64,000 bases of DNA from Macrocystis pyrifera. Lineage: Eukaryota > Sar > Phaeophyceae > Laminariales > Laminariaceae. A model generated the notes under the pieces. It saw only the letters and a list, made by a program, of their open reading frames with translations, searched no databases and was not told the DNA's origin. This document shows positions 1 to 64,000 of this stretch, in pieces. The stretch covers positions 1,461,048 through 1,525,047 of the forward strand of contig JASSKH010000006.1 in the NCBI GenBank assembly GCA_031763025.1, in the 5' to 3' direction. Every line of letters starts with the position of its first letter. Position 1 is the first letter of the stretch. Made by a program: the position numbers and the translations under genes.

Positions 1-807
1 CGCCGGTGTCATTGCTGCCCATTGCTGTCGTGGTTGACTGGCGTCGCGCCGCACAGCAGACACAGTATCACATGCCTTTCTCGCCCAAGTTCGAGTCCAA
101 TAGCCGGCTTTGTCGCCGTTTTGGTGGTATTCTTCTTGCCACGGTAGGAGCGCGCCGTTTTACGCCTGGAGGCCGCGCGAGTGCCTCTTCACGGCATCCT
201 CACCCCAGGCTCGAGAGAGCACTTGCCAACCTCGGCGTATCCGTGGCAGGCTTGAGCTGTTATTCTCCTGCGCTGCTTCTTGTCTGTAGGAGTGACTCCG
301 CCCGCCCCTCCCGCCCTGCCCCCTCTCTCTCAGCCTTAGCCGTGCTGGAGACTCTGACCCGCTACGCCCCCCCCCCCACTCTCCTCTCCCCCCCCCCCCC
401 CGTCATAGTGATTTGTCACCGCCACCTAAAACCGTTGCTTTGATTACGAAGTGAGCCACGTGTGGGTTGATGGACACCTTATCGGCAAGAACATGGAATC
501 CGCGCGGTTCAATGAGCGATGAGCACCCCGGTTTCTGCACAAAACCGAAAACGCACAACAGGATCACTACTTGCAAGCACAGGTCAAATAAATTCAGGGA
601 CGGAATCTGAACCTGCATCACAGTCGTCACGCGCATGGAAAGTCCGAACGCCCGCCGGGACGGTTGTGAGACGCTTCACGCTTGGTTTGGCAGTGTGCTC
701 GGTGCAAGCGATGACTCGCCCCGCCCGAAGTATTTTGTGTCGTCTACGATATCAGGTGACACCTGCTCCTCTCCCCTCCCCAAACGCCACGTTTTCTCCG
801 ACTGGCC
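1..807. other. No recognisable gene
   Basis: C-rich sequence with short open frames only. None has a start, domain or composition I can support as coding. Runs of C occur near 367-377 and 388-400. Confidence 0.5.
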
Positions 808-883
808 GGCGTCTCCGATGGCTTGGTAGGTGGTCCGTAAACCTATAAAGGATCATTTCGTGGGTTCGAGTCTCACCGATGCT
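808..883 (+). tRNA. tRNA-like pseudogene or SINE head
   Basis: This 76-nt stretch has the outline of a tRNA. There is an A-box-like stretch (TGGCTTGGTAGGTGG, 819-833) and a B-box (GGTTCGAGTC, 863-872). The T arm is good: GTGGG 860-864 pairs with CTCAC 872-876 around a 7-nt loop. The acceptor arms, GGCGTCT 808-814 and CGATGCT 877-883, pair at six of seven positions, two of them G-T. The anticodon arm does not form a normal 5-bp stem, so it is probably a tRNA pseudogene or tRNA-derived SINE rather than a working tRNA. Similarity to elongator tRNA-Met is an impression only. Confidence 0.45.
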
Positions 884-1225
884 CATAGAGACGTTTTGTT
901 GCATAAAAAATGATTAGCGGAAAGCTTGAGAGCGTGACTTCGCCACATTTCGATGAAAATCGACGAGCAGTGGGAATGCTGAACCCTATGCGCGATAAAA
1001 AGTAAAGGCACATACCGGGGGGGAGAAGGGACGACACCTGTGACCACGGCTTCTCTAGAAGGTCGCTGAGAGTAAAACCTCCTACGAGTTAGGCTGGAAA
1101 GAAAAAGTGATGATTGAAAAAATAAAACAAAAAAAACACCTCCACCCAACTGAGCGACGCCACCTTTTGTCCCCATCCTCAGGTGCTGCTGCTCATCTCG
1201 CGCGAGCATCCGCTGTTGCTGGTGT

Positions 1226-1245
1226 TGCTGCTGCTGCTGCTGCTG
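1226..1245. repeat. (CTG)n microsatellite
   Basis: Imperfect CTG triplets in an 884-1380 stretch that otherwise shows no supportable gene. It creates a Leu-rich frame on the plus strand and a poly-Gln frame on the minus strand, both artefacts of the repeat. Confidence 0.7.
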
Positions 1246-1380
1246 GGACGGCCCTGTTGGAGACCCAATGTACGATTCCAACCATTTTGTAGCCCTGGAG
1301 TGGTGATCACACGGCGGATACGCATGGTATCTCCGCTGCCCCATCGCCTCCTGCTGACACGAACTCCGTCTCCGGACGTG

Positions 1381-1545
1381 AAGAGATCTGAGAGGGGGAC
1401 GTGCTTGAAATGTGCGAACTACGGACACACCGGGGGGGCAGGAAAACGGAATTCGGGACGGAAAATTGCGGGAAGCTTAGCGGGACTCTGGCCAACGCCC
1501 CTGCGTTGGAGCTCCCTTGTGAGCTCCAAGCTAGAACTACAGTAA
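1381..1545 (+). pseudogene. Possible retrotransposon Gag zinc-knuckle remnant
   Basis: A frame through about 1399-1445 encodes C-x2-C-x4-H followed by glycines. This resembles a CCHC zinc knuckle (C-x2-C-x4-H-x4-C) whose last cysteine is replaced. Zinc knuckles of this type bind nucleic acid in retroelement Gag proteins. No other Gag, protease or polymerase sequence is recognisable nearby, so this is a weak call on one motif. Confidence 0.2.
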
Positions 1546-2661
1546 GTACGGTTCCGCAGTACTGGTGCCTCTTGCTGTATCCTGTACTCTAACACTGTTC
1601 GATCACGTTCGATCGGACTCTTCCCTACCCTTTTGAGCGAGCGTGCCACCGCGCTCTGGCCAATTTGTTAGCGCGCTGCTCGATCGACATGCCAATCGCT
1701 TCCAGGCGCACACTCTGCGCCACCCTGCAGACACATCTCGTGAAAACATGGGAGCCTTGCGACTCTACGACAACAGTTGCTCTACGCATGGCTCCCGCGT
1801 GCTCGTCCTCGTGAACCTCGAAAACGTCGTCGAGCAGTTTCACCCCGCACCATACATGCCATTAGCTAGTCTCCACTGACCACAGAACTTGTATCTCTCT
1901 AGGATGAGTAATCGCCACGGACTCTGGGTGTACTGGGCGTCAAAGGGTAGAAACGTCGGCTTGGTTCAAAGGAGACAAACACACTGATTTGTTTCAGTGA
2001 GCACTGGAGAATTATGTACCAGGACGAACATATCCACTACTCTGCATATTTATCCTCTGACGGCTGCCGCTCTGCCGATAGAACAACTTGGCGCACTGCG
2101 AAGATGCGAAACCATCAGCTCGCGCCTAGAAAGCAGTTGCCAGCTTCTACTGTACGTTCTGCTATGATTGCGTGTGGCGGAAGGCGATCGTGCCTTATTC
2201 TCTTCACATATTTTAAATAGGGAGCGATGCCACGGTCGTTGTACCTTTAGGCTCAATCTTTCCCGAAAGACGGGGCGGGGCTCATCTGCTGCGAAACTAC
2301 AGCATCCAATATCATTGCTGCAACAAAGTTCTACACAGCAGTGGGCCCTCTATAGTGCCAGTAAACGCGAGCCACTAATATCGGTACTATTTGTAGCGGC
2401 AAACCGGCACTAATTACTCCGCACACTGCCACACTACTAGTCAATGCCGTCTTTGTCAAGGGATTTCACCGACACTATATAGAGCTACCAGACAGGCACT
2501 ATTCAACCGGCACCATGGAGAGATCCCTAGGTACCGTATTTGTGTGGCATTCTTAGTCGTTGTATGGGTTGTCCATTGGGTTAGCTTATCCAGTGTAACT
2601 TTTTCTCAAAGTTTGTTTTTGGATGACGTACATGGTTCCTACTGTTTTATAGCGTTTTACA
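1546..2661. other. Intergenic, nothing recognised
   Basis: Mixed-composition sequence without a supportable ORF, RNA gene or repeat; the right edge abuts terminal repeat B2 of the first YR element. Confidence 0.4.
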
Positions 2662-2728
2662 GTACTGTTGTAACATAGCGTCGTAGGTTAATTCATATAT
2701 AGTTTGGGATCAATGAGGCCTCCTGCTG
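2662..2728 (-). repeat. YR element 1 terminal repeat B2
   Basis: Right end of the element in ORF orientation; second copy of B. The shared terminus reads TTACAACAGTA on the minus strand. A 180-bp stretch with a possible hairpin (CCTCCTGCTG...CAGCCGGAGG) separates it from A2. Confidence 0.7.
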
Positions 2729-2898
2729 CAAGCAGCCGGAGGCTCTCACCCGGGGTTACTACCCCCGCGTTGATTCTCTGGAAATAAATGCGGCACGTCG
2801 TGGCAGAGAGTAGGTACCTCGATAAAATACACACTAAAACAACTGATGTCATTGTCGACTGTACACCTCGCTACCAACGACGGGCGGGCGGGATGGTC

Positions 2899-3051
2899 TG
2901 TTTCCCCTAGCCTCTTTCTACTTTGTCGTGCTGTTGTCGAGCTGTGGTGTCGACCACGGAGTGGGATTTAACCACTGCCTCCCAGTACAACGAGAGGCTT
3001 TTTCCGGAGAGGGGTTCGCCCTGCTGGCGTCTCCTCTCTTCTGCCTTCAAG
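2899..3051 (-). repeat. YR element 1 internal repeat A2
   Basis: Second copy of A, directly following B1 on the minus strand. The shared block includes GTCGTGCTGTTGTCGAGCTG and GTGTCGACCACGGAGTGGG, also present in 4752-4893. Confidence 0.75.
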
Positions 3052-3117
3052 ATTACTGTTGTAACATGGCGTCGTAGGTTAATTCGTATATAGTTTGGGA
3101 TCAATGAGGCCTCTCTG
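3052..3117 (-). repeat. YR element 1 internal repeat B1
   Basis: Matches 2662-2728 with a few substitutions; the shared core includes GTAACAT, GTCGTAGGTTAATTC and TATATAGTTTGGGATCAATG. It touches A2 with no spacer. In DIRS-like elements the B1A2 junction corresponds to the joined ends of a circular intermediate. Confidence 0.75.
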
Positions 3118-3239
3118 CTGCGGCATGTGATCACATCCATACTTTGTTTCCCTCTCTTTATCTCAGTGCCGCCGCTCGATCATCTCTTTCCGTTTCCATG
3201 CGGGTTCCTTTCCTTTATCATCATTCCCAAACTTCTAGC

Positions 3240-4600
3240 CTAGTCTTTCCCTGGGTTCTGCGACCGCCGGCTGTCCCTTGGGAACGCCGCGTATGATTTT
3301 CCGAACCCTTCCGACAGTGGTACAGCATCTTCCTGGATGGAAGTTGTGTCTCGCGAACGTTTCGCTCCGCTCGACGCCGACGCGGATGCTGTCATCCCTG
3401 CGTATCTGCTGGCTACGGCCGCGGAATTCCATCCAACGTATTCCATGAGGGCGTACATGGCCGTCCCATTCATGTGGTGACTCGCCACCCCTCCTACCCG
3501 AAACGAGTACCGCTCGTGCTCCATACCCGCTGCTCCCAAGTGAACCTGGAGGTTCCAGGTCATCTGCGCCGGCGTCAGCGCCAGCTTCCCCATGTCTCCG
3601 CTCTCGACGACGCTCGGGAAAAGGAACCCTGAGTCCTCCGCGAGTGCCCACTGCATGGACTCCGCCGCCTGCCGGTACTCGATCATGGCCACCACTGCAC
3701 AGATTTCACGGCATTCCACGTTCCTTCGTACCACTACCGCTTGGGACGACCCCCTCGGCGTTTTACAGAACGAAAAATCGGAAATGAACCCCTCGCCTCT
3801 AGGCATCTGCAACACCTGGGACGCCAGTGCTACTGACAATTCGAAACCACGCTACATCGTGTGGGAAGCGACGCATAAAAACGCCACGTACCGTACCATC
3901 GCGAAAAGTTCTGCCGCCGTTGGCAGGGCAAGCACGCGACGGCGCATGTCGCCGACCAGCTATTGCAACTGACTCGCCACCAACGGGGGTGCTTGCTTCA
4001 CCGACACCCCCCCCGCCGCTGTTCTTCTTGTGCGGTAGCCAAATATCCCCGTACTAGCGGGCTCGCTATGGGGTTTCCTCGTTGCTCGACGGGGTCCCAG
4101 TCGTTGCTTGCCCAGCTGCTCTATCATGGCCCATTTCAGCTTCGAGAATTTCCCTTTATCTAAGGAGACTGCAGCGTACCGCTTCCTACACCTTCCATCG
4201 CTCATGCACTGTGAGCTGTCGTCCGACCCCACCCCCAGGCATGTCCCGTCGTGCACCCACTCAGTGCCATTTCCGTGTGAATCGAACCAACATAGCCACT
4301 CGAAGACGTCTACGTCGGTTGCGGTCTGCCACCCCCTCCCGTTATTCGTCCCCCTCCCGTTATTCGTCCTCGTGCGCAGGAACGCATCGAATTCGTTGGC
4401 TACTCGACATTTCCGCTGCTGGCCGGCCTTCCCTGCCAACGCTGCCAGCACTTCCCTTATTCGACTCTCGAGTTTTTCATCTACGATTTCGACTGGCGCC
4501 TCATCGGTTCGAGGTACCGGGGGACTCGGTAGGCGGGGTGTTTGCATGACTGACAGTACGTGTACGCTCCTAAATTAATTCCCTGGCACTTCGGGCAGAG
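3240..4600 (-). pseudogene. Crypton-like tyrosine recombinase pseudogene
   Basis: Remains of a tyrosine recombinase, which would cut and rejoin the element's DNA ends. An N-terminal zinc ribbon (CPKC at 4597-4586, CQSC at 4555-4544) lies in one frame. Near 4530 the reading shifts to the frame of the main body (4547-3960). That body continues in phase to 3240 through two nonsense codons, TAG at 3962-3960 and TAG at 3854-3852. The C-terminal catalytic block is recognisable: an FRVGG stretch followed by MEYVGW and a SRYAG tyrosine motif. The residue expected as catalytic His before FRVGG is absent, apparently through a short in-frame deletion, and the second stop falls where the box-I Arg is expected. 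The protein is therefore inactive. Family assignment rests on motif recognition; expected residues come from general knowledge of YR enzymes. Confidence 0.7.
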
Positions 4601-4751
4601 CAGTTCGCCCCGTCGTAGTGGAACACCCGCGTCAGGTCCAGAATGCGTGGTTGCCCACGCAGACCCGCCTTAGTGCACGGAAGCTCCCCGCGCACCCAGC
4701 CGGGTTCCAGCGGGGAGGCTCCCGAAGCCATCGCTGCCTCTGACATAACTC

Positions 4752-4893
4752 TGTTTTCCCTAGCCTCTTTCCACTATGTCGTGCTGTTGTCGAGCTGCGG
4801 TGTCGACCACGGAGTGGGCTTTGACCACTGCCTCCCAGTACAACAAGAAGCTTTTTCCGAAGAGGAGTTTGCCCCCTATCTTCTTCCTTCGAG
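4752..4893 (-). repeat. YR element 1 terminal repeat A1
   Basis: Left end of the element in ORF orientation. It matches 2899-3051 over its whole length apart from one gap of about 10 bp and scattered substitutions. The match stops at CTTCGAG/CTTCAAG, exactly where B1 begins in the internal copy. Confidence 0.75.
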
Positions 4894-6639
4894 ACCACTC
4901 GCGTAGATCTGTCCGTCCCGGCGAATTCCTCTAGTCGAGATGTGTTCGAGCTGCAAATAGAATATTTCCGAGCACAACGACCAGCAGGCACACCAACCAA
5001 CTAGGCCCCTGGGATAGGGTTGGGATTAGGGCCAACACTCCTAGTCGGGGTGGTGGCCACCCCTTAGCCGAAGCCGAAAATAATCGGAAAACATCCCTGA
5101 TAGATTCGTAACGAAACCCTCCCACATTCAAAACAACATAATTTTATTCGGGCGCGTCTGACGAACTTCGCCCGAACGGGAAGATTTACGCCGGCTGGTG
5201 CTGTACCGGTATCATACGCAGAACCCCAAGATAAAAGTCAGACGTCCCGAATACTTTGCCTCGCCGAAACGCCGAATGCAGTTCTAAACTGATATGGACA
5301 AATGTTGTATCCCAGTGAGGAGACGGAAAAGTGTAGGCGCGTTGCATACGTTTGGCCAGAAAAAGGCAAATGCTCCCCGCCGAGAGAAGATTACACATAC
5401 ACACCATTCTGCTGCTTGCTGCTGTTGAGGGCCCTGGCTTGTACTTTCCATCGGCGATTCAACAACGAATTCAACACCAACCCAGGTCACATCTGACGAA
5501 CTAAACTCCTACGTACGTGTACCGCCAAAGGATCGGACAAGGAAGGGCACGTCTCGCCCTACACGCAAGCTTTACACCATACATCTCTCGCTCTGTACGA
5601 AACAATGCCGTTTTCATAACGCCCGAAAGCACACAAGGAAGAGGTACATCATCCCTCGCAGCCTGAGGCCTGCCAGGCGAACACTGCTACGTACTATTAC
5701 TACTGCTGATGTATACCTGCGTTCCTGGAACACGTAAGTGCCTCGGTTGAATAAACTGGTGTTATTTTCAGTCTCACCCCGAGTTAGTTCATCGATTTTT
5801 GGTTGGTCCACGCCCGTGTTTGAGCCCGAGGTCGGCGTCCTGTCGAGCGCTGCGAGGCTTGACTCAGCCCCAAAGAGCGATGCCTTCTTGTGGCTCACGT
5901 CGCCGTATCAACACGTATAGAGGATGAGAGGGTGTGCGTTCGTTGTGGAGTCGAGTCAATATCAGCAGATCATCTCTGATTCGTGTAATATTTATGCACG
6001 GACTGCCTGGGCCCCCACCTTGATGCAGTGCTCGCGGAAGCAGGTCGACACCGCTGCGGGAAGCCGGAAGGTACCGCCTGCGTAGACATGACGCCTGCTC
6101 GCTTAGCCAGGTGGACCCGGAAAGTTTGCTTGCATTGGGGGAGGGGTAGCTCAAGGTGAACCACTCTCTCAGAGGATTCGTTTTCATTTTCGACACTGTA
6201 GTGGAGGCGTGTTTATGGCGGGCTCTTTTTTCGACGTCAAAGTGATAAGGGAACGGGTGACACGGGCGGCACGCTGGGTATGCACGCCGAATGGCGAACT
6301 AAGAGGTGGACCTGGAGGCTCGAGCATACGCCGATGGGTACATGGGACCGACGGTAGGTAAAGAAACAGGGATAGCCGTATTTCCCCTGCACGATTCAAA
6401 CCCGTCATATATATATATATATATATCTCCCGGAGACTTAAAACGGCAGCTGCTACTCGCAGTACATACAGTAGACTACGCGGGGACGCCTATTTGGTGG
6501 GCTGATATATGCTTCGGATGGACATGGGATTCCCGCGAGTGTCTTTTTGGTGGGATCGTTTGGTTTGAATAGTGCAGGTAAGTACAGGCCCGGTTGGTGT
6601 AAATGGAAAACACCATAGGGTATATTTATTTGCCTACAG
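4894..6639. other. Intergenic; short (TA)n run
   Basis: No supportable gene or repeat apart from an AT dinucleotide run at about 6416-6427. Open frames here are short and mutually overlapping, without recognisable domains. Confidence 0.4.
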
Positions 6640-7960
6640 TAAATGTCACGGTGCTACGTGAAGTTGTTGAGTCCGCCAATGGTAATGTTTTGCGGGTACC
6701 GAATGCGTGAATGCGTCTTTTTCACGGCAGTGTCATGGCAGAGTCATGGCAGTGCAATGAAAGTTGTTCACGGACGCGCATGCTACTGCCTTGAGACTGC
6801 CGTGGGGTTGCCACGGAAATATGCCCTGGCGCTGTGCCATAAGTTGCTATGAAAACCATCATGGGACCATCATCACACCAATATGACACTGCCCGGTAGT
6901 ACCATGGGCCTGCTTTGGGGTTACGTTTTGTGACTGCCTTAGAATATCAGCCTTCGCCGTATTTTAATGGTGCTTTCGTGGCGCCGCAAGGCACCTCATG
7001 AAATCTCCTGGACCGTTGTTGTAGTATATATATAGCTCATGGCAGTTTGCTACAGTCAGTAGCACTCCAATGCACCTCGTGGCAATTTCATGCATGTAAC
7101 TTTCGTGAATGCCCATGGAAGCTTGCGTGGGGCTGCCAAGGCACTTTAAAATGAGCTTTCGTGGCCCCTCACACACCGCCATGGCAGTTTCATGGCGTTA
7201 TAAGCTCGTGTAATGGACGGCAATGACGCTTTCATGTAGGCAGTTTTCATGGTAGCTGTGGTGAAAGCGGCCGTCAAGGCTGCCATGGGACTACCTTGGA
7301 GCTGCCATGAATCCAACTGTTGTGGTCATGGCATCGGACTGCCACAAGGTTCTATCGCGCGCAACGAAAATGACACGAGGTGATTCAGTATCAGGTACCA
7401 CGAGGTTCCATGAGGTTCCATGAGGTGCCATAAGGTGCCATGACGTGCCACGAGGTGCCGTGAGACTGAATATATGAAGCTCCAGCAACTCCATGAAGGG
7501 CCATGAAGTGCGTAAAGTCCCATGGCAGCTAAAGGCATTGCGATCAACAGTCTTACGGTGGTGCCGTGGCACCCTCATGGCAGTCCCACGATAGTCCCAT
7601 TGCACTATCATGGCGATCCCATGGCAGTTCCGAAGCAGCCCAGGCCCATGGCATTACCGTCATGACTGTCCCAGGTCAGTCCCGTGTCATTCCAGTACCA
7701 GTCCCACGACAATCCTATGCCAACCCCATGGTAATCCTATGACAGTCTCATAGCACTCAAATGAAAGTGCTGAGGTGACATTCATGGTAACCCACAGCAC
7801 ATCCATGGCACTACGATTGGTACTGCGATGACGGCGACACGGAAATTCCGTCGACGTTTTTCATCTCATGGCAGTCCCATTGAAGCCCATGAACGAACAG
7901 TCATGAAGGTTTATAGGGCTGCCATGGAAAAGAAGGATAGTGTGCATCAAAGCATCAGTC
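6640..7960. repeat. CATGGCAGT-word tract
   Basis: Over about 1.3 kb the words CATGGCAGT, CCATGGCA and relatives (TGCCATG, CATGGGA, GGTGCCATGA) recur every 10-40 bases in both orientations, without a fixed period. The sub-block at 7395-7460 is a regular run of 10- to 11-bp GAGGT(G/T)CCAT units. The core CCATGG is a palindrome, so each unit can pair with any other. The tract encodes nothing recognisable. Similar tracts occur at 48630-49265 and, with a GGAAGT arm, at 57120-57560 and 58430-58760. Confidence 0.75.
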
Positions 7961-9829
7961 GAGGAATTGCTAGGCCGCCATCCAGTCGTTCTGTCCGTCG
8001 GTCACCACGCTCCTTCTCATGACTCGGACTATTTTCCGTCCCGAAGCTGTTGCCGCAACAAAAACGTTCCATCAATGTGTGGGACAAGCAGGGGCCGTTC
8101 CTCCGTCCTCGTCTGGTCTGCCATGATTCTAATACCCCTGAGATCGGCCCTCTCTCGTCGTATGACCTTCCTCGATAGTTCCGAAGCCCGTGTGCTTCTT
8201 CCCAGGATGAACTGCCTGGGCAATCTCGTTACTCCCTCGGTCCGCAGGATTCGCGTAGTTGTTGATGGGGCCGAGGCTGCCGCCGAAACGCCTTTTTCCT
8301 TCGCTGTATAGTGGTGCTGCGGGGGACCGGTGCGTAAGGGCAGTGATTTGGGGAAACCAAAATTCGTCGTGGTAAACGTTGTCCGATACTCCCCCTTCGA
8401 CAACCTCATGCCAACCAGGCGCAACACACACTTTCGTTTCGGCCCTGTCTCTGCGTTCGCCAGGAAACCCCGCGGTGGCAACGCCCTTTCCCGCATTGAA
8501 GGCGCGCGTTGAGGTTCAAGACGAAGCCTCTCAATATGTCTGCTTGATTTTCGGGAATTGCGCAGCATCGCTGGGCGAGATGGCATTTAGCTCTTCTGTG
8601 TAACCTTACCCCCCCCCCCCCCCCCCCCCCGACCGCAGTGTCGTCTCGAGCATAAGCGTTCTTTCGAGTGTTGTTGACCGAAGATGCTTCCGGTCACATC
8701 CCCTGGTAAGGTCTGACTTGCGCAATTAAGTTGCTGGTACTGTTGCGGTTGTGGGTGTGTTGCAGCAGCGTGGGTTCTCGGGCCAATCCCGAGACTGGCT
8801 CTTCCCTGCTGTCTTGGATTCGTAAAGAAAGTGCCTCGGTCCAAATCCGTTGGGTAGCCTTTTCAGTTGCCGGGAGCTCATCCATGAGTGCCGGCCTCCG
8901 GGTAGCTTCCAGCGGCCAACTATCGTTTCTGGCGCGTTTCAAAACACCCCGCGGCAGGTCCGAGCAAACAATATGCTTTTTGGAGGTTTAGACGGAATAA
9001 GCGAGTAAAGGAGCGGGGTATGGAATTTGTAAGACTGCCGCCAACGTTGGTCGTGCCGATATCGAACAGCGGTGATGCAAGAGGCGACTTGACCATTGGT
9101 CCACCGACCCTACCCTGCGTGCAAGGGGTGCTTGGAACGTCGAGGGAGTGACTCCGTATTGGTTCAATCTACGAGTCGTAGGGGGTGCAGTGGAAGGAGC
9201 ACGAACCATTGGCTGGTCGATTTTTACTGTTTGAGGAACGTACAATGTCCACGACTGCCGCTCTTCTCATTGTCGTCCAAGGTCAGCACCCTCCGGGGTG
9301 CGGAATTCCGGAGGATCGGATATATCGCTGGAATGCGTGCTTGACACAGACGAACATGTACGACGGCCTTGAGGTGAGTTGCAGCGACGGGTGGCGAGGA
9401 AGAACGGGCGGTAAGTTAGATGTACAGGTTGCCCTGTTTTCGGGCCGCAGCCGGGACGTCACTCGCGAATGGTGGTGGAGTGACCCGAGTGGTTAGGGGA
9501 CGTGTATAGTTTACGTTCAGGATCCGTACTACCGGGTGTGATGCCCGGACAAGGACTGGGAGGAGGCTACTGAAGTGCCCAGGCGTAGGGTGGAATTGAG
9601 AGCCGCGTGCGGGGAAAAGGCGCACGTGACGGCAGGGATGCCAGCTTTCGAAACCTATCGGTCGGACAAGGGGAAGACTTGCGCAGGGCGGCGATCAGGG
9701 ACGCGGGGGTCGTATCATGGAAAGCAAGCGCCGTTTTAAAAAAATGCGGGGCGAGGCGAAACAAATGCACGCAGTCACAAGCGCGCACTGAATACAGTAG
9801 CACACGGAGGATCACGCAGCTTCCGTAGA
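7961..9829. other. Unassigned, possibly 5' part of copia relic
   Basis: Several 80-185-codon frames on both strands, none with a recognisable domain. A C-run lies at about 8610-8631. Some of this may be decayed Gag sequence of the copia element downstream, but I see no motif to prove it and no LTR. Confidence 0.3.
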
Positions 9830-10030
9830 AACAACGGTCGGGGTCCCGGAAGAGGACGTCGTGGAAATGGTAGCGCCAATAGCTCCGCGAGGGGTTCCAA
9901 TAAGGACGGCGTTTATACGTCTACGAAGTTGGACGGGAATTCATATGGTAACACCAACACCAGTGGAACAGGTGGAGGACGTGGAAGACGCCGTGGCAAC
10001 GAAGCTCGATGAGGACGAGGACGTGGCGAA

Positions 10031-10693
10031 ATGACGGGAAGAACCGCCACGGCCGTTGCAACTACCTGCCGCACGTCCACGAAGCACGGCTGGCACGACG
10101 GCTCCCTTCGCTTCTCGCACCAAGAGACCAATGAAATCCAACATGCTAATGCTACACGCGTTAGCCCCACAGAGGCTTTTACTTCGCAAGCTTGGTGCAC
10201 GAGTACCGAGAACGCCGACCTAGACAACGTTAAGGTTGTTGTTGGTGATGGCGCGGACTTCCCTAGTACTGACGAAATGCATAAACATATCGCATTCCCG
10301 GCAATGATGGGAATAGAGCACGCCCCCGGCGACACAACAGTGTTTATCGCTACGGCAGCATCGAGCCATACGGTGAGCGTCGAATCCCGTCTCGGTCAAC
10401 ATGTGGTGGATACAATCGCCTGCAGTGTGCTCATCAAAGGGTCATGCAGACTTTCGAGCGCAACGCCCAAAGGAACGCTGGTGTCTCGCCTACGAAATGA
10501 ACGAGGCGAGATGATACCGATCAGCCTGGAAATGCTGATTGTTCCCAATCTAGAGGCGAGTAAAAAATCGGTAGGAGCGCTCCACGAAAATGGAGTGAGC
10601 TCGAACTATTGTCGGTCCCTCCTCTTCTACGCAAAGGCACACACGCCTTTCCGATTTCATCGGAAGTTCCACGGATGCATGTCCTCCATATAG
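10031..10693 (+). pseudogene. Copia Gag C-terminus/protease remnant
   Basis: The frame contains a degenerate copia protease. The segment TVFIATAASSHT, near 10338, aligns with the usual W-x-x-D-S-G-A-S-x-H active-site region, but the catalytic Asp and the following Gly are both replaced by Ala. Downstream residues up to about 10600 look like the rest of the protease. Near 10610 the coding frame shifts into that of the next domain. The protease is inactive as it stands. Confidence 0.6.
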
Positions 10694-11602
10694 TCCAGGA
10701 CGAGCAAGAGATGAAACAAGCCGTACTCCGCACTACGGTGGGCGCTGACGCGTGGCACCGAAGGATGGGTCGCTGTCACCCGCGCGCATTGAAACAGCTA
10801 GCTAGGAAACCGACAACAGGGACGATTTTTAATCGCAACATCGGAGTACGTGAATGCGAAGTCTGCGCAGTTTCCAAAAGCAGGAAAAGTGCGCACCCCT
10901 CGTCCGCTTGACCACGTTCCAGTAAACGGCTTGCGCTCGTCCACGTTGACTTTTGGGGGAAGCATCCCGTTGAGTCGTACGGAGGTTGCCAACCCGCCAT
11001 GTTCACGGGCGACATGTCGCGTATGAGGTGGGTGGTTATTGTTCAGAAGAAATACGAAGCATCTGATACCCTAAGCCAGGTAATCCGAGATGTCGCTGAT
11101 CCTGACGGTACCTGCATTGGCAAGATTAGTTGCGATTGGGGAGGCGAATTCAAGGGAAGGTTTCAAGCGCTGGTGGGGTCATTTTGGTGTCCCAATTTAA
11201 TCTTTAAGGACTGTAGTCCCGGTTTTGAGACAAATTACTTGGGATTTGAATGATTTGTCCCCAAAACGGGGCTGCGGTTCTGAAAGGGTCAACACCAACC
11301 CACCGTATATCAGCCAAGAAAACTCTATCGCCGAGCGTGGTTATATCACCATTATTGGTACTACGCGCAACCTACTTCTAACAGTTTCCCACCTTCCTGA
11401 GAAACTGTGAGCTGAAGATATCAGAGCTGCGATGTTCATCAGGAATCGCACGCCGACGGATGTCCCGGGAGCCAAGACTCCTCTCGAAGTATGGGAGCGT
11501 AAACCACTCGGCATTATGAAGCACATACGCGGGTGGGGGTCACTGGCGTTTAAAGGGACACGCTGGCACCAAAGCATTCCCTGGTTCCCGGGTTTCCGGT
11601 GA
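10609..11602 (+). pseudogene. Copia GAG-pre-integrase and integrase remnant
   Basis: GAG-pre-integrase is clear at about 10745-10908: WHRRMGRCHP, then C-x2-C in ECEVC. A TGA at 10909-10911 interrupts the frame. The same frame continues into the integrase core, with HVDFWG (first catalytic Asp, about 10937-10954), DDMSRM-like sequence at about 11008, and SCDWGGEFKGRF (second Asp, about 11128). A palindromic MITE at 11201-11289 breaks the frame. After it QENSIAERG supplies the catalytic Glu (about 11318-11344). A TGA at 11408-11410 replaces the expected Trp in EKLWAEDIR, followed by the usual FIRNRTPT and KTPLEVWE motifs to about 11500. Confidence 0.8.
11201..11289. mobile_element. Palindromic MITE, copy a (inside copia integrase)
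   Basis: Nearly the whole copy is one inverted repeat. The arm CTTTAAGGACTGTAGTCCCG is mirrored by CGGGGCTGCGGTTCTGAAAG, with TTTGTCCCCAAAACGGGG in the right arm. It lies between the second Asp and the Glu of the copia integrase, so it inserted after the copia copy did. Confidence 0.75.
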
Positions 11603-11704
11603 CTCTGATCTCTAGAGTTTTATCGGAACAGAAAAAAAAAACATGGCTATCTTAACACGCTGCGTTTGGAACTTCGGCTCGTTCGTGCTCACCGGAGAAC
11701 GACG

Positions 11705-12155
11705 GCGACTTGTTAGAAATTCATCACGCAGACTACGCTGGTGACATGGATAAGGGGTATTCTAAGACAGACGCCGTTTTTTACTTGGCAGGAGTGCCAG
11801 TAGACTGGAAGTCCGTGAAGCAAACGGTTGTGGCTGTGTCCATTCCGGAACCAGAGTATATGGCGTTGTGGAAATCGTGTCTGATGATACTTCACCTTAG
11901 GCACATTCTGAAAACGTCAAGCAGTGAGCAAAGCGAGGCGACCGAGGTTTTTGAGGACAACTTGGGTGACGTAGCAATCAGTCGAAGCAACAAGCTTATG
12001 ACTCGCACGAGGCACAAGTGTGTAAAATTCGACCGTGTTAGGTCCCTATTATGGTCGCAAACAAAAACGTATTAAATAGTAGATGTCAAGCACATCGAGA
12101 CAGGCTTCCAAAAGGCCGACATTCTCACGAGCAGCTTGAGTGCGCCAAAGTTCGT
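11705..12155 (+). pseudogene. Copia RNase H and C-terminal tail remnant
   Basis: Starts with an H-x-D-Y-A-G-D motif (the first catalytic Asp of copia RNase H, usually in DADYAGD). It continues with VFYLAGVPVDWKS, then EPEYMAL (the AEAEYMAL helix with its catalytic Glu) and EDNLGDVAI (the EDNQGAIAL segment with the third acidic residue). A frameshift near 12075 precedes KHIETGFQKADILT, the hallmark C-terminal motif (12096-12137). Catalytic residues are largely kept, unlike the protease. No frame joins it to the integrase because the reverse transcriptase is missing. Confidence 0.8.
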
Positions 12156-12386
12156 TTCACACCCCCCCCCTCACGCTATTCGGTGAATCAACGACTCCCG
12201 CCTTTTCAAAATCAGGCATCACGTCAAAATAGGATCACGCCAAAAAACGGGTTGAATGGAACTCATACGAAGAAAAAGGGGGTTTACACTGCTGACATAC
12301 CATGCAGTAGTTTTTGATGGCACTTATTTGTGTTATCATGAAGATCGAAAGGCACAGTCCTACTGTACTCATTGTAGATATTACTA

Positions 12387-12491
12387 CTACGGAAGACCAT
12401 AGTAAACAGGACCAAATATGTTTAGAAAAAGTGCCGAAGTATATAGGTTCTTATGTACGCCATAGGTCCTGTTAACTATAGACCCCCGTAA
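12387..12491. mobile_element. TA-flanked MITE, copy 1
   Basis: About 105 bp with terminal inverted repeats of the TTACGGGGG(A/T)CCATAGT type; left end CTACGGAAGACCATAGT, right end ACTATAGACCCCCGTAA. The right flank is TA. Confidence 0.7.
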
Positions 12492-14619
12492 TAGTTGGAT
12501 TACGTGAATACGAACTGGTATAAATGCTACTGTAGTTTTCAAGAAGACGTGTCAGGATATTTTATAAAAACTATGAAATACGAGAGCTGTGAGTTCGACT
12601 GATTAGGTATTTATAATTGATACTCAACCTTGCTGCAGGCTGCGTGAGACGCGTCGTCTATATCCCATGAATTTTACAAGTAAGCCGATCCCGCGCATTC
12701 TATATGCAATTCCTTGTTAAGGATATTTGTAGTGCAAGAACGACCCAATCAGATAATCGGTGTTGTCTTGATGGTATATAAGGCGGTTTGTTTGGACGTG
12801 AAACCGTCGGTACAGGCATCTCTTTGACGCACCTGTGCTGTGAGATAATTTCTCACTCTGTTTTTACTCGACCCAAAGCACTAATCAGCGCAAATAGCTA
12901 CTGCATGGCCTTGTGCAGCAACACCGTCACTAGTGCATGCTCTACTGCTGTGGTACCGGCAGTACCCAGCCAGGTTCAGTTTGGAGGTCTCAGGTCTGGG
13001 TGGGGTCACGGTTCCACGTGGGATCAAGGTGAAAACACTAAAATGTGTATCATGCTGCTGGTTGGTGTGTGCTTTGACCAGTGAATCTCCTCGGGAAATC
13101 GACATACCAGTGTGCGACCATCGGGAGAGAACCGTCCAATACCTCGTTCCAGGGTAAGTACGTAATCAGCTTTACGGTACTATTGCCTTTATTGGAGCTT
13201 TGCAGAGGAGCTCAAAAAATTGGGGGATTCACGACGCGCCTGCAGGGTGAGGAGCATCTACGAGCTGGTTCCAGCGACACCCAAAAAAATCCATCTTCGG
13301 ACAACAATTCAACGAATACGCTGAAATCAATGCACCAGGCATACCCAAGTGATCGCATCAACAAGGCAAACACATATGTGAAGCTGGTTTTGGCGTGCGA
13401 GCTGTGTAGTTCGTGGGGCATGGGAATTGTTCGTATTTGTTGGGGAGGTGTTCGTTGTTCCGTAGGGATATAAGGGATCAATACGCCCCTATGATTCTTC
13501 TTTAGGTCATAAATAGGCCAGTACGTCGAATAATCGGACGCGAAACGTTGACATGATTGCATCAACAAGCAAGGGAAAGACATCCGTGACACTTTTGTTT
13601 CGTTCTGCGAGCCGTACGCACGAGGCTGTTTGAAGAAACGACTGCCAAAGCACTTGAACGATGCACTCCGCTCTCGGAAACCCTAGGGAAATCGCTTTTG
13701 TACCCACAGAGAAAGCGAATTGGGCAGGGGTCGTCTCCATGACCAAAAGAAATTGTAGAGCAGGGCAAGGGTTGCCCTGGTTGCCCTGCTGTTCCCTAGG
13801 TGTTAACATTAAATACAAGGTTGGACGGAGGTATGGAACTTCTCTCGCGACACAGGTATTTGCTAGGTAGAATTTTGCTTGTTTGAAGATACTGCTGTTG
13901 CCGATACTTATTGTCCCTTGCATGGGTTTCAGAAGAAGTGATAGCAGCAGGAGATACCAGGCATGCCTATACAGTACACGCTGACCGCCCGCGACCCGAG
14001 CCTTAACCGTAACCCGAACGCTATGGGGTGACCTGTGTGCTTGGATGCAAAAAAAAAAACAGCGGGTTGTAGGTATGTATGGAGAAGTCAGTAGTGTCAC
14101 TGTTGTCTTGTTTCGACCTAATGTGGAAGGGTAGATTGTCTGTCGTCCTTTCTTGGTTGTTGTAGACCGTTGTTGTCGTGGGCCGTTTAACTCTTTTGGC
14201 GCAGTCACCCTTTTTTTTTCTTGGAAATAATTATTGGTTCCCTGCAGCCTTTCTTCCTGGGGTTTTTCATTAGCGATGAACGACGAAACTCTCCCTTCAT
14301 GCCGCTCATTGTCGGACGGGAAATTACTGGCCTCATTATATGGACACTGTGGACACTTTAAGTTAATAATTGCTGTATTTTTCTACCTGTTGTCTCAACA
14401 CAAGACAGCACTACACGTACAACACCCTACACGCAAATTACATCCATACACACATGTGCGTGTGAACTTTTTTACCTGCTATGTTGTATCAAAACACAAA
14501 AGACAGCACTACACACATACGACACCCAACACGAAACTTACATACATACACGTGCGTGTGCACGTAGAACATCCATTTACACGTACAGCAGTACAGTAGT
14601 ATTGATAGTCGTAGTCACG
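12492..14619. other. Intergenic, nothing recognised
   Basis: No convincing ORF, RNA gene or repeat. The longest frame (minus strand, 13507-14208) has no domain and atypical composition. Confidence 0.4.
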
Positions 14620-15655
14620 ATGTTTACCCCCAATTTTTCGATTTTTCATCGTTTTTATTCGTTTTTTTTTTATCTCTCGCTCAGTTTGAATTATTTTCCA
14701 TTTTTTTGGGGGCTTTTGATCCATCGAATTTTTCGATTTTTTCGCCTGTTTTTTTTTTTCGTCCGCGTATATTTTTTATTTTTTGCCGATTCTTAACGCT
14801 ATTCTGTAGAGTCTCGGTCTGCTTTTGTGATCGTTGGTATGCGAGCTCGCAGTACGCAGGTAAAGTTCGAGATTATAGAAGGGGGCGCACGTAAAGCACC
14901 GCTTGCATGTTCGTTTTCAAAGAATTTGCGATGTTTACTTCATTTTTGCGATCTTTTCATCGTTTTATCCATTTTTCGCGAATATATCGCTCGGTTTTGA
15001 TTGTTCTCCTTTTTTTTTAGAGTTTCGGTCGATCATTTTTTTTTTTAATTTTTTTGGCTTTTTTTTCGTTTTTTGTTTTTGCCGATTCTTAACGTTTTCC
15101 TCGGTTTCGCCCGTTTTTGGTGTTTATGCCATTCGTGCGGTACTTGCTAGAAATATGAGCTACGCTTGACTATTCGTATGATGAGTTGTAGAAGGGGGAC
15201 GCACGTAAACACCGCTTGCAAGTTCGTTTTTAAAAAGTTACTATGTTTACCCCCTTTTTTGCTATGCTCTCATCGTTTTTATCCGTTTTCGCGCATATAT
15301 CTCGCTCAGTTTTGAACATTTCCAAAAAAAAATAGATTTTTGGTCGATCAATTTTTTCGATTTTTTTGTTTTTTTGCCGATGCTTAACGTTTTTTTTTTC
15401 CTCGGTTTCGTCCGTTTTTTTTTTTTTGCATTTTTTTCATCATTTTTATCCGTTTTTCGCGAATATCTCGCTCAAATTTGATTATTTTTCTATTTTGTTT
15501 TGGATTTTGGGTCGATCAATTTTTTCGAATTTTCGGCGTATTTTTTTCGTTTTCGTTTTCTTGCCAATTCTTGATGTTTTTCCTCGGTTTCGCCCTATTT
15601 TAGTATTTTTACTCATTCGTGAGATATTTGTTCAGAAATATAAGCTACGGTTGAC
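14620..15655 (+). repeat. T-rich tandem repeat, about 4 diverged units
   Basis: Units begin near 14640, 14945, 15260 and 15430. Each carries the order ATTTTTCATCGTTTTTATCCG, a GCGAATATCTCGCTCAGTTTGA-like block split by substitutions, then TTGCCGATTCTTAACG. The first two spacings are about 305-315 bp; the last unit is truncated. The word GAAATATAAGCTACG closes units at 15151 and 15633 and recurs at 16287. Hydrophobic open frames here are by-products of T runs. Confidence 0.7.
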
Positions 15656-16416
15656 TATTCGTCTGAACACGTACCAGATGCGAAAAAGCGCGGAAAGAAA
15701 AAATCCCCGTCCCCTCTCATGTAATAATTTTCTGCCTGATTGAAACACCTTGCACCGGTCAAAAAGAAAAAAGTCGAACAGCAGAGCTTCTCTCTCAGCC
15801 TTATACGCCACCCGCCCGTCTCGCGACCACCTCACCACCGATTCAGTCCGGGCAAAGCTTTCTTCCCTCTCTGCCACAGCGAATCCCGTCGCCCACCTCG
15901 CGTGAAGCCCGGTGCTCACCGTGGCCCTCGTTCGCCAGCTCGACAAAGTTGGTGCTCAGACTGTGTCACTCTCAATTGTCAACTTTATAAATTAGTTTGG
16001 TCGCAAAAACAAGCACCGCTTGATACTTTCTTTGCATATCAAGTCTACCTTTATATACTCGTACATGGTATAAGCGGAGCCTCACAAGGAAGCCAGACAG
16101 AGCCCGTTCGTGATTCCCTCGTGTCTCGAGGCACACGCGACGCCTAGCCACGAAAACGGCGACCGCGCTCCTTGCAACCCCCCCTCTACCCGGCAGCACA
16201 CCCGCTGACATCCGCGACGGCGCCGAGCTCGCCCGCGGTGCCGTGCTCTGAATACACGCACGCGCACGAAACGAAATAAAAATCTTCAGAAATATAAGCT
16301 ACGCTTGACTCGTACCCGGTATGTTCGTATGAATACGAGAGTACAAGAAGGTACTTGTATTCATGAACGCGGTTTTTGTTCGTAATTGTGAGCTACACCT
16401 GACATTGTTTTTTTAC
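15656..16416. other. Intergenic, nothing recognised
   Basis: GC-richer stretch with overlapping short frames and no domain. Confidence 0.35.
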
Positions 16417-16870
16417 CTTGAAACGGTATACCTTAACAGGAAAACGTCATCTAACTTGGGTTTGGTGTGCCCTGATCACCTCGTTTCATTTTTTCGTACC
16501 GTGAACTGGCAAAATGACACTGGTGTACTGTTTTCTGTCATTTTTTTTACTTGGACGGACATCGACTCTTCACTAGAAAACGGTATTATACCTTGACAGA
16601 AAACGTCATCTAACTTGGGTTTGGTGTGCCCTGATCACCTCGTTATATTTTTTCGTACCGTAAACTGGCAAAATGACACTGGTGTACTGTTTTCTGTCCT
16701 TTTTGTAACTTGGACGGACATTGACTTTTCACTAGAAAACGGTATTATACCTTGACAGAAAACGTCATCTAACTTGGGTTTTGGTGTGCCCTGATTTGCC
16801 GGTGTTCATGTTTTGTACCGTAACCTGGCAAAAAAAATCACTGGTATGCAGTTTTTTTGTCATTTTGTCC
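16417..16870 (+). repeat. 159-bp tandem repeat, 3 copies
   Basis: The word AACGTCATCTAACTTGGG occurs at 16443, 16602 and 16761, giving a 159-bp period. Each copy also contains TTGGTGTGCCCTGAT and ACTGGCAAAATGACACTGG; the third copy is more diverged. Nothing coding is evident. Confidence 0.85.
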
Positions 16871-18423
16871 GGTTAGGACAAGTTTTTAATTTTGTTTCTA
16901 GATATACCCTAGGGAATAAGCAGACATTGGGCGTAGTTTACATCTTTTGTTTGTTCGTCCGTAAAATTCGGCCAAAGTTGCCGAAAAATCCTTAAAAACG
17001 TTCAAATGTGATTTGAGCAAAAAATCCCTTGATAAAAAAAAGCCAGTGTGTCGTTTTTTGGTACAGAAGAACGACCATGCCAGAAAATGTTTTTTCCAAC
17101 TCGTTTTCGACTAGCTTCTCTCTTTTGTTTCGCGGTGTTCCACCAGGATCCTCGACAGTGTCCGCCTCGAAAGCATGAACCATTTTTTCGGAACGAACGC
17201 AGTGTGGCAGGAGAAAAAGTTTTTGTGGTCGTGACGTCGCGACGGACAATTAATTAATTGCACCACGACGTGCAAAGCAGCGTGACACAGAGAAGTTCCC
17301 CCAAAAAGTAGCAGCCAGTTCCTCTTCGAGGAAACATGTATTATTACTGTTTCCGTCTTCTTGTCTTCGTTCTGAAGGGATCGACCGACCAAAGAATACG
17401 CAGAGAAACCCAAAATAATCTCTACAAAGCACCAGGGTATGTAAAGTACTACACGAACGAGAGGAGTACTACTCGGGTAGCAGTATCGGCATTGATAGGA
17501 TCAAACCTCCCGCGACCCCTGGAATTGTTACCGCTGTACTAGTAGCAAAAACACACAAGCCCACTGACTGGGAGTTTGGTATCAACTAAAACATCACATC
17601 GAATTGCATTCGTAGGTCCAAACCACGCAAGAACAAACTATTAATAGCTAGCAGAAAGAAGAGAACAGCCGCAGCACGCGAACGCAACAAAGCAAGGACC
17701 TTGAGAGCATTATTTATTTGGCTGCGAGCGTCGCTCGGACGAGAAACCACAGATCAGCCCAGGGGAAGAGTCTGCTCGAAATAACACCTTGTGCATGCAT
17801 GTGCGTATACGTGCGTTCAAATAGCCGTCCAGTTCTGTCCAGGATGGATCGATATGACCCAAGCAAAAATTACAGCAGTTACTACAGCCAGACTACCGGG
17901 CATATTGACACACCGCCTTTGCAACGTACATACCTGGTACTATCTATATGAATCAATTGCTATCACATGCAATATCCCTCGTAGCATCGATCGAGTGCAT
18001 GAACGCCCCTAAATCAAAAACAACAGTACTAACGCCACCGCCACATCGATGTCAAATATCGAACCCTTCGTATCCTGCGTGGGCGGGTGTAACGGTTTAA
18101 CGTGAAATATCGACGACTAAAAAACGTCGCGGAAGGCTCCGCCTCACGGGTCTTTGCGGCCGCACAGGATGTATGTACCTGACAACAACAAAAAGTAATA
18201 GCATACGTTACCTTTGATGCGTCTGTATCCTTTCTAGTCGAAACGACCTGCTTGGTCCTCACGTGTTCCACTTTGCAGTAAAATGGTCCAATTTGCCGAA
18301 AGGTCCTCAATCAATGAGGTCCAAACCACCGCACAACCAAAGCATCAAAGCAGAATGAAAAAAAAAAAACAAGTGAACGGTGTCACAAACCTTGCACGAA
18401 ACAAAAACAGCTCCCACTCATTG
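16871..18423. other. Intergenic, nothing recognised
   Basis: Short frames on both strands without domains; no repeat recognised. Confidence 0.35.
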
Positions 18424-18650
18424 AGCTCGACGCGTCCGAATGTTAGCCGCAGGGAAAGCGTCGACACAACAATACCGCTGCTGCTGCTGCTGCTGCTGCT
18501 GCCCGCTGCTGCCACTACTGACGTTCAAGCCGCAGTAGCGAGCCCGACACGTCTCAATGTTGGCCTCAGGGCAAGCGTCGACACAACGTTACTGCTGCTG
18601 TTGCTGCCACTACTGCTACTGCTGCTGCTCTGCTGCGACTCTGCTGCCAG
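18424..18650 (+). repeat. Duplicated block ending in (CTG)n
   Basis: Two tandem copies of about 110-117 bp, starting near 18428 and 18545. Each has (T)CGACACGTC-like sequence, AATGTT, AGGGCAAGCGTCGACACAAC and then a CTG array. Arrays are at about 18476-18501 and 18588-18630. The predicted poly-Leu peptide is a repeat artefact. Confidence 0.65.
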
Positions 18651-19722
18651 ATCTAAATACAGTACAACAAATGAGCTTGTACGCCTGAGAGCCCCCGTCC
18701 GACTGGCGCTCCTTTTCAGAACGCAACGACCAGACAACTGCAGCGCATAAACGTGAGTCGTCGCCACTGCATCGTCTCTATCTTCTCCCGGGCAACACCA
18801 GCACTGCTCACCCACCGCACATCACGAAGAGAAGACAGCCTGACACGAAGCCCTTTCACGTTCTACGGGGGGCATCATGGCAAAAATCAGCAGCTTTCTC
18901 AAGAGCAAAGATGGCGAGGAGATCGCGGTTTGACGCCTCGACCGGCCGACACCCACCCTTGACTGGCCGCCACCTACCATTTTCACTGGCCGTAAACTAC
19001 GCTAAAACCAGTAAAATAAGCTTTACAGCCAAAAAGGACCGGCCTCCTATAGCATATTCAGGAACGCCGGAACAGCCGTACGAAAACCTCCTAAAAGACC
19101 AGGCGCCACTCAGCTAGCACCGCTATCTTGACGCAGCTCCACTACCCCGCGTTCCCAAATAAGCCCGCGCTGGGTGCGCTCACCGGCCGATTTTCGGAAA
19201 GAAGAAAGTGCACCGGTACCGCGTATCAACAGCACAGATTTCAACGTCAGAATCATCAAGGGAAGCCGCGGAAATCCAAATTATCACGGAGCAAACGCAT
19301 CCTTCCACGGGTAAAAAACAGGTGTGCCTTTGATCCCGCAGCATCGAGTACGGGGCGCCGCCGGTCTTCTCCCCCCCGCCAACACCGCAGGAGACTCCTC
19401 CGGAAAAACGTAAATGCAGTGCCTCGCACATGCTCGATACTGCTTGATGGAGTCATACGTCACGCCACGAAGAAAGGACGAGAAGGCAATATATATATAT
19501 ATACATGCCTTCGCGGGCATGCCTCCGAGTGCGGAAACCCCTCGGACGCACATTTGCCTGCTTCGTTCTCTGTCTCGCGGGTCACAGCACGGCTCACAAC
19601 AAGCAAGCCTAACGGTTGGAAAGCGGAGGCCGCTTAACAAAGATTCCTCAGACACGCAACCTGCAGCTGCCGTCCGCATGCAATGACGAACTACAGCAAA
19701 GCACGTGCTGCCCCCCTCCTCG
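18651..19722. other. Intergenic, nothing recognised
   Basis: Plus-strand frames of 60-169 codons lack domains. A TA run lies at 19491-19502. Confidence 0.35.
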
Positions 19723-20174
19723 TTTTTTTTTTTTTTTTTTCGCGGTTACCACGGCTGGCGGGTCAAGATAGATCATTTTTGTGCGGGGAGAACCTTTACT
19801 TCGCACAAGGGGGATGATCGTCTCACGTAATGTGTATATGGTGAGGCATCCAAGAGGCAGTTACACAGTAAACCCATTGCTGTCTCTGGAAGTGGCCACA
19901 TCACAAATTAAATCAATTCATTGATGCTGTCATCCATATGCACGAAGATCCGCCTCTAAAGCGGTTCTTGGTAGGATGCAGCTTGCCCTTCATGCGACTC
20001 GTCCAACACCTCACGGCGCTTCGCGCTTGGTGCAAGCAATGTCTGCCTGGTCGGTGAAAACCCGACATGCTTTGTCCCGGCATTGTACTCAGGGATGCGA
20101 GGGTCTATGGTCATACGACTAAGGCCGTGCAAGATAATGAGTACATCCCCCCCCCCCCCCCCCCCCCCCCCCCC
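19723..20174 (+). repeat. T(n)...C(n) repeat, copy 1
   Basis: Interspersed repeat of about 450 bp that starts with an 18-nt T run (19723-19740) and ends with a C run of about 27 nt. Diagnostic internal words are GATCATTT, AGAGGCAGTTACA, GCTGTCTCTGGAAGTGGCCA, GTAGGATGCAGC, GGCGCTTCGCGCTTGGTGCA and CTGGTCGGTGAAAACCCGAC. Six copies lie in this window. It looks SINE-like, but no clear Pol III boxes were found. Confidence 0.8.
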
Positions 20175-20262
20175 ACATTATATATGGGTTGGGTTGGCGT
20201 CGGTTGGCAGCGACACTGTAAAACATGCCGCTCACTACGTGAGCTAGACATCTAGGGTACCG

Positions 20263-20714
20263 TTTTTTTTTTTTTTTTTTTGGCGGTCGCCCACAGCTGG
20301 TCGTCTAGTTAGATCATTTGTGCGAAGTAAAGAACCTTTACTCTGCACAAGGAAATTGATCGTATCACGTAGTGTTCAAGGTAAGGCACTCAAGAGGCAG
20401 TTACATAGTACTCCCATTGCTGTCTCTGGAAGTGGCCACACCGGAAATTAAACTAACTCATTGAAGCTGTCATCCATATGCAAGTTCGCCTCACAAGCGG
20501 TTCTTAGTAGGATGCAGCTCACCCTTCATGCGACTCGCCGGACACCTCACGGCGCTTCGCGCTTGGTGCAAGCAATGTCTGCCTGGTCGGTGAAAACCCG
20601 ACATGCTCCGTCCCGGCAATGTAGGGATGCGAGGGTCTATGGTCATACGACTACGGCCATGCATGAGATCGAGTACATCTCTCCTATCGAGTACACCCCC
20701 CCCCCCCCCCCCCC
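20263..20714 (+). repeat. T(n)...C(n) repeat, copy 2
   Basis: Second plus-strand copy. It starts with a 19-nt T run at 20263-20281 and ends in a C run of about 18 nt at 20697-20714. Its 3' end lies only about 75 bp from the stop codon of ZIP-1, so it probably inserted in or beside the 3' UTR. Confidence 0.8.
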
Positions 20715-20789
20715 TCCTGCCCCCTCCTCCCGTTCCCCCCTCCCGCTCTCTTCCTTCTCCCGCCTCGCTTGTTACATAGTACCTTCGAA

Positions 20790-22154
20790 CTAGTACAAGA
20801 ACAACGCGAGACTGAGCGCCATGATCGCCATACCGGCAATGATGGAGTTCGTCGTGACCTTGTCAGCAGGGTCGTAGCGCACCGCGGTCGGGATGAGCTC
20901 GTGAAGCGAGATGTTTATCATCATTCCCGCCACGAGCCCGAACAAGAGGCCGTACACGAGCTCGCTCATGATGTCTTTGAGGATGAGCCAGCCGAGAGCC
21001 GCCCCGATGGGCTCGCTCACGCCGGACAGCAGCGCCCACCCGAAAGCCTTCCAACGGTTACCGGTGGCGTAGTACACGGGGATGGCCACGCACAGCCCCT
21101 CTGGGATGTTGTGGATCGCGATGGCCACCGCGAGGGCTAACCCCACTGAGGGATCGGAGAGGCCCGCAACGAACGTCGCCAGGCCTTCCGGGAAATTGTG
21201 GATCCCGATCGCGACGGCGGTCATCACTCCCATGCGAACGAGTTTCTGGTCGTCCCCCTGCGCTACCGCTTCGCCGGCACCTGAAGCTCTCACCGCGTCC
21301 TCCGCCGCGGCTCCCTCCTCCGCTGCGGACAGGTCGTTGCCGGTGTCAACCTTGCATTCGGGGGTAAGGGCAGACACCGGAGATTGCGGGTGCTGCTGCA
21401 CCTTGCCGGCCATACGTAGCTGCAGGGTGTGGAGGTCGGGCGACGGGCGCACGGTCGGGCCGTTGCTGAGTTCGACCACTACGTCGTGCTCGTGCGGGAA
21501 GTCGCGGAACGAGTGTCCACCGCCGCTGTTGCCCACGCCCCTCTTCAGCGGCAGCGGCTTATCGGCGTTCGGGAAAACTACGTCAGCCGCGCCGCTTGGA
21601 GCAACGGCGACCGTGCCGTCCTCGACGAAGGCAGACCTATCCTTCGCGACGGCAGACGACTTCTTCCCACCGCCACCGGCCACGGCGGCGGCGGAGACAC
21701 GGCTAGGGCTATTGGCGGACGAGGAACCGTCCAGGTCGTAAAGAGAGATGTCGACGTTGTGGTCGCCAACATCCCCCTCGATGAGGTGCACCAAGAAGTC
21801 GATCCCCTTGTAGAAGAAAATGCCACCAAACAGGCTAAGCGTCGCGTACAGGTACGCGCTCGCCTGGCGTTGTTGGGAAAAAAGGCGGCGTTGGGGGCGG
21901 GGGCGGGCGGGGGGCAGCGATGGGAGGGCGTCAAACAGCAGTCACTTTCAACCCTTTTCCAACTCCAAAAACTAGCCTACTGATGGTCCAATAACAAGAG
22001 TTTCGTCCCCATAACGGATGCACGGGTAAAAATGAAATGTGTGTTGGCGTTCACCGTGGCGGGGCGGGGGGGAGCGTACTCAATTGTTGCTTGCCTTAGT
22101 CATTCGACCATTGACCACGCATCCCTTTCGAGACGTCGAGACGGAGCACTGTGG

Positions 22155-22203
<49 letters not shown>

Positions 22204-23679
22204 ACTCATCATCATGCATGGCCGTAGTCGTAAGACCATAGACCCTCGCATCCCTGAGTACAATGCCGGGACGGAGCACGTCGGATTTTCACCGACCAGG
22301 CAGACATTGCTTGCACCAAGCGCGAGGCGCCGTGAGATGTTGGGCCAGACGCAAAAGGATGAGCTGCATCCTACTAACAACCACTTTAGAGGCGGATTTT
22401 CTTGCATGAGGATGGTGTGGCCTCTTCCAGAGACAGCAAAGGATTTACTATGTAACTGCCTCGTGAGTGCCTTACCATATACACTACGTGATACGATCAT
22501 CCCCCGTGTGCGGAGAAAAAGTGCGGGGGGGGGGAGGGGAGGGGGGGGTGGACCCGATAGGAGAGATGTACTCGATCTCATGCGTGGCCGTAGTCGTATG
22601 ACCATATACCCTCGCATCCCTACAATGCCGGGACGGAGCATGTCGGGTTTTTACCGACCAGGCAGATATTGCTTGCACCAAGCGCGAAGCGCCGTGGGGT
22701 GTCCGGCGAGTCGCATGAAGGGTGAGTTGCATCCTACTAAAAACCGTTTGTCCGACGGACTTGCATATGGATGACAGCTTCAATGAGTAGTGCGGGGAAG
22801 GAGGCGGGGGGGGGGGGGGGGGGGGGGGGAGGGGCTCGACACCGCGGTCGATTGAAACGGGTTTGCATTACCGCCTTTTCAACGATGACGCGAGAAATCA
22901 GATACAGCAGCAGTCACTTGAAAAGGAAGTGCAGTGCCTCGTCATCCATCGTGTGTAGACAGCGACAACGCCAGAGCGGGGAGACAGCTCGTCCTTTCCT
23001 CGCCCGATGTCTGCGAACGGGGAGCAGGGCGGGCTATATGTATTCCATGGATAGGAGTGTTGAAACACAGAAAGCGCACAGCCCATCCCACCGGTATCCG
23101 CATGCTGTCAACATCACCCGAACAATAGACGCCGTACATGAACACAGCGAACCTCCATCCTCAATCTCAGCTTTCAAAACGGCCCACGCCTCATCAAAAC
23201 GGCCCACGCCGCATCCCGCGCCGACTATGTCGCCCTACTACCTCAAGCAAGCCGGCCGTGTTCAACGGTCCCGTCTACGGCAGAGTTAATCATTTTCTGT
23301 CGCTATTCTTTTTTGGGTTTCATATTACTAGCAAAAGCCGTGGAAAAAAACAGAAACAATATTCATATACAGCAACATTACCCGTACATTAAATGTCACG
23401 AAATACCACAGATAATAGGGTGTTCAGTATCTTCGGATTTTCCAGACGAGTGCCGTTGAAAAAATATGAAATATTGGAAGGATACTCGTGAAACTGTCGC
23501 AAGTTGCCTGGAGAGCGGTATCGGGGCAAACAGAAGCCAGACCTACTCACTTCGGAATACCCGTGGGCGGCGAAGGCGATCTGCGACTTAACGAAGATCT
23601 CCACTAAAGAAACGTAGAGCATCACCCCGGCAGCGATGCCCAGCGACCCCGCCAAGAATCGTTTGCTCGCGAGCTTCAC
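20790..23679 (-). CDS. ZIP-1 metal transporter, exons 2 and 3 (ZupT/GufA-like)
   Basis: ZIP transporters move zinc and related divalent metals into the cytosol across membranes. Exon 2 (23679-23551, 129 nt, 43 codons) encodes a membrane helix with LAGSLGIAAGVMLYVS. It ends at a GTGAGT donor and has a GACAG acceptor. Exon 3 (21863-20790) follows a CCAG acceptor in phase 0. It begins with the helix YLYATLSLFGGIFFYKG, then a long variable Gly/Ser loop, then the five C-terminal helices. The metal-binding motifs HNFPEG and HNIPEG are intact (residues 199-204 and 228-233 counted from the Leu encoded at 21794-21792), as is the late HELIP motif. The stop TAG is at 20792-20790. Joined to the candidate exon 1 at 42.3 kb the protein would be 437 residues, with about eight helices. 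Intron 2 (23550-21864) is swollen by repeats compared with ZIP-2. Exact substrate is unknown. Confidence 0.9.
22156..22202. repeat. 47-nt G run in ZIP-1 intron 2
   Basis: Uninterrupted G on the plus strand (C on the transcribed strand). It forms the C(n) end of reverse-orientation repeat copy 3 and could form G-quadruplex or i-motif structures. Its length in the assembly may be unreliable. Confidence 0.9.
22156..22540 (-). repeat. T(n)...C(n) repeat, copy 3 (minus)
   Basis: Reverse-orientation copy starting with the G run and continuing with GGCCGTAGTCGTAAGACCAT, CTCGCATCCCTGAGTAC, then GGATGAGCTGCATCCTACTA. It lies in intron 2 of ZIP-1 and runs straight into copy 4. Confidence 0.75.
22541..22800 (-). 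repeat. T(n)...C(n) repeat, copy 4 (minus, truncated)
   Basis: Second reverse copy, lacking the T(n)-side part. It contains GGCCGTAGTCGTATGACCAT and GTGAGTTGCATCCTACTA, and is followed by a G run of about 24 nt near 22806-22829. Confidence 0.7.
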
Positions 23680-24234
23680 CTGTCGAGAGTGTAAGGGAGG
23701 GGGGGGGACAAAAACGGGCAAAAACGGGCAAAAAAAAGGGAGGGAGGGGGAAAAGCAGGGAAAAAGATGAGAAAAAAAAAACTTACTAAAAAAAATAACA
23801 ATGCGCCGTTCGGCGGCGACGCAAAGTCAAAGGCGTAGTTAGAAGTAGCGCCAAGCGGCAGCGGCAAGGGGCAACCAAGCAAAAAAAATGCAGAGAGGGC
23901 GACGGGCAAATGTGACACATTGACTACTACTAGATGGGATTTTTTTGGCACGTCTTAAGGCCTCTTTGTCATTAATAGATCGCTGTTTGCCGCCAGCCTC
24001 CACGGCCACAATCGCCGTCACGTGGCACGAAATGGAGTTCCAGAGAGAGAGAGGGCGCTGTAGCGAGGGCGTTGCCGCGCCAGGGCTAGTGGCAAAGCGG
24101 GCGGCGTTTTTGGTAGATGACGTACAGGAGGGTGCGCAGCAAAACACGACAAAACAAGAATGTGCCAAATATACCAAGATCGAAAATTGGTAATTTTCTC
24201 GAAAATGTGCAATTTCCTCGAACTAGTCTTGCGC

Positions 24235-24312
24235 GGCGCCCCCGGTGGAACAGTGGTTATAAACGTCGTGGCTACTAACGCCAAGGTCATGCTTTCGAGT
24301 CCAGCCCAATCA
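24235..24312 (+). tRNA. tRNA-like Pol III remnant
   Basis: An A-box-like TGGAACAGTGGTTA (24246-24259) and a B-box-like TTTCGAGTCC (24293-24302) are spaced as in a tRNA. An 11-12-nt T run at 24316-24327 would serve as a Pol III terminator. The T and acceptor stems do not pair properly, so this is probably a tRNA pseudogene or SINE head. The rest of 23700-25885 holds no gene I can support. Confidence 0.35.
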
Positions 24313-24834
24313 CGATTTTTTTTTTTTCTCGTGAAGAAAAATGCAGAAAGTGCCAGCGTGAGTTTTTTTGCAAAATTCGATGCGAGTCGACGAGCGAAGA
24401 ACATGCTGAATTAACCCTGCGAATCGCTAACCGTCTCGGGGAGAGGGGGGAGGAGCGCGCGCTATGTGACCCTGGATTTGAGATACCACTGGGAGCGAGC
24501 GGGAGAGTGGGGCCAGGATAATAAATGAGACGGAGAAAAAAGTAAGAAAAATACCCCCCCCATCAACGTCTCCCTCCGATTACACGCTTGAAACCGTGCA
24601 TCTTCGGCACCCCTAACGACAAACTAGAACGTTGCGATGCCGTGTGGTTTATGCGATCGAATGCCACGCACCGTGGGGATAGATAGATAGGTGAGGTGAA
24701 GCGGGCCCTGACATCAAGGGGCAGAAAATAAATCGAGATAATGGAAGCACGCCCTTGTCGAGCCACGAGGCTTGGCTGGCAGTACTATGTGCGATGCGTA
24801 GCGGGGGTGGCGTGATACCGTAAGACATGGCGTG

Positions 24835-24965
24835 CCGTTGTGTGGTGTGGTGTTGTGTTGTGGTGTGGTACGGTATGGTATGGTATGGTACGGTATGGTA
24901 TGGTCGGGTAGGGTATGTGGTATGGTATGTGGTACGGTATGGTGTGGTGTGGTGGTGTGGAGGGT
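24835..24965 (+). repeat. (GGTAT/GGTGT)n pentanucleotide array
   Basis: About 130 bp of GGTAT, GGTAC, GGTGT and GTTGT units, mixed and imperfect. It is not a canonical telomere repeat. Its translations (poly-Tyr/His/Thr and Trp/Tyr/Gly) are artefacts. Confidence 0.8.
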
Positions 24966-25885
24966 GCCGTGGGGCACTGGCACGCACGTCATGAACCGCG
25001 GCAGCATTCCGGTTCGCGTTCGATCTCAACGCTACGGAAAAAAACGCGTAGTCCGGGCCACCAACGATGGATATACTCCGGAGGGCTGAAATTGCGACGC
25101 ACTTTCACATAGTCACACTGCTGCGCGAGCCGTGCTCGGTTTCCACGCGGACGCACGCAGCGGTCGGAAAAATAAATGATAGCACGAGAGGCCCCTGTTT
25201 CCGCGAACCTACCTCGTATGTCCGGTAAAAGTCTACTTGAGGTAATAAAATCGCCCTGCTGGTACAAAGGCACAGCAATCACAGGCCCTGTACGTCGTCA
25301 AGTTGCCCTGCTAGCACAAAGGCGGAGAGACCACAGGCCCGTCTTCAATCCCCCGAACAAAAAAGAAGCGGAAAACAAAAAAAACAAATCGTCCGAAATA
25401 TTTACCGCCCGCCTCCTCCCCCCCGCCCCCCTATGGTATCTACCCGGAGCAACGTCGTGCGGGATTCACTAATCGTTGTGTCTACACCGTCGGCAGGAAA
25501 AAACAATAGGAGTACGTCATGCGGGAGAGGTCCGTGAGCGCGTCACAAAATCAGTAGCCCAAACGTGTTCGGAGACGAACACAAAATTTCGGCGCAGATA
25601 TTCGGCCAGTACGCGAAGCCGTGCAGCATCGCTCATCAATACGTAGGCGTTCCGATTCTGAACGTAACTGCCTGATATATACGGACGGAATACAGCAGGA
25701 CAGCGGTACGTCCTCGTGGTGAGTATCAGGAATGAGCAGCATGTAGTGCACGTGGGACAACTTTTTCCGTGTTTCGGGGTGAGAATTAATTGAACAGGGT
25801 CAGCGATATTTCCGGGATCGAGGATCGCGGCACATGGCGACCTTGCGACGCGATTGTTGAACCTCTCCCGAATATTCGCACATGG

Positions 25886-26150
25886 CAGGGGGGGTGTACT
25901 CATGCCTCATGCCTCATGCCATGCATGCCCGTATATAGTCGTATGACCATACGTAGACACTCGCATCCCCACGTACAATGCCAGGACAGAGCACGTCGGG
26001 TTTCCCCCGACCAGACAGACATTGCATGCGCGCCAAAGCGCGAAGCGCCGTGAGGTGTTGGGGCGAGCCGCATGAAGGGTGAGCTGCTTCCTACTAAGAA
26101 CCGCCTGTGAGGCAGGCTTTCTTGTTTTGGATGACAGCAGCGTCCAGAAG
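25886..26150 (-). repeat. T(n)...C(n) repeat, copy 5 (minus, truncated)
   Basis: Starts with GGGGGGTGTACTCATG, then TAGTCGTATGACCATACG, CGGGTTTCCCCCGACCAGAC and GTGAGCTGCTTCCTACTA. Homologous to the 3' two-thirds of copies 1 and 2, with the T(n) end missing. Confidence 0.7.
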
Positions 26151-28383
26151 AAACATGTGATTTCTGGCGTGGCAAACTCCACAGCGCGCGGGGTCCAGAC
26201 GCTTCTTCGTTCGGGACAGCTGCGTCGACGGATGACACGCACCAAGCAGCTGCTACCAAGTTATCAAGTCCGCAGTAGCCGTGATTGTTCGCGCGCAGCA
26301 CACCCCGGACGGCGCCTTATCGACTTACGACACACTACAGCAAGAAATTACGCAGCCGGTAGGTGCAAGCAAATCCGCAGTCCGCGTGTAGATGCTACAA
26401 GATACCACGGTACCTATTACATAAAAAAAGTTGATAGATGTCAAATCGGTCCGACATCTTACCGCACCTGCTGTAGTTGGTACCGTGCCTTCCGACCAGA
26501 ATACCAAAATCGAACACATGATGCAGCAGTATGACCAAGTATTAATACCAGTTACATGAAAACGGACAAAATAAGCGACAGCAGTAATAGTTTTGAGACT
26601 GCACCACCGAAAAAACTCCGGCGGCCAAGGGCGCAAGACGGAAAGACCGCACAGAATCTCGGGGTTGCGCGTGATGTTGCTGTTCCATACCTACTGTACC
26701 AGGTATTAAAAGTGCTCCGTGAAAAAAATAATACCTGGTATACACATACATACATACATAGATAGATACCACGGATACACAGCACCGAGTACGTGCAAAC
26801 TCACGTTGCTCTGGGAAGTAATTAACTAAAGGTTGTTTTAATGTTGTGCTGCACTTCTCGTAGTGATGTTGCACTTGCAACTCAACTACGACACGCGGAG
26901 CAGAATCACACATAGTCGTTGTCTGAGCGCACTCTTTTCCTCCACGGTTGATAAAACGAACGCCCGCCAGTTTTTTTTAGTGTCGTCCAAGCATATGGGT
27001 CCCAAAAAGTTACGGTGATACGTTGTACCACTTCAGTCTACGAGAATATGTAAAATGTACTCGCACCCCCGGCAAGCTCGACGTTTGACTTGTAAGCTCG
27101 ACATGTACGTATTCTAATCAGACTAGATTTTTGAATGTTGGGCCCTGGTCCAGCATGTGCTGGCAGTACTATAGTGACCCGGTACTGGCAGAGGGAGCTA
27201 GCGTGAGCTGCCAGGGTCGCCTGTCCATTGCCTACCCAAGTACGTACGATCATAACGCCTCAAAACATAGCGGAAACCCATCAAAATGCGCGGCGCAGCT
27301 ACAGTACAGTAGTGGCACCCAAAGCAGAAGAGAGGGGGAGAATAGGAGAGATGGAAGGAGATCGTGCGCACGACGGACGACGTCACCTTAACCACTGAGA
27401 GCTTGACCTCTGCGGGACCCCTCTTGTACCATTCGTACACTTCGTCCGCTTTTTCTCAGTTTTCCTTAGTCAATCATACCACCAATTGCTTTCGAAGCAC
27501 GTTCGAAAAACCGACTGTCTCTGTAGCTCTAGTGAGTCCAAATCGTGTACAAAACGTGACCTCGGCAGCGCGCCTCCAGCGGGGCCCCGTCACCAGAGGG
27601 GGGGGGGGGCAGTTTGGCGGCGAAGCGGAGACCCGTTGCAGTGCATTGTTCGGGTCCAGTGTACTGGAATATGACGTAGCCAGCCCTAGAAACGTTGCTG
27701 AGGGCCGCGGATGTTGCTCGTCTCCGTCGTGCTCCAGCTATATACCGTTTCGGAGAAGCGATAGTCACGAATACATACTGTAGACGAGGTTCAACCCAAG
27801 ACTACGACGGCAGCGATAAGTCACGACTATAAAAAAATCACGAGTACCGGGACATGTATTAGGAGCCATCCCCGGGTTTCACGCCTTGGGTTCCGCATAC
27901 TCCACCAGCATCCGTCTTCTCCATCAGCTACGCCCCTCTTTGCATTCGAAAGAAGCCTGTTTGCACTTAATTGTTTTCACTATATGTTCCGTTCCATTTT
28001 TTTCTCGTGAGCAACCACCCACTTCGTGAAGCACCTTGTACACTCGTATCATGTGCCTAGAAACAGCGTGCAGCACTGCCAGCATCGTCATGATGCGCTT
28101 GTGTCTTGCAGCGCCTTCCTTACACTACAGCTTACAGCATTTCCGACACACACCCAACCCCGACAGCCTTTGCTTGACTATTTAGACTGCTTCGTGCCGC
28201 CGATGCTGCTGCTGTAATCGGCGATGTGTTTCGGCTTTTTTTTCCCTCGAGGCTGTTTCTTATGCGGTTTGATTTCGAGCTTCAGGTTTGTATTTTTCGA
28301 TCCCAAAAAAGAAAGCATCTGCTTATGCAGTCCGAATGTGCAAGTCGGACCGAAGTATTTTTGATTTGAGAATATGATGGCCC
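26151..28383. other. Intergenic, nothing recognised
   Basis: Overlapping short frames without domains; a TACATACATA/GATA microsatellite near 26742-26768. The segment from 28384 to the YR element is the left flank of that element and is related to 38062-38110. Confidence 0.35.
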
Positions 28384-28600
28384 AGGTCGTCGCGACTCGG
28401 GCCATCAGGTTTACAAATCGAGAATTACATGCAGAATACGCGCGTTCGGTTTATCACGATACTTGTAAAATTCGGTAAAAAAAATGGAATGTAGACGATA
28501 TTACGTAGCTTGCAAAGTTGAGTATCAACTACTTAATCAGTCGAAATCACAGCTGACGTATTTCAAAATTTATAAAATCGAGAAATGGCATGGCCTCTAG

Positions 28601-28850
28601 AAGCGGAGTATCTCTACGTTCACGAGAGATGCATGTTTTGTTCACAACCGACGAATTTAATCATTTATAGTCATGGGCTCTACCGACGGAAACTAATAGC
28701 TGAAGTTGCCCAGAGGCAGAGAGAAGAGAAGAACGGCCACACTCGTCCCGCGCCCCCGCCTAGCTTCTCGTGATAGGTGCACAAGCAGAGCACGGCACTG
28801 CTCGCTGCCGATTGATAGGCTTAGAGGCTAGGTCTACTGTTGTGGTTTCT
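28601..28850 (+). repeat. YR element 2 terminal repeat A1
   Basis: 250 bp from AAGCGGAGTATCTC to GTTGTGGTTTCT, apparently identical to A2 at 37133-37382. The match ends abruptly at both sides (left flank GGCCTCTAG, right continuation AGCAGCAACTG). Confidence 0.9.
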
Positions 28851-30041
28851 AGCAGCAACTGCGGAGGTCGGCGGGCTACAGCATGCAGCGGGAGGAGGAA
28901 GAGCAGGGGCAACGAGCGCTTTCCCGGTATGTGGCGAACGAGGGGGGGTCCCGGGCGTTCCCGGGTCTAGACCCCGAACTCGATCACAATGGGGCGTGGG
29001 GCGGTCGACTCCGGTACACAATGATACACGCCCGCAAGCAAGCATCGTTAACTCGCTCGTTCGGGGCGGCCAGCCGTGATTCCCACGTGTTGTGGTCGTC
29101 GTACATGCACGAAGTTATTATAGCTGGCACGGGTAGAAGCACGAAGTTATTATAGCTGGCACGGGTAGAAGGCAGCTCACGTCCTTTCCCAACCCGCGAA
29201 TACGCTATACGAAAGGCTATACTGAGGTATACCTAGGAAAGAAAGACATACCCGGACCTAGAGTACTGGGCATTAATATGGGAACACCCGTTGACGCCGG
29301 AGCGGAGGGCATATGTGGTGTACGAGTATAGGCCAGGTTGGTTCCTTTGCCTTTCTCGCAGACCCCGTACCCAGGAAGACACATTCTCGCATACACCGGT
29401 ATACATCGCGAGCCACAACGGACTGTTGTACGTACCACAATGCTGTGTCATACACGTTGCGAGACACATATGTACTGCTGTATGCTCCAACTATATACAT
29501 GATCGATGGCCAAGGAATTGTGGCCGGCGCCACTAACGACACGTACAATACAAATCGCGAGACACACTTGTACTGCTGTATGCCCCAACTACAGGGTCGA
29601 TGGCTAAGGAATTGTGGCCGGGGCCACTAACGATACATACCATACACATAGCGACACACGTGGACTGCTGTAGGCACTGCTGTAAGCTCCAACGACGCGG
29701 TGCCGGCGCACCTAGAAGCGATATATCATACTATGCATAACGATATATACCATACTCGCATGTGCCAGTGCACTTCTAATACAAGGCGGTCGATGGCGGG
29801 GGGGACTTGGGGCCGGTGTCACTGAGAATACAACTCGCGAGACACAGGGCGTCACGATGTGCGGGAACTCACCACGAACAGACCATACTAGTACGTTCTA
29901 CTGGTCATATCAACAACGCTGTGCCGGTGCACTAAGCGCTATCGACGTTATCGTACGCGTCAAGACGCGCAGGACCTTACTACGAGTAGACCATACTAGT
30001 AGTGAGACACTATGTGCCACTGTCCGTATCAACAACGGTGG

Positions 30042-30075
<34 letters not shown>

Positions 30076-30190
30076 GTCGGTAGTGAAGGAACAAGTGCCG
30101 GTGCAGGTCTCGTGGCCGGCGCCACCGCGTCGGCCGGTGACCCGTCCCTCACCACCGATACATACCATGTCCCACTGTTCATATTAATAG
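28851..30190 (+). other. Element-internal leader with degenerate satellite
   Basis: No gene seen. It contains a 31-bp tandem pair (29107-29137 and 29138-29169, CACGAAGTTATTATAGCTGG core). Diverged satellite units with GTGCCGGCGCAC or GTGCCGGTGCAC appear from about 29700, and there is a 29-nt A run at 30044-30072. Similarity to the 140-bp unit increases rightwards. Confidence 0.6.
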
Positions 30191-31430
30191 CGCTGTGCCG
30201 GTGCACTAGAAAGCGGTCGGTGGTGAAGGACTAAGTGCCGGTGCAGGTCTCGTGGCCGGCGCCACCGCGTCGGCCGGTGACCCGTCCCTCACCCCCGATA
30301 CATACCATGTTCCACTGTTCATATTAATAGCGCTGTGCCGGTGCACTAGAAAGCGGTCGGTGGTGAAGGACTAAGTGCCGGTGCAGGTCTCGTGGCCGGC
30401 GCCACCGCGTCGGCCGGTGACCCGTCCCTCACCACCGATACATACCATGTTCCACTGTTCATATTAATAGCGCTGTGCCGGTGCACTAGAAAGCGGTCGG
30501 TGGTGAAGGACTAAGTGCCGGTGCAGGTCTCGTGGCCGGCGCCACCGCGTCGGCCGGTGACCCGTCCCTCACCACCGATACATACCATGTTCCACTGTTC
30601 ATATTAATAGCGCTGTGCCGGTGCACTAGAAAGCGGTCGGTGGTGAAGGACTAAGTGCCGGTGCAGGTCTCGTGGCCGGCGCCACCGCGTCGGCCGGTGA
30701 CCCGTCCCTCACCACCGATACATACCATGTCCCACTGTTCATATTAATAGCGCTGTGCCGGTGCACTAGAAAGCGGTCGGTGGTGAAGGACTAAGTGCCG
30801 GTGCAGGTCTCGTGGCCGGCGCCACCGCGTCGGCCGGTGACCCGTCCCTCACCACCGATACATACCATGTTCCACTGTTCATATTAATAGCGCTGTGCCG
30901 GTGCACTAGAAAGCGGTCGGTGGTGAAGGACTAAGTGCCGGTGCAGGTCTCGTGGCCGGCGCCACCGCGTCGGCCGGTGGACCCGTCCCTCACCACCGAT
31001 ACATACCATGTCCCACTGTTCATATTAATAGCGCTGTGCCGGTGCACTAGAAAGCGGTCGGTGGTGAAGGACTAAGTGCCGGTGCAGGTCTCGTGGCCGG
31101 CGCCACCGCGTCGGCCGGTGACCCGTCCCTCACCACCGATACATACCATGTTCCACTGTTCATATTAATAGCGCTGTGCCGGTGCACTAGAAAGCGGTCG
31201 GTGGTGAAGGACTAAGTGCCGGTGCAGGTCTCGGGGCCGGCGCCACCGCGTCGGCCGGTGACCCGTCCCTCACCACCGATACATACCATGTTCCACTGCC
31301 CATATTAATAGCGCTGTGCCGGTGCACTAGAAAGCGGTCGGTGGTGAAGGACTAAGTGCCGGAGCAGGTCTCGGGGCCGGCGCCACCGCGTCGGCCGGTG
31401 ACCTTTCCCTCACCACAGATATATATACTA
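30191..31430 (+). repeat. 140-bp satellite, array 1
   Basis: The word CGCTGTGCCGGTGCACTAGA recurs at 30191, 30331, 30471, 30611, 30751, 30891, 31032, 31172 and 31312. This is nine units with a 140-bp period and one 1-bp insertion. Units also contain GGCCGGCGCCACCGCGTCGG and differ at a handful of positions. No ORF runs through the array. Confidence 0.95.
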
Positions 31431-31999
31431 TGTCCAAAATCAACAACGTTGTAAAAAAAAGGAAAGCGGCGGTGGTGAAGGACTAAGTGCCGGTGCAGGT
31501 CTCGTGGCCGGCGCCACCGCGTCGGCCGGTGACCCGTCCCTCACCACCGATGCATACCACACACGTTGAGACAACGTAACGCTGTATGTGCTACGACGCA
31601 TGTAGCAGTACCGCGGTGCCGGCGCACCGGAAGGCGGTCGATAGTGGCGGAGTAAGCGCCGGTCCACATCCCGGGACCGGAGCACCGGCTTACAAGTCGA
31701 GTTCGAGGGGAACGCATGCCGGCGCATGCTTCACCCCCCCCCACCACCCCCCCCCCCACCGCCGCCTCTATCCAAGTCATTCCCTCAAGGGAACGGCTGG
31801 GGGACGAGATGCGCGATGCGGACCAAGTTGCTCACCCGTTGACAGGAAGATGCCGGTGCATGTCAACAACCGCGGCGAACGCCGGCGCGTACGAACGGAG
31901 TGCCAGCGCACATGAGCACGGGGACAAGTAAGCCCCACCCTCGTCCAGGCCGGTGCATGGATAGTGCTCACCGTCGCCTCTATCTAAAAATTCGTTCCC

Positions 32000-32056
<57 letters not shown>
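31431..32056 (+). repeat. Satellite spacer 1 with 55-nt C run
   Basis: About 570 bp of non-satellite sequence, ending in C(55) at 32002-32056. It is duplicated almost exactly at 32884-33509. It encodes only repeat-shadow frames: the same 95-codon minus-strand frame appears in both copies. Confidence 0.85.
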
Positions 32057-32883
32057 ATTAATAGCGCTGTGCCGGTGCACTAGAAAGCGGTCGGTGGTGA
32101 AGGACTAAGTGCCGGTGCAGGTCTCGTGGCCGGCGCCACCGCGTCGGCCGGTGACCCGTCCCTCACCACCGATACATACCATGTTCCACTGTTCATATTA
32201 ATAGCGCTGTGCCGGTGCACTAGAAAGCGGTCGGTGGTGAAGGACTAAGTGCCGGTGCAGGTCTCGTGGCCGGCGCCACCGCGTCGGCCGGTGACCCGTC
32301 CCTCACCCCCGATACATACCGTGTTCCACTGTTCATATTAATAGCGCTGTGCCGGTGCACTAGAAAGCGGTCGGTGGTGAAGGACTAAGTGCCGGTGCAG
32401 GTCTCGTGGCCGGCGCCACCGCGTCGGCCGGTGACCCGTCCCTCACCCCCGATACATACCATGTTCCACTGTTCATATTAATAGCGCTGTGCCGGTGCAC
32501 TAGAAAGCGGTCGGTGGTGAAGGACTAAGTGCCGGTGCAGGTCTCGTGGCCGGCGCCACCGCGTCGGCCGGTGACCCGTCCCTCACCACCGATACATACC
32601 ATGTTCCACTGTTCATATTAATAGCGCTGTGCCGGTGCACTAGAAAGCGGTCGGTGGTGAAGGACTAAGTGCCGGTGCAGGTCTCGGGGCCGGCGCCACC
32701 GCGTCGGCCGGTGACCCGTCCCTCACCACCGATACATACCATGTTCCACTGCCCATATTAATAGCGCTGTGCCGGTGCACTAGAAAGCGGTCGGTGGTGA
32801 AGGACTAAGTGCCGGAGCAGGTCTCGGGGCCGGCGCCACCGCGTCGGCCGGTGACCCGTCCCTCACCACAGATATATATACTA
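32057..32883 (+). repeat. 140-bp satellite, array 2
   Basis: Six units at 32066, 32206, 32346, 32486, 32626 and 32766 (140-bp period). The last two units share variants with the last two of array 1 (CTCGGGGCC, CACTGCCCAT, GGAGCAGG). The arrays therefore belong to a larger duplicated block of array plus spacer. Confidence 0.95.
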
Positions 32884-33464
32884 TGTCCAAAATCAACAAC
32901 GTTGTAAAAAAAAGGAAAGCGGCGGTGGTGAAGGACTAAGTGCCGGTGCAGGTCTCGTGGCCGGCGCCACCGCGTCGGCCGGTGACCCGTCCCTCACCAC
33001 CGATGCATACCACACACGTTGAGACAACGTAACGCTGTATGTGCTACGACGCATGTAGCAGTACCGCGGTGCCGGCGCACCGGAAGGCGGTCGATAGTGG
33101 CGGAGTAAGCGCCGGTCCACATCCCGGGACCGGAGCACCGGCTTACAAGTCGAGTTCGAGGGGAACGCATGCCGGCGCATGCTTCACCCCCCCCACCACC
33201 CCCCCCCCCCCCACCGCCGCCTCTATCCAAGTCATTCCCTCAAGGGAACGGCTGGGGGACGAGATGCGCGATGCGGAGTACCAAGTTGCTCACCCGTTGA
33301 CAGGAAGATGCCGGTGCATGTCAACAACCGCGGCGAACGCCGGCGCGTACGAACGGAGTGCCAGCGCACATGAGCACGGGGACAAGTAAGCCCCACCCTC
33401 GTCCAGGCCGGTGCATGGATAGTGCTCACCGTCGCCTCTATCTAAAATTCGTTCCCGTCCCCCG

Positions 33465-33509
<45 letters not shown>
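32884..33509 (+). repeat. Satellite spacer 2 with 45-nt C run
   Basis: Near-identical copy of spacer 1, differing mainly in C-run lengths and a 3-bp indel (GCGGAGTACCAAG versus GCGGACCAAG). It ends with C(45) at 33465-33509, immediately before the Gag ORF. Confidence 0.85.
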
Positions 33510-33510
<1 letters not shown>

Positions 33511-33512
33511 CG

Positions 33513-35630
33513 TTGTCCGTCGTCGCCGCACCTGTGCCCTGCCTTGCGTCTGCGCCGTACTGTCGCGCTCAATTTGTTTGTCTTCGCAGGGGCCCGGCAA
33601 GAACGACCGCGGAGAGAGGAACCGGGAGAACGCCCGGTAGCGACGGTGACGATGAGGCTCCCGTGTCGATAGCAGACTTTGCCACTTTCAAGCAGGAGGT
33701 GGCGAACGAAGTCGCCCAGCTCCAGGCGGCCATCCAGCGATCGGACGAGGCCATTGAGGCCTCGCGTCGCTCCGCCCACGGGGGAAGGGGAGGCGACGCC
33801 AGCGGGCCCGGACAGCAGCCCGGTAGCTCCGCTGCCAGGGCCGCCCCACGGCACCATTCCCCCAGCACCGCCCTACTCGGACCGCCGACCGGACAGCTCT
33901 TCGGGAGCCCCGCTGCCGGGGTCCTCCCCCCAGACTCCAGCATCGCCGACCAACCCGTCGACGGAGCCGCGGGCGGCCGCGCGGGCCTGCGCGGGTCCCT
34001 CAACGCCGCACAAAGCAGGCTCGCCGTAGGCCCGGGGCGAGCGAGGGACTACGGCGGTACTCCGGGCGGCGCCGGAGCCGCCGGAGCTCCTCTCGGACAA
34101 GCAGGCCCGGGGGGCTACGGCGGGATTCTGGGCGGCGCCGGAGCTGCCGGCCCTCCTCTCGGACAAGGAGGCCAGTTCGCCGTAGGACCGGGAGGGCGGG
34201 GCTACGGGAGCGTCTCCAGCGGTATCGAGGCCACCGCGGGCCCAGCTGGAAGGGCGACCTACGGTGGTGCTCTGGCCGGTACCGGAGCCGCCAGCGTCCA
34301 CCTCGGCCAGGCGGGCGGGCTCGTAGTGGGTCCGGTGGGGGGGGGCTCGGCTACGGGGCATATGCGGGCGGCACCGGAGGCGCCGGCGCATTCTCCGGAC
34401 AAGTGGGCGGGCTCGCCCTGGGCGGGACAGGAGCCAACGGCGCTCCATCGGCTGCACTCGGCCATGTGGCCAACGACGGGCCGGGCGGGCTTGCGGTCGG
34501 GGCGGATATGTACGGGGACGGCAGCGCCGGCAACCCGTTTACCGCTCGGGGCAGACAGGTAGAGAAAAATAATGACCAACCGCGCGGTGGCCTCGTGGGG
34601 CAACCCCGCGACCCGACTTTGGCAGATACTATGCGGCGGCCGCCCGGCATCGATGCAGCGGGCGGCCGTGCAGGGTACGTGGGGGCCTCGGTCAACATAT
34701 CGGCCGGCGTCCATGGCATGCTGGAAGAGCTGGACGACCTCAACTTTCTGGCCTTCACACCGCGCGGCGGGGCCGGCATCACCCTCCCACTGGCGCAACA
34801 CCTGAGCATTTTGGGGCACGCGATCGTCACCATCGCGTCCCGCGGACTCCCACAAGGGGGTGCGGATCTCCAGGTGGCGCGCGCCCGCTTGGAGGCGCTC
34901 GCCCGAGCCTTCAGCGCGGGGGCGACGATCCTCAACGATCACGTGATGGAGCACTTTGCGGTCGCCGACCGCCCGGCAAACCGGGCCAGGCGGGCGGCTC
35001 TGGTGACAAAGGACCTCGAGACCTTCGCGCTCGACCTGCGTTGCATCTCCGACTCCTGCGGCCACGCGTGGGCCTACCCCCCGCCGCTGGAGTCCTTCCC
35101 CGCCATCCCGGGGCCCCGTTGGCCCCGCCTTTCCGGATACGTGGCCCTCGGCGGTCTGATCAACGCCGAAGTCCAGCAACCTCGCCGCACTTCCGCCATG
35201 ATGGCCGGGGTCGGGGCCGGTGAATGCCGGCAATTGGGGAAGACCGGCAAGTGTCGCTTCGGTGACGCCTGCGTGTTCACCCACGTCGGCCCCGCCCGCA
35301 AGACGAGCAGCGGCAACAAGCGCAAGGCGGCTACCGGCGGGGGATCGGCCGACAGCGGCGTCGCAGCCAGCGGCACGGCATCCGGGGAACCCCCGGCCAA
35401 GAGGGCCAAAGGAAAAGGAAAAGGGGGGGGGGGGGGGCGGCGGCGCGAGTAACGGAAGCAGCGGCGGCGGCAGCGGCGGCAGTAGCAGCGGCAGCGGTAG
35501 CGGCGGTGGTTCCGGCAGCAGCGGCAGCGGCGGCAGCGGCAGCGGCGGCGGCAGCGGTAGCGGCAGTGGCAACGGGGCGTCGAGCGGGGGGGCTTTCACT
35601 CGCTCGGCGGCGGCCAGGGCTGACGAATAG
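33513..35630 (+). pseudogene. Gag-like protein of YR element 2 (two homopolymer frameshifts)
   Basis: A nucleocapsid-like protein would package or bind the element's nucleic acid. The frame opens at 33513 without an ATG. A pyrimidine-rich TTGTCTTCGCAG at 33579-33590 looks like a splice acceptor, so the start may lie in an upstream exon. Order: a coiled segment with FATFKQEVANEVAQLQ, long Gly/Ala-rich repeats (about 34020-34480), a conserved globular region (about 34690-35200), a CCCH zinc finger C-x8-C-x5-C-x3-H (about 35225-35283), a Lys-rich stretch, and a Gly/Ser tail to the TAG at 35628-35630. Two frame changes are needed: in the G9 run at 34337-34345 and in the G15 run at 35423-35437. 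Both are homopolymers, so they may be sequencing errors rather than mutations. The CCCH finger is well formed; Gag assignment comes from position and composition. Confidence 0.6.
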
Positions 35631-35768
35631 GGGGACGGGCCTCGCCCCTCAGCAGGGGCGAGGCCGATCGTAGGGCGTACGGAAGCAGCAGCGCGAGATG
35701 CACAGCTTGCACGTCCGGGGCCGGCGTCCGTTGGGGGACCAGGTCTTGGGGCCAACGGGCGTCGCGCT

Positions 35769-36783
35769 ATGCTCAGGAGTGCTGGCAGCCAGCTCATCCG
35801 CCAGTCGGTTGCGCCGTCGTCTCACCGAGCTTACACGTCAGGTTTCCGGTCTTGGACCGCTTTTCGGGGGTTGATAAGGGAGGCTCCGTATTTCGACACG
35901 TCAGCCTCCAATTCCGATAAGATTCAGGCGTTACTTGAGTTCGTAGCGTGGTGCGCGTCGGAGGGCAATCAAGCCGGCACTATAGCCAGTAAATTATCAG
36001 CTGTGTTGCACTTTCACCGCGTGAATGTGCAGATGGAGTTGCCCACGTCGTCGCCGCTTGTCAAACGCGCTTTAAAAGGGGTGTCACGGTCGCACGTTGT
36101 CGCCGGTACCCCGAAAAGAATTCGGCGCCCTATATCGTGGATCACGTTGTTGGAAGGACAGGGCCTGGCCCTGTCGTGGGGCCCGGGCGGCCGAGTGCTC
36201 TGGCGGTCGCTAGCGTTGGGCTATTTTTTTCATGGCGAGGTCTGACGAAATTTTCGCCTCCTCGTCCGGGGTAGTACACCCCGTGCATTGCTTGACGAGG
36301 GGGGACATAGCGTTGTTCGCGGGGGGACGGCGGTTGAACTCGGCGCAGTGGCACCAGGCTACCAGCATCGAGGTTCTATTTCGAGGCCATAAAGGCGACC
36401 AGGCTCAGCAAGGATCGGTTATCGTGCGCACACGGGACGACGCCTTCGGGGCGCGTTCCGGGGTAGGAGCAGGCGGCGGTGCCGTCGCTCTTATGGTGGA
36501 GTTGCTGTCGGGATATCCGACGTTGCCGGAAAGCGCCCCCCTGTCGTCGTATCGGTACGGTAATGAGGTCAGAGTGTGGGGGTACACGGAGGCCCTCGGG
36601 GCACTCCGCGAAGTGGTTGCCGAAGCAGGAGACGATCCCAGCGAAGTCGGCCTCCACTCATTGCGTATCGGCGCAACCACTACTCTAGCGGCGGGGGGGG
36701 AAGTACCGCAGAGGGTGATTCAGAGAGAAGGTAGATGGAAGTCCCCAGAGTCTTCCAAGACGTACACCCGCAATAACCCATAG
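35769..36783 (+). pseudogene. DIRS/Ngaro-type tyrosine recombinase (one T-run frameshift)
   Basis: This enzyme would integrate or resolve the element's DNA by a covalent 3'-phosphotyrosine intermediate. It starts with ATG at 35769 and would be about 337 residues. The N-terminal core-binding domain has SSHRAYTSGFRSW and LLEFVAWCASEG. The catalytic domain has MARSDEI (box-I Arg), RGHKGD (Lys), LHSLRIG (His-x-x-Arg), REGRWKS (Trp) and KTYTRNNP (Tyr nucleophile), so all expected residues are present. The frame breaks once, in the 7-T run at 36224-36230. One T fewer would join GYFF to MARSDEI in phase. This may be a sequencing error, a recent mutation, or a slippery site. The stop TAG at 36781-36783 directly follows the Tyr motif. 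Confidence 0.82.
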
Positions 36784-36898
36784 GACGCGGGTATCGTATC
36801 TCGTAAACTAGCAGAGACGGATAACATAGGGCAGAGGCAGCCAGGCCAGGGTACTGTCTGGGGCCAAACACCGTAGTATCGACGCGACCGCGGTATGG

Positions 36899-37134
36899 GG
36901 GGTATGTCAATGGTTTTCTACCATTGGGGGTCTCGGTCGCCCGAGACTGCGTTTGTTAGAGCCCCGGCCAGTCGGCTGGGGGGGGGGGGAACGCCCTGGG
37001 TACTGGCAGTACGATAAGGCAACGAGAGTCAGCGGCCGGTGCCGCGGCTCTCGTACCACGCCAGGAGACTCCCCCCCCCCCCCGACGTCGGAGAGAATAA
37101 TAATAACATGACAATTCGAAGGATATACAACAAA
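36899..37134 (+). repeat. YR element 2 internal repeat B1
   Basis: 236 bp, from GGGGTATGTCAATGG to GGATATACAACAAA. It matches B2 except for G/C-run lengths and GCCCTGG versus GCCTGG, and ends exactly where A2 starts. Confidence 0.9.
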
Positions 37135-37382
37135 GCGGAGTATCTCTACGTTCACGAGAGATGCATGTTTTGTTCACAACCGACGAATTTAATCATTTAT
37201 AGTCATGGGCTCTACCGACGGAAACTAATAGCTGAAGTTGCCCAGAGGCAGAGAGAAGAGAAGAACGGCCACACTCGTCCCGCGCCCCCGCCTAGCTTCT
37301 CGTGATAGGTGCACAAGCAGAGCACGGCACTGCTCGCTGCCGATTGATAGGCTTAGAGGCTAGGTCTACTGTTGTGGTTTCT
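37133..37382 (+). repeat. YR element 2 internal repeat A2
   Basis: Apparently identical to A1. It shares one or two A residues with the end of B1. After GTGGTTTCT it continues into unique CCCGCCCACC sequence for about 135 bp before B2. Confidence 0.9.
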
Positions 37383-37516
37383 CCCGCCCACCCGCCCCTT
37401 TCTTCTTTCGAAGGTGGGTGGAACGGAGCGGCCACAAGGTGTTGGCCACACCGTACTATACTTGTATTATTGTCTGCGATTAACTGGTAGCGATTCGGGG
37501 CTCTCACCAGGAGAGC

Positions 37517-37755
37517 GGGGTATGTCAATGGTTTTCTACCATTGGGGGTCTCGGTCGCCCGAGACTGCGTTTGTTAGAGCCCCGGCCAGTCGGCTGGGGG
37601 GGGGGGGGAACGCCTGGGTACTGGCAGTACGATAAGGCAACGAGAGTCAGCGGCCGGTGCCGCGGCTCTCGTACCACGCCAGGAGACTCCCCCCCCCCCC
37701 CCCCGACGTCGGAGAGAATAATAATAACATGACAATTCGAAGGATATACAACAAA
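37517..37755 (+). repeat. YR element 2 terminal repeat B2
   Basis: Second copy of B, ending ATACAACAAA at the right border. The next bases, TTCAACATGTGACCCACGC, match the right side of the putative empty site near 38116. Confidence 0.9.
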
Positions 37756-38330
37756 TTCAACATGTGACCCACGCAAGCAAGGAGCAGCAGAACAATCGAT
37801 GCCTTGGATGGCGACACAGCTACAGCAGTAGATAGCGATGTTCCCCCGCTCACGACGCGCAATCGGAGGTCGGTGCCTTTCTCCGTGGCTAGACTGCAGT
37901 CGGCTGGCGCGGACTCGGGCCAAGAGACCAAGAGAAGCGCACTTCGCGCGCATCTCTCCGTGGATACGTACTCGTAGACTGCAGCAGCAGGAGCAGCGGT
38001 CAGTCAAGTGCGCTGGGCTCGGATGATTTATTGTGTCAAAATATACAACATGTTGGCTTGAAATCCGACGACTTGGGCCATCATGATTTACAAATCGAAA
38101 AATGGTACGGCCTCTAAATTCAAGACGTGACCCACGCAAGCATGAAGCAGCAGAACAGTCCATGTATTAGATGGTGACAGCTGTGTATCGCGACGTCGCT
38201 TCGCACCCGCCGCGCGATCGGCGGTCGGCGCGTTTCTCTGTGGCTAGACTACAGCAGTCGACCGGCGCGGGCACGTCTCTTCGCCGCTAGACCAGAGGCA
38301 GTCAGCGTGGGCTCGGCCACTTGGGTCGCA
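37756..38330. repeat. Local duplication flanking YR element 2; empty-site paralogue
   Basis: Two diverged copies of one sequence start near 37756 and 38116. Both have GTGACCCACGCAAGCA, GAGCAGCAGAAC or GAAGCAGCAGAAC, and later CTCTGTGGCTAGACT or CTCCGTGGCTAGACT. At 38062-38160 the left-flank sequence (GGGCCATCATGATTTACAAA, AAATGGTACGGCCTCTA) runs directly into the right-flank sequence. This shows the locus without the element. Confidence 0.7.
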
Positions 38331-38996
38331 CGCGCAGTGCAGCGCAACCAGCACGTCTCTTCACGGCGCCAGACCACACCAACAGCACCAACAGCATTGG
38401 GTCTGGACGTTTGCTATTAATAAAACATCTGCACGCACAAGACATGAGATTTTTTTCCGCATGCGTGCTGTTTGAAGCAAGACCGCTGTTTCGACTTGCG
38501 AAATCCACAGCAGCTGCAAATTCGAACAGCAGGCCAAAATCTGAAGCTCAAAATCTGAACCGCATATCATACTGCATAGGAAACGAACACCCTGAAAGGG
38601 AACCCTACCTACCTTCCTTCTGTCTTTGTCAACCCGCCAAACCCTCAACCCGGTACGTCGGGTAAATGGTAGGCCCAATGATGCCGAGCAAAAAAAAGCG
38701 CCACACATGTTCCTGCAGTTCATCGTATACATACCTGCTATTAATATTAATACATGCTTGCACCCGCTCTCACGTTAAATATTATTACGGCAGCACACAA
38801 ATGTCGCAAGCAAATACACCCGCAGCGCAAGGTCCGAGGGTAAAAAAAAACACTAATATTAATAGGCTGATAATCACGGGAACAAAAAAGAAGTTCAGGA
38901 ATCGGTGTGGAACGCAAACATCCCTCAAATAACCTATCTGACGATGTCGATAAAAAAAACGGAACATACAGCCAGTAGTGGGCGCCCGCACTTATA
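38331..38996. other. Intergenic, nothing recognised
   Basis: No domain-bearing ORF or repeat recognised. Confidence 0.35.
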
Positions 38997-39089
38997 ACCC
39001 CTTTAGTACTGCAGTCCCATTACGGGTAAAATCCAGTCTAATTCCAAGTGGTTTGTCCCCAAAACGGGACCTCAAGTCCTAAAAGGGTG
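38997..39089. mobile_element. Palindromic MITE, copy b
   Basis: ACCCCTTTAGTACTGCAGTC at left is mirrored by AAGTCCTAAAAGGGT at right, with GTTTGTCCCCAAAACGGGAC in the right arm. Confidence 0.7.
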
Positions 39090-39550
39090 AAGAAACGTCA
39101 TGTTGAGAAAAAAAAAAAGGCTCACATCGCCACACAACCAAGAAGAAAATTCGGTCAAGAAAACACAACTCAAGAAGCGGGTTATAAATTGGAGTTACCT
39201 ACAGCAGTAGTACATCAAGGTCGGAAAAAATTAAGAGACATCAAGCCTGGACACCAAATTGACGTTTCTTAAAGCCGGCACTGCTGCAAGTACTGAACCC
39301 GTGCAGCTTACCTGGTACGTGTGATAGTTCGACACGTGCGCGTTAACTTTTCGTTGAAGTGTGTCCATGTTCTTCGCAGCAGTCGTTACTACAAGCAGTA
39401 GTCAACTGCAGATACGATAGCGCCGATAATTTGAAACGTACCAGGTACGTATAAGCGTGTTCACTTTTCCTTGTCGTTGAAGTGTGTATACCGTGATATT
39501 GCGAGTAAACGCCCCCCGGGGCGCTACGATACGAAAAAAACAAGAAAAAA

Positions 39551-39552
<2 letters not shown>

Positions 39553-39584
<32 letters not shown>
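39553..39584. repeat. (AC)n microsatellite
   Basis: About 16 AC units following an A run; source of a Thr-His run in one translation frame. Confidence 0.9.
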
Positions 39585-39585
<1 letters not shown>

Positions 39586-39659
39586 CACCCAGCAAGGCAA
39601 CAGCAGGTGTTGTTGATCATATCGCAACCCAGCAGCACCGACATATCACCCAGCACCGA

Positions 39660-39975
39660 CAAAAGCACTGACGATCAATCAAACTCTTGGGGGAGCTTGC
39701 GTCGTCCTGGTGAAGCGACGCCCACGGGGGAAGGCACGCCGGCCCCAGTTCCCGCGCCCGTTGCTCAGGTGGTACAGCGCGGACCAGTCTCTCGCGTTTA
39801 CCCTCCGACATTCGAACTGGAGCGTTCAGCGGGGTCGAAGGGGTTGCACTCCTACTCGACAGCGACGAAGCTCAGGGTGATCGACTACACCCGCCTCCGC
39901 TGCAACGACGGCGACCTCGTGAAAAACCGTGGAGTGGCGACCGGGCGGGGACAGGGGCTGTGTCCGCGTCTGACT
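39660..39975 (+). pseudogene. Possible N-terminal HTH fragment of a pogo/Tc1-like transposase
   Basis: The frame that is open from 39484 carries, at about 39790-39960, FELERSAGSKG followed by YSTATKLRVIDYTR. This is reminiscent of the first helix-turn-helix in pogo/Tigger-type DNA-binding domains. Downstream the frame loses protein character although it stays open to 40521. No DDE catalytic core is visible nearby. The call is an impression from one motif; it could also be an unrelated DNA-binding exon. Confidence 0.25.
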
Positions 39976-39999
39976 TTGCATGTTTGTTTTGCTGTTGTT

Positions 40000-41101
40000 G
40001 CGCAGAGCATGACTATCAATAACCCACATCCATTGGCATACATGCAGTTTCCTCCGAAAAGCACGCCTTTTGCCTCATTCGGAAACAGCTCCATCTCCCA
40101 CACCCAAAAGACTTGCCAGCTCCGCCCTCGGGCTTTTACCCATAGAAATGATCGGGGGGGGGCGTTTACTGTGAGGCCAAGGCGTTTTTTTTTTTTTTCG
40201 CGTTTCTGTTTTGATAGGGGGCGTTTACGCCGGATTTTGCCCGTTTTCGCTCAAAATAGCGCCCCAAGACGTTTATTCCCATCATTACGGTATTCTCTGC
40301 ACCGGTTATCAATATTCGTATATACCTGGTGCCACGTATTAATAGTTGTAACTGGAATACGTACGAGAGCAGCGCCGCTCTACTGCTGTCTATGTGTGTG
40401 TGTGTTCTTCACATTAAACCGTTCTTCTACTCGTCGACATCCAGCAAGCCCAGTGTCCGTGCTGATTCTTCACCCTAGAAAGATACGAGCCCTGTGGTCA
40501 CAGACTACGACACAGAGATAACACACCGTAATGCATTAATAACCTACGCAATACCATGCCTTCGCACTATTAATAGGTGCGGCCGACACAACATACATAC
40601 ATACGCCAGCAACCAAAATACACCATACAATATACCATAAAGAAATGGTATACGAGGATACTCCTATTAATACGAGTATATGCTCGACGCGGGACGCCTG
40701 GGGATGGATATAGAGGGCGAAACGCGTTCGATGCGACATTGCTGTATTTCGAACCTCTTCACGCTATATATACTCTTAACACTGCTGTTGATGGTCGCTC
40801 TGAGCTGGGAGATCAGACAGCAGCACATGGGGGGGCATGCGTGAGAAGAGGTCAAGCGCCACGTCAAGTAAATCGGATCGGTTCTCGTACACACCAGGCA
40901 CTGCTGGTGTACAGCAAGTTTGCTGTCGTACAAAAGCCACCCCAAGCAGCCCTAATAACAATATAAATTAAATAATACTCGTATTTTATTACTGCTCGTG
41001 TAATAGCACGCAATACGAAGTACGAGCCCGTCGCAAGTGATGGCGGCCCAGCCGCAAAAAAATAAAGCATGAAAGACGACAAGTAATCTACAGCAGTACT
41101 A
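40000..41101. other. Intergenic, nothing recognised
   Basis: AT-rich islands with several ATTAATA words and no recognisable gene. Confidence 0.35.
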
Positions 41102-41206
41102 TTACGGGGGTCCATAGTTAATAGGACCTATGGTATACATAAAAACCTATATATTTGTCGATTTTTACTAACAATATTTGGTCCCATTTACTATGGTCCC
41201 CCGTGA
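41102..41206. mobile_element. TA-flanked MITE, copy 2
   Basis: Left TIR TTACGGGGGTCCATAGTTAA and right TIR ACTATGGTCCCCCGTGA. The left flank is TA; the right TIR has a base change at its end. Confidence 0.8.
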
Positions 41207-42213
41207 CAGTAGTGAGAAAAAGTGCGGGATATCAACCCTCTTCGCGCGAGACTGTTACCGGTGATAGATAGTGCGGGGTTGTGCACTGACTGTACACTCC
41301 TTGCAGTGGTGTTACGAGTTTCTTCGAGTACACCAGGTACCTGCTATAAGAGAACAGAGTCCAAGCCTGCCCCTACATGTGCGTACCGCTGGAAGCCCGG
41401 CTGCTGCTTCTCGTGCACCAGGTACCAGGTACTCGTCTACTTCTCATCGTACGTACGTAGATGAAGTAGAACCGTCTGTGAATACCCGACCGCCAGGCGA
41501 TGCTATAAAATACGCTATTAACAGTTGATCCCACCCGGCGGTAGGGAACGGGGTCAAACGTGGCAGTCCTGCCAGCCTGCGTGCGCGCGTGGCATACGCA
41601 GGGCCACAGTAACAGTTTACAGCCGTAAGTTGGAGGGCGGTACTCGCAACAGGGATGTGCATATACAGGTACATATTAAATATTAATAGTACACAGCACC
41701 AGTGGCCTAAAAAATGTCCGACCAGATTTGAGATATGCCCTCTTCACTCAGATTGAGATACTTCTTGCACTCGAAAAAAACTATCCCACCGATTTAGCTC
41801 TCGCAAAACTGGGATACTGACACGCACGCCGTCCTGTACGCGAGCGATGTGACAGGCAAATCCAGGACCACGTGGTTCAAGACGAGGACAAGGCATAGAG
41901 GATAGGGTGTTCAACGACGGCTCGCAACGTCAAACCTGCGCCAGGCCTTGCTCCTTGTATGGAACCGCATACTCTCATTCATGAGAAACTGGTCAAATAC
42001 CGGCTGAACCTTTTTATACTGCTGCTGGTATACTCACAACATCCCATTCAGTCGAGACTATCAATTTGTCGCGCTGTTTATAACAGTACGACAACCAACT
42101 AGCAGCGCTACTGCTGCTGTAACGCACTCTCTCGGGGCTTGGGGTGCTCGTATTTCGCCTCGAAGGTGGTGATTTCGTGGCGGGGGGGCAAGGGCGGGGG
42201 CTACGCAGCTCAC
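41207..42213. other. Noncoding stretch 3' of the ZIP exon 1
   Basis: No ORF with domains. On the minus strand this would be the start of the long ZIP-1 intron 1, if exon 1 belongs to that gene. Confidence 0.35.
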
Positions 42214-42324
42214 CAGGCGAGTGTTGAAGACGAAGGCAGCGCCGATGCCTGTGGACAACCCGGCACAGATGACCAGAAGGAACGCGATAGGAGCATTGTC
42301 CGTGTTTTCGGCTGCGGTCCCCAT
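42214..42324 (-). CDS. ZIP transporter exon 1, candidate for ZIP-1
   Basis: ATG at 42324-42322 opens a 37-codon exon encoding a hydrophobic helix with AFLLVICAGLSTGIGAAFVF, the usual first helix of ZupT/GufA-type ZIP proteins. It ends in phase 0 at a GTGAGC donor (42213). Exon 2 of both ZIP genes starts in phase 0 with VKLASKRFLAG, the expected continuation. The next exon 2 downstream on the minus strand is that of ZIP-1, 18.5 kb away. The simplest reading is that this is ZIP-1 exon 1, separated by an intron filled with transposons, including YR element 2. It could also be an orphan exon from a third, lost copy. ZIP-2 lies upstream on this strand, so this cannot be its exon 1. Confidence 0.65.
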
Positions 42325-42917
42325 CCTTCACCTTCTCTCGCCTCAGCAGTCACCAGCGGCTACAGCTCGTACCTCCGTTCGCAGAGCAACTGCTGTATGC
42401 AACAGAGGCCTACAGGGCTGGTGATGCAGCACACGCTCCTGTGTTGAGTGGAGTCTGCTGCTTGTAGGGTCGATCCTATTGCCAGATTCCCACATTCCCA
42501 CATGCCGCTCTGCCTCAACGTAGTACGTTTTTGATTGGCTGATCGTTCGGTGTTCGGGGAAATATCTCTTGATGGTTTGCGAGGAAAGGCCGAAACGAAA
42601 AAATGCAGGGAATTTTGCTGTTGGAAATCTGGATCTATCACCTTGGACGGAAATTTAAGGATCGTTTAGTATTCATGTTTATGAATAAACATCTTTTATT
42701 TTTACATCCAAAGTTGGCCAAGCAGATACCAGCAGGTACGGGTATTCGTTTTGTACGTAGGAGGATACCAGATATCTCCGTACATATCAGAGATTCCTCG
42801 TACCTGGTACGTAGATACCAGGCGCTCTTTGAGCTGTCATTTGTTTTCGCAACAAAATGCAAAGTTGTGAAACTCACTTAAATTCACAGTCACAGGATGA
42901 ACAAAATTATCATTTTA
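42325..42917. other. Possible 5' flank of ZIP exon 1
   Basis: No other gene recognised. If exon 1 is real, promoter and 5' UTR should lie here; no TATA box or initiator is obvious. Confidence 0.3.
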
Positions 42918-43005
42918 GGACTGCAGAAGCAGTCTCGTTTTGGGGACAAACTACCTAGATGTTCATGGGTTTGTCTGCAAAACGGGACTGCAGTACTGAA
43001 AAACG
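42918..43005. mobile_element. Palindromic MITE, copy c
   Basis: AGGACTGCAGAAGCAGTCTCGTTTTGGGGACAAACTAC-type left arm is mirrored by GGTTTGTCTGCAAAACGGGA and CTGCAGTACTGAA; more diverged than copy a. Confidence 0.65.
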
Positions 43006-43329
43006 ACACTGCTTTGGTTGCATTTTGCTGATGATTCATGTGATTCGTGACAAAATTCGAAATGTTATTTACAAAAATTCGCGTATTTTCGTGGTCGTAG
43101 GAATAGGTCCGATATGTTGTGGAGTAAAAACGTGTGGACGTGTGGACATGCTAGCTCTGCGGAGCCCCGACTCGGGGGTGGGACCCATAATTGTCAGGAC
43201 GACCCAGTGGCCTAGCGGTAGGCAACTACAATTGTGGTACAGCAGCTTTCGCCGCAGTTGATGGGAATCTGCCTCGGTGTGGTATCCGTGCACCACTCAA
43301 ATAGTCTTTGGCAGATACACGCCCGGTAT

Positions 43330-43840
43330 ATACCGCTATGTCAACGCTGAGGAGTTCCCCGTTGCACAACCAGAGAAGCATTAATCACGGCGAGAGAGCG
43401 CAATGGGTACGTCAAGCAGTCTGGAGAGTGCAGAGACTGCAACCCGTGTGGGTACACAAACATGTCGAGTGGGAGGAAGCGAATGCCGCTATTATTATAT
43501 AGCTGGGACGGCTGCACTCTAGGTAACGGAATCCAACGCGCCGACCGGGCGAAAAGAAACAGAAGGCTTACATCGTACAGGAGAGGGAAACGGGGGCAAA
43601 CAAAGAGATATGGCAGAATGGTCGGTCCACGCATCGACTGGCAAAGGAAACAGCTACCCTAGCCCGTGCGAAACAGAAGGGGCAGGAGGAAATGGTGGTG
43701 GAAGCGACCAACAATATTCGCACCCTGGCTGTAAAGAGAAGGGATAGATACATATGGCGATGACGAGGTGAAGGACCAACAATTTTTGCGTCGCTTCATC
43801 GGTCTGCAGGAAACGGGGCGATCTATGCTCTGCTACTATT
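43330..43840 (+). pseudogene. Unrecognised decayed coding sequence
   Basis: Amino-acid composition looks protein-like across changing frames: a basic, Trp-rich piece (about 43390-43500), then KQKAYIVQERETG through ATNNIRTLAVKRRDRYIWR (about 43555-43755), then a Phe/Arg-rich piece with C-x2-C near 43830. At least two frame changes and stops separate them. I do not recognise the family; a transposon-derived gene is likely from context. Confidence 0.25.
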
Positions 43841-44482
43841 GCGGTTCAACAGGCTATCAAGCACCACCAGGTAGGTGCTCTGGTGTAGGTAGGTGAAAAC
43901 AGAGGGTAGGCAAGGACAGTTGGCTTGGCAGCCATCTCTCGTCAGAAGTGGTCTGTCCATACTGTAGGTGCTACGGTGTACCAGGTATGTACAGCAGTAC
44001 CATATCACGAACGCTGCCATGGCTACCGATGTGACCCCACGTTGACCAACGCGCGCTGAAGTAAAAGAAACCTCTACTTAGTCAAAGGCACCGCACACAC
44101 CCCGTGCCCGTCCCTTGTCGAACGCCACGTACGTTCCTGGATTATTCCGCTCAAGGGGCGCACTGCTCCCACTTCAGCGACACCAGCAGCCCCAGTACCT
44201 GCCCCGCCTGCTCATTGAAAAGATAAAATTTCGTCAACTTATCTGCAGCCAACCGCCCTTTCGCCACACCACCCCTTCCTCGTGCTCGAAAGCTCCCGTG
44301 AGCGAACTCCTAGGTCCAAATCTTCCCTCACACGCGCATCATCTGCCATTGCGCAATGCCTTTGAAAGTTTTTATTTCTGGACATCCTTGACTGCCCGCG
44401 ATAACCGCTCCCACGCGGTCCACACTCGTTCATGTGAGGTCCTATCGAAAGTGCTGTCATCTACATATGTGACCTATGCGTA
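43841..44482. other. Intergenic, nothing recognised
   Basis: Overlapping frames on both strands without domains. Confidence 0.3.
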
Positions 44483-45282
44483 CTACCCCACGGTCCCACT
44501 GCCTCCCCCGCACCCCCCTCCGCAGCAACCGGCCTTGACTGCGACGTTCCCATCGTACCGGACTGCGGTGAGACTCCCCACGCCCCCTGCGCCCCCCTTC
44601 GAGGCATTCTTGATCACAGTCCCGCTTGCGGTTGTTGTGGAAAGCCGCGGTAAACGCGCAGCACTCGCCGGCTGCCGACCCCGCCCAATCCTTGAACGTT
44701 CCAACAAGGGCTTTGCTGCCCAACAACGCCCTTGGACTTTCAAAGTTTGGGAGATTATCGCACCTGGTGCCGTCTGCACAATCGAACTCACCCCCCTCTC
44801 ATCGCTCAACACTCTTTCCGAGCCCCCTGTTCCGATCCAAGTACTCGTTGCCTCGATGCTGTTGGCAGTTCCACCCCTCGTGTAGTTGGTTCGGCTGTGC
44901 CGTGGAACACATGTTGATTTTTCTTCATCGGCTAGTGACTGCCCCCGTCCCACCCCTGGCACCCGTTTTGTTTCCGCGGCCGCCCCTGGCACCCATTTTG
45001 TTTTCGCGGCCAAGATTCGCTGCCGTCTCGCTGGTCTTCGCTCATGTCGCGCTAAGCACGCACCTGTGTGGCCCCGGTAGCTGTAGTCATAATTGGGTCT
45101 ATACAATGTCCGCTTTTTGTGCTCATTGAAACATGCATGAAGCAGCTGGTCGTATTCGTGAAAGTGGTGCTTCGCGAGATGTTCGTGGGAGTGTTCCCCC
45201 CTCCCCCCTCCTCCTTCCCTCCCGACCCCCCTCCTTCGTTGTACCTTCTTGCCAGAGTGTGCCCTCCCCCCCCACACCATGG
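44483..45282 (-). other. Unrecognised open frame
   Basis: A long minus-strand frame without stops reaches from 45334 to 44483, overlapping a 256-codon plus-strand frame. No domain is recognisable in either. A Trp-Ile-x-Thr-Gly-Gly stretch near 44810 faintly resembles a retroviral-type protease motif but lacks the Asp. The GC-rich composition makes long random frames likely. Confidence 0.2.
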
Positions 45283-45672
45283 CTGGCGGTCGAGTTAGAT
45301 CATTTAGGCGAGGTGGAGAATTTTTACTCCGCACAGGGGGGTGATCGTGTCACGTTGCGTGTACCAGGTATACGGGGGTAAGGTAAAGGACCAACGAGAC
45401 AGTTGCATAGTACATCCATTACGCTCTCTGGAAGTGGACACACCAGAAAAAAACAGTTCGACGATGCAAAAAAGTGCGCCTCACAAGCAGTGCTTAGTGG
45501 GATGCAGCCCACCCTTCATGCGACTCGCCCAGCACCTCACGGCGCTTCGCGCTTGGTGCAACCAAATGCTTGCCTGGTCGGTGAAAACCCGACGTGCTAC
45601 ATTCCGGCATTGTTCGGATGCGAAGGTATAAGGTCATACGACTACCGCCTTGTATGGCATGAGTACACCCCC
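45283..45672 (+). repeat. T(n)...C(n) repeat, copy 6
   Basis: Plus-strand copy lacking the T run, ending GAGTACACCCCCCC. It carries GGGATGCAGCCCACCC, GGCGCTTCGCGCTTGGTGCA and CTGGTCGGTGAAAACCCGAC, and has a 10-20 bp insertion (TACCAGGTATACGGG) relative to copies 1 and 2. Confidence 0.75.
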
Positions 45673-46373
45673 CCTTCTGCCGTAGCGCTAGTCCACCCCA
45701 CGATTATCAGCCGTGTTGATACCGACGTGGGCTGCGTGCGAGTTCTTGAAAGCATTGGCGGGGGCATGGCACACACGTCGTTCGCGCCTGAAACATGCGC
45801 CTCAGTCCTTGTTTCAGTTAAAGCGCTTGCCGGGTCCACTTCTCTCAGTCCCGCGTGTCCTACTTTGGAGCTAAACACAATCACGACTAAAAGCTGAATT
45901 TGCACCAAATCCGTCATCGGTGCGTGCCGTGCACGGATACTCCGGATGGTCGCTCTTACGGTTTTGAGGCGCTTCCTTAGCCCGCGTGCCCGGCGCAGCG
46001 ACGCTTTCCGGAGATCCTTTGTGTCGTCGAACACAAGATGTGCCAAAAAAAAACTCGGTGATCAAGTGACACGTGCACCCCCCTCTCCTATTTCGAAGTG
46101 ACTCCTTCGCAAGAAAATGGTTGCGTCGGTCCCACAAAAAGATACTCCCTGATGTTCCCTTGGTTTCTCATAGCGCAGAACGATGCTACCTGATCAAGGT
46201 TGGGGGGGGGAGGTGCTGCAAAACCCGATATCTCCACTACGAGAAATCAAGGGCAGCCCGTACAACCAAGGGCTAAGCGAATGAAAGGAATGAAAGTAAA
46301 GAGCAGGGCAGCTCTTAATGTACTCAACTAGAGGCTTCATAGGGCACGCACACCAGTGTACGGGCAGTTAGTA
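45673..46373. other. Intergenic, nothing recognised
   Basis: No supportable gene. A 134-codon minus-strand frame (46046-45642) has no domain. Confidence 0.3.
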
Positions 46374-46479
46374 TTACGGGGGACCGTAGTTATTAGGACC
46401 TACGGTATACACAAAAAAACTATATATTTCCCTGTTTTCACCAACAGTATTTGGTCCTTTTTACTATGGTCCCCCGTAA
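46374..46479. mobile_element. TA-flanked MITE, copy 3
   Basis: TTACGGGGGACCGTAGT at left and ACTATGGTCCCCCGTAA at right, flanked by TA on both sides. A good-quality reference copy for the family (106 bp). Confidence 0.85.
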
Positions 46480-47010
46480 TAGTTCAGAACTGGGGCCTCG
46501 ACGTCTTATTATCTTTGTTTATTTATTAATTTCTACGTAAGAAACGGTGCTCGGTTTAAGCGTTCTACCGACAACAAGAACGCCAAGTATACTATAATGT
46601 ATGAGGTGCTGGAACAGTGGCGTGTAAGCACCGATGATGTGAGGTGCGGGCCGGGATATTATTAGAGCGCTCTCCGCAGGCTCGATATCACCTCTTCGTG
46701 ACGTACGTGTTCTTTTTTACGTATCGCGCGATACTGATACGTATAGTCCTGTGTTTTAGTCGACCTGTTGCATAGGTTCTTTGACGAGAAGATCTCTCTT
46801 TACAGGATATTCAACCGGTGTCCGGAGGCCGTGTGGAGAAAGTGTATCGCACGCCCCCCGCCACCCTGTGCTCCTCTCCGCACCTATCATCTGCCTTCAA
46901 CTAGCCTGGCCGACCTTGCTTCGCGGCAGCCTCACGCTGATAGCCCACAAACACTCACCCCCCCCCCGTGCGCCCTATCATCGGATACTAAAGCACCCTG
47001 GAGGATCCTC
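46480..47010. other. Intergenic, nothing recognised
   Basis: No domain-bearing ORF or repeat seen. Confidence 0.3.
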
Positions 47011-47119
47011 TTATGACCGGGGGGGGGCATAGTAAATAGGACCAAATATTGTTAGTAAAAATAGGTAAATATATAGTTTTTTGTATACCATAGGTCCAAT
47101 TAACGATGGACCCTCGGAA
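47011..47119. mobile_element. TA-flanked MITE, copy 4
   Basis: Reverse-orientation, diverged copy: left end has the G run and CATAGTAAATAGGACCAAATA; right end AACGATGGACCCTCGGAA followed by TA. Confidence 0.7.
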
Positions 47120-48629
47120 TAGCGTGAAGAAAACCAAGCCCCCTTATGCCAAGCAAGAAAACGTGCACATCTTGCAACGGCTGGATGATAAACCGCGGAC
47201 GATTCCCGCTGCTGCTCGTTACACAGCCACCCGCCCCCCCACCCTTGCGTGGAGCCTTTCTTAATGATTGTATGCACGCTTGCCCCGTCCGCAAGGCCGA
47301 TCGGTGTGCTTTCGCCCGGGGGTAGCGTCAACGTACTCTTGCGTGCCCGCCATATCCGCGTGCCGATCTGCGTTTTTCAGCGGATGAACGGCTCACGACG
47401 TGATCAACTTCCATCAACGGCGTGGTCAGGAAGCAGTGACAAAAATACCAATGGAATGGGCGCGCGAATAAACCACTTGCTGGCCTTCTACAATAATGAC
47501 CATATCCCGTATACGTGGGACGGCAGGTTGACCAGTTGCGCGTCTTCTAGCACAGCTTTCTCAACGCGCCTTCAAGTGCAGCAAAGTAAGCATTCACTAG
47601 AGATACACCGTTCTCGCGGGCGCTGATCATGAAAGGTAGATGGGTGGGAGTGGCTTGGCCGGTTCCACTGTTACGAAAACCTTGTTCTCTCGTTTTTTTT
47701 CCGGGACGTCAACTCCCTCCCTCGGTGACTCCAGCTTTTTATTCCAGGTACCCGTCAGCTCCGACACCATTCGTCAGCTCGTTCAATGTTGCTTCGACGG
47801 GAAGGAAGTTGTGTTTGTTCGTCGGGTCGGCGACGGGCCCAGGTCTTAACAGACGCGACTGCGCGTTGGGAGGCTGGGGCGATGACACGGTGGAGAGCGA
47901 CTCTCCACCGCTCGGTCATGCCGAACCTTGTTACTTTCGCAAAGGTACCCTACCCGAGCAGCGTTGGGTCGAGGCCATGGTCAAGAAACCCAGCCTGGTT
48001 AAAGTTATGCAGTCCGTAAGAAGCGTCAATGGCTTGCCAGCAACATACGGTCGAGAGTACCATGCCATCCACAACGCCTCCGTTCACTCCCTTCCGGGGG
48101 GTTTCGGCATGTGTCCCTCCGTTGCTAGTTTTATGACGAACGTGCAGGAAATTTGACCTGCTCGACCACCGCATGTTTGTGCGTCACAGCGGCACTGGCA
48201 CCGGTGGCTTCATGTAGAGCGGACTCCTTGTCCCGAACAGTAAATGTTGTAGGGTGGGGAGGGACTTCGCCCCCAAACCATAGCAAGCATCCACGTCACA
48301 TGGCGTCACCGAGAATGGCGTACCAATGCCCGTGAGGGACACGGAGGTTGAGCAAGATCCAGGAGCATCGTTGGTGGCTCAAGACTAATTCGCGCCCACA
48401 GCAATGGCTAGACAATATTTTGTCCGCTGCCTCGATGACCCCGGACCGATGAAGGTCACGCTGTGTTATGCCCGGTACACTGCGGCGATGGGAGCAGGGA
48501 TCGGCCCATGGCTTCCCCAGATTTACCATGGTAGCACTACAATAGTATACTCTGTACCTTGCGAAACGCAGACGGATCCCGCTGGCCCGAAAGTGGGTTT
48601 ATTCGCTGTAACGTTGGCCCATCGGTGCA
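47120..48629. other. Weak open frames, nothing recognised
   Basis: The longest frame is plus strand 47629-48156 (175 codons), without a known domain or a clear splice context. The rest shows no features. Confidence 0.25.
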
Positions 48630-49265
48630 CACTATATATGGCGCTCCATGGCAGTCCCATGGCAGTCCCATCAAACCTCATTAACGTTCATGGCGCTGCT
48701 AGGGGAGTATCGATCAATGCCATGGGGTGCCCTGACTGTTGCCATGGTGCTTTTACGGCACGGCCATGAGCGCGCGTAGGGTTGTCGCGAGACTGTCATG
48801 GGACATCATGACCCTTTCATGTCGCTTTTATGGCGACGCATGGAATCTCATTGAACCCCAAGGCACCCCATGGCATTCCGTGCCGCTTCATCGTACCCCA
48901 TGGCAGTGACATGCTGCCATGCCAGTGCCATGGCAGTCCTAAGGAAACCCCTTGGCGTTTTTCGCGAAAGCCGCCATGAGCCTGCCATTGCCATCGCGAT
49001 CGGTTTCATGGACGTCCATGTGATCACATGTGTCATAAGAGTATCGTACAAGCGCCGATGGAAGCCCATGGAAGCGCATGAAAACGCATGAGGACCCAGG
49101 AAAGCGCATAAGTGCCCACATGATTTCTAGAACGCCTTCATGGAAGTTAATTGCAAAGGTCGTTAAGGTACCATGAAAACAACATGGGAGTGGCATCAAC
49201 GCCCATGAAAGCCCACGGAGTGCCATGAAGTGCTGTGGACGGTGGACGTTTCCATGGACGTTTAC
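48630..49265. repeat. CATGGCAGT-word tract 2
   Basis: The same vocabulary as 6640-7960: CATGGCAGTCCCATGGCAG, CCATGGGGTG, GCCATGGTGC, CCATGAAAAC and others in both orientations, irregularly spaced. No coding potential is recognised. Confidence 0.75.
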
Positions 49266-50519
49266 GAAAAGGAAAAATATATTGGCATCACCCTGTCGGA
49301 CCCCCTTTCGTGACGGGCTGTATTAGAGGGCTCGTATGCACGATCCACCTAGTCCCGGCGGAATCATATTTGCTGAAATATGTGTAGTGCAGGGTGCTTA
49401 CTACCGTCGAAAGCTGATCCGCCACCAACAGTCCGGTACACCCGGCAGACGGCATATCACGCAACGGAAATGGTTCACTGAATAGTACTGTACATGTGCC
49501 TTCCGAGTACGCCGTACACGCGAATGATGCACATGAAAGTGCTGCACGTGCAGCGTACTCGGATGGCCTTCTGTTGCCGAGAGAGTCACGCCGCTTTACG
49601 TGAAATTGACCAAGCTCACCCCCAAAACCCCCCTGTATTTCCCCGCCAGACCGTTTCCCCAAGTTAGGGCATCGATGGCTGTTGCTCGCACTGTTTCGCC
49701 TCTGGCTTCGGTTCTACTCTGTGCCAGGCTGTTGCTACAACAGGAACAAAACGGCTCCTTATTTCCTGGATTCAGTGTAGGTGCTGTGGCTCTGCCCTTA
49801 TGTGTCTAGTCGAAGACCCCCGGGTCCGGCCAGCCATCGTAGCTCAGGCTTATGCGCTCCCCCCCCATGACATAATCGCATAGACATAAGCTTCGGCATC
49901 GGGACAAGCATATAGTTCGAAGTTCTTGTGACAACGTTGTTTGAACAACGGGTGCCGCAGACGTTTCGTTCATCTTTCGCCTTTGTCGAGCGTAGTGCCA
50001 CACAAGAAGTGAAAACTTCCTCTACACCGCAGGGTTGAGGAGGTGCCTATCGCGTCTTCTAGGGGCGAGTTCATCGTCCCGGTCGTGCCGCTGTGAGCTC
50101 GTGGATATATGGTGGCAGCAGAAGCCTCTCCTTCCGTCTCTTCTCGCTCCTTGGCAAACTCTATTCTTGATCGAGCCCGCACCAGCCCGACCTCGCTCCG
50201 CTGTTCGTTCATATTGTGCCGGATCGCATCCGTGTCGGTGTGCAAAAATGTTGTGGAGGCCATTTTTTGTCGGCGAGGTAGAGTCGGGTGGGAGGTTGTC
50301 TGATTGTCGTACAGCTATAACGGCATAGACGGCATTTATTTCCAATGCTGATGCGTGCCACGGTAGGTGTAGGTCTTCGCTTGAGGAGCCGTCCATCTCA
50401 CCCAAGCTAACAAAAAGTGTTCAATATGAGAACAGTCCGATGACCTACGATAGATACACAATCAAGCCAAATTTGGAGCATGAACAGCATCCAAACAGTA
50501 CTGGGCACTTCCTCAGTCA
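49266..50519. other. Intergenic, weak minus-strand frames
   Basis: A minus-strand frame at 50263-49970 (97 codons) begins with an ATG-initiated MASTTFLHTDTDAIRHN stretch and has plausible composition but no domain. Nothing else is supportable. Confidence 0.25.
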
Positions 50520-50642
50520 ACCGTTTCGGGGCTGCAGTCCCGTTTTGGGGACAACAGACTGCTTAGCAGTTCCCGTTTGGGGACAAACCACTTTGAACTT
50601 GAGCGGTTTATCCCCGAAACGGGACTGCAGTTTCCAAACGAG
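50520..50642. mobile_element. Palindromic MITE, copy d (enlarged)
   Basis: GGGGCTGCAGTCCCGTTTTG at left is mirrored by CCGAAACGGGACTGCAG at right. An extra GTTCCCGTTTGGGGACAAAC block in the middle suggests a partial internal duplication. Confidence 0.7.
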
Positions 50643-51559
50643 TTATGCCGCACCCGTCAGTCAGAGATATTTTCGCCCAAAACAGCTACCTCTCTCGTGG
50701 CGCGGGCATGCTTGCTGCGCTCTGATCTGCAATCGTAGGGGGAGGGAGAAGTCTAAGGCAGATGTATGTGAAGGAGATGTGTACGGGTTTGGAGCCCAAC
50801 GTACCATGTAAAGCGAGCGTTCGTTTTGTATGTGGCAGTGTCGCTGTTTGCGACGGCCCGTGGAAATCGTTTGAGGGCGGTTTGGGTAGATATTCAAAGG
50901 GAGAAACCATGGCAAACCCCCTGGGGAAGAGTCCTCGTTGTTCATCCTGCAAGTGTTCACGCACGAAAGAGCGGGACCGCTCGAACACAACCCAAACTAG
51001 AGGGGGCGTATTTACCCATATTTTTTCTCAGAGCTCCCCACAGAAATTCCCCTCCACGTCGGCCTGACTGCCGTGAATTGAAAAAAGATGCCAAGTTTTC
51101 AACCCCAGCACTTCCCTAGTGTACACAACGGAAACGCAGGTAGTAGTATTCTTCGCATGAGCTCAGCAGGTTTCATCTGTTGAGGCTAGGCAGTAGAGCT
51201 ACATCTAGTGACCTAGACTGTGGCGTTCATCAACTGCTGTAATACGTGCAGCGAGAAACAATCGATAGAGGGCACGCAGCATGGCGGTACGCATATATAT
51301 ACAAAATGTGCGGTACACGTGGTGGGGAGAAATCACAAGCAAGGGTATGGGTAGAGATGAAATTTTATTGTGTGTATTTACATATATTGATGTCTAGTAC
51401 CAGGTAGTTGACACTACTCTGTATACTAAAGACAATAGTTCATGAAGTTTCATGCCAGGAAGTACACGATATGGTGGCAGAGATCGGCATGGGAACGACA
51501 AGCATATTTGCCACCAGGTGCCCTGGCATGTCATCGTCGGTCGCTACTTTGAACCAAGA
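50643..51559. other. Intergenic, nothing recognised
   Basis: No domain-bearing ORF, RNA gene or repeat. Confidence 0.3.
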
Positions 51560-52183
51560 CTAACAGTGAACGAACTTATCCGTAGACCAGCCGTAATGCT
51601 TTAGGGTTGGAACCCACGCGTTCTTGGCGGAACAATAAGCCACCACCAACCATCTTGCTCGAGGGCTGTTTTGACACGCATACATGTCGTCCCGTTTCAA
51701 CCGTCCCGTTTCATCCAGCAGTGGTGCAGGGTCTACAAGCATGCTGTGGTAGGAGAAACGACAACAGTGCGAATGACACATAACCCTTAGTTTCCGAACG
51801 TTAACATGCGCAGAATCGTACGAGGAAAGCTCTCCCCACGATGACAGTAGATCCCTTTCGAAGAAAAAAGCACCATCACTGGTCCTTGACCTTAGATGAT
51901 ACCTGATACGTAACAGAGAAAAAAACCTGGGAAATTCTTCGCGGCGGAGAGTATTGGCACAACATTTACCGTTCGGCACCAACGGCATCATACAACATAC
52001 CCCAACTTTGAGATCTAGCCGTACTTGCTCATCAACTATTGATGAAGACGAACAGCCAAGGCGCCCGAACGAGAAGTGCGATTCGGGGCAATCTTGACGA
52101 GCCTTGGCGGAGAGAATTATTTGCACGATGAAAACATTCAACCAAAAACCAAAGCACAAAATCCGCAAAGCAGTTGAACACAA
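51560..52183 (-). CDS. Unrecognised open frame, possible exon
   Basis: A 207-codon minus-strand frame with protein-like composition. It starts just after a stop codon and has no ATG at its beginning; the first residues are TTG-encoded. It is therefore more likely an internal exon or a decayed gene than a complete one. The first 25 residues are strongly hydrophobic, like a signal peptide or membrane helix. The rest is rich in Arg, Cys, Ser and Trp and ends KHYGWSTDKFVHC before the stop. I do not recognise a family. A second protein-like frame lies upstream on the same strand at 53671-53360, so the two may be exons of one gene or fragments of one relic. Confidence 0.3.
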   Translation of the reverse strand: MCSTALRILCFGFWLNVFIVQIILSAKARQDCPESHFSFGRLGCSSSSIVDEQVRLDLKVGVCCMMPLVPNGKCCANTLRREEFPRFFSLLRIRYHLRSRTSDGAFFFERDLLSSWGELSSYDSAHVNVRKLRVMCHSHCCRFSYHSMLVDPAPLLDETGRLKRDDMYACQNSPRARWLVVAYCSAKNAWVPTLKHYGWSTDKFVHC

Positions 52184-52524
52184 TTAACTCAGCGTACACT
52201 ACAACCAACTAGGCCGAGGAGAGAGCGCCCGAAACAATGCATGTACTGGCTGGGGGAAAACACGCCTACTGATTCCAAACGGCACACCGAAGTATATGTA
52301 GCACACATTTGTATATCTCCTTTACAGCGTCAATTACAGCCGGTGCATGCTACGGCAGGAGGTTCCTCGCTTCAAGAGTTCTGTACGTCACCGAAGACCC
52401 GAATTCGAGGAAACGTGGGCGTTTGACCCGAGCAACAACCCACGGCCGAGGTGTAAGACGAAACATTTAGTACAGCACAAATGATAAGGCGTGCCTTATT
52501 TGGTAGCTAGCTCTTTAGTGCCCT

Positions 52525-52618
52525 GAACCCTTTTAGAACCACGGTCCCGTCTGGGGGACAAGCCACTTTAGATTCAAGTAGTTTGTCCCAAAACGGGACT
52601 GCACTCCTAAAAGGTTTT
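52525..52618. mobile_element. Palindromic MITE, copy e
   Basis: AACCCTTTTAGAACCACGGT at left and GGGACTGCACTCCTAAAAGG at right, with AGTAGTTTGTCCCAAAACGG within the right arm. Confidence 0.7.
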
Positions 52619-53359
52619 AAGGAGCCCCCCGTCAGTCAGAAATGTTTTGGCAAAAAAAAAACAATCCCTATAGTAGCACGGCATTGCCTCTAAACGAAGC
52701 GTGCATATATAGTCCCCCTCACATACAATGCCTCTCGAAACGCTTACATTATAAGGCAAGTAAACGGCCCGAATCAGAAGGCGCAAATGATACCACAAGC
52801 CCGCCGATGCCGTTTCTGCAACTCCTCGCACACTGCGTTTGCGAGGGTTTATCAGCTTAACGTATACTGTCATACACCGACGACAAAAACTAAACGATCA
52901 CGCAGCCGCCCGCGCCAGGCAAAATCACTGAATAACAACTGTAAAACCGATATACATATATATATACATACAACGCCATCGGTCGTTAGGCGTTCCACTT
53001 CGAAGCAAAACATATCCGTCGCCAAATTTACCTACAGGCTTCTAACAGATAGTCGAGGTGCTTGTGCATGTGCATGTGGCTCCAACAGACAGAACCATGT
53101 AGTCGAACCGCGTGAAACAGTCAACGGAGCCCACAGTGGCGTTGCTGGCTGTGCGCCGAGAGCCCTCGCTGAAGGATCGCGACATTGTGAACAATTGGAC
53201 TAAGAATCAACGTGCCTCCAGCGACGCCGATGCTGCCGCCTTTACTACTGGGTCCAATTATTTGTCGAATCTAAAGGATTTTCACCCCTCCGACCCACGG
53301 TCCAACCAACGCTCTCTTTCAAAACATCAGCGACAAATATAGCACACACACTTGAGGTG
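52619..53359. other. Intergenic, nothing recognised
   Basis: Small frames only; a short TATATA run near 52953. Confidence 0.3.
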
Positions 53360-53671
53360 TCACGACGGCATGGCCTCCATGTTCTTCCGGAATACGTCAG
53401 CACGGCCAGCAGGACACTCCAGAAAAACAGAACCTGATGAGAAGGCCCCCAGCGCTATTCTGGGGAAAAACGGGTCGACGACGAGCAGCTTATAGGAATA
53501 AAGAGCGGCATGATACGAGCAAGAATCACGCCTACAAAACCAGGCATTAGCGCCGTCATCCGGACGCAGCTCCAACCCCCACTTGCGGAAGAAGCCAGCG
53601 ATGGTTGTGTTCACCGGTGCTCTCCCCACAATGCAGTAGTGCCACCGCGCGTCGATAAAACGTCGAAGTCA
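53360..53671 (-). CDS. Unrecognised open frame, possible exon
   Basis: Protein-like minus-strand frame that begins after TGA stops near 53680-53690 and reads RRFIDARWHYCIVGRAP... to a TAG at 53362-53360. It contains FFRKWGLELRPDDG and LLVVDPFFPRIALGAF. There is no in-frame ATG at the start, so it would have to be an exon or a fragment. Composition (Trp, Tyr, Phe, Cys) resembles an enzyme domain, but I cannot name one. Its relation to 52183-51560 on the same strand is unproven. Confidence 0.3.
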
Positions 53672-54098
53672 TCCTCTCGGTCAAGCGAGTCGAGTTTCCG
53701 TATTGAAAAGCCGCGTGATGGTTTATAAGAAAGCACAGCCTATAACATAGAGGCAGGCGGCCCCCTCCGACTTCGAAAGCCGTTTTTGGGGGCCTCCGCT
53801 CTAACCGCCATCCAAACCGGGCTGGAACCTTCAACTGACCACCAACAAGTACCTTGCCTCTTGCACGCCCGTCGATACACCACCAAACACAAAGATCACG
53901 CGAGTCCGCGCGTACAGATGTTCCTGCCCTGTTCCTTTTCTTGCGCACGGCACCATAACTCACAACAAGACAACAGTTGAAAAATGCCAGGAAAAACTTA
54001 CTTCACGCCCGCCACCAGTGTCGTCCGTATGCGACGATCACCAGCAGTTCACGCTGGCTGCCCCCCCCCCCCACTCGCCCTTCGTGAACTACCGAGAG

Positions 54099-55811
54099 CT
54101 AGTAGTTGAACAAAATGAGACTGAGCGCCATGATTGCCATGCCGGCAAAAATGGAGTCCGTTGTGACCTTGTCAGCAGGGTCGTAACGCACCGCGGTCGG
54201 TATGAGCTCGTGGAACGAGATGTTCACCATCAGTCCCGCCACAACTCCAAACAAGATGCCGTACACGAGCTCGCTCATGATATCCTTAAGAACAACCCAG
54301 CCGAGAGCCGCCCCAATGGGCTCACTGATCCCCGACAGTAGCGCCCACCCAAACGCCTTCAAACGGTTTCCGGTGGCGTAGTACACGGGGATGGCCACGC
54401 ACAGCCCCTCTGGGATGTTGTGGATCGCAATGGCCACCGCTAGGGCTGCCCCCACCGAGGGATCAGAGAGTGTCGCAACGAATGTGGCCAGGCCTTCCGG
54501 GAAATTGTGGATCCCGATCGCGACAGCGGTCATAAATCCCATGCGCACGAGTTTTCGGTCATCTCCCTTCTCTGCCGCTTCGTCGCCGGCCACCATCGCC
54601 TTCACGGTGCCTTCGGCGTCCGCACCCTCCTCCACAACGTTGACGTCCCCGCCGGTGTCGACCTTGCACTCGGGCGTGACGGTAGACGCGGCCATATCCG
54701 CATGCGGGTGCTGGTGCTGGTGCTGCACCTTGCCGGCCAAGCTGAGCTGCAGCCTATGGAGATCGGGTGACGGGTTTATGATCGGCCCGGTGCCAAGCTC
54801 AACGACGACGTCATGGTCGTGTGAGAATTCGCGGGACGATTGAGGGCGATCGTAAGCATAGTGGGCCTGCTGTTGACCGTTCCCTCCGCCGTTCGCGTCC
54901 GTTTGCGCCGGCGGCTTCTCGGCAGCAGGAAATTTAGAGTCGGCTACGCCGCTCGAGGCGACAGCAACAGTTGCTCCCTCGACGAAAGCGTCACCTTTCG
55001 ATGTGGAAACGTCACGATGAGAGCGTTTACCAGATGATATGTTGTTCAGGTCGTAGAGGTCGATGTCGATGTTGTGGTCGCCAACATCACCCTCGAGGAG
55101 GTGTACCACGAAGTCTATCCCTTTGTAGAACAGAATGCCACCGAACAAGCTGACTGTCGCGTACGTGTACGAGTCCGCCTGGCGTTGTTGGTAAAAAAAA
55201 CGTGGTTATTCAGGAACGGAGGCATACCGGGGGGTGGGGGTGGAGGGAGGCTTGACACAGCAGCCACTTGAAAAATGGAAGCGCAGTATCGCGTCTCTCA
55301 GTGTGCATCATTTGAATGGACACCGACGTAGGAAAATTCCATGATGCTCGCAACCTCGTCTACGGACGAGGAACAGCTTCAGAGCACCTCACTATGGGCA
55401 TGAACCTTACATCCCAAACCCCAACCCTTACACGGTTCGAAACAGCCTTAGCAGGCTCCGTTCAACACCCAAAACATGCGCCGACAATGGGGGTGGCGGA
55501 CTCCATCTCCCAAAGTTCAGCGTGCAACAGAGCGCACGCTCAACAACCCCGCGTGAGCTGCCTGAAGCGCTGACCGCCATGTGCCCGCAGTGTGTTCGAT
55601 GGCCTCGTCTCGTAGAGGTGTTTCAGTATCACACCATGTACATTATGAAAACGAGAATATTTGGGCGAAACAGACCACTCACCTCGGAACAACCATAAGC
55701 GACAAAGGCGCCCTGCGACTCTTCGAATAAATCCACGAAGGAAAGGTAGAGCATAACTCCGGCGGAGAGACCCAGCGAACCCGCCAAGAAGCGTTTACTC
55801 GCCAGCTTCAC
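54099..55811 (-). CDS. ZIP-2 metal transporter, exons 2 and 3 (ZupT/GufA-like)
   Basis: Paralogue of ZIP-1 with the same exon plan. Exon 2 (55811-55683, 129 nt) encodes VKLASKRFLAGSLGLSAGVM and a membrane helix, with a CGAACAG acceptor and a GTGAGT donor. Exon 3 (55178-54099) follows a CCAG acceptor in phase 0. It encodes the third helix (LFGGILFYKGIDFVVHLLEG), a variable loop with a His-rich patch (HQHQHPH, residues 143-149 counted from the Leu encoded at 55148-55146), and five C-terminal helices. Metal-binding motifs HNFPEG (214-219) and HNIPEG (243-248) are intact. His-rich loops in ZIP proteins are thought to sense or bind metal; ZIP-1 lacks this patch. Intron 2 is 504 bp. Exon 1 was not found up to the end of the window; with one like that at 42.3 kb the protein would be about 439 residues. 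Metal specificity is unknown. Confidence 0.9.
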
Positions 55812-56009
55812 CTGTTCGAAGGCGACAAAAACACGACGAGGTTAGGCAGTGACGCAAAGCCAAGGTTTGTCAGAGGCAGGGAACGCGTGTCGCAGTAGGG
55901 ATGGCATCGAAATTTTTCCGAAGCTCCTCGCTTGAAGAGCTCTGTACTATGAGTAAGTCACCAAAAAAAAAATGCAGTTCGACGAACAGACCGAAAGCCC
56001 ACAAACCCT

Positions 56010-56091
56010 AACCCTTTAAGTGTTGCAGTCCCGGTTCTTTATAGAAGTTGAGTGTTTTGTCCCCTAAACGAGACTGCAATCCTAAAAGGGT
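56010..56091. mobile_element. Palindromic MITE, copy f
   Basis: ACCCTTTAAGTGTTGCAGTC at left and GACTGCAATCCTAAAAGGGT at right form the terminal arms; the centre is diverged. It lies about 200 bp upstream of ZIP-2 exon 2, i.e. in its presumed intron 1. Confidence 0.75.
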
Positions 56092-57119
56092 CCATAGGTA
56101 CAAAGTGCGCCAAGAACAACTTAAATGACACGCGCGTATAGACTGGCTTTCCGACGATATCGGGTTAAGGAGCCCGGTTAGTCCCAGTGACATTTTTATT
56201 GCCAAGAAGTGGGACCCCTATCGCAGCGGGCCTGAGGGAGCAGTGGCGTGCGGCGGCAGTCGAGCGATACTAAGTGCTGAGCGCTTTGCCGCCAAGCGGC
56301 AGTGATGTGCGGCCAACAAGTGATTACAGCGGAGAGAGCGCGACGAGGTACGTACAATGTGCGTGGGTGAGTGTGAGAGTAGATGGGGCACGGAGTTCTG
56401 TCGTGGAAGCCCCGCGCACCCTCGCGTGTCATTTTTCAGCGAGGGCTTGGCGTAGATATGGATGTTTTGGGACCGAGGGATCGCTTTCGACGCTGGCGGA
56501 TGGTTCTCGAATGCCACAATCAAGGGCGGAAGCCCGAGGCGACCCAAACGCAAAGGACGAAGACCCACCGGAACGAGTCCAATACTTGTTACTTCAAATA
56601 TTAGTATCAACGTAGAAAGGTGAGCAGAGGAAGAAACGCAATACTAATAGTAAACATGGGCTTTTGAATGACCAGGTTGTACCGAGCGACCTCGCTGGCC
56701 ATGGTCAGGGACCCATGAATAATCTGATGCCGCTCGAGAAGAAAAAGTGCGGACGGGGGTGATCGGACACCGGGGTCGGCCCAACTGCTGTGCGAGTCGC
56801 GCCTGGTTTTCATCCAGACACACGCGCACATAACGTGTCCGATACGGAATACGAGACAAGCCTGTTGCCGGTGGTATGTTCTATTCTATACTCGTGCAAT
56901 GCCTAAACATTAACGTGATGAATTATGTGTATCACACGTGCATCATCGACTCGCCCTGCTGGTGCGGCGGGTTAACACAACGGTTGTTGTCAACTCCCGA
57001 TAAATAGGAAGACAAAACGTACCGCCCGACCGTCAAAAGAAAATTCTGGTGAACGCAACGTCACCAGGGGAACAACAATATAGGGTAGAAGCAGCCCCCG
57101 CCCTGCGATCTCTCACATT
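56092..57119. other. Intergenic, nothing recognised
   Basis: Several overlapping frames (longest 130 codons, minus strand) without domains. Confidence 0.3.
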
Positions 57120-57560
57120 ATTTGGCCTTTGGAGTTTACTTCCATGGAAGTTTCATGGAAGTAAACTCTATTTCCATGGACATGAAAACAAATCCATGGA
57201 AGAGAATTGCTTCCATGGAAGTGATAACCAATTACTTCCATGGAGGTAAAACTTTACTTCCTAATGGTTACGTCCTGAACGTAAAATTTACTCCCACGAA
57301 GGTAAAAGCAAATCCTAGTTGGATTTTTCTCCCATGGAAGCTAATAGTAGGGTTACTCCATCCTCCAACTTCATGGAAGTAAACATGGGTCAACTTCATG
57401 AAACTAAACGATATGTTCCAACCTTCCAGCAAACTTCCGTTGACGCTTTCAACAAATTCCATGGAAGAAATATGTAGTTCTATAAAGGTTAGATTTACTC
57501 CCACGGAAGTTGAGAAAACTTCAGTTTTCCATAGGATCCACCTTCAAGGTATATGTTCCA
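57120..57560. repeat. TTCCATGGAAGT-word tract
   Basis: The 10-bp perfect palindrome TTCCATGGAA and extended forms (CTTCCATGGAAGT, ACTCCCATGGAAG, ACTCCCACGGAAGT) recur about every 20-35 bp in AT-rich context. Related to the CATGGCAGT tracts by the same CCATGG core, but with different arms. Confidence 0.8.
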
Positions 57561-57612
57561 CCATTTTCCCTACTACCCTGCTCCCGCTTGGTACCTTGAC
57601 CCTGCAGTGGGT

Positions 57613-58308
57613 CCTGTCGGTGGCCTCAGGCAACGGTAGCCCAGGCGGCATGGCAGCCTAGGGATGGATGTTTCAGTTCATGTATTATTAGCCCCCCACA
57701 GAGTAGGAGCAGAGAAGAAATGAGCCTTGTGCATCACCAGTTACGACCTCAGATGTCAAGAGTCACATGATCCACAATAGGCGATGGTACCAACCGGTAC
57801 GTAACTGTCGCCTGCAGAGGCCAAGCAAACCGCCTCCTTGGCTCTTTACGTATCTTTATCGTGAGCAGGATGTTCTTCGCGTTGCGATATCCATATCTGC
57901 TGCCTCCTGCGTACGGGATGATTATTAATGGCTGTTGTTGCTTCTCATCACACTCCTCTTGCCATTACTGTGGTTGTCGCCTGGTGGTTTTGAAATATAT
58001 TTCGTGTCCGAACTAAGCTGTCTTTGTAAATTAAACATCCTCTATTTGGCGTTTGGGTACTATAAATAGCTCCTACTATTAATAATAATAACCGATGTTC
58101 GTAGCCTCAGGAAACGGCGGCCCAGACTACGTGGCAGTCTATGGATGGATGTCTTAGGTCCTGTATTATTGGCCTCCCACAGAGAAAGGGCAGAGAAGAA
58201 GTGAGCGTTGCATCACCACTTACAGTCTCAGATATCAAGAGTCACATAATCCACAAAAGGCGATGATAGCAACCGGTGTGTAGCTGTCATCTAGAGAGAC
58301 CAAACGAA
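57613..58308 (+). repeat. Direct duplication, two copies
   Basis: 57613-57825 and 58098-58308 match at roughly 80%. Shared words include GTCAAGAGTCACAT or ATCAAGAGTCACAT, AGAGAAGAA, CTGTATTATT or ATGTATTATT, and GGCGATG. Each copy borders a TTCCATGGAAGT tract, on opposite outer sides. Confidence 0.75.
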
Positions 58309-58429
58309 CAGGTCCATATATTTGGGCACCCTGTTCCCTCTCTCATGTGCAGAAATCTGACTAGCCCTCGAGCTGCCGCTGAACGCCCAGCAGTCACCCT
58401 GGTCCCAAAAGCCATGCAATTAAACACGT

Positions 58430-58760
58430 GTATGGAAGCCAAAAAACACTGTCCTTAAACTTGAAAGCACTTACCATGAAAGTAACTTTTTCTTCAATTG
58501 AAGTAAAAACACTTCTACGGGAGTAAACAATGTTCCAATATGGAAGTAAAAAAAAAAACATGGAAGTATTTTTTCAATTCCACTCTTGCTTCCATCAAGG
58601 TAACGAAGTCTATGGAAGCTGATCAACACTTGTGGAAGGTAGTGGCAGTTTTGATCGAACGTGGTTGGCTGTTGGAGCTTCAGTTGGTGGAAGTTGGCGG
58701 AAACGCCAACAGTGGAAGTAAATTCACTTCCAGAAGTACGTTTCTTTTCTATGGAAAGTA
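58430..58760. repeat. TGGAAGT-word tract 2
   Basis: A more decayed version of 57120-57560: ATGGAAGT, GTGGAAGT, CTTCCATCAAGG, TATGGAAGCTG at irregular spacing. Confidence 0.65.
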
Positions 58761-58811
58761 TGTGGCGTTAAGAGCCCATCTTGACGGGGAACACTAAATT
58801 TCGGTCAATCA

Positions 58812-58955
58812 CATGTAAATTAAATTAGAAAAAAAAAAATCTAGTCAAATAGAAAGAACCGAAAGTCCTCGATAAGATGGGCCCTTAAATTAAAATAGGA
58901 AAAAAAAAATCAAGTCAAATTGAAAGAGCCGAAAGTCCCCGTTAAGATGGCCATA
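58812..58955 (+). repeat. Tandem duplication of about 76 bp
   Basis: Two copies of AAATTA, A(9-10), TC(T/A)AGTCAAAT, GAAAG, CCGAAAGTCC, AAGATGG. A C run of about 18 nt follows at 58993-59010. No gene is recognised from 58956 to 59263. Confidence 0.7.
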
Positions 58956-59293
58956 GAAATAAAAACAAATAGGGAAATAGTTTGTTGGACCTGCCCCCCC
59001 CCCCCCCCCGAGGGCCGTTATTATCGAAGGACCTTTTGTTCTAATTTCCAGGTTTTCCACATGTTTTCGCGCCTTTTTTTCTGTCTATCAGATTTGTCAT
59101 TTTTTTTCCAAATATGTCAATGCGAAACGTTTAAAAAACGTTTGTAAAAGGTTTCTCCCTGTTAAAATTCACTACGAGCTCCTGCGTATTTACAGTAGTT
59201 ACAAAAGTTACAACTCATGAAATTTACTGATCGAGAAAAACTGGAAACGAAAGCTCTTCAAGAGTGACGACCCTTACCCATAAGAGTTTCCCG

Positions 59294-59626
59294 ATGCAAT
59301 CTCAAGAGGAAGCATCTGACCATGATTGGCGAGGACGAGTAGCAGAGAGATACTATCAATATGACAGGGAGCTCTGTGAGCGCATCTCTATTATACGTGA
59401 CGAACGCGACCTACGGATCGGCGCATACCTTAGACTGGCAGAGCGAACAAATGTTCGTAAAAATAGCAAAGGTCTGTACGTGCGGCGGCAGTCATCTCCG
59501 ATCCTGAGCGTAGGCACTTTTACAGCGATAAATAACCCGCGTGAGGGGATTCTTGTTGTTGATCAAAATCGGAACGTGCGCGGCTTTGCGGCGATCGTTC
59601 TCGCGTCGAGGAGCGTAAAAACGTGA
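59294..59626 (+). CDS. Unrecognised small open frame
   Basis: 110 codons from an ATG at 59294 to a TGA. Composition is protein-like, charged and Arg-rich, with a helical stretch RVAERYYQYDRELCERISII and later GILVVDQNRNVRGFAAIVLA. No family is recognised and no neighbour explains it. It could be an exon or a transposon fragment. I chose the ATG because the frame upstream has only a GTG. Confidence 0.3.
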   Translation: MQSQEEASDHDWRGRVAERYYQYDRELCERISIIRDERDLRIGAYLRLAERTNVRKNSKGLYVRRQSSPILSVGTFTAINNPREGILVVDQNRNVRGFAAIVLASRSVKT

Positions 59627-60446
59627 TAAAACCCGCACCCCAAGCAAGACGCAGTGAGTGCGAGGCGACGGCTCCCGCATGTACCGGTGATAAGATAGCA
59701 TACTATAAACCCCCCTGACGAATGTCCACGCTGAATTACTCGACGACGGGGAGGGTACAAACGCCGAGGACGTGTCTATACAGACAGAAACATACCAGGT
59801 ATCAACGAGGCCTTTTTTAAAGTGTCCCTTTATCGTTGTGTGTGCCTCCCTTACTTCGGTGAAAAATCGACTCGGAAGTTGTTCCCAGGAGGTGTGCTAG
59901 CTTGCGTGGTACACGGTAGTCATCCCAAATCATCCGAAATAGGCGAATCGAACCTCGAACGTCCGAGTCTCGAAAGTTGGTGCATCGACGGGGGGAAACT
60001 ACGCCACTGCTGGTTCCCCGATCGCTTCCGCTCAAGGGTAGGTGGGATACGATGCGCGCAAAACCCGTCTTGAGATGCCCCGGGTTGATATAAACATATA
60101 TTTACTAACTTCGATCCGTAAGCCCGAGTCGTTCGGCGACTCTTTTGAGCACAAGGGGAACTTTCTGTGCATTATGAATACATGGTATTCATCGGGACAA
60201 GGAAAGGCGGACGATTGCTTTGAATACCCCAAGAAAAAATAAGAAGATATTCCGTGCAAGAAAACATGCCAACACCACTGCTACTGCGGTTAGTTTGAGA
60301 CTGTTGTGTCTACCACAAATGTAGTAGGGTTGCGGCTGATGTTGCTTTTCCCGTCATGCAGCAGGTTTACACGTGCGTGTACGACTGGAAAACAGCAATT
60401 CCGTACGTAGGTAGCCCTTTGCAGTGGCATGAGGACAACCGTCGAC
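59627..60446. other. Intergenic, nothing recognised
   Basis: Frames of 60-83 codons without domains. Confidence 0.3.
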
Positions 60447-60620
60447 TGGCGAGTTACACAAGAAACACCATATATTATGAGCATGGAGCGCAGCGCTTTC
60501 CGTTGCTGTTGTTAATGTGAGTCCAGGACCAATGGCGAGTTACACAAGAAACACCAAATATTATGAGCACCATGGAGCGCAGCGCTTTCCGTCGTTGTTG
60601 TTAATGTGAGTCCAGGACCA
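60447..60620 (+). repeat. 86-bp tandem duplication
   Basis: 60447-60532 is repeated at 60533-60620 with a 2-bp insertion and a few substitutions. Both copies begin TGGCGAGTTACACAAGAAAC and end GTGAGTCCAGGACCAA. Confidence 0.9.
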
Positions 60621-61753
60621 AAAGGTGTCACACTCTGTAACAACAGCAACGAATATGAAAAAAAATGTTGTGGTATTATTCGAGTGAGTGTGACCCCTCA
60701 GAAGTTGGAGCAGTGTGGCATGACACGCGCACGCGACGTGGCGTGCATACAATTTACGAACACTACGATTGTGTTCCCCGACCCCTGCTGGCCAGGCGGC
60801 TTCGTGTGGCCGGCGCCTGAATTCTGAAATATGTTTTCATCACGTAATATGTGTGTGGTCGTTTTCCCCACTCTGAAGCCCCGAAAAGGTCCACCCTGTG
60901 GTATAGAGCAGCTAATACTTTCTCTACAGTGCTTGTTGAGTAGTGCCGGCTGCCCGTAATAGTGAGTGCCTGTGAAATCGCTTGTCACAAATGGGATTCA
61001 CCAGCAGCGTGATGGTGTGCGGAGTAGTGCCGGTCAGTGCCAGTATTGCCCGTTGGTGTGTATCCGCACTCTAGACGGACCACTAATTTCTTCTGCTGTA
61101 CTTCGAAGCATGTCTATAGCAAGCAAAACCCCACAGTTGCACGAGACCATACAGCTCGAGAGGGAAACGTTATCCTGTTGAGGGTGCACCGGTATATGGA
61201 GCAGGGATCGAAAAGAGGCGGGGTCGAAAGTACAGATAAGCGCTAAGCTTTTGGCCCGGGGCGAAGCGCTGAGCTTTCGGGCCGGGGCGCGTGACCATTG
61301 GGCGCGGAGATTAGCCCTCATATCGGATGGAAATACATCACCAGTGACGAACCAAGTACCTACCTAAGATATGTACCAGGTATAATGGCAAGTGAAACAA
61401 GAATGGCATCAGGCGTCAACGGCCGTCCACGAACCGAAGGTTTTGTAGCCGTTCGCGCGAAAGCATGTACCAGCATATGAATAGTGTGGAACTTTAAGGG
61501 GACGGATGATATCTCAGGAATGTTGTTGTCAGGTGGTCGCGCCTAATAGGCGTTTCGGCAAACAATACGTACGACTTGGATATCGAGTACGTGATTTGCA
61601 ACCAATATCCGTATCTCGAAGTTTCAGAATTTGATGCTAATCAACAAGAATCCAAAGCCTTCTATTAATAATAATGACCCTTTGTTGCCCTTTTGGGGTC
61701 CAATGGCTTAATATTATAGTATAATACCCCTCTTAGTCCACTTCTTATAGTAT
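60621..61753. other. Intergenic, nothing recognised
   Basis: No gene seen; a short internal repeat (GCGAAGCGCTGAGCTTTCGGGCCGGGG-like) at 61240-61290. Confidence 0.3.
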
Positions 61754-62597
61754 GCGGTCGGAAACTAGGATTGAAAAAGTCGTTTTCCGATCGGAGACCA
61801 AAATTGGCGTTCTTACGCAATTGAAAAAAAGCGCCTTTTCAATCCAAGTTTTTTCGATTATGATTTCCAACTGGACGTCGAGACAGTCGAACAAAATGAG
61901 GTTTTCGATCCAACTCGCCAGTCGGATTAGTGCATCGGAAATGTTAGAAAGTCCCCCCGCATGCTCGTACGAATATCTCACACCCACACAACAACACGGC
62001 ATTCTACACGACCTTACACCACAACATCTGCGACGCTGGCTTGGCTGTGTTGCCACTTCTGCCACTGCTCGGCGCGAGTCAGCGTGATACACATCGTTAT
62101 CTACCCCCGTCAGCAGCACGTGACAGCACCCACACGATGGCCGCAGTGCGCGATATCGATGACATTTGCCAACTGCTGCGCTGGCTGTGGCTTTAGCGAC
62201 TCTCGAAGAAAGCCAGCGCCGCGATGGCCTCGAGGACGAGATGGAGGAGAACGCTCCTCTTGTGAAGCTCACACGCTGCTCGAGAAAGAAGCTAGACATC
62301 AGCGTGTATGTGTGGTTGGGCGCAGCTGCTGGAAAATGAAGAGCTCTCTGACCCCACGAGCATTACGGCGAGGGAAGCATTTTCGAACCGACGTCCGCCT
62401 GCCCTACGTACCCTTTTCTCTTGGAGCTAATAATAGTCAATATATTGAAAGTCACACCCCCTTTCATCAAACGTCTCCAGAAAAAACACAACAACTGTGT
62501 ATTCGATCCGACGGACGATAAGAGGGTAGTTATTTATATTCCGGTCGGAAAAATGACCGATCGGGAATCGGCTTTTTCAATCCTGGTTTCCGACTGC
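61754..62597. mobile_element. 844-bp TIR element, probably non-autonomous
   Basis: 41-bp terminal inverted repeats: 61754-61794 (GCGGTCGGAAACTAGGATTG...) and 62557-62597, its near-perfect reverse complement with about 5 differences. The interior holds short frames on both strands but no transposase domain I recognise. No clear target-site duplication is visible (left flank AGTAT, right flank GTAAG). A sub-terminal inverted stretch near 61818-61850 partly repeats the TIR. Confidence 0.75.
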
Positions 62598-62610
62598 GTA
62601 AGAATGGGCC

Positions 62611-62825
62611 TTACGGGGGACCATAGTAAAGAGGATCTACGGTACATACAAAAACCTATGTATTTACCTATTTTTGCTATTACGGGGGCCCATAGTTAAT
62701 GGGACCAATTTTTTTTTAGTAAAAATACGTTAATATATAGGTTTTTATGTATATAACATAGGTCCTATTAACTATGGACCCCCGTAATATCAATATTTGG
62801 TCCTTTTTACCATGGTCCCCCGCAG
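62611..62825. mobile_element. TA-flanked MITE, outer copy 5, interrupted
   Basis: Left half 62611-62679 and right half from 62788 to 62825 together make one copy of the family, split by the inner copy at 62680-62787. Confidence 0.8.
62680..62787. mobile_element. TA-flanked MITE, inner copy 6 (nested)
   Basis: 108-bp copy with TTACGGGGGCCCATAGT at left and ACTATGGACCCCCGTAA at right, flanked by TA at 62678-62679 and TA at 62788-62789. Removing it and one TA restores the outer copy, which shows a TA target duplication. Confidence 0.88.
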
Positions 62826-62827
62826 TA

Positions 62828-63790
62828 GCGGGAATGACATGTTTAGGTCCGCGGGCTCTTCGCCTAGGTCTCGAGAAGACTTAAAGCTGATTGCTGCTGT
62901 ACGAACGAGTTATGTATTGTTGTGCCGAATGGCGGATGGCAATGAATGGTCGTTTTTCCTGTGTTCCCAGCGTTTCCTTTCTCTTCACTCGAAATTGTTT
63001 TTTATAATGCACCCCTTGGCATACCGTTACGCGTTCAGCCATTACGGGCATGCGCGGAGCCGCTGGCGGGCGTCAGCCCACCGTCGCGAAGCCCCCCTAG
63101 TATTGAAGTATGATATACGGGCAAGGATCTTCCGGAAAAAAATGCCTGACCAATACTACCCCCTCCCCCCCACCCCCCCCCCCGCTATGGCCATACGACT
63201 ACAGTACTTTGCACGATAATGAGCATGTGGGATTTGCTCGTACCATAGTCATCGCGGACTGAGTGGTCTAGCAGGCGGTGCTATATAATCGACAAAAACG
63301 GCCTTAGAGTACCCCTCCGGGCGGGCCGAAGAAGCTATTTTCGCCCGACTATTTTTCTGGAAAGCCCCACTGTGGACACGCTTCGACGAGCTTTGAAAAG
63401 TGTCTTTCCCTTGCCTTGCCCAGGCGTTTGTGCTTCTTTCAACACAGCTAGCGACTAATAGCCGAACGTTCATGTTTCCATTCGATTGCGCATCGGTCAT
63501 CATGATTGAATATATAGTCTTGGCGAACGTATACCGAGTGCAACCAACCGTGGGACGCAGCAGCAGCATTGGTGTGATACTACTCTTCTTCAGTCTTGTG
63601 TGACACGTTATGCCAACCAGTGCCAGCGGGAGCCAGTCCGTAGACAAGGCTGTCGCCTTTGAGCTGTCGACTACTGGAACATGAGCTGCCTGTTTCGGCA
63701 GAAGCAGAATTAGAGAGTTGCAGATCCTCGTGCAGTTCCATGATCATTGCCAGTCAATGAAAATAAATAGACCAATGCGGAACTTGTCTA
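62828..63790. other. Intergenic, nothing recognised
   Basis: Frames of 60-140 codons without domains; a C-rich stretch near 63161-63183 followed by GCTATGGCCATACGACTAC, faintly like the C(n) end of the T(n)...C(n) repeat. Confidence 0.3.

Positions 63791-63829
<39 letters not shown>
63791..63829. repeat. (GTT)n microsatellite
   Basis: About 13 uninterrupted TGT/GTT triplets. The rest of the window to 64000 shows no feature. Confidence 0.95.
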
Positions 63830-64000
63830 GTGTTTCCCCAGGTACAGAACAAACTTCGCGGGTGTGCTAACTCAAGACTATACTTGACAAAGAGTCGCCG
63901 TCAGAATGTGAACAAGAAGCAACACCTCCTTGCGCTACGCCGACGAGGAACTTTCTCGTCTGCCTTCACAGAGAATAGGCCCTACCCCGACCGGTAGAGG

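Follow-up and report, generated by a model that had tools for sequence, protein, structure and literature searches.

The window, a stretch of 64,000 nucleotides located at C220:1461048-1525047, contains a mobile element bounded by split direct repeats and carrying only a Gag-like and a tyrosine recombinase (YR) reading (Table 1). A sequence-only reading of this DNA had described a repeat A and a repeat B, each present twice, with B1 abutting A2 and the two coding readings 138 bp apart, from the Gag stop to the YR ATG. Each of these observations was confirmed. The two copies of repeat A are identical over 250 bases and the match ends exactly at the positions described, while the two copies of repeat B agree in 235 of 240 aligned positions, all five differences being gaps. 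B1 and A2 abut, since bases 37133-37134 belong to both. The resulting order, A1-ORFs-B1A2B2, is one of the features by which Ngaro elements are recognised.

Table 1. Layout of the element in the window and of the neighbouring copy of its target repeat.
Feature	Position	Strand	Basis or remark
Repeat A1 (left element end)	28601..28850	+	250/250 identical to A2
5' region: 140-bp tandem array and 1.45-kb internal duplication with C tracts	28851..33512	+	Sequence; pieces recurring in sister copies
140-bp tandem array	30075-33012	+	Inside the 5' region
Gag-like reading, more than one frame, CCCH zinc finger	33513..35630	+	ORFs, Pfam, homologues; last frame stops at TAG 35628-35630
Linker (corresponds to the 5' end of the sisters' RT-RH reading; would be the upstream exon if spliced)	35631..35742	+	
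12-bp hairpin, candidate readthrough signal	35638..35665	+	z-score; predicted in 4 other copies
Junction; 2,078 bp of RT-RH (GT...AG) of sister copies absent	35742..35743	+	Sister-copy comparison, scans
Tyrosine recombinase (YR) reading, split at 36232-36245	35769..36783	+	ORFs, Pfam, alignment
Repeat B1	36899..37134	+	235/240 to B2, gaps only
Repeat A2, adjoining B1	37133..37382	+	Alignment
Spacer between A2 and B2, 134 bp	37383..37516	+	
Repeat B2 (right element end)	37517..37755	+	Alignment
Uninterrupted related copy of the target repeat (empty-site paralogue)	38086..38270	+	Joined-flank match

When the flanks of the element are joined, they match the neighbouring target repeat as one continuous stretch, at 77% across 194 columns; about 33 of these bases lie left of the insertion point. 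Judged from this alignment, the neighbouring stretch is a related empty site and the element was inserted without target-site duplication, as is typical of Ngaro elements. The uninterrupted match, together with the recurrence of repeat A across the genome, indicates that the repeat structure described is more than a chance pattern. At one other family copy, L017, we observed an 18-bp flanking duplication.

The Gag-like ORF matched Pfam zf-CCCH with an E-value of 0.00057 (20.2 bits, below the curated cut-off of 20.5), and the YR ORF matched phage-integrase with an E-value of 0.00053 (20.2 bits, below the curated cut-off of 27.1). Homologues were found for both readings, and those of YR include an Ectocarpus protein, P0042, in which an RNase H-like stretch lies ahead of the YR, pointing to a brown alga as the source of the genome. 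In an alignment of 17 sequences, residue R157 (P0001 numbering) is invariant and H296, R299 and Y332 are at least 90% conserved; we take these four to be the catalytic YR residues (R, HxxR, Y). A PDB sequence search with the YR gave no match, and a scan of viral contigs with six YR peptide patterns returned one stretch and no confirmed match. The window copy is not intact, since the Gag and YR readings each change frame.

We searched the window's own genome (537 Mb) for further family copies. Repeat A gave 998 first-look candidates, of which 40 were scored; 36 of these were full length, all at 100% identity, indicating that the family is large and young. Nineteen family places in longer loci, the window included, were compared along with 14 further short slices at the junction, all picked from the best repeat-A matches and so a non-random sample. 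Five of the 19 (L009, L010, L011, L022 and L027) carry a full reverse transcriptase-RNase H (RT-RH) segment in the order gag, RT-RH, YR. The same RT-less junction as in the window was found in three (the window, L020 and L024), a junction with a second donor in four (L012, L018, L019 and L034), and the remaining seven (L014, L015, L017, L030, L036, L025 and L031) are otherwise deleted or partial. The slices comprised six of the window type, two of the second type, four native and two without the exon.

Copies with RT/RH between Gag and YR, for which the sequence-only reading had recommended a search, thus exist, and these sisters show about 98-99% identity. Their RT-RH reading is open over 756 codons and lies between gag and YR, exactly where the window lacks sequence. 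Within its 756 residues are motifs that we take to be YVDD and the RNase H-like acidic motifs, and 42 homologues were obtained at E<=1e-10 among 8000 candidates scored. In Pfam even RVT_1 scored weakly for this reading, at an E-value of 0.054, and a PDB sequence search gave five weak phosphatase matches (E about 0.15). A six-frame Pfam scan of the window element yielded no RT match; because Pfam scores even the RT-RH reading weakly, we used tblastn with that reading, and it matched only the two exon edges in the window, residues 1-38 and 695-755.

The lack of a methyltransferase domain separates Ngaro from DIRS/PAT elements, according to PMC4157794. No methyltransferase was matched by Pfam, which is weak here, in the RT-RH reading or in the six frames of the element, and the RT-RH reading runs into the YR, leaving no room for such a domain between them. 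The gag, RT-RH, YR order of Ngaro elements is absent from the window copy, which has no RT-RH, and present in the five complete sisters. Since the sisters carry RT-RH between gag and YR, the family is best described as a Ngaro-like retrotransposon, an assignment that is well supported on architecture, and the window copy as a derived, non-autonomous member. A Crypton is ruled out by the split repeats and by the RT-RH of the sister copies; to our knowledge, Cryptons are a family of YR elements with neither RT nor split repeats.

The segment missing from the window measures exactly 2,078 bp by comparison with L009, and it starts with GT and ends with AG. In the full copy the donor side reads CCAG/GTGTGACG (CCAG/GTGTGA) and the acceptor side GCCGACAG/GTCTTGG (CGACAG/GT), where the slash marks the breakpoint; the window reads CCAG/GTCTTGG. 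A second donor, GAGAAG/GTTAGTGG (GAAG/GTTAGT), is joined to the same right base, so that one acceptor, with no obvious polypyrimidine tract, serves both junctions. The window-type junction was found exactly at 13 loci by genome scan. An acceptor-side scan with the left bases free returned 80 matches (56 native, 13 with donor 1 and 11 with donor 2), and a donor-side scan with the continuation free returned 97 (85 native, counting point variants and copies with the second, shorter loss, and 12 joined to the acceptor). No third junction partner appeared among these 80 and 97 matches, both patterns seeing copies with a non-A base at the free end and an unchanged fixed part. Backward-pattern controls gave 0 in both scans. 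An earlier scan that allowed one mismatch and demanded AG before the junction, a demand dropped in the acceptor-side scan, gave 68 native, 13 donor 1, 8 diverged donor 1 and 11 donor 2 matches among the 100 of 110 matches listed. Additionally, the 22 sequences of protein cluster P0144 skip from a third position to the same residues on the acceptor side.

Three marker bases in the YR are common to the window, L020 and L024 and absent from eight copies that keep RT sequence. Because these markers are shared (they were checked in three of the 13), all 13 exact copies probably belong to a single subfamily that goes back to one event. Left flanks differ in all three copies compared (window, L020 and L024) and right flanks in all eight (window, L020 and L051-L056). 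L020 has lost its 5' part, with A joined directly to gag, and since it is also RT-less we infer that RT-less RNA was reverse-transcribed again. The proposal that this is a non-autonomous family, recently mobile and served by RT in trans, is therefore supported by 13 loci with an identical RT-less junction, differing flanks and closely similar RT-bearing sisters. It is very likely that RT is supplied in trans to window-type copies, and the presence of the same cut at many places suggests that they probably borrow it from the complete sisters. An early stop near the YR C-terminus is common to the three RT-less copies compared (window, L020 and L024); with the YR also broken in the window, the spliced form need not make a working recombinase. 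L024 was found to have no full B2.

Eight more copies, among the 100 of 110 matches listed, have the same junction behind an upstream exon that has diverged (the GGGAGCCCAG type with its variants). Two diverged copies with this junction were compared in the junction region: L057, which shares 83% of 401 aligned columns with the window, and L058, which is 88% identical to it over 328 columns and 79% over 107. Neither is closer to the window than to RT-bearing L011 (26 vs 25 differences of 197 for L057, 14 vs 13 of 126 for L058), and both have the RT-bearing base at the sole subfamily marker site covered. On these 126-197 bases and one marker site, the same junction apparently arose more than once, if the pattern of L057 and L058 holds in a full tree.

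The reading frame across the junction was also preserved. Reading on from the Gag TAG, no stop is met in the linker, at the junction or on entering YR in any of the three RT-less copies compared. Among nine copies with a native linker, the Gag frame continues past the TAG into RT-RH in eight, and L009 shifts frame within the hairpin. This 12-bp hairpin starts 7 nt 3' of the Gag TAG (z-score -3.06, calculated over 86 nt selected by eye) and is also predicted, with variation, in all four other copies tested (L009, L011, L057 and L058). The arrangement suggests readthrough of the Gag UAG.

Together these observations lead us to favor, at a probability of roughly 0.78, the view that the window holds a non-autonomous Ngaro-like copy whose subfamily was founded when RT-RH was spliced out and the spliced RNA was copied in trans. 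Complete copies are organised as A1 - gag - RT-RNase H - YR - B1 A2 - spacer - B2, and in this model their RT-RH segment would act as an optional intron. Unspliced RNA would serve as genome and as Gag-Pol message, with Pol possibly made by readthrough of the Gag UAG, which the hairpin follows. In spliced RNA the linker after the Gag stop would be joined in frame to YR, allowing YR expression. Such an RNA would retain both repeat systems, so that it could be packaged and copied by RT in trans, with the cDNA ends completed from the internal B1-A2 copy. YR would then integrate the product at an A-rich core, with no target duplication, and one such copy may have given rise to the RT-less subfamily. 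Splicing as the source of the junction, spliced RNA as the YR message, readthrough, and the action of RT in trans are all predictions from genomic copies. More tentatively, at somewhat below even odds, YR may be expressed only after RT-RH splicing, with Gag-Pol and Gag-YR both made through readthrough at the hairpin-flanked UAG and the spliced RNA acting as a replicating satellite that has formed anew several times in the history of the family.

The sequence-only reading had held that, if most full-length members carried RT/RH at this position, the RT-less form would be a simple deletion. Most copies found do keep RT-RH sequence here (85 of 97 at the left point, 56 of 80 at the right), and by that rule the window copy is a deletion. 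The loss is nevertheless base-precise, bounded by GT...AG and recurrent, the pattern of exact ends expected of a splice-derived (SDARE-like) element, and for these reasons splicing, which the sequence-only reading had not proposed, is the likely origin of the junction. The main alternative way to lose RT-RH is template switching at short repeats during reverse transcription, the GT...AG being accidental and the derived copy amplified in trans. This would agree with the microhomology of 5 nt (CAGGT) at the window-type junction and 4 nt (AGGT) at the second, and with junctions elsewhere in the family that are not splice-like (L003/L017, L014 and the left junction of L019). Of the nine distinct deletion events counted for the family, diverged copies and P0144 excluded, six are not GT...AG, which indicates that other deletion routes are active. 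The want of an obvious polypyrimidine tract at the acceptor also counts against splicing. However, among 4-5-nt microhomology pairs drawn at random from L009, just 1.6-1.7% permit a GT...AG placement, and the three GT...AG cases among the nine events would have P 0.0004 if all arose by chance at that rate; the third, L015, is a weak case with 2-nt microhomology and is counted only among the nine. Moreover, a single right base is joined to two distinct left breakpoints, with GT...AG in either case, the scans returned no other junction, and L057 and L058 apparently carry the same junction outside the subfamily. We thus regard template switching as unlikely.

The other possibility raised from the sequence was an RT-less lineage that moves by another route such as a DNA circle; in that case YR would cut the circle out and reintegrate it, and the lineage would multiply independently of RT. 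Such a route would make use of the YR sequence in the element, B1-A2 is the sequence expected of a joined circle, and the flanks of the window copy join into an empty site with nothing duplicated. In contrast, the near identity of A1 with A2 and of B1 with B2 within a copy is expected if reverse transcription re-makes the ends, L020, L030 and L036 have lost 5' sequence and carry A at the end so created, near-identical RT-bearing helpers are present, and YR is broken in the window copy. Excision and reinsertion do not by themselves increase copy number, which further disfavors a circle, and with RT available from sisters this route is unneeded and very improbable. Less credible still is an assembly artefact in which RT-RH was dropped from one region. 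The region is repetitive and homopolymer-rich, but the same junction occurs at 13 loci, the flanks differ where compared, and substitutions are common to the three RT-less copies compared. Both the RT-independent lineage and assembly loss were rejected on this evidence.

The splicing model has parallels in known systems, here taken from the available portions of the papers cited. Cafeteria Ngaro elements (A1-[ORFs]-B1A2B2, with ORF1-deleted variants) share split repeats, Gag, RT-RH and YR with this family (PMC8547959), and for Ectocarpus 15 Ngaro families, 5 PAT-like families and Copia derivatives with gag only are described (PMC12477816). P0042, the homologue in which an RNase H-like stretch accompanies YR, is also from Ectocarpus. 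The window subfamily differs in lacking RT-RH and in its GT...AG junction, neither splicing nor an RT-less gag-YR form being described in those portions. SDARE of murine leukaemia virus arises from spliced subgenomic RNA, which is packaged, copied into DNA by the RT of full-length copies and then inserted (PMC10496198). Copying of spliced RNA by RT in trans is the common point, the RNA step being experimental there and deduced here; that system is an LTR retrovirus with its own integrase, whereas the product here is a multi-locus genomic subfamily. SIRE, in relation to VIPER of Trypanosoma cruzi, is likewise a non-autonomous derivative of a split-repeat YR retrotransposon, but consists of a short piece around A2-B2, with no splice-type junction described in the part available (PMC6681497). 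Similarly, BARE1/BARE2 of barley combine subgenomic splicing of retrotransposon RNA with a parasitic subfamily using proteins in trans, but BARE is an LTR element whose spliced RNA serves as a message for Gag, and amplification from genomic DNA did not yield the smaller product (PMC3735527). Our literature search, which covered few subscription papers, recognised no splice-derived or RT-less gag-YR Ngaro in the text accessible.

There have been few tests of how YR retrotransposons express the recombinase and finish their ends. The GT...AG pattern frozen in genomic copies provides a concrete RNA prediction, with exact splice sites and an exact frame, and it suggests how YR retroelements could lose RT yet survive as satellites, in the way that SDARE relates to its retrovirus. 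The 5'-truncated members may in turn record end rebuilding. These copies, three events being few, fit a scheme in which a shortened cDNA receives repeat A at its end from internal A2, similar to the DIRS-1 model, in which an internal region templates the missing ends (PMC5633606). In L020, L030 and L036, A is joined to different internal points, and each break falls at, or a few bases from, the 3' end of A.

The copy at family locus L017 (2738 and 9417 onward, contig C223) is bordered by an 18-bp duplication, GGAATTTCACGGTAGAAT, and ends within the spacer between A2 and B2, after CCCCTTT. The same motif is also the break point at loci L018 and L021. The L017 copy possibly represents an insertion that did not involve the tyrosine recombinase. 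At L020, L030 and L036 the 5′ part is missing and internal sequence is joined straight to repeat A. At L025 no further piece of the element was found beyond a solo repeat A in the 20 kb read.

Within the 140-bp tandem array, matches stand at 95% in the first part, and the array is broken up by a duplication of approximately 1.45 kb with long C tracts. When one minus-strand frame of the element (28601-37755) was translated with stops kept as residues, two stretches matched DUF6771 above the Pfam cut-off (E 1e-06), which is probably a repeat effect. Two Gag homologues, P0122 and P0124, are assigned to bacterial MAGs (Nitratireductor, Alloalcanivorax), where they probably reflect contamination from an alga. 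The element is flanked on each side by one ZIP zinc-transporter reading.

Features in the window and at locus L025
Feature	Location	Coordinates	Strand	Remark
140-bp tandem array	window	30075-33012		5′ region of element
ZIP zinc-transporter reading	window	20793-21794	-	Pfam PF02535
ZIP zinc-transporter reading	window	54102-55148	-	Pfam PF02535
Solo repeat A	L025, contig C214	9660-9909		250 bp
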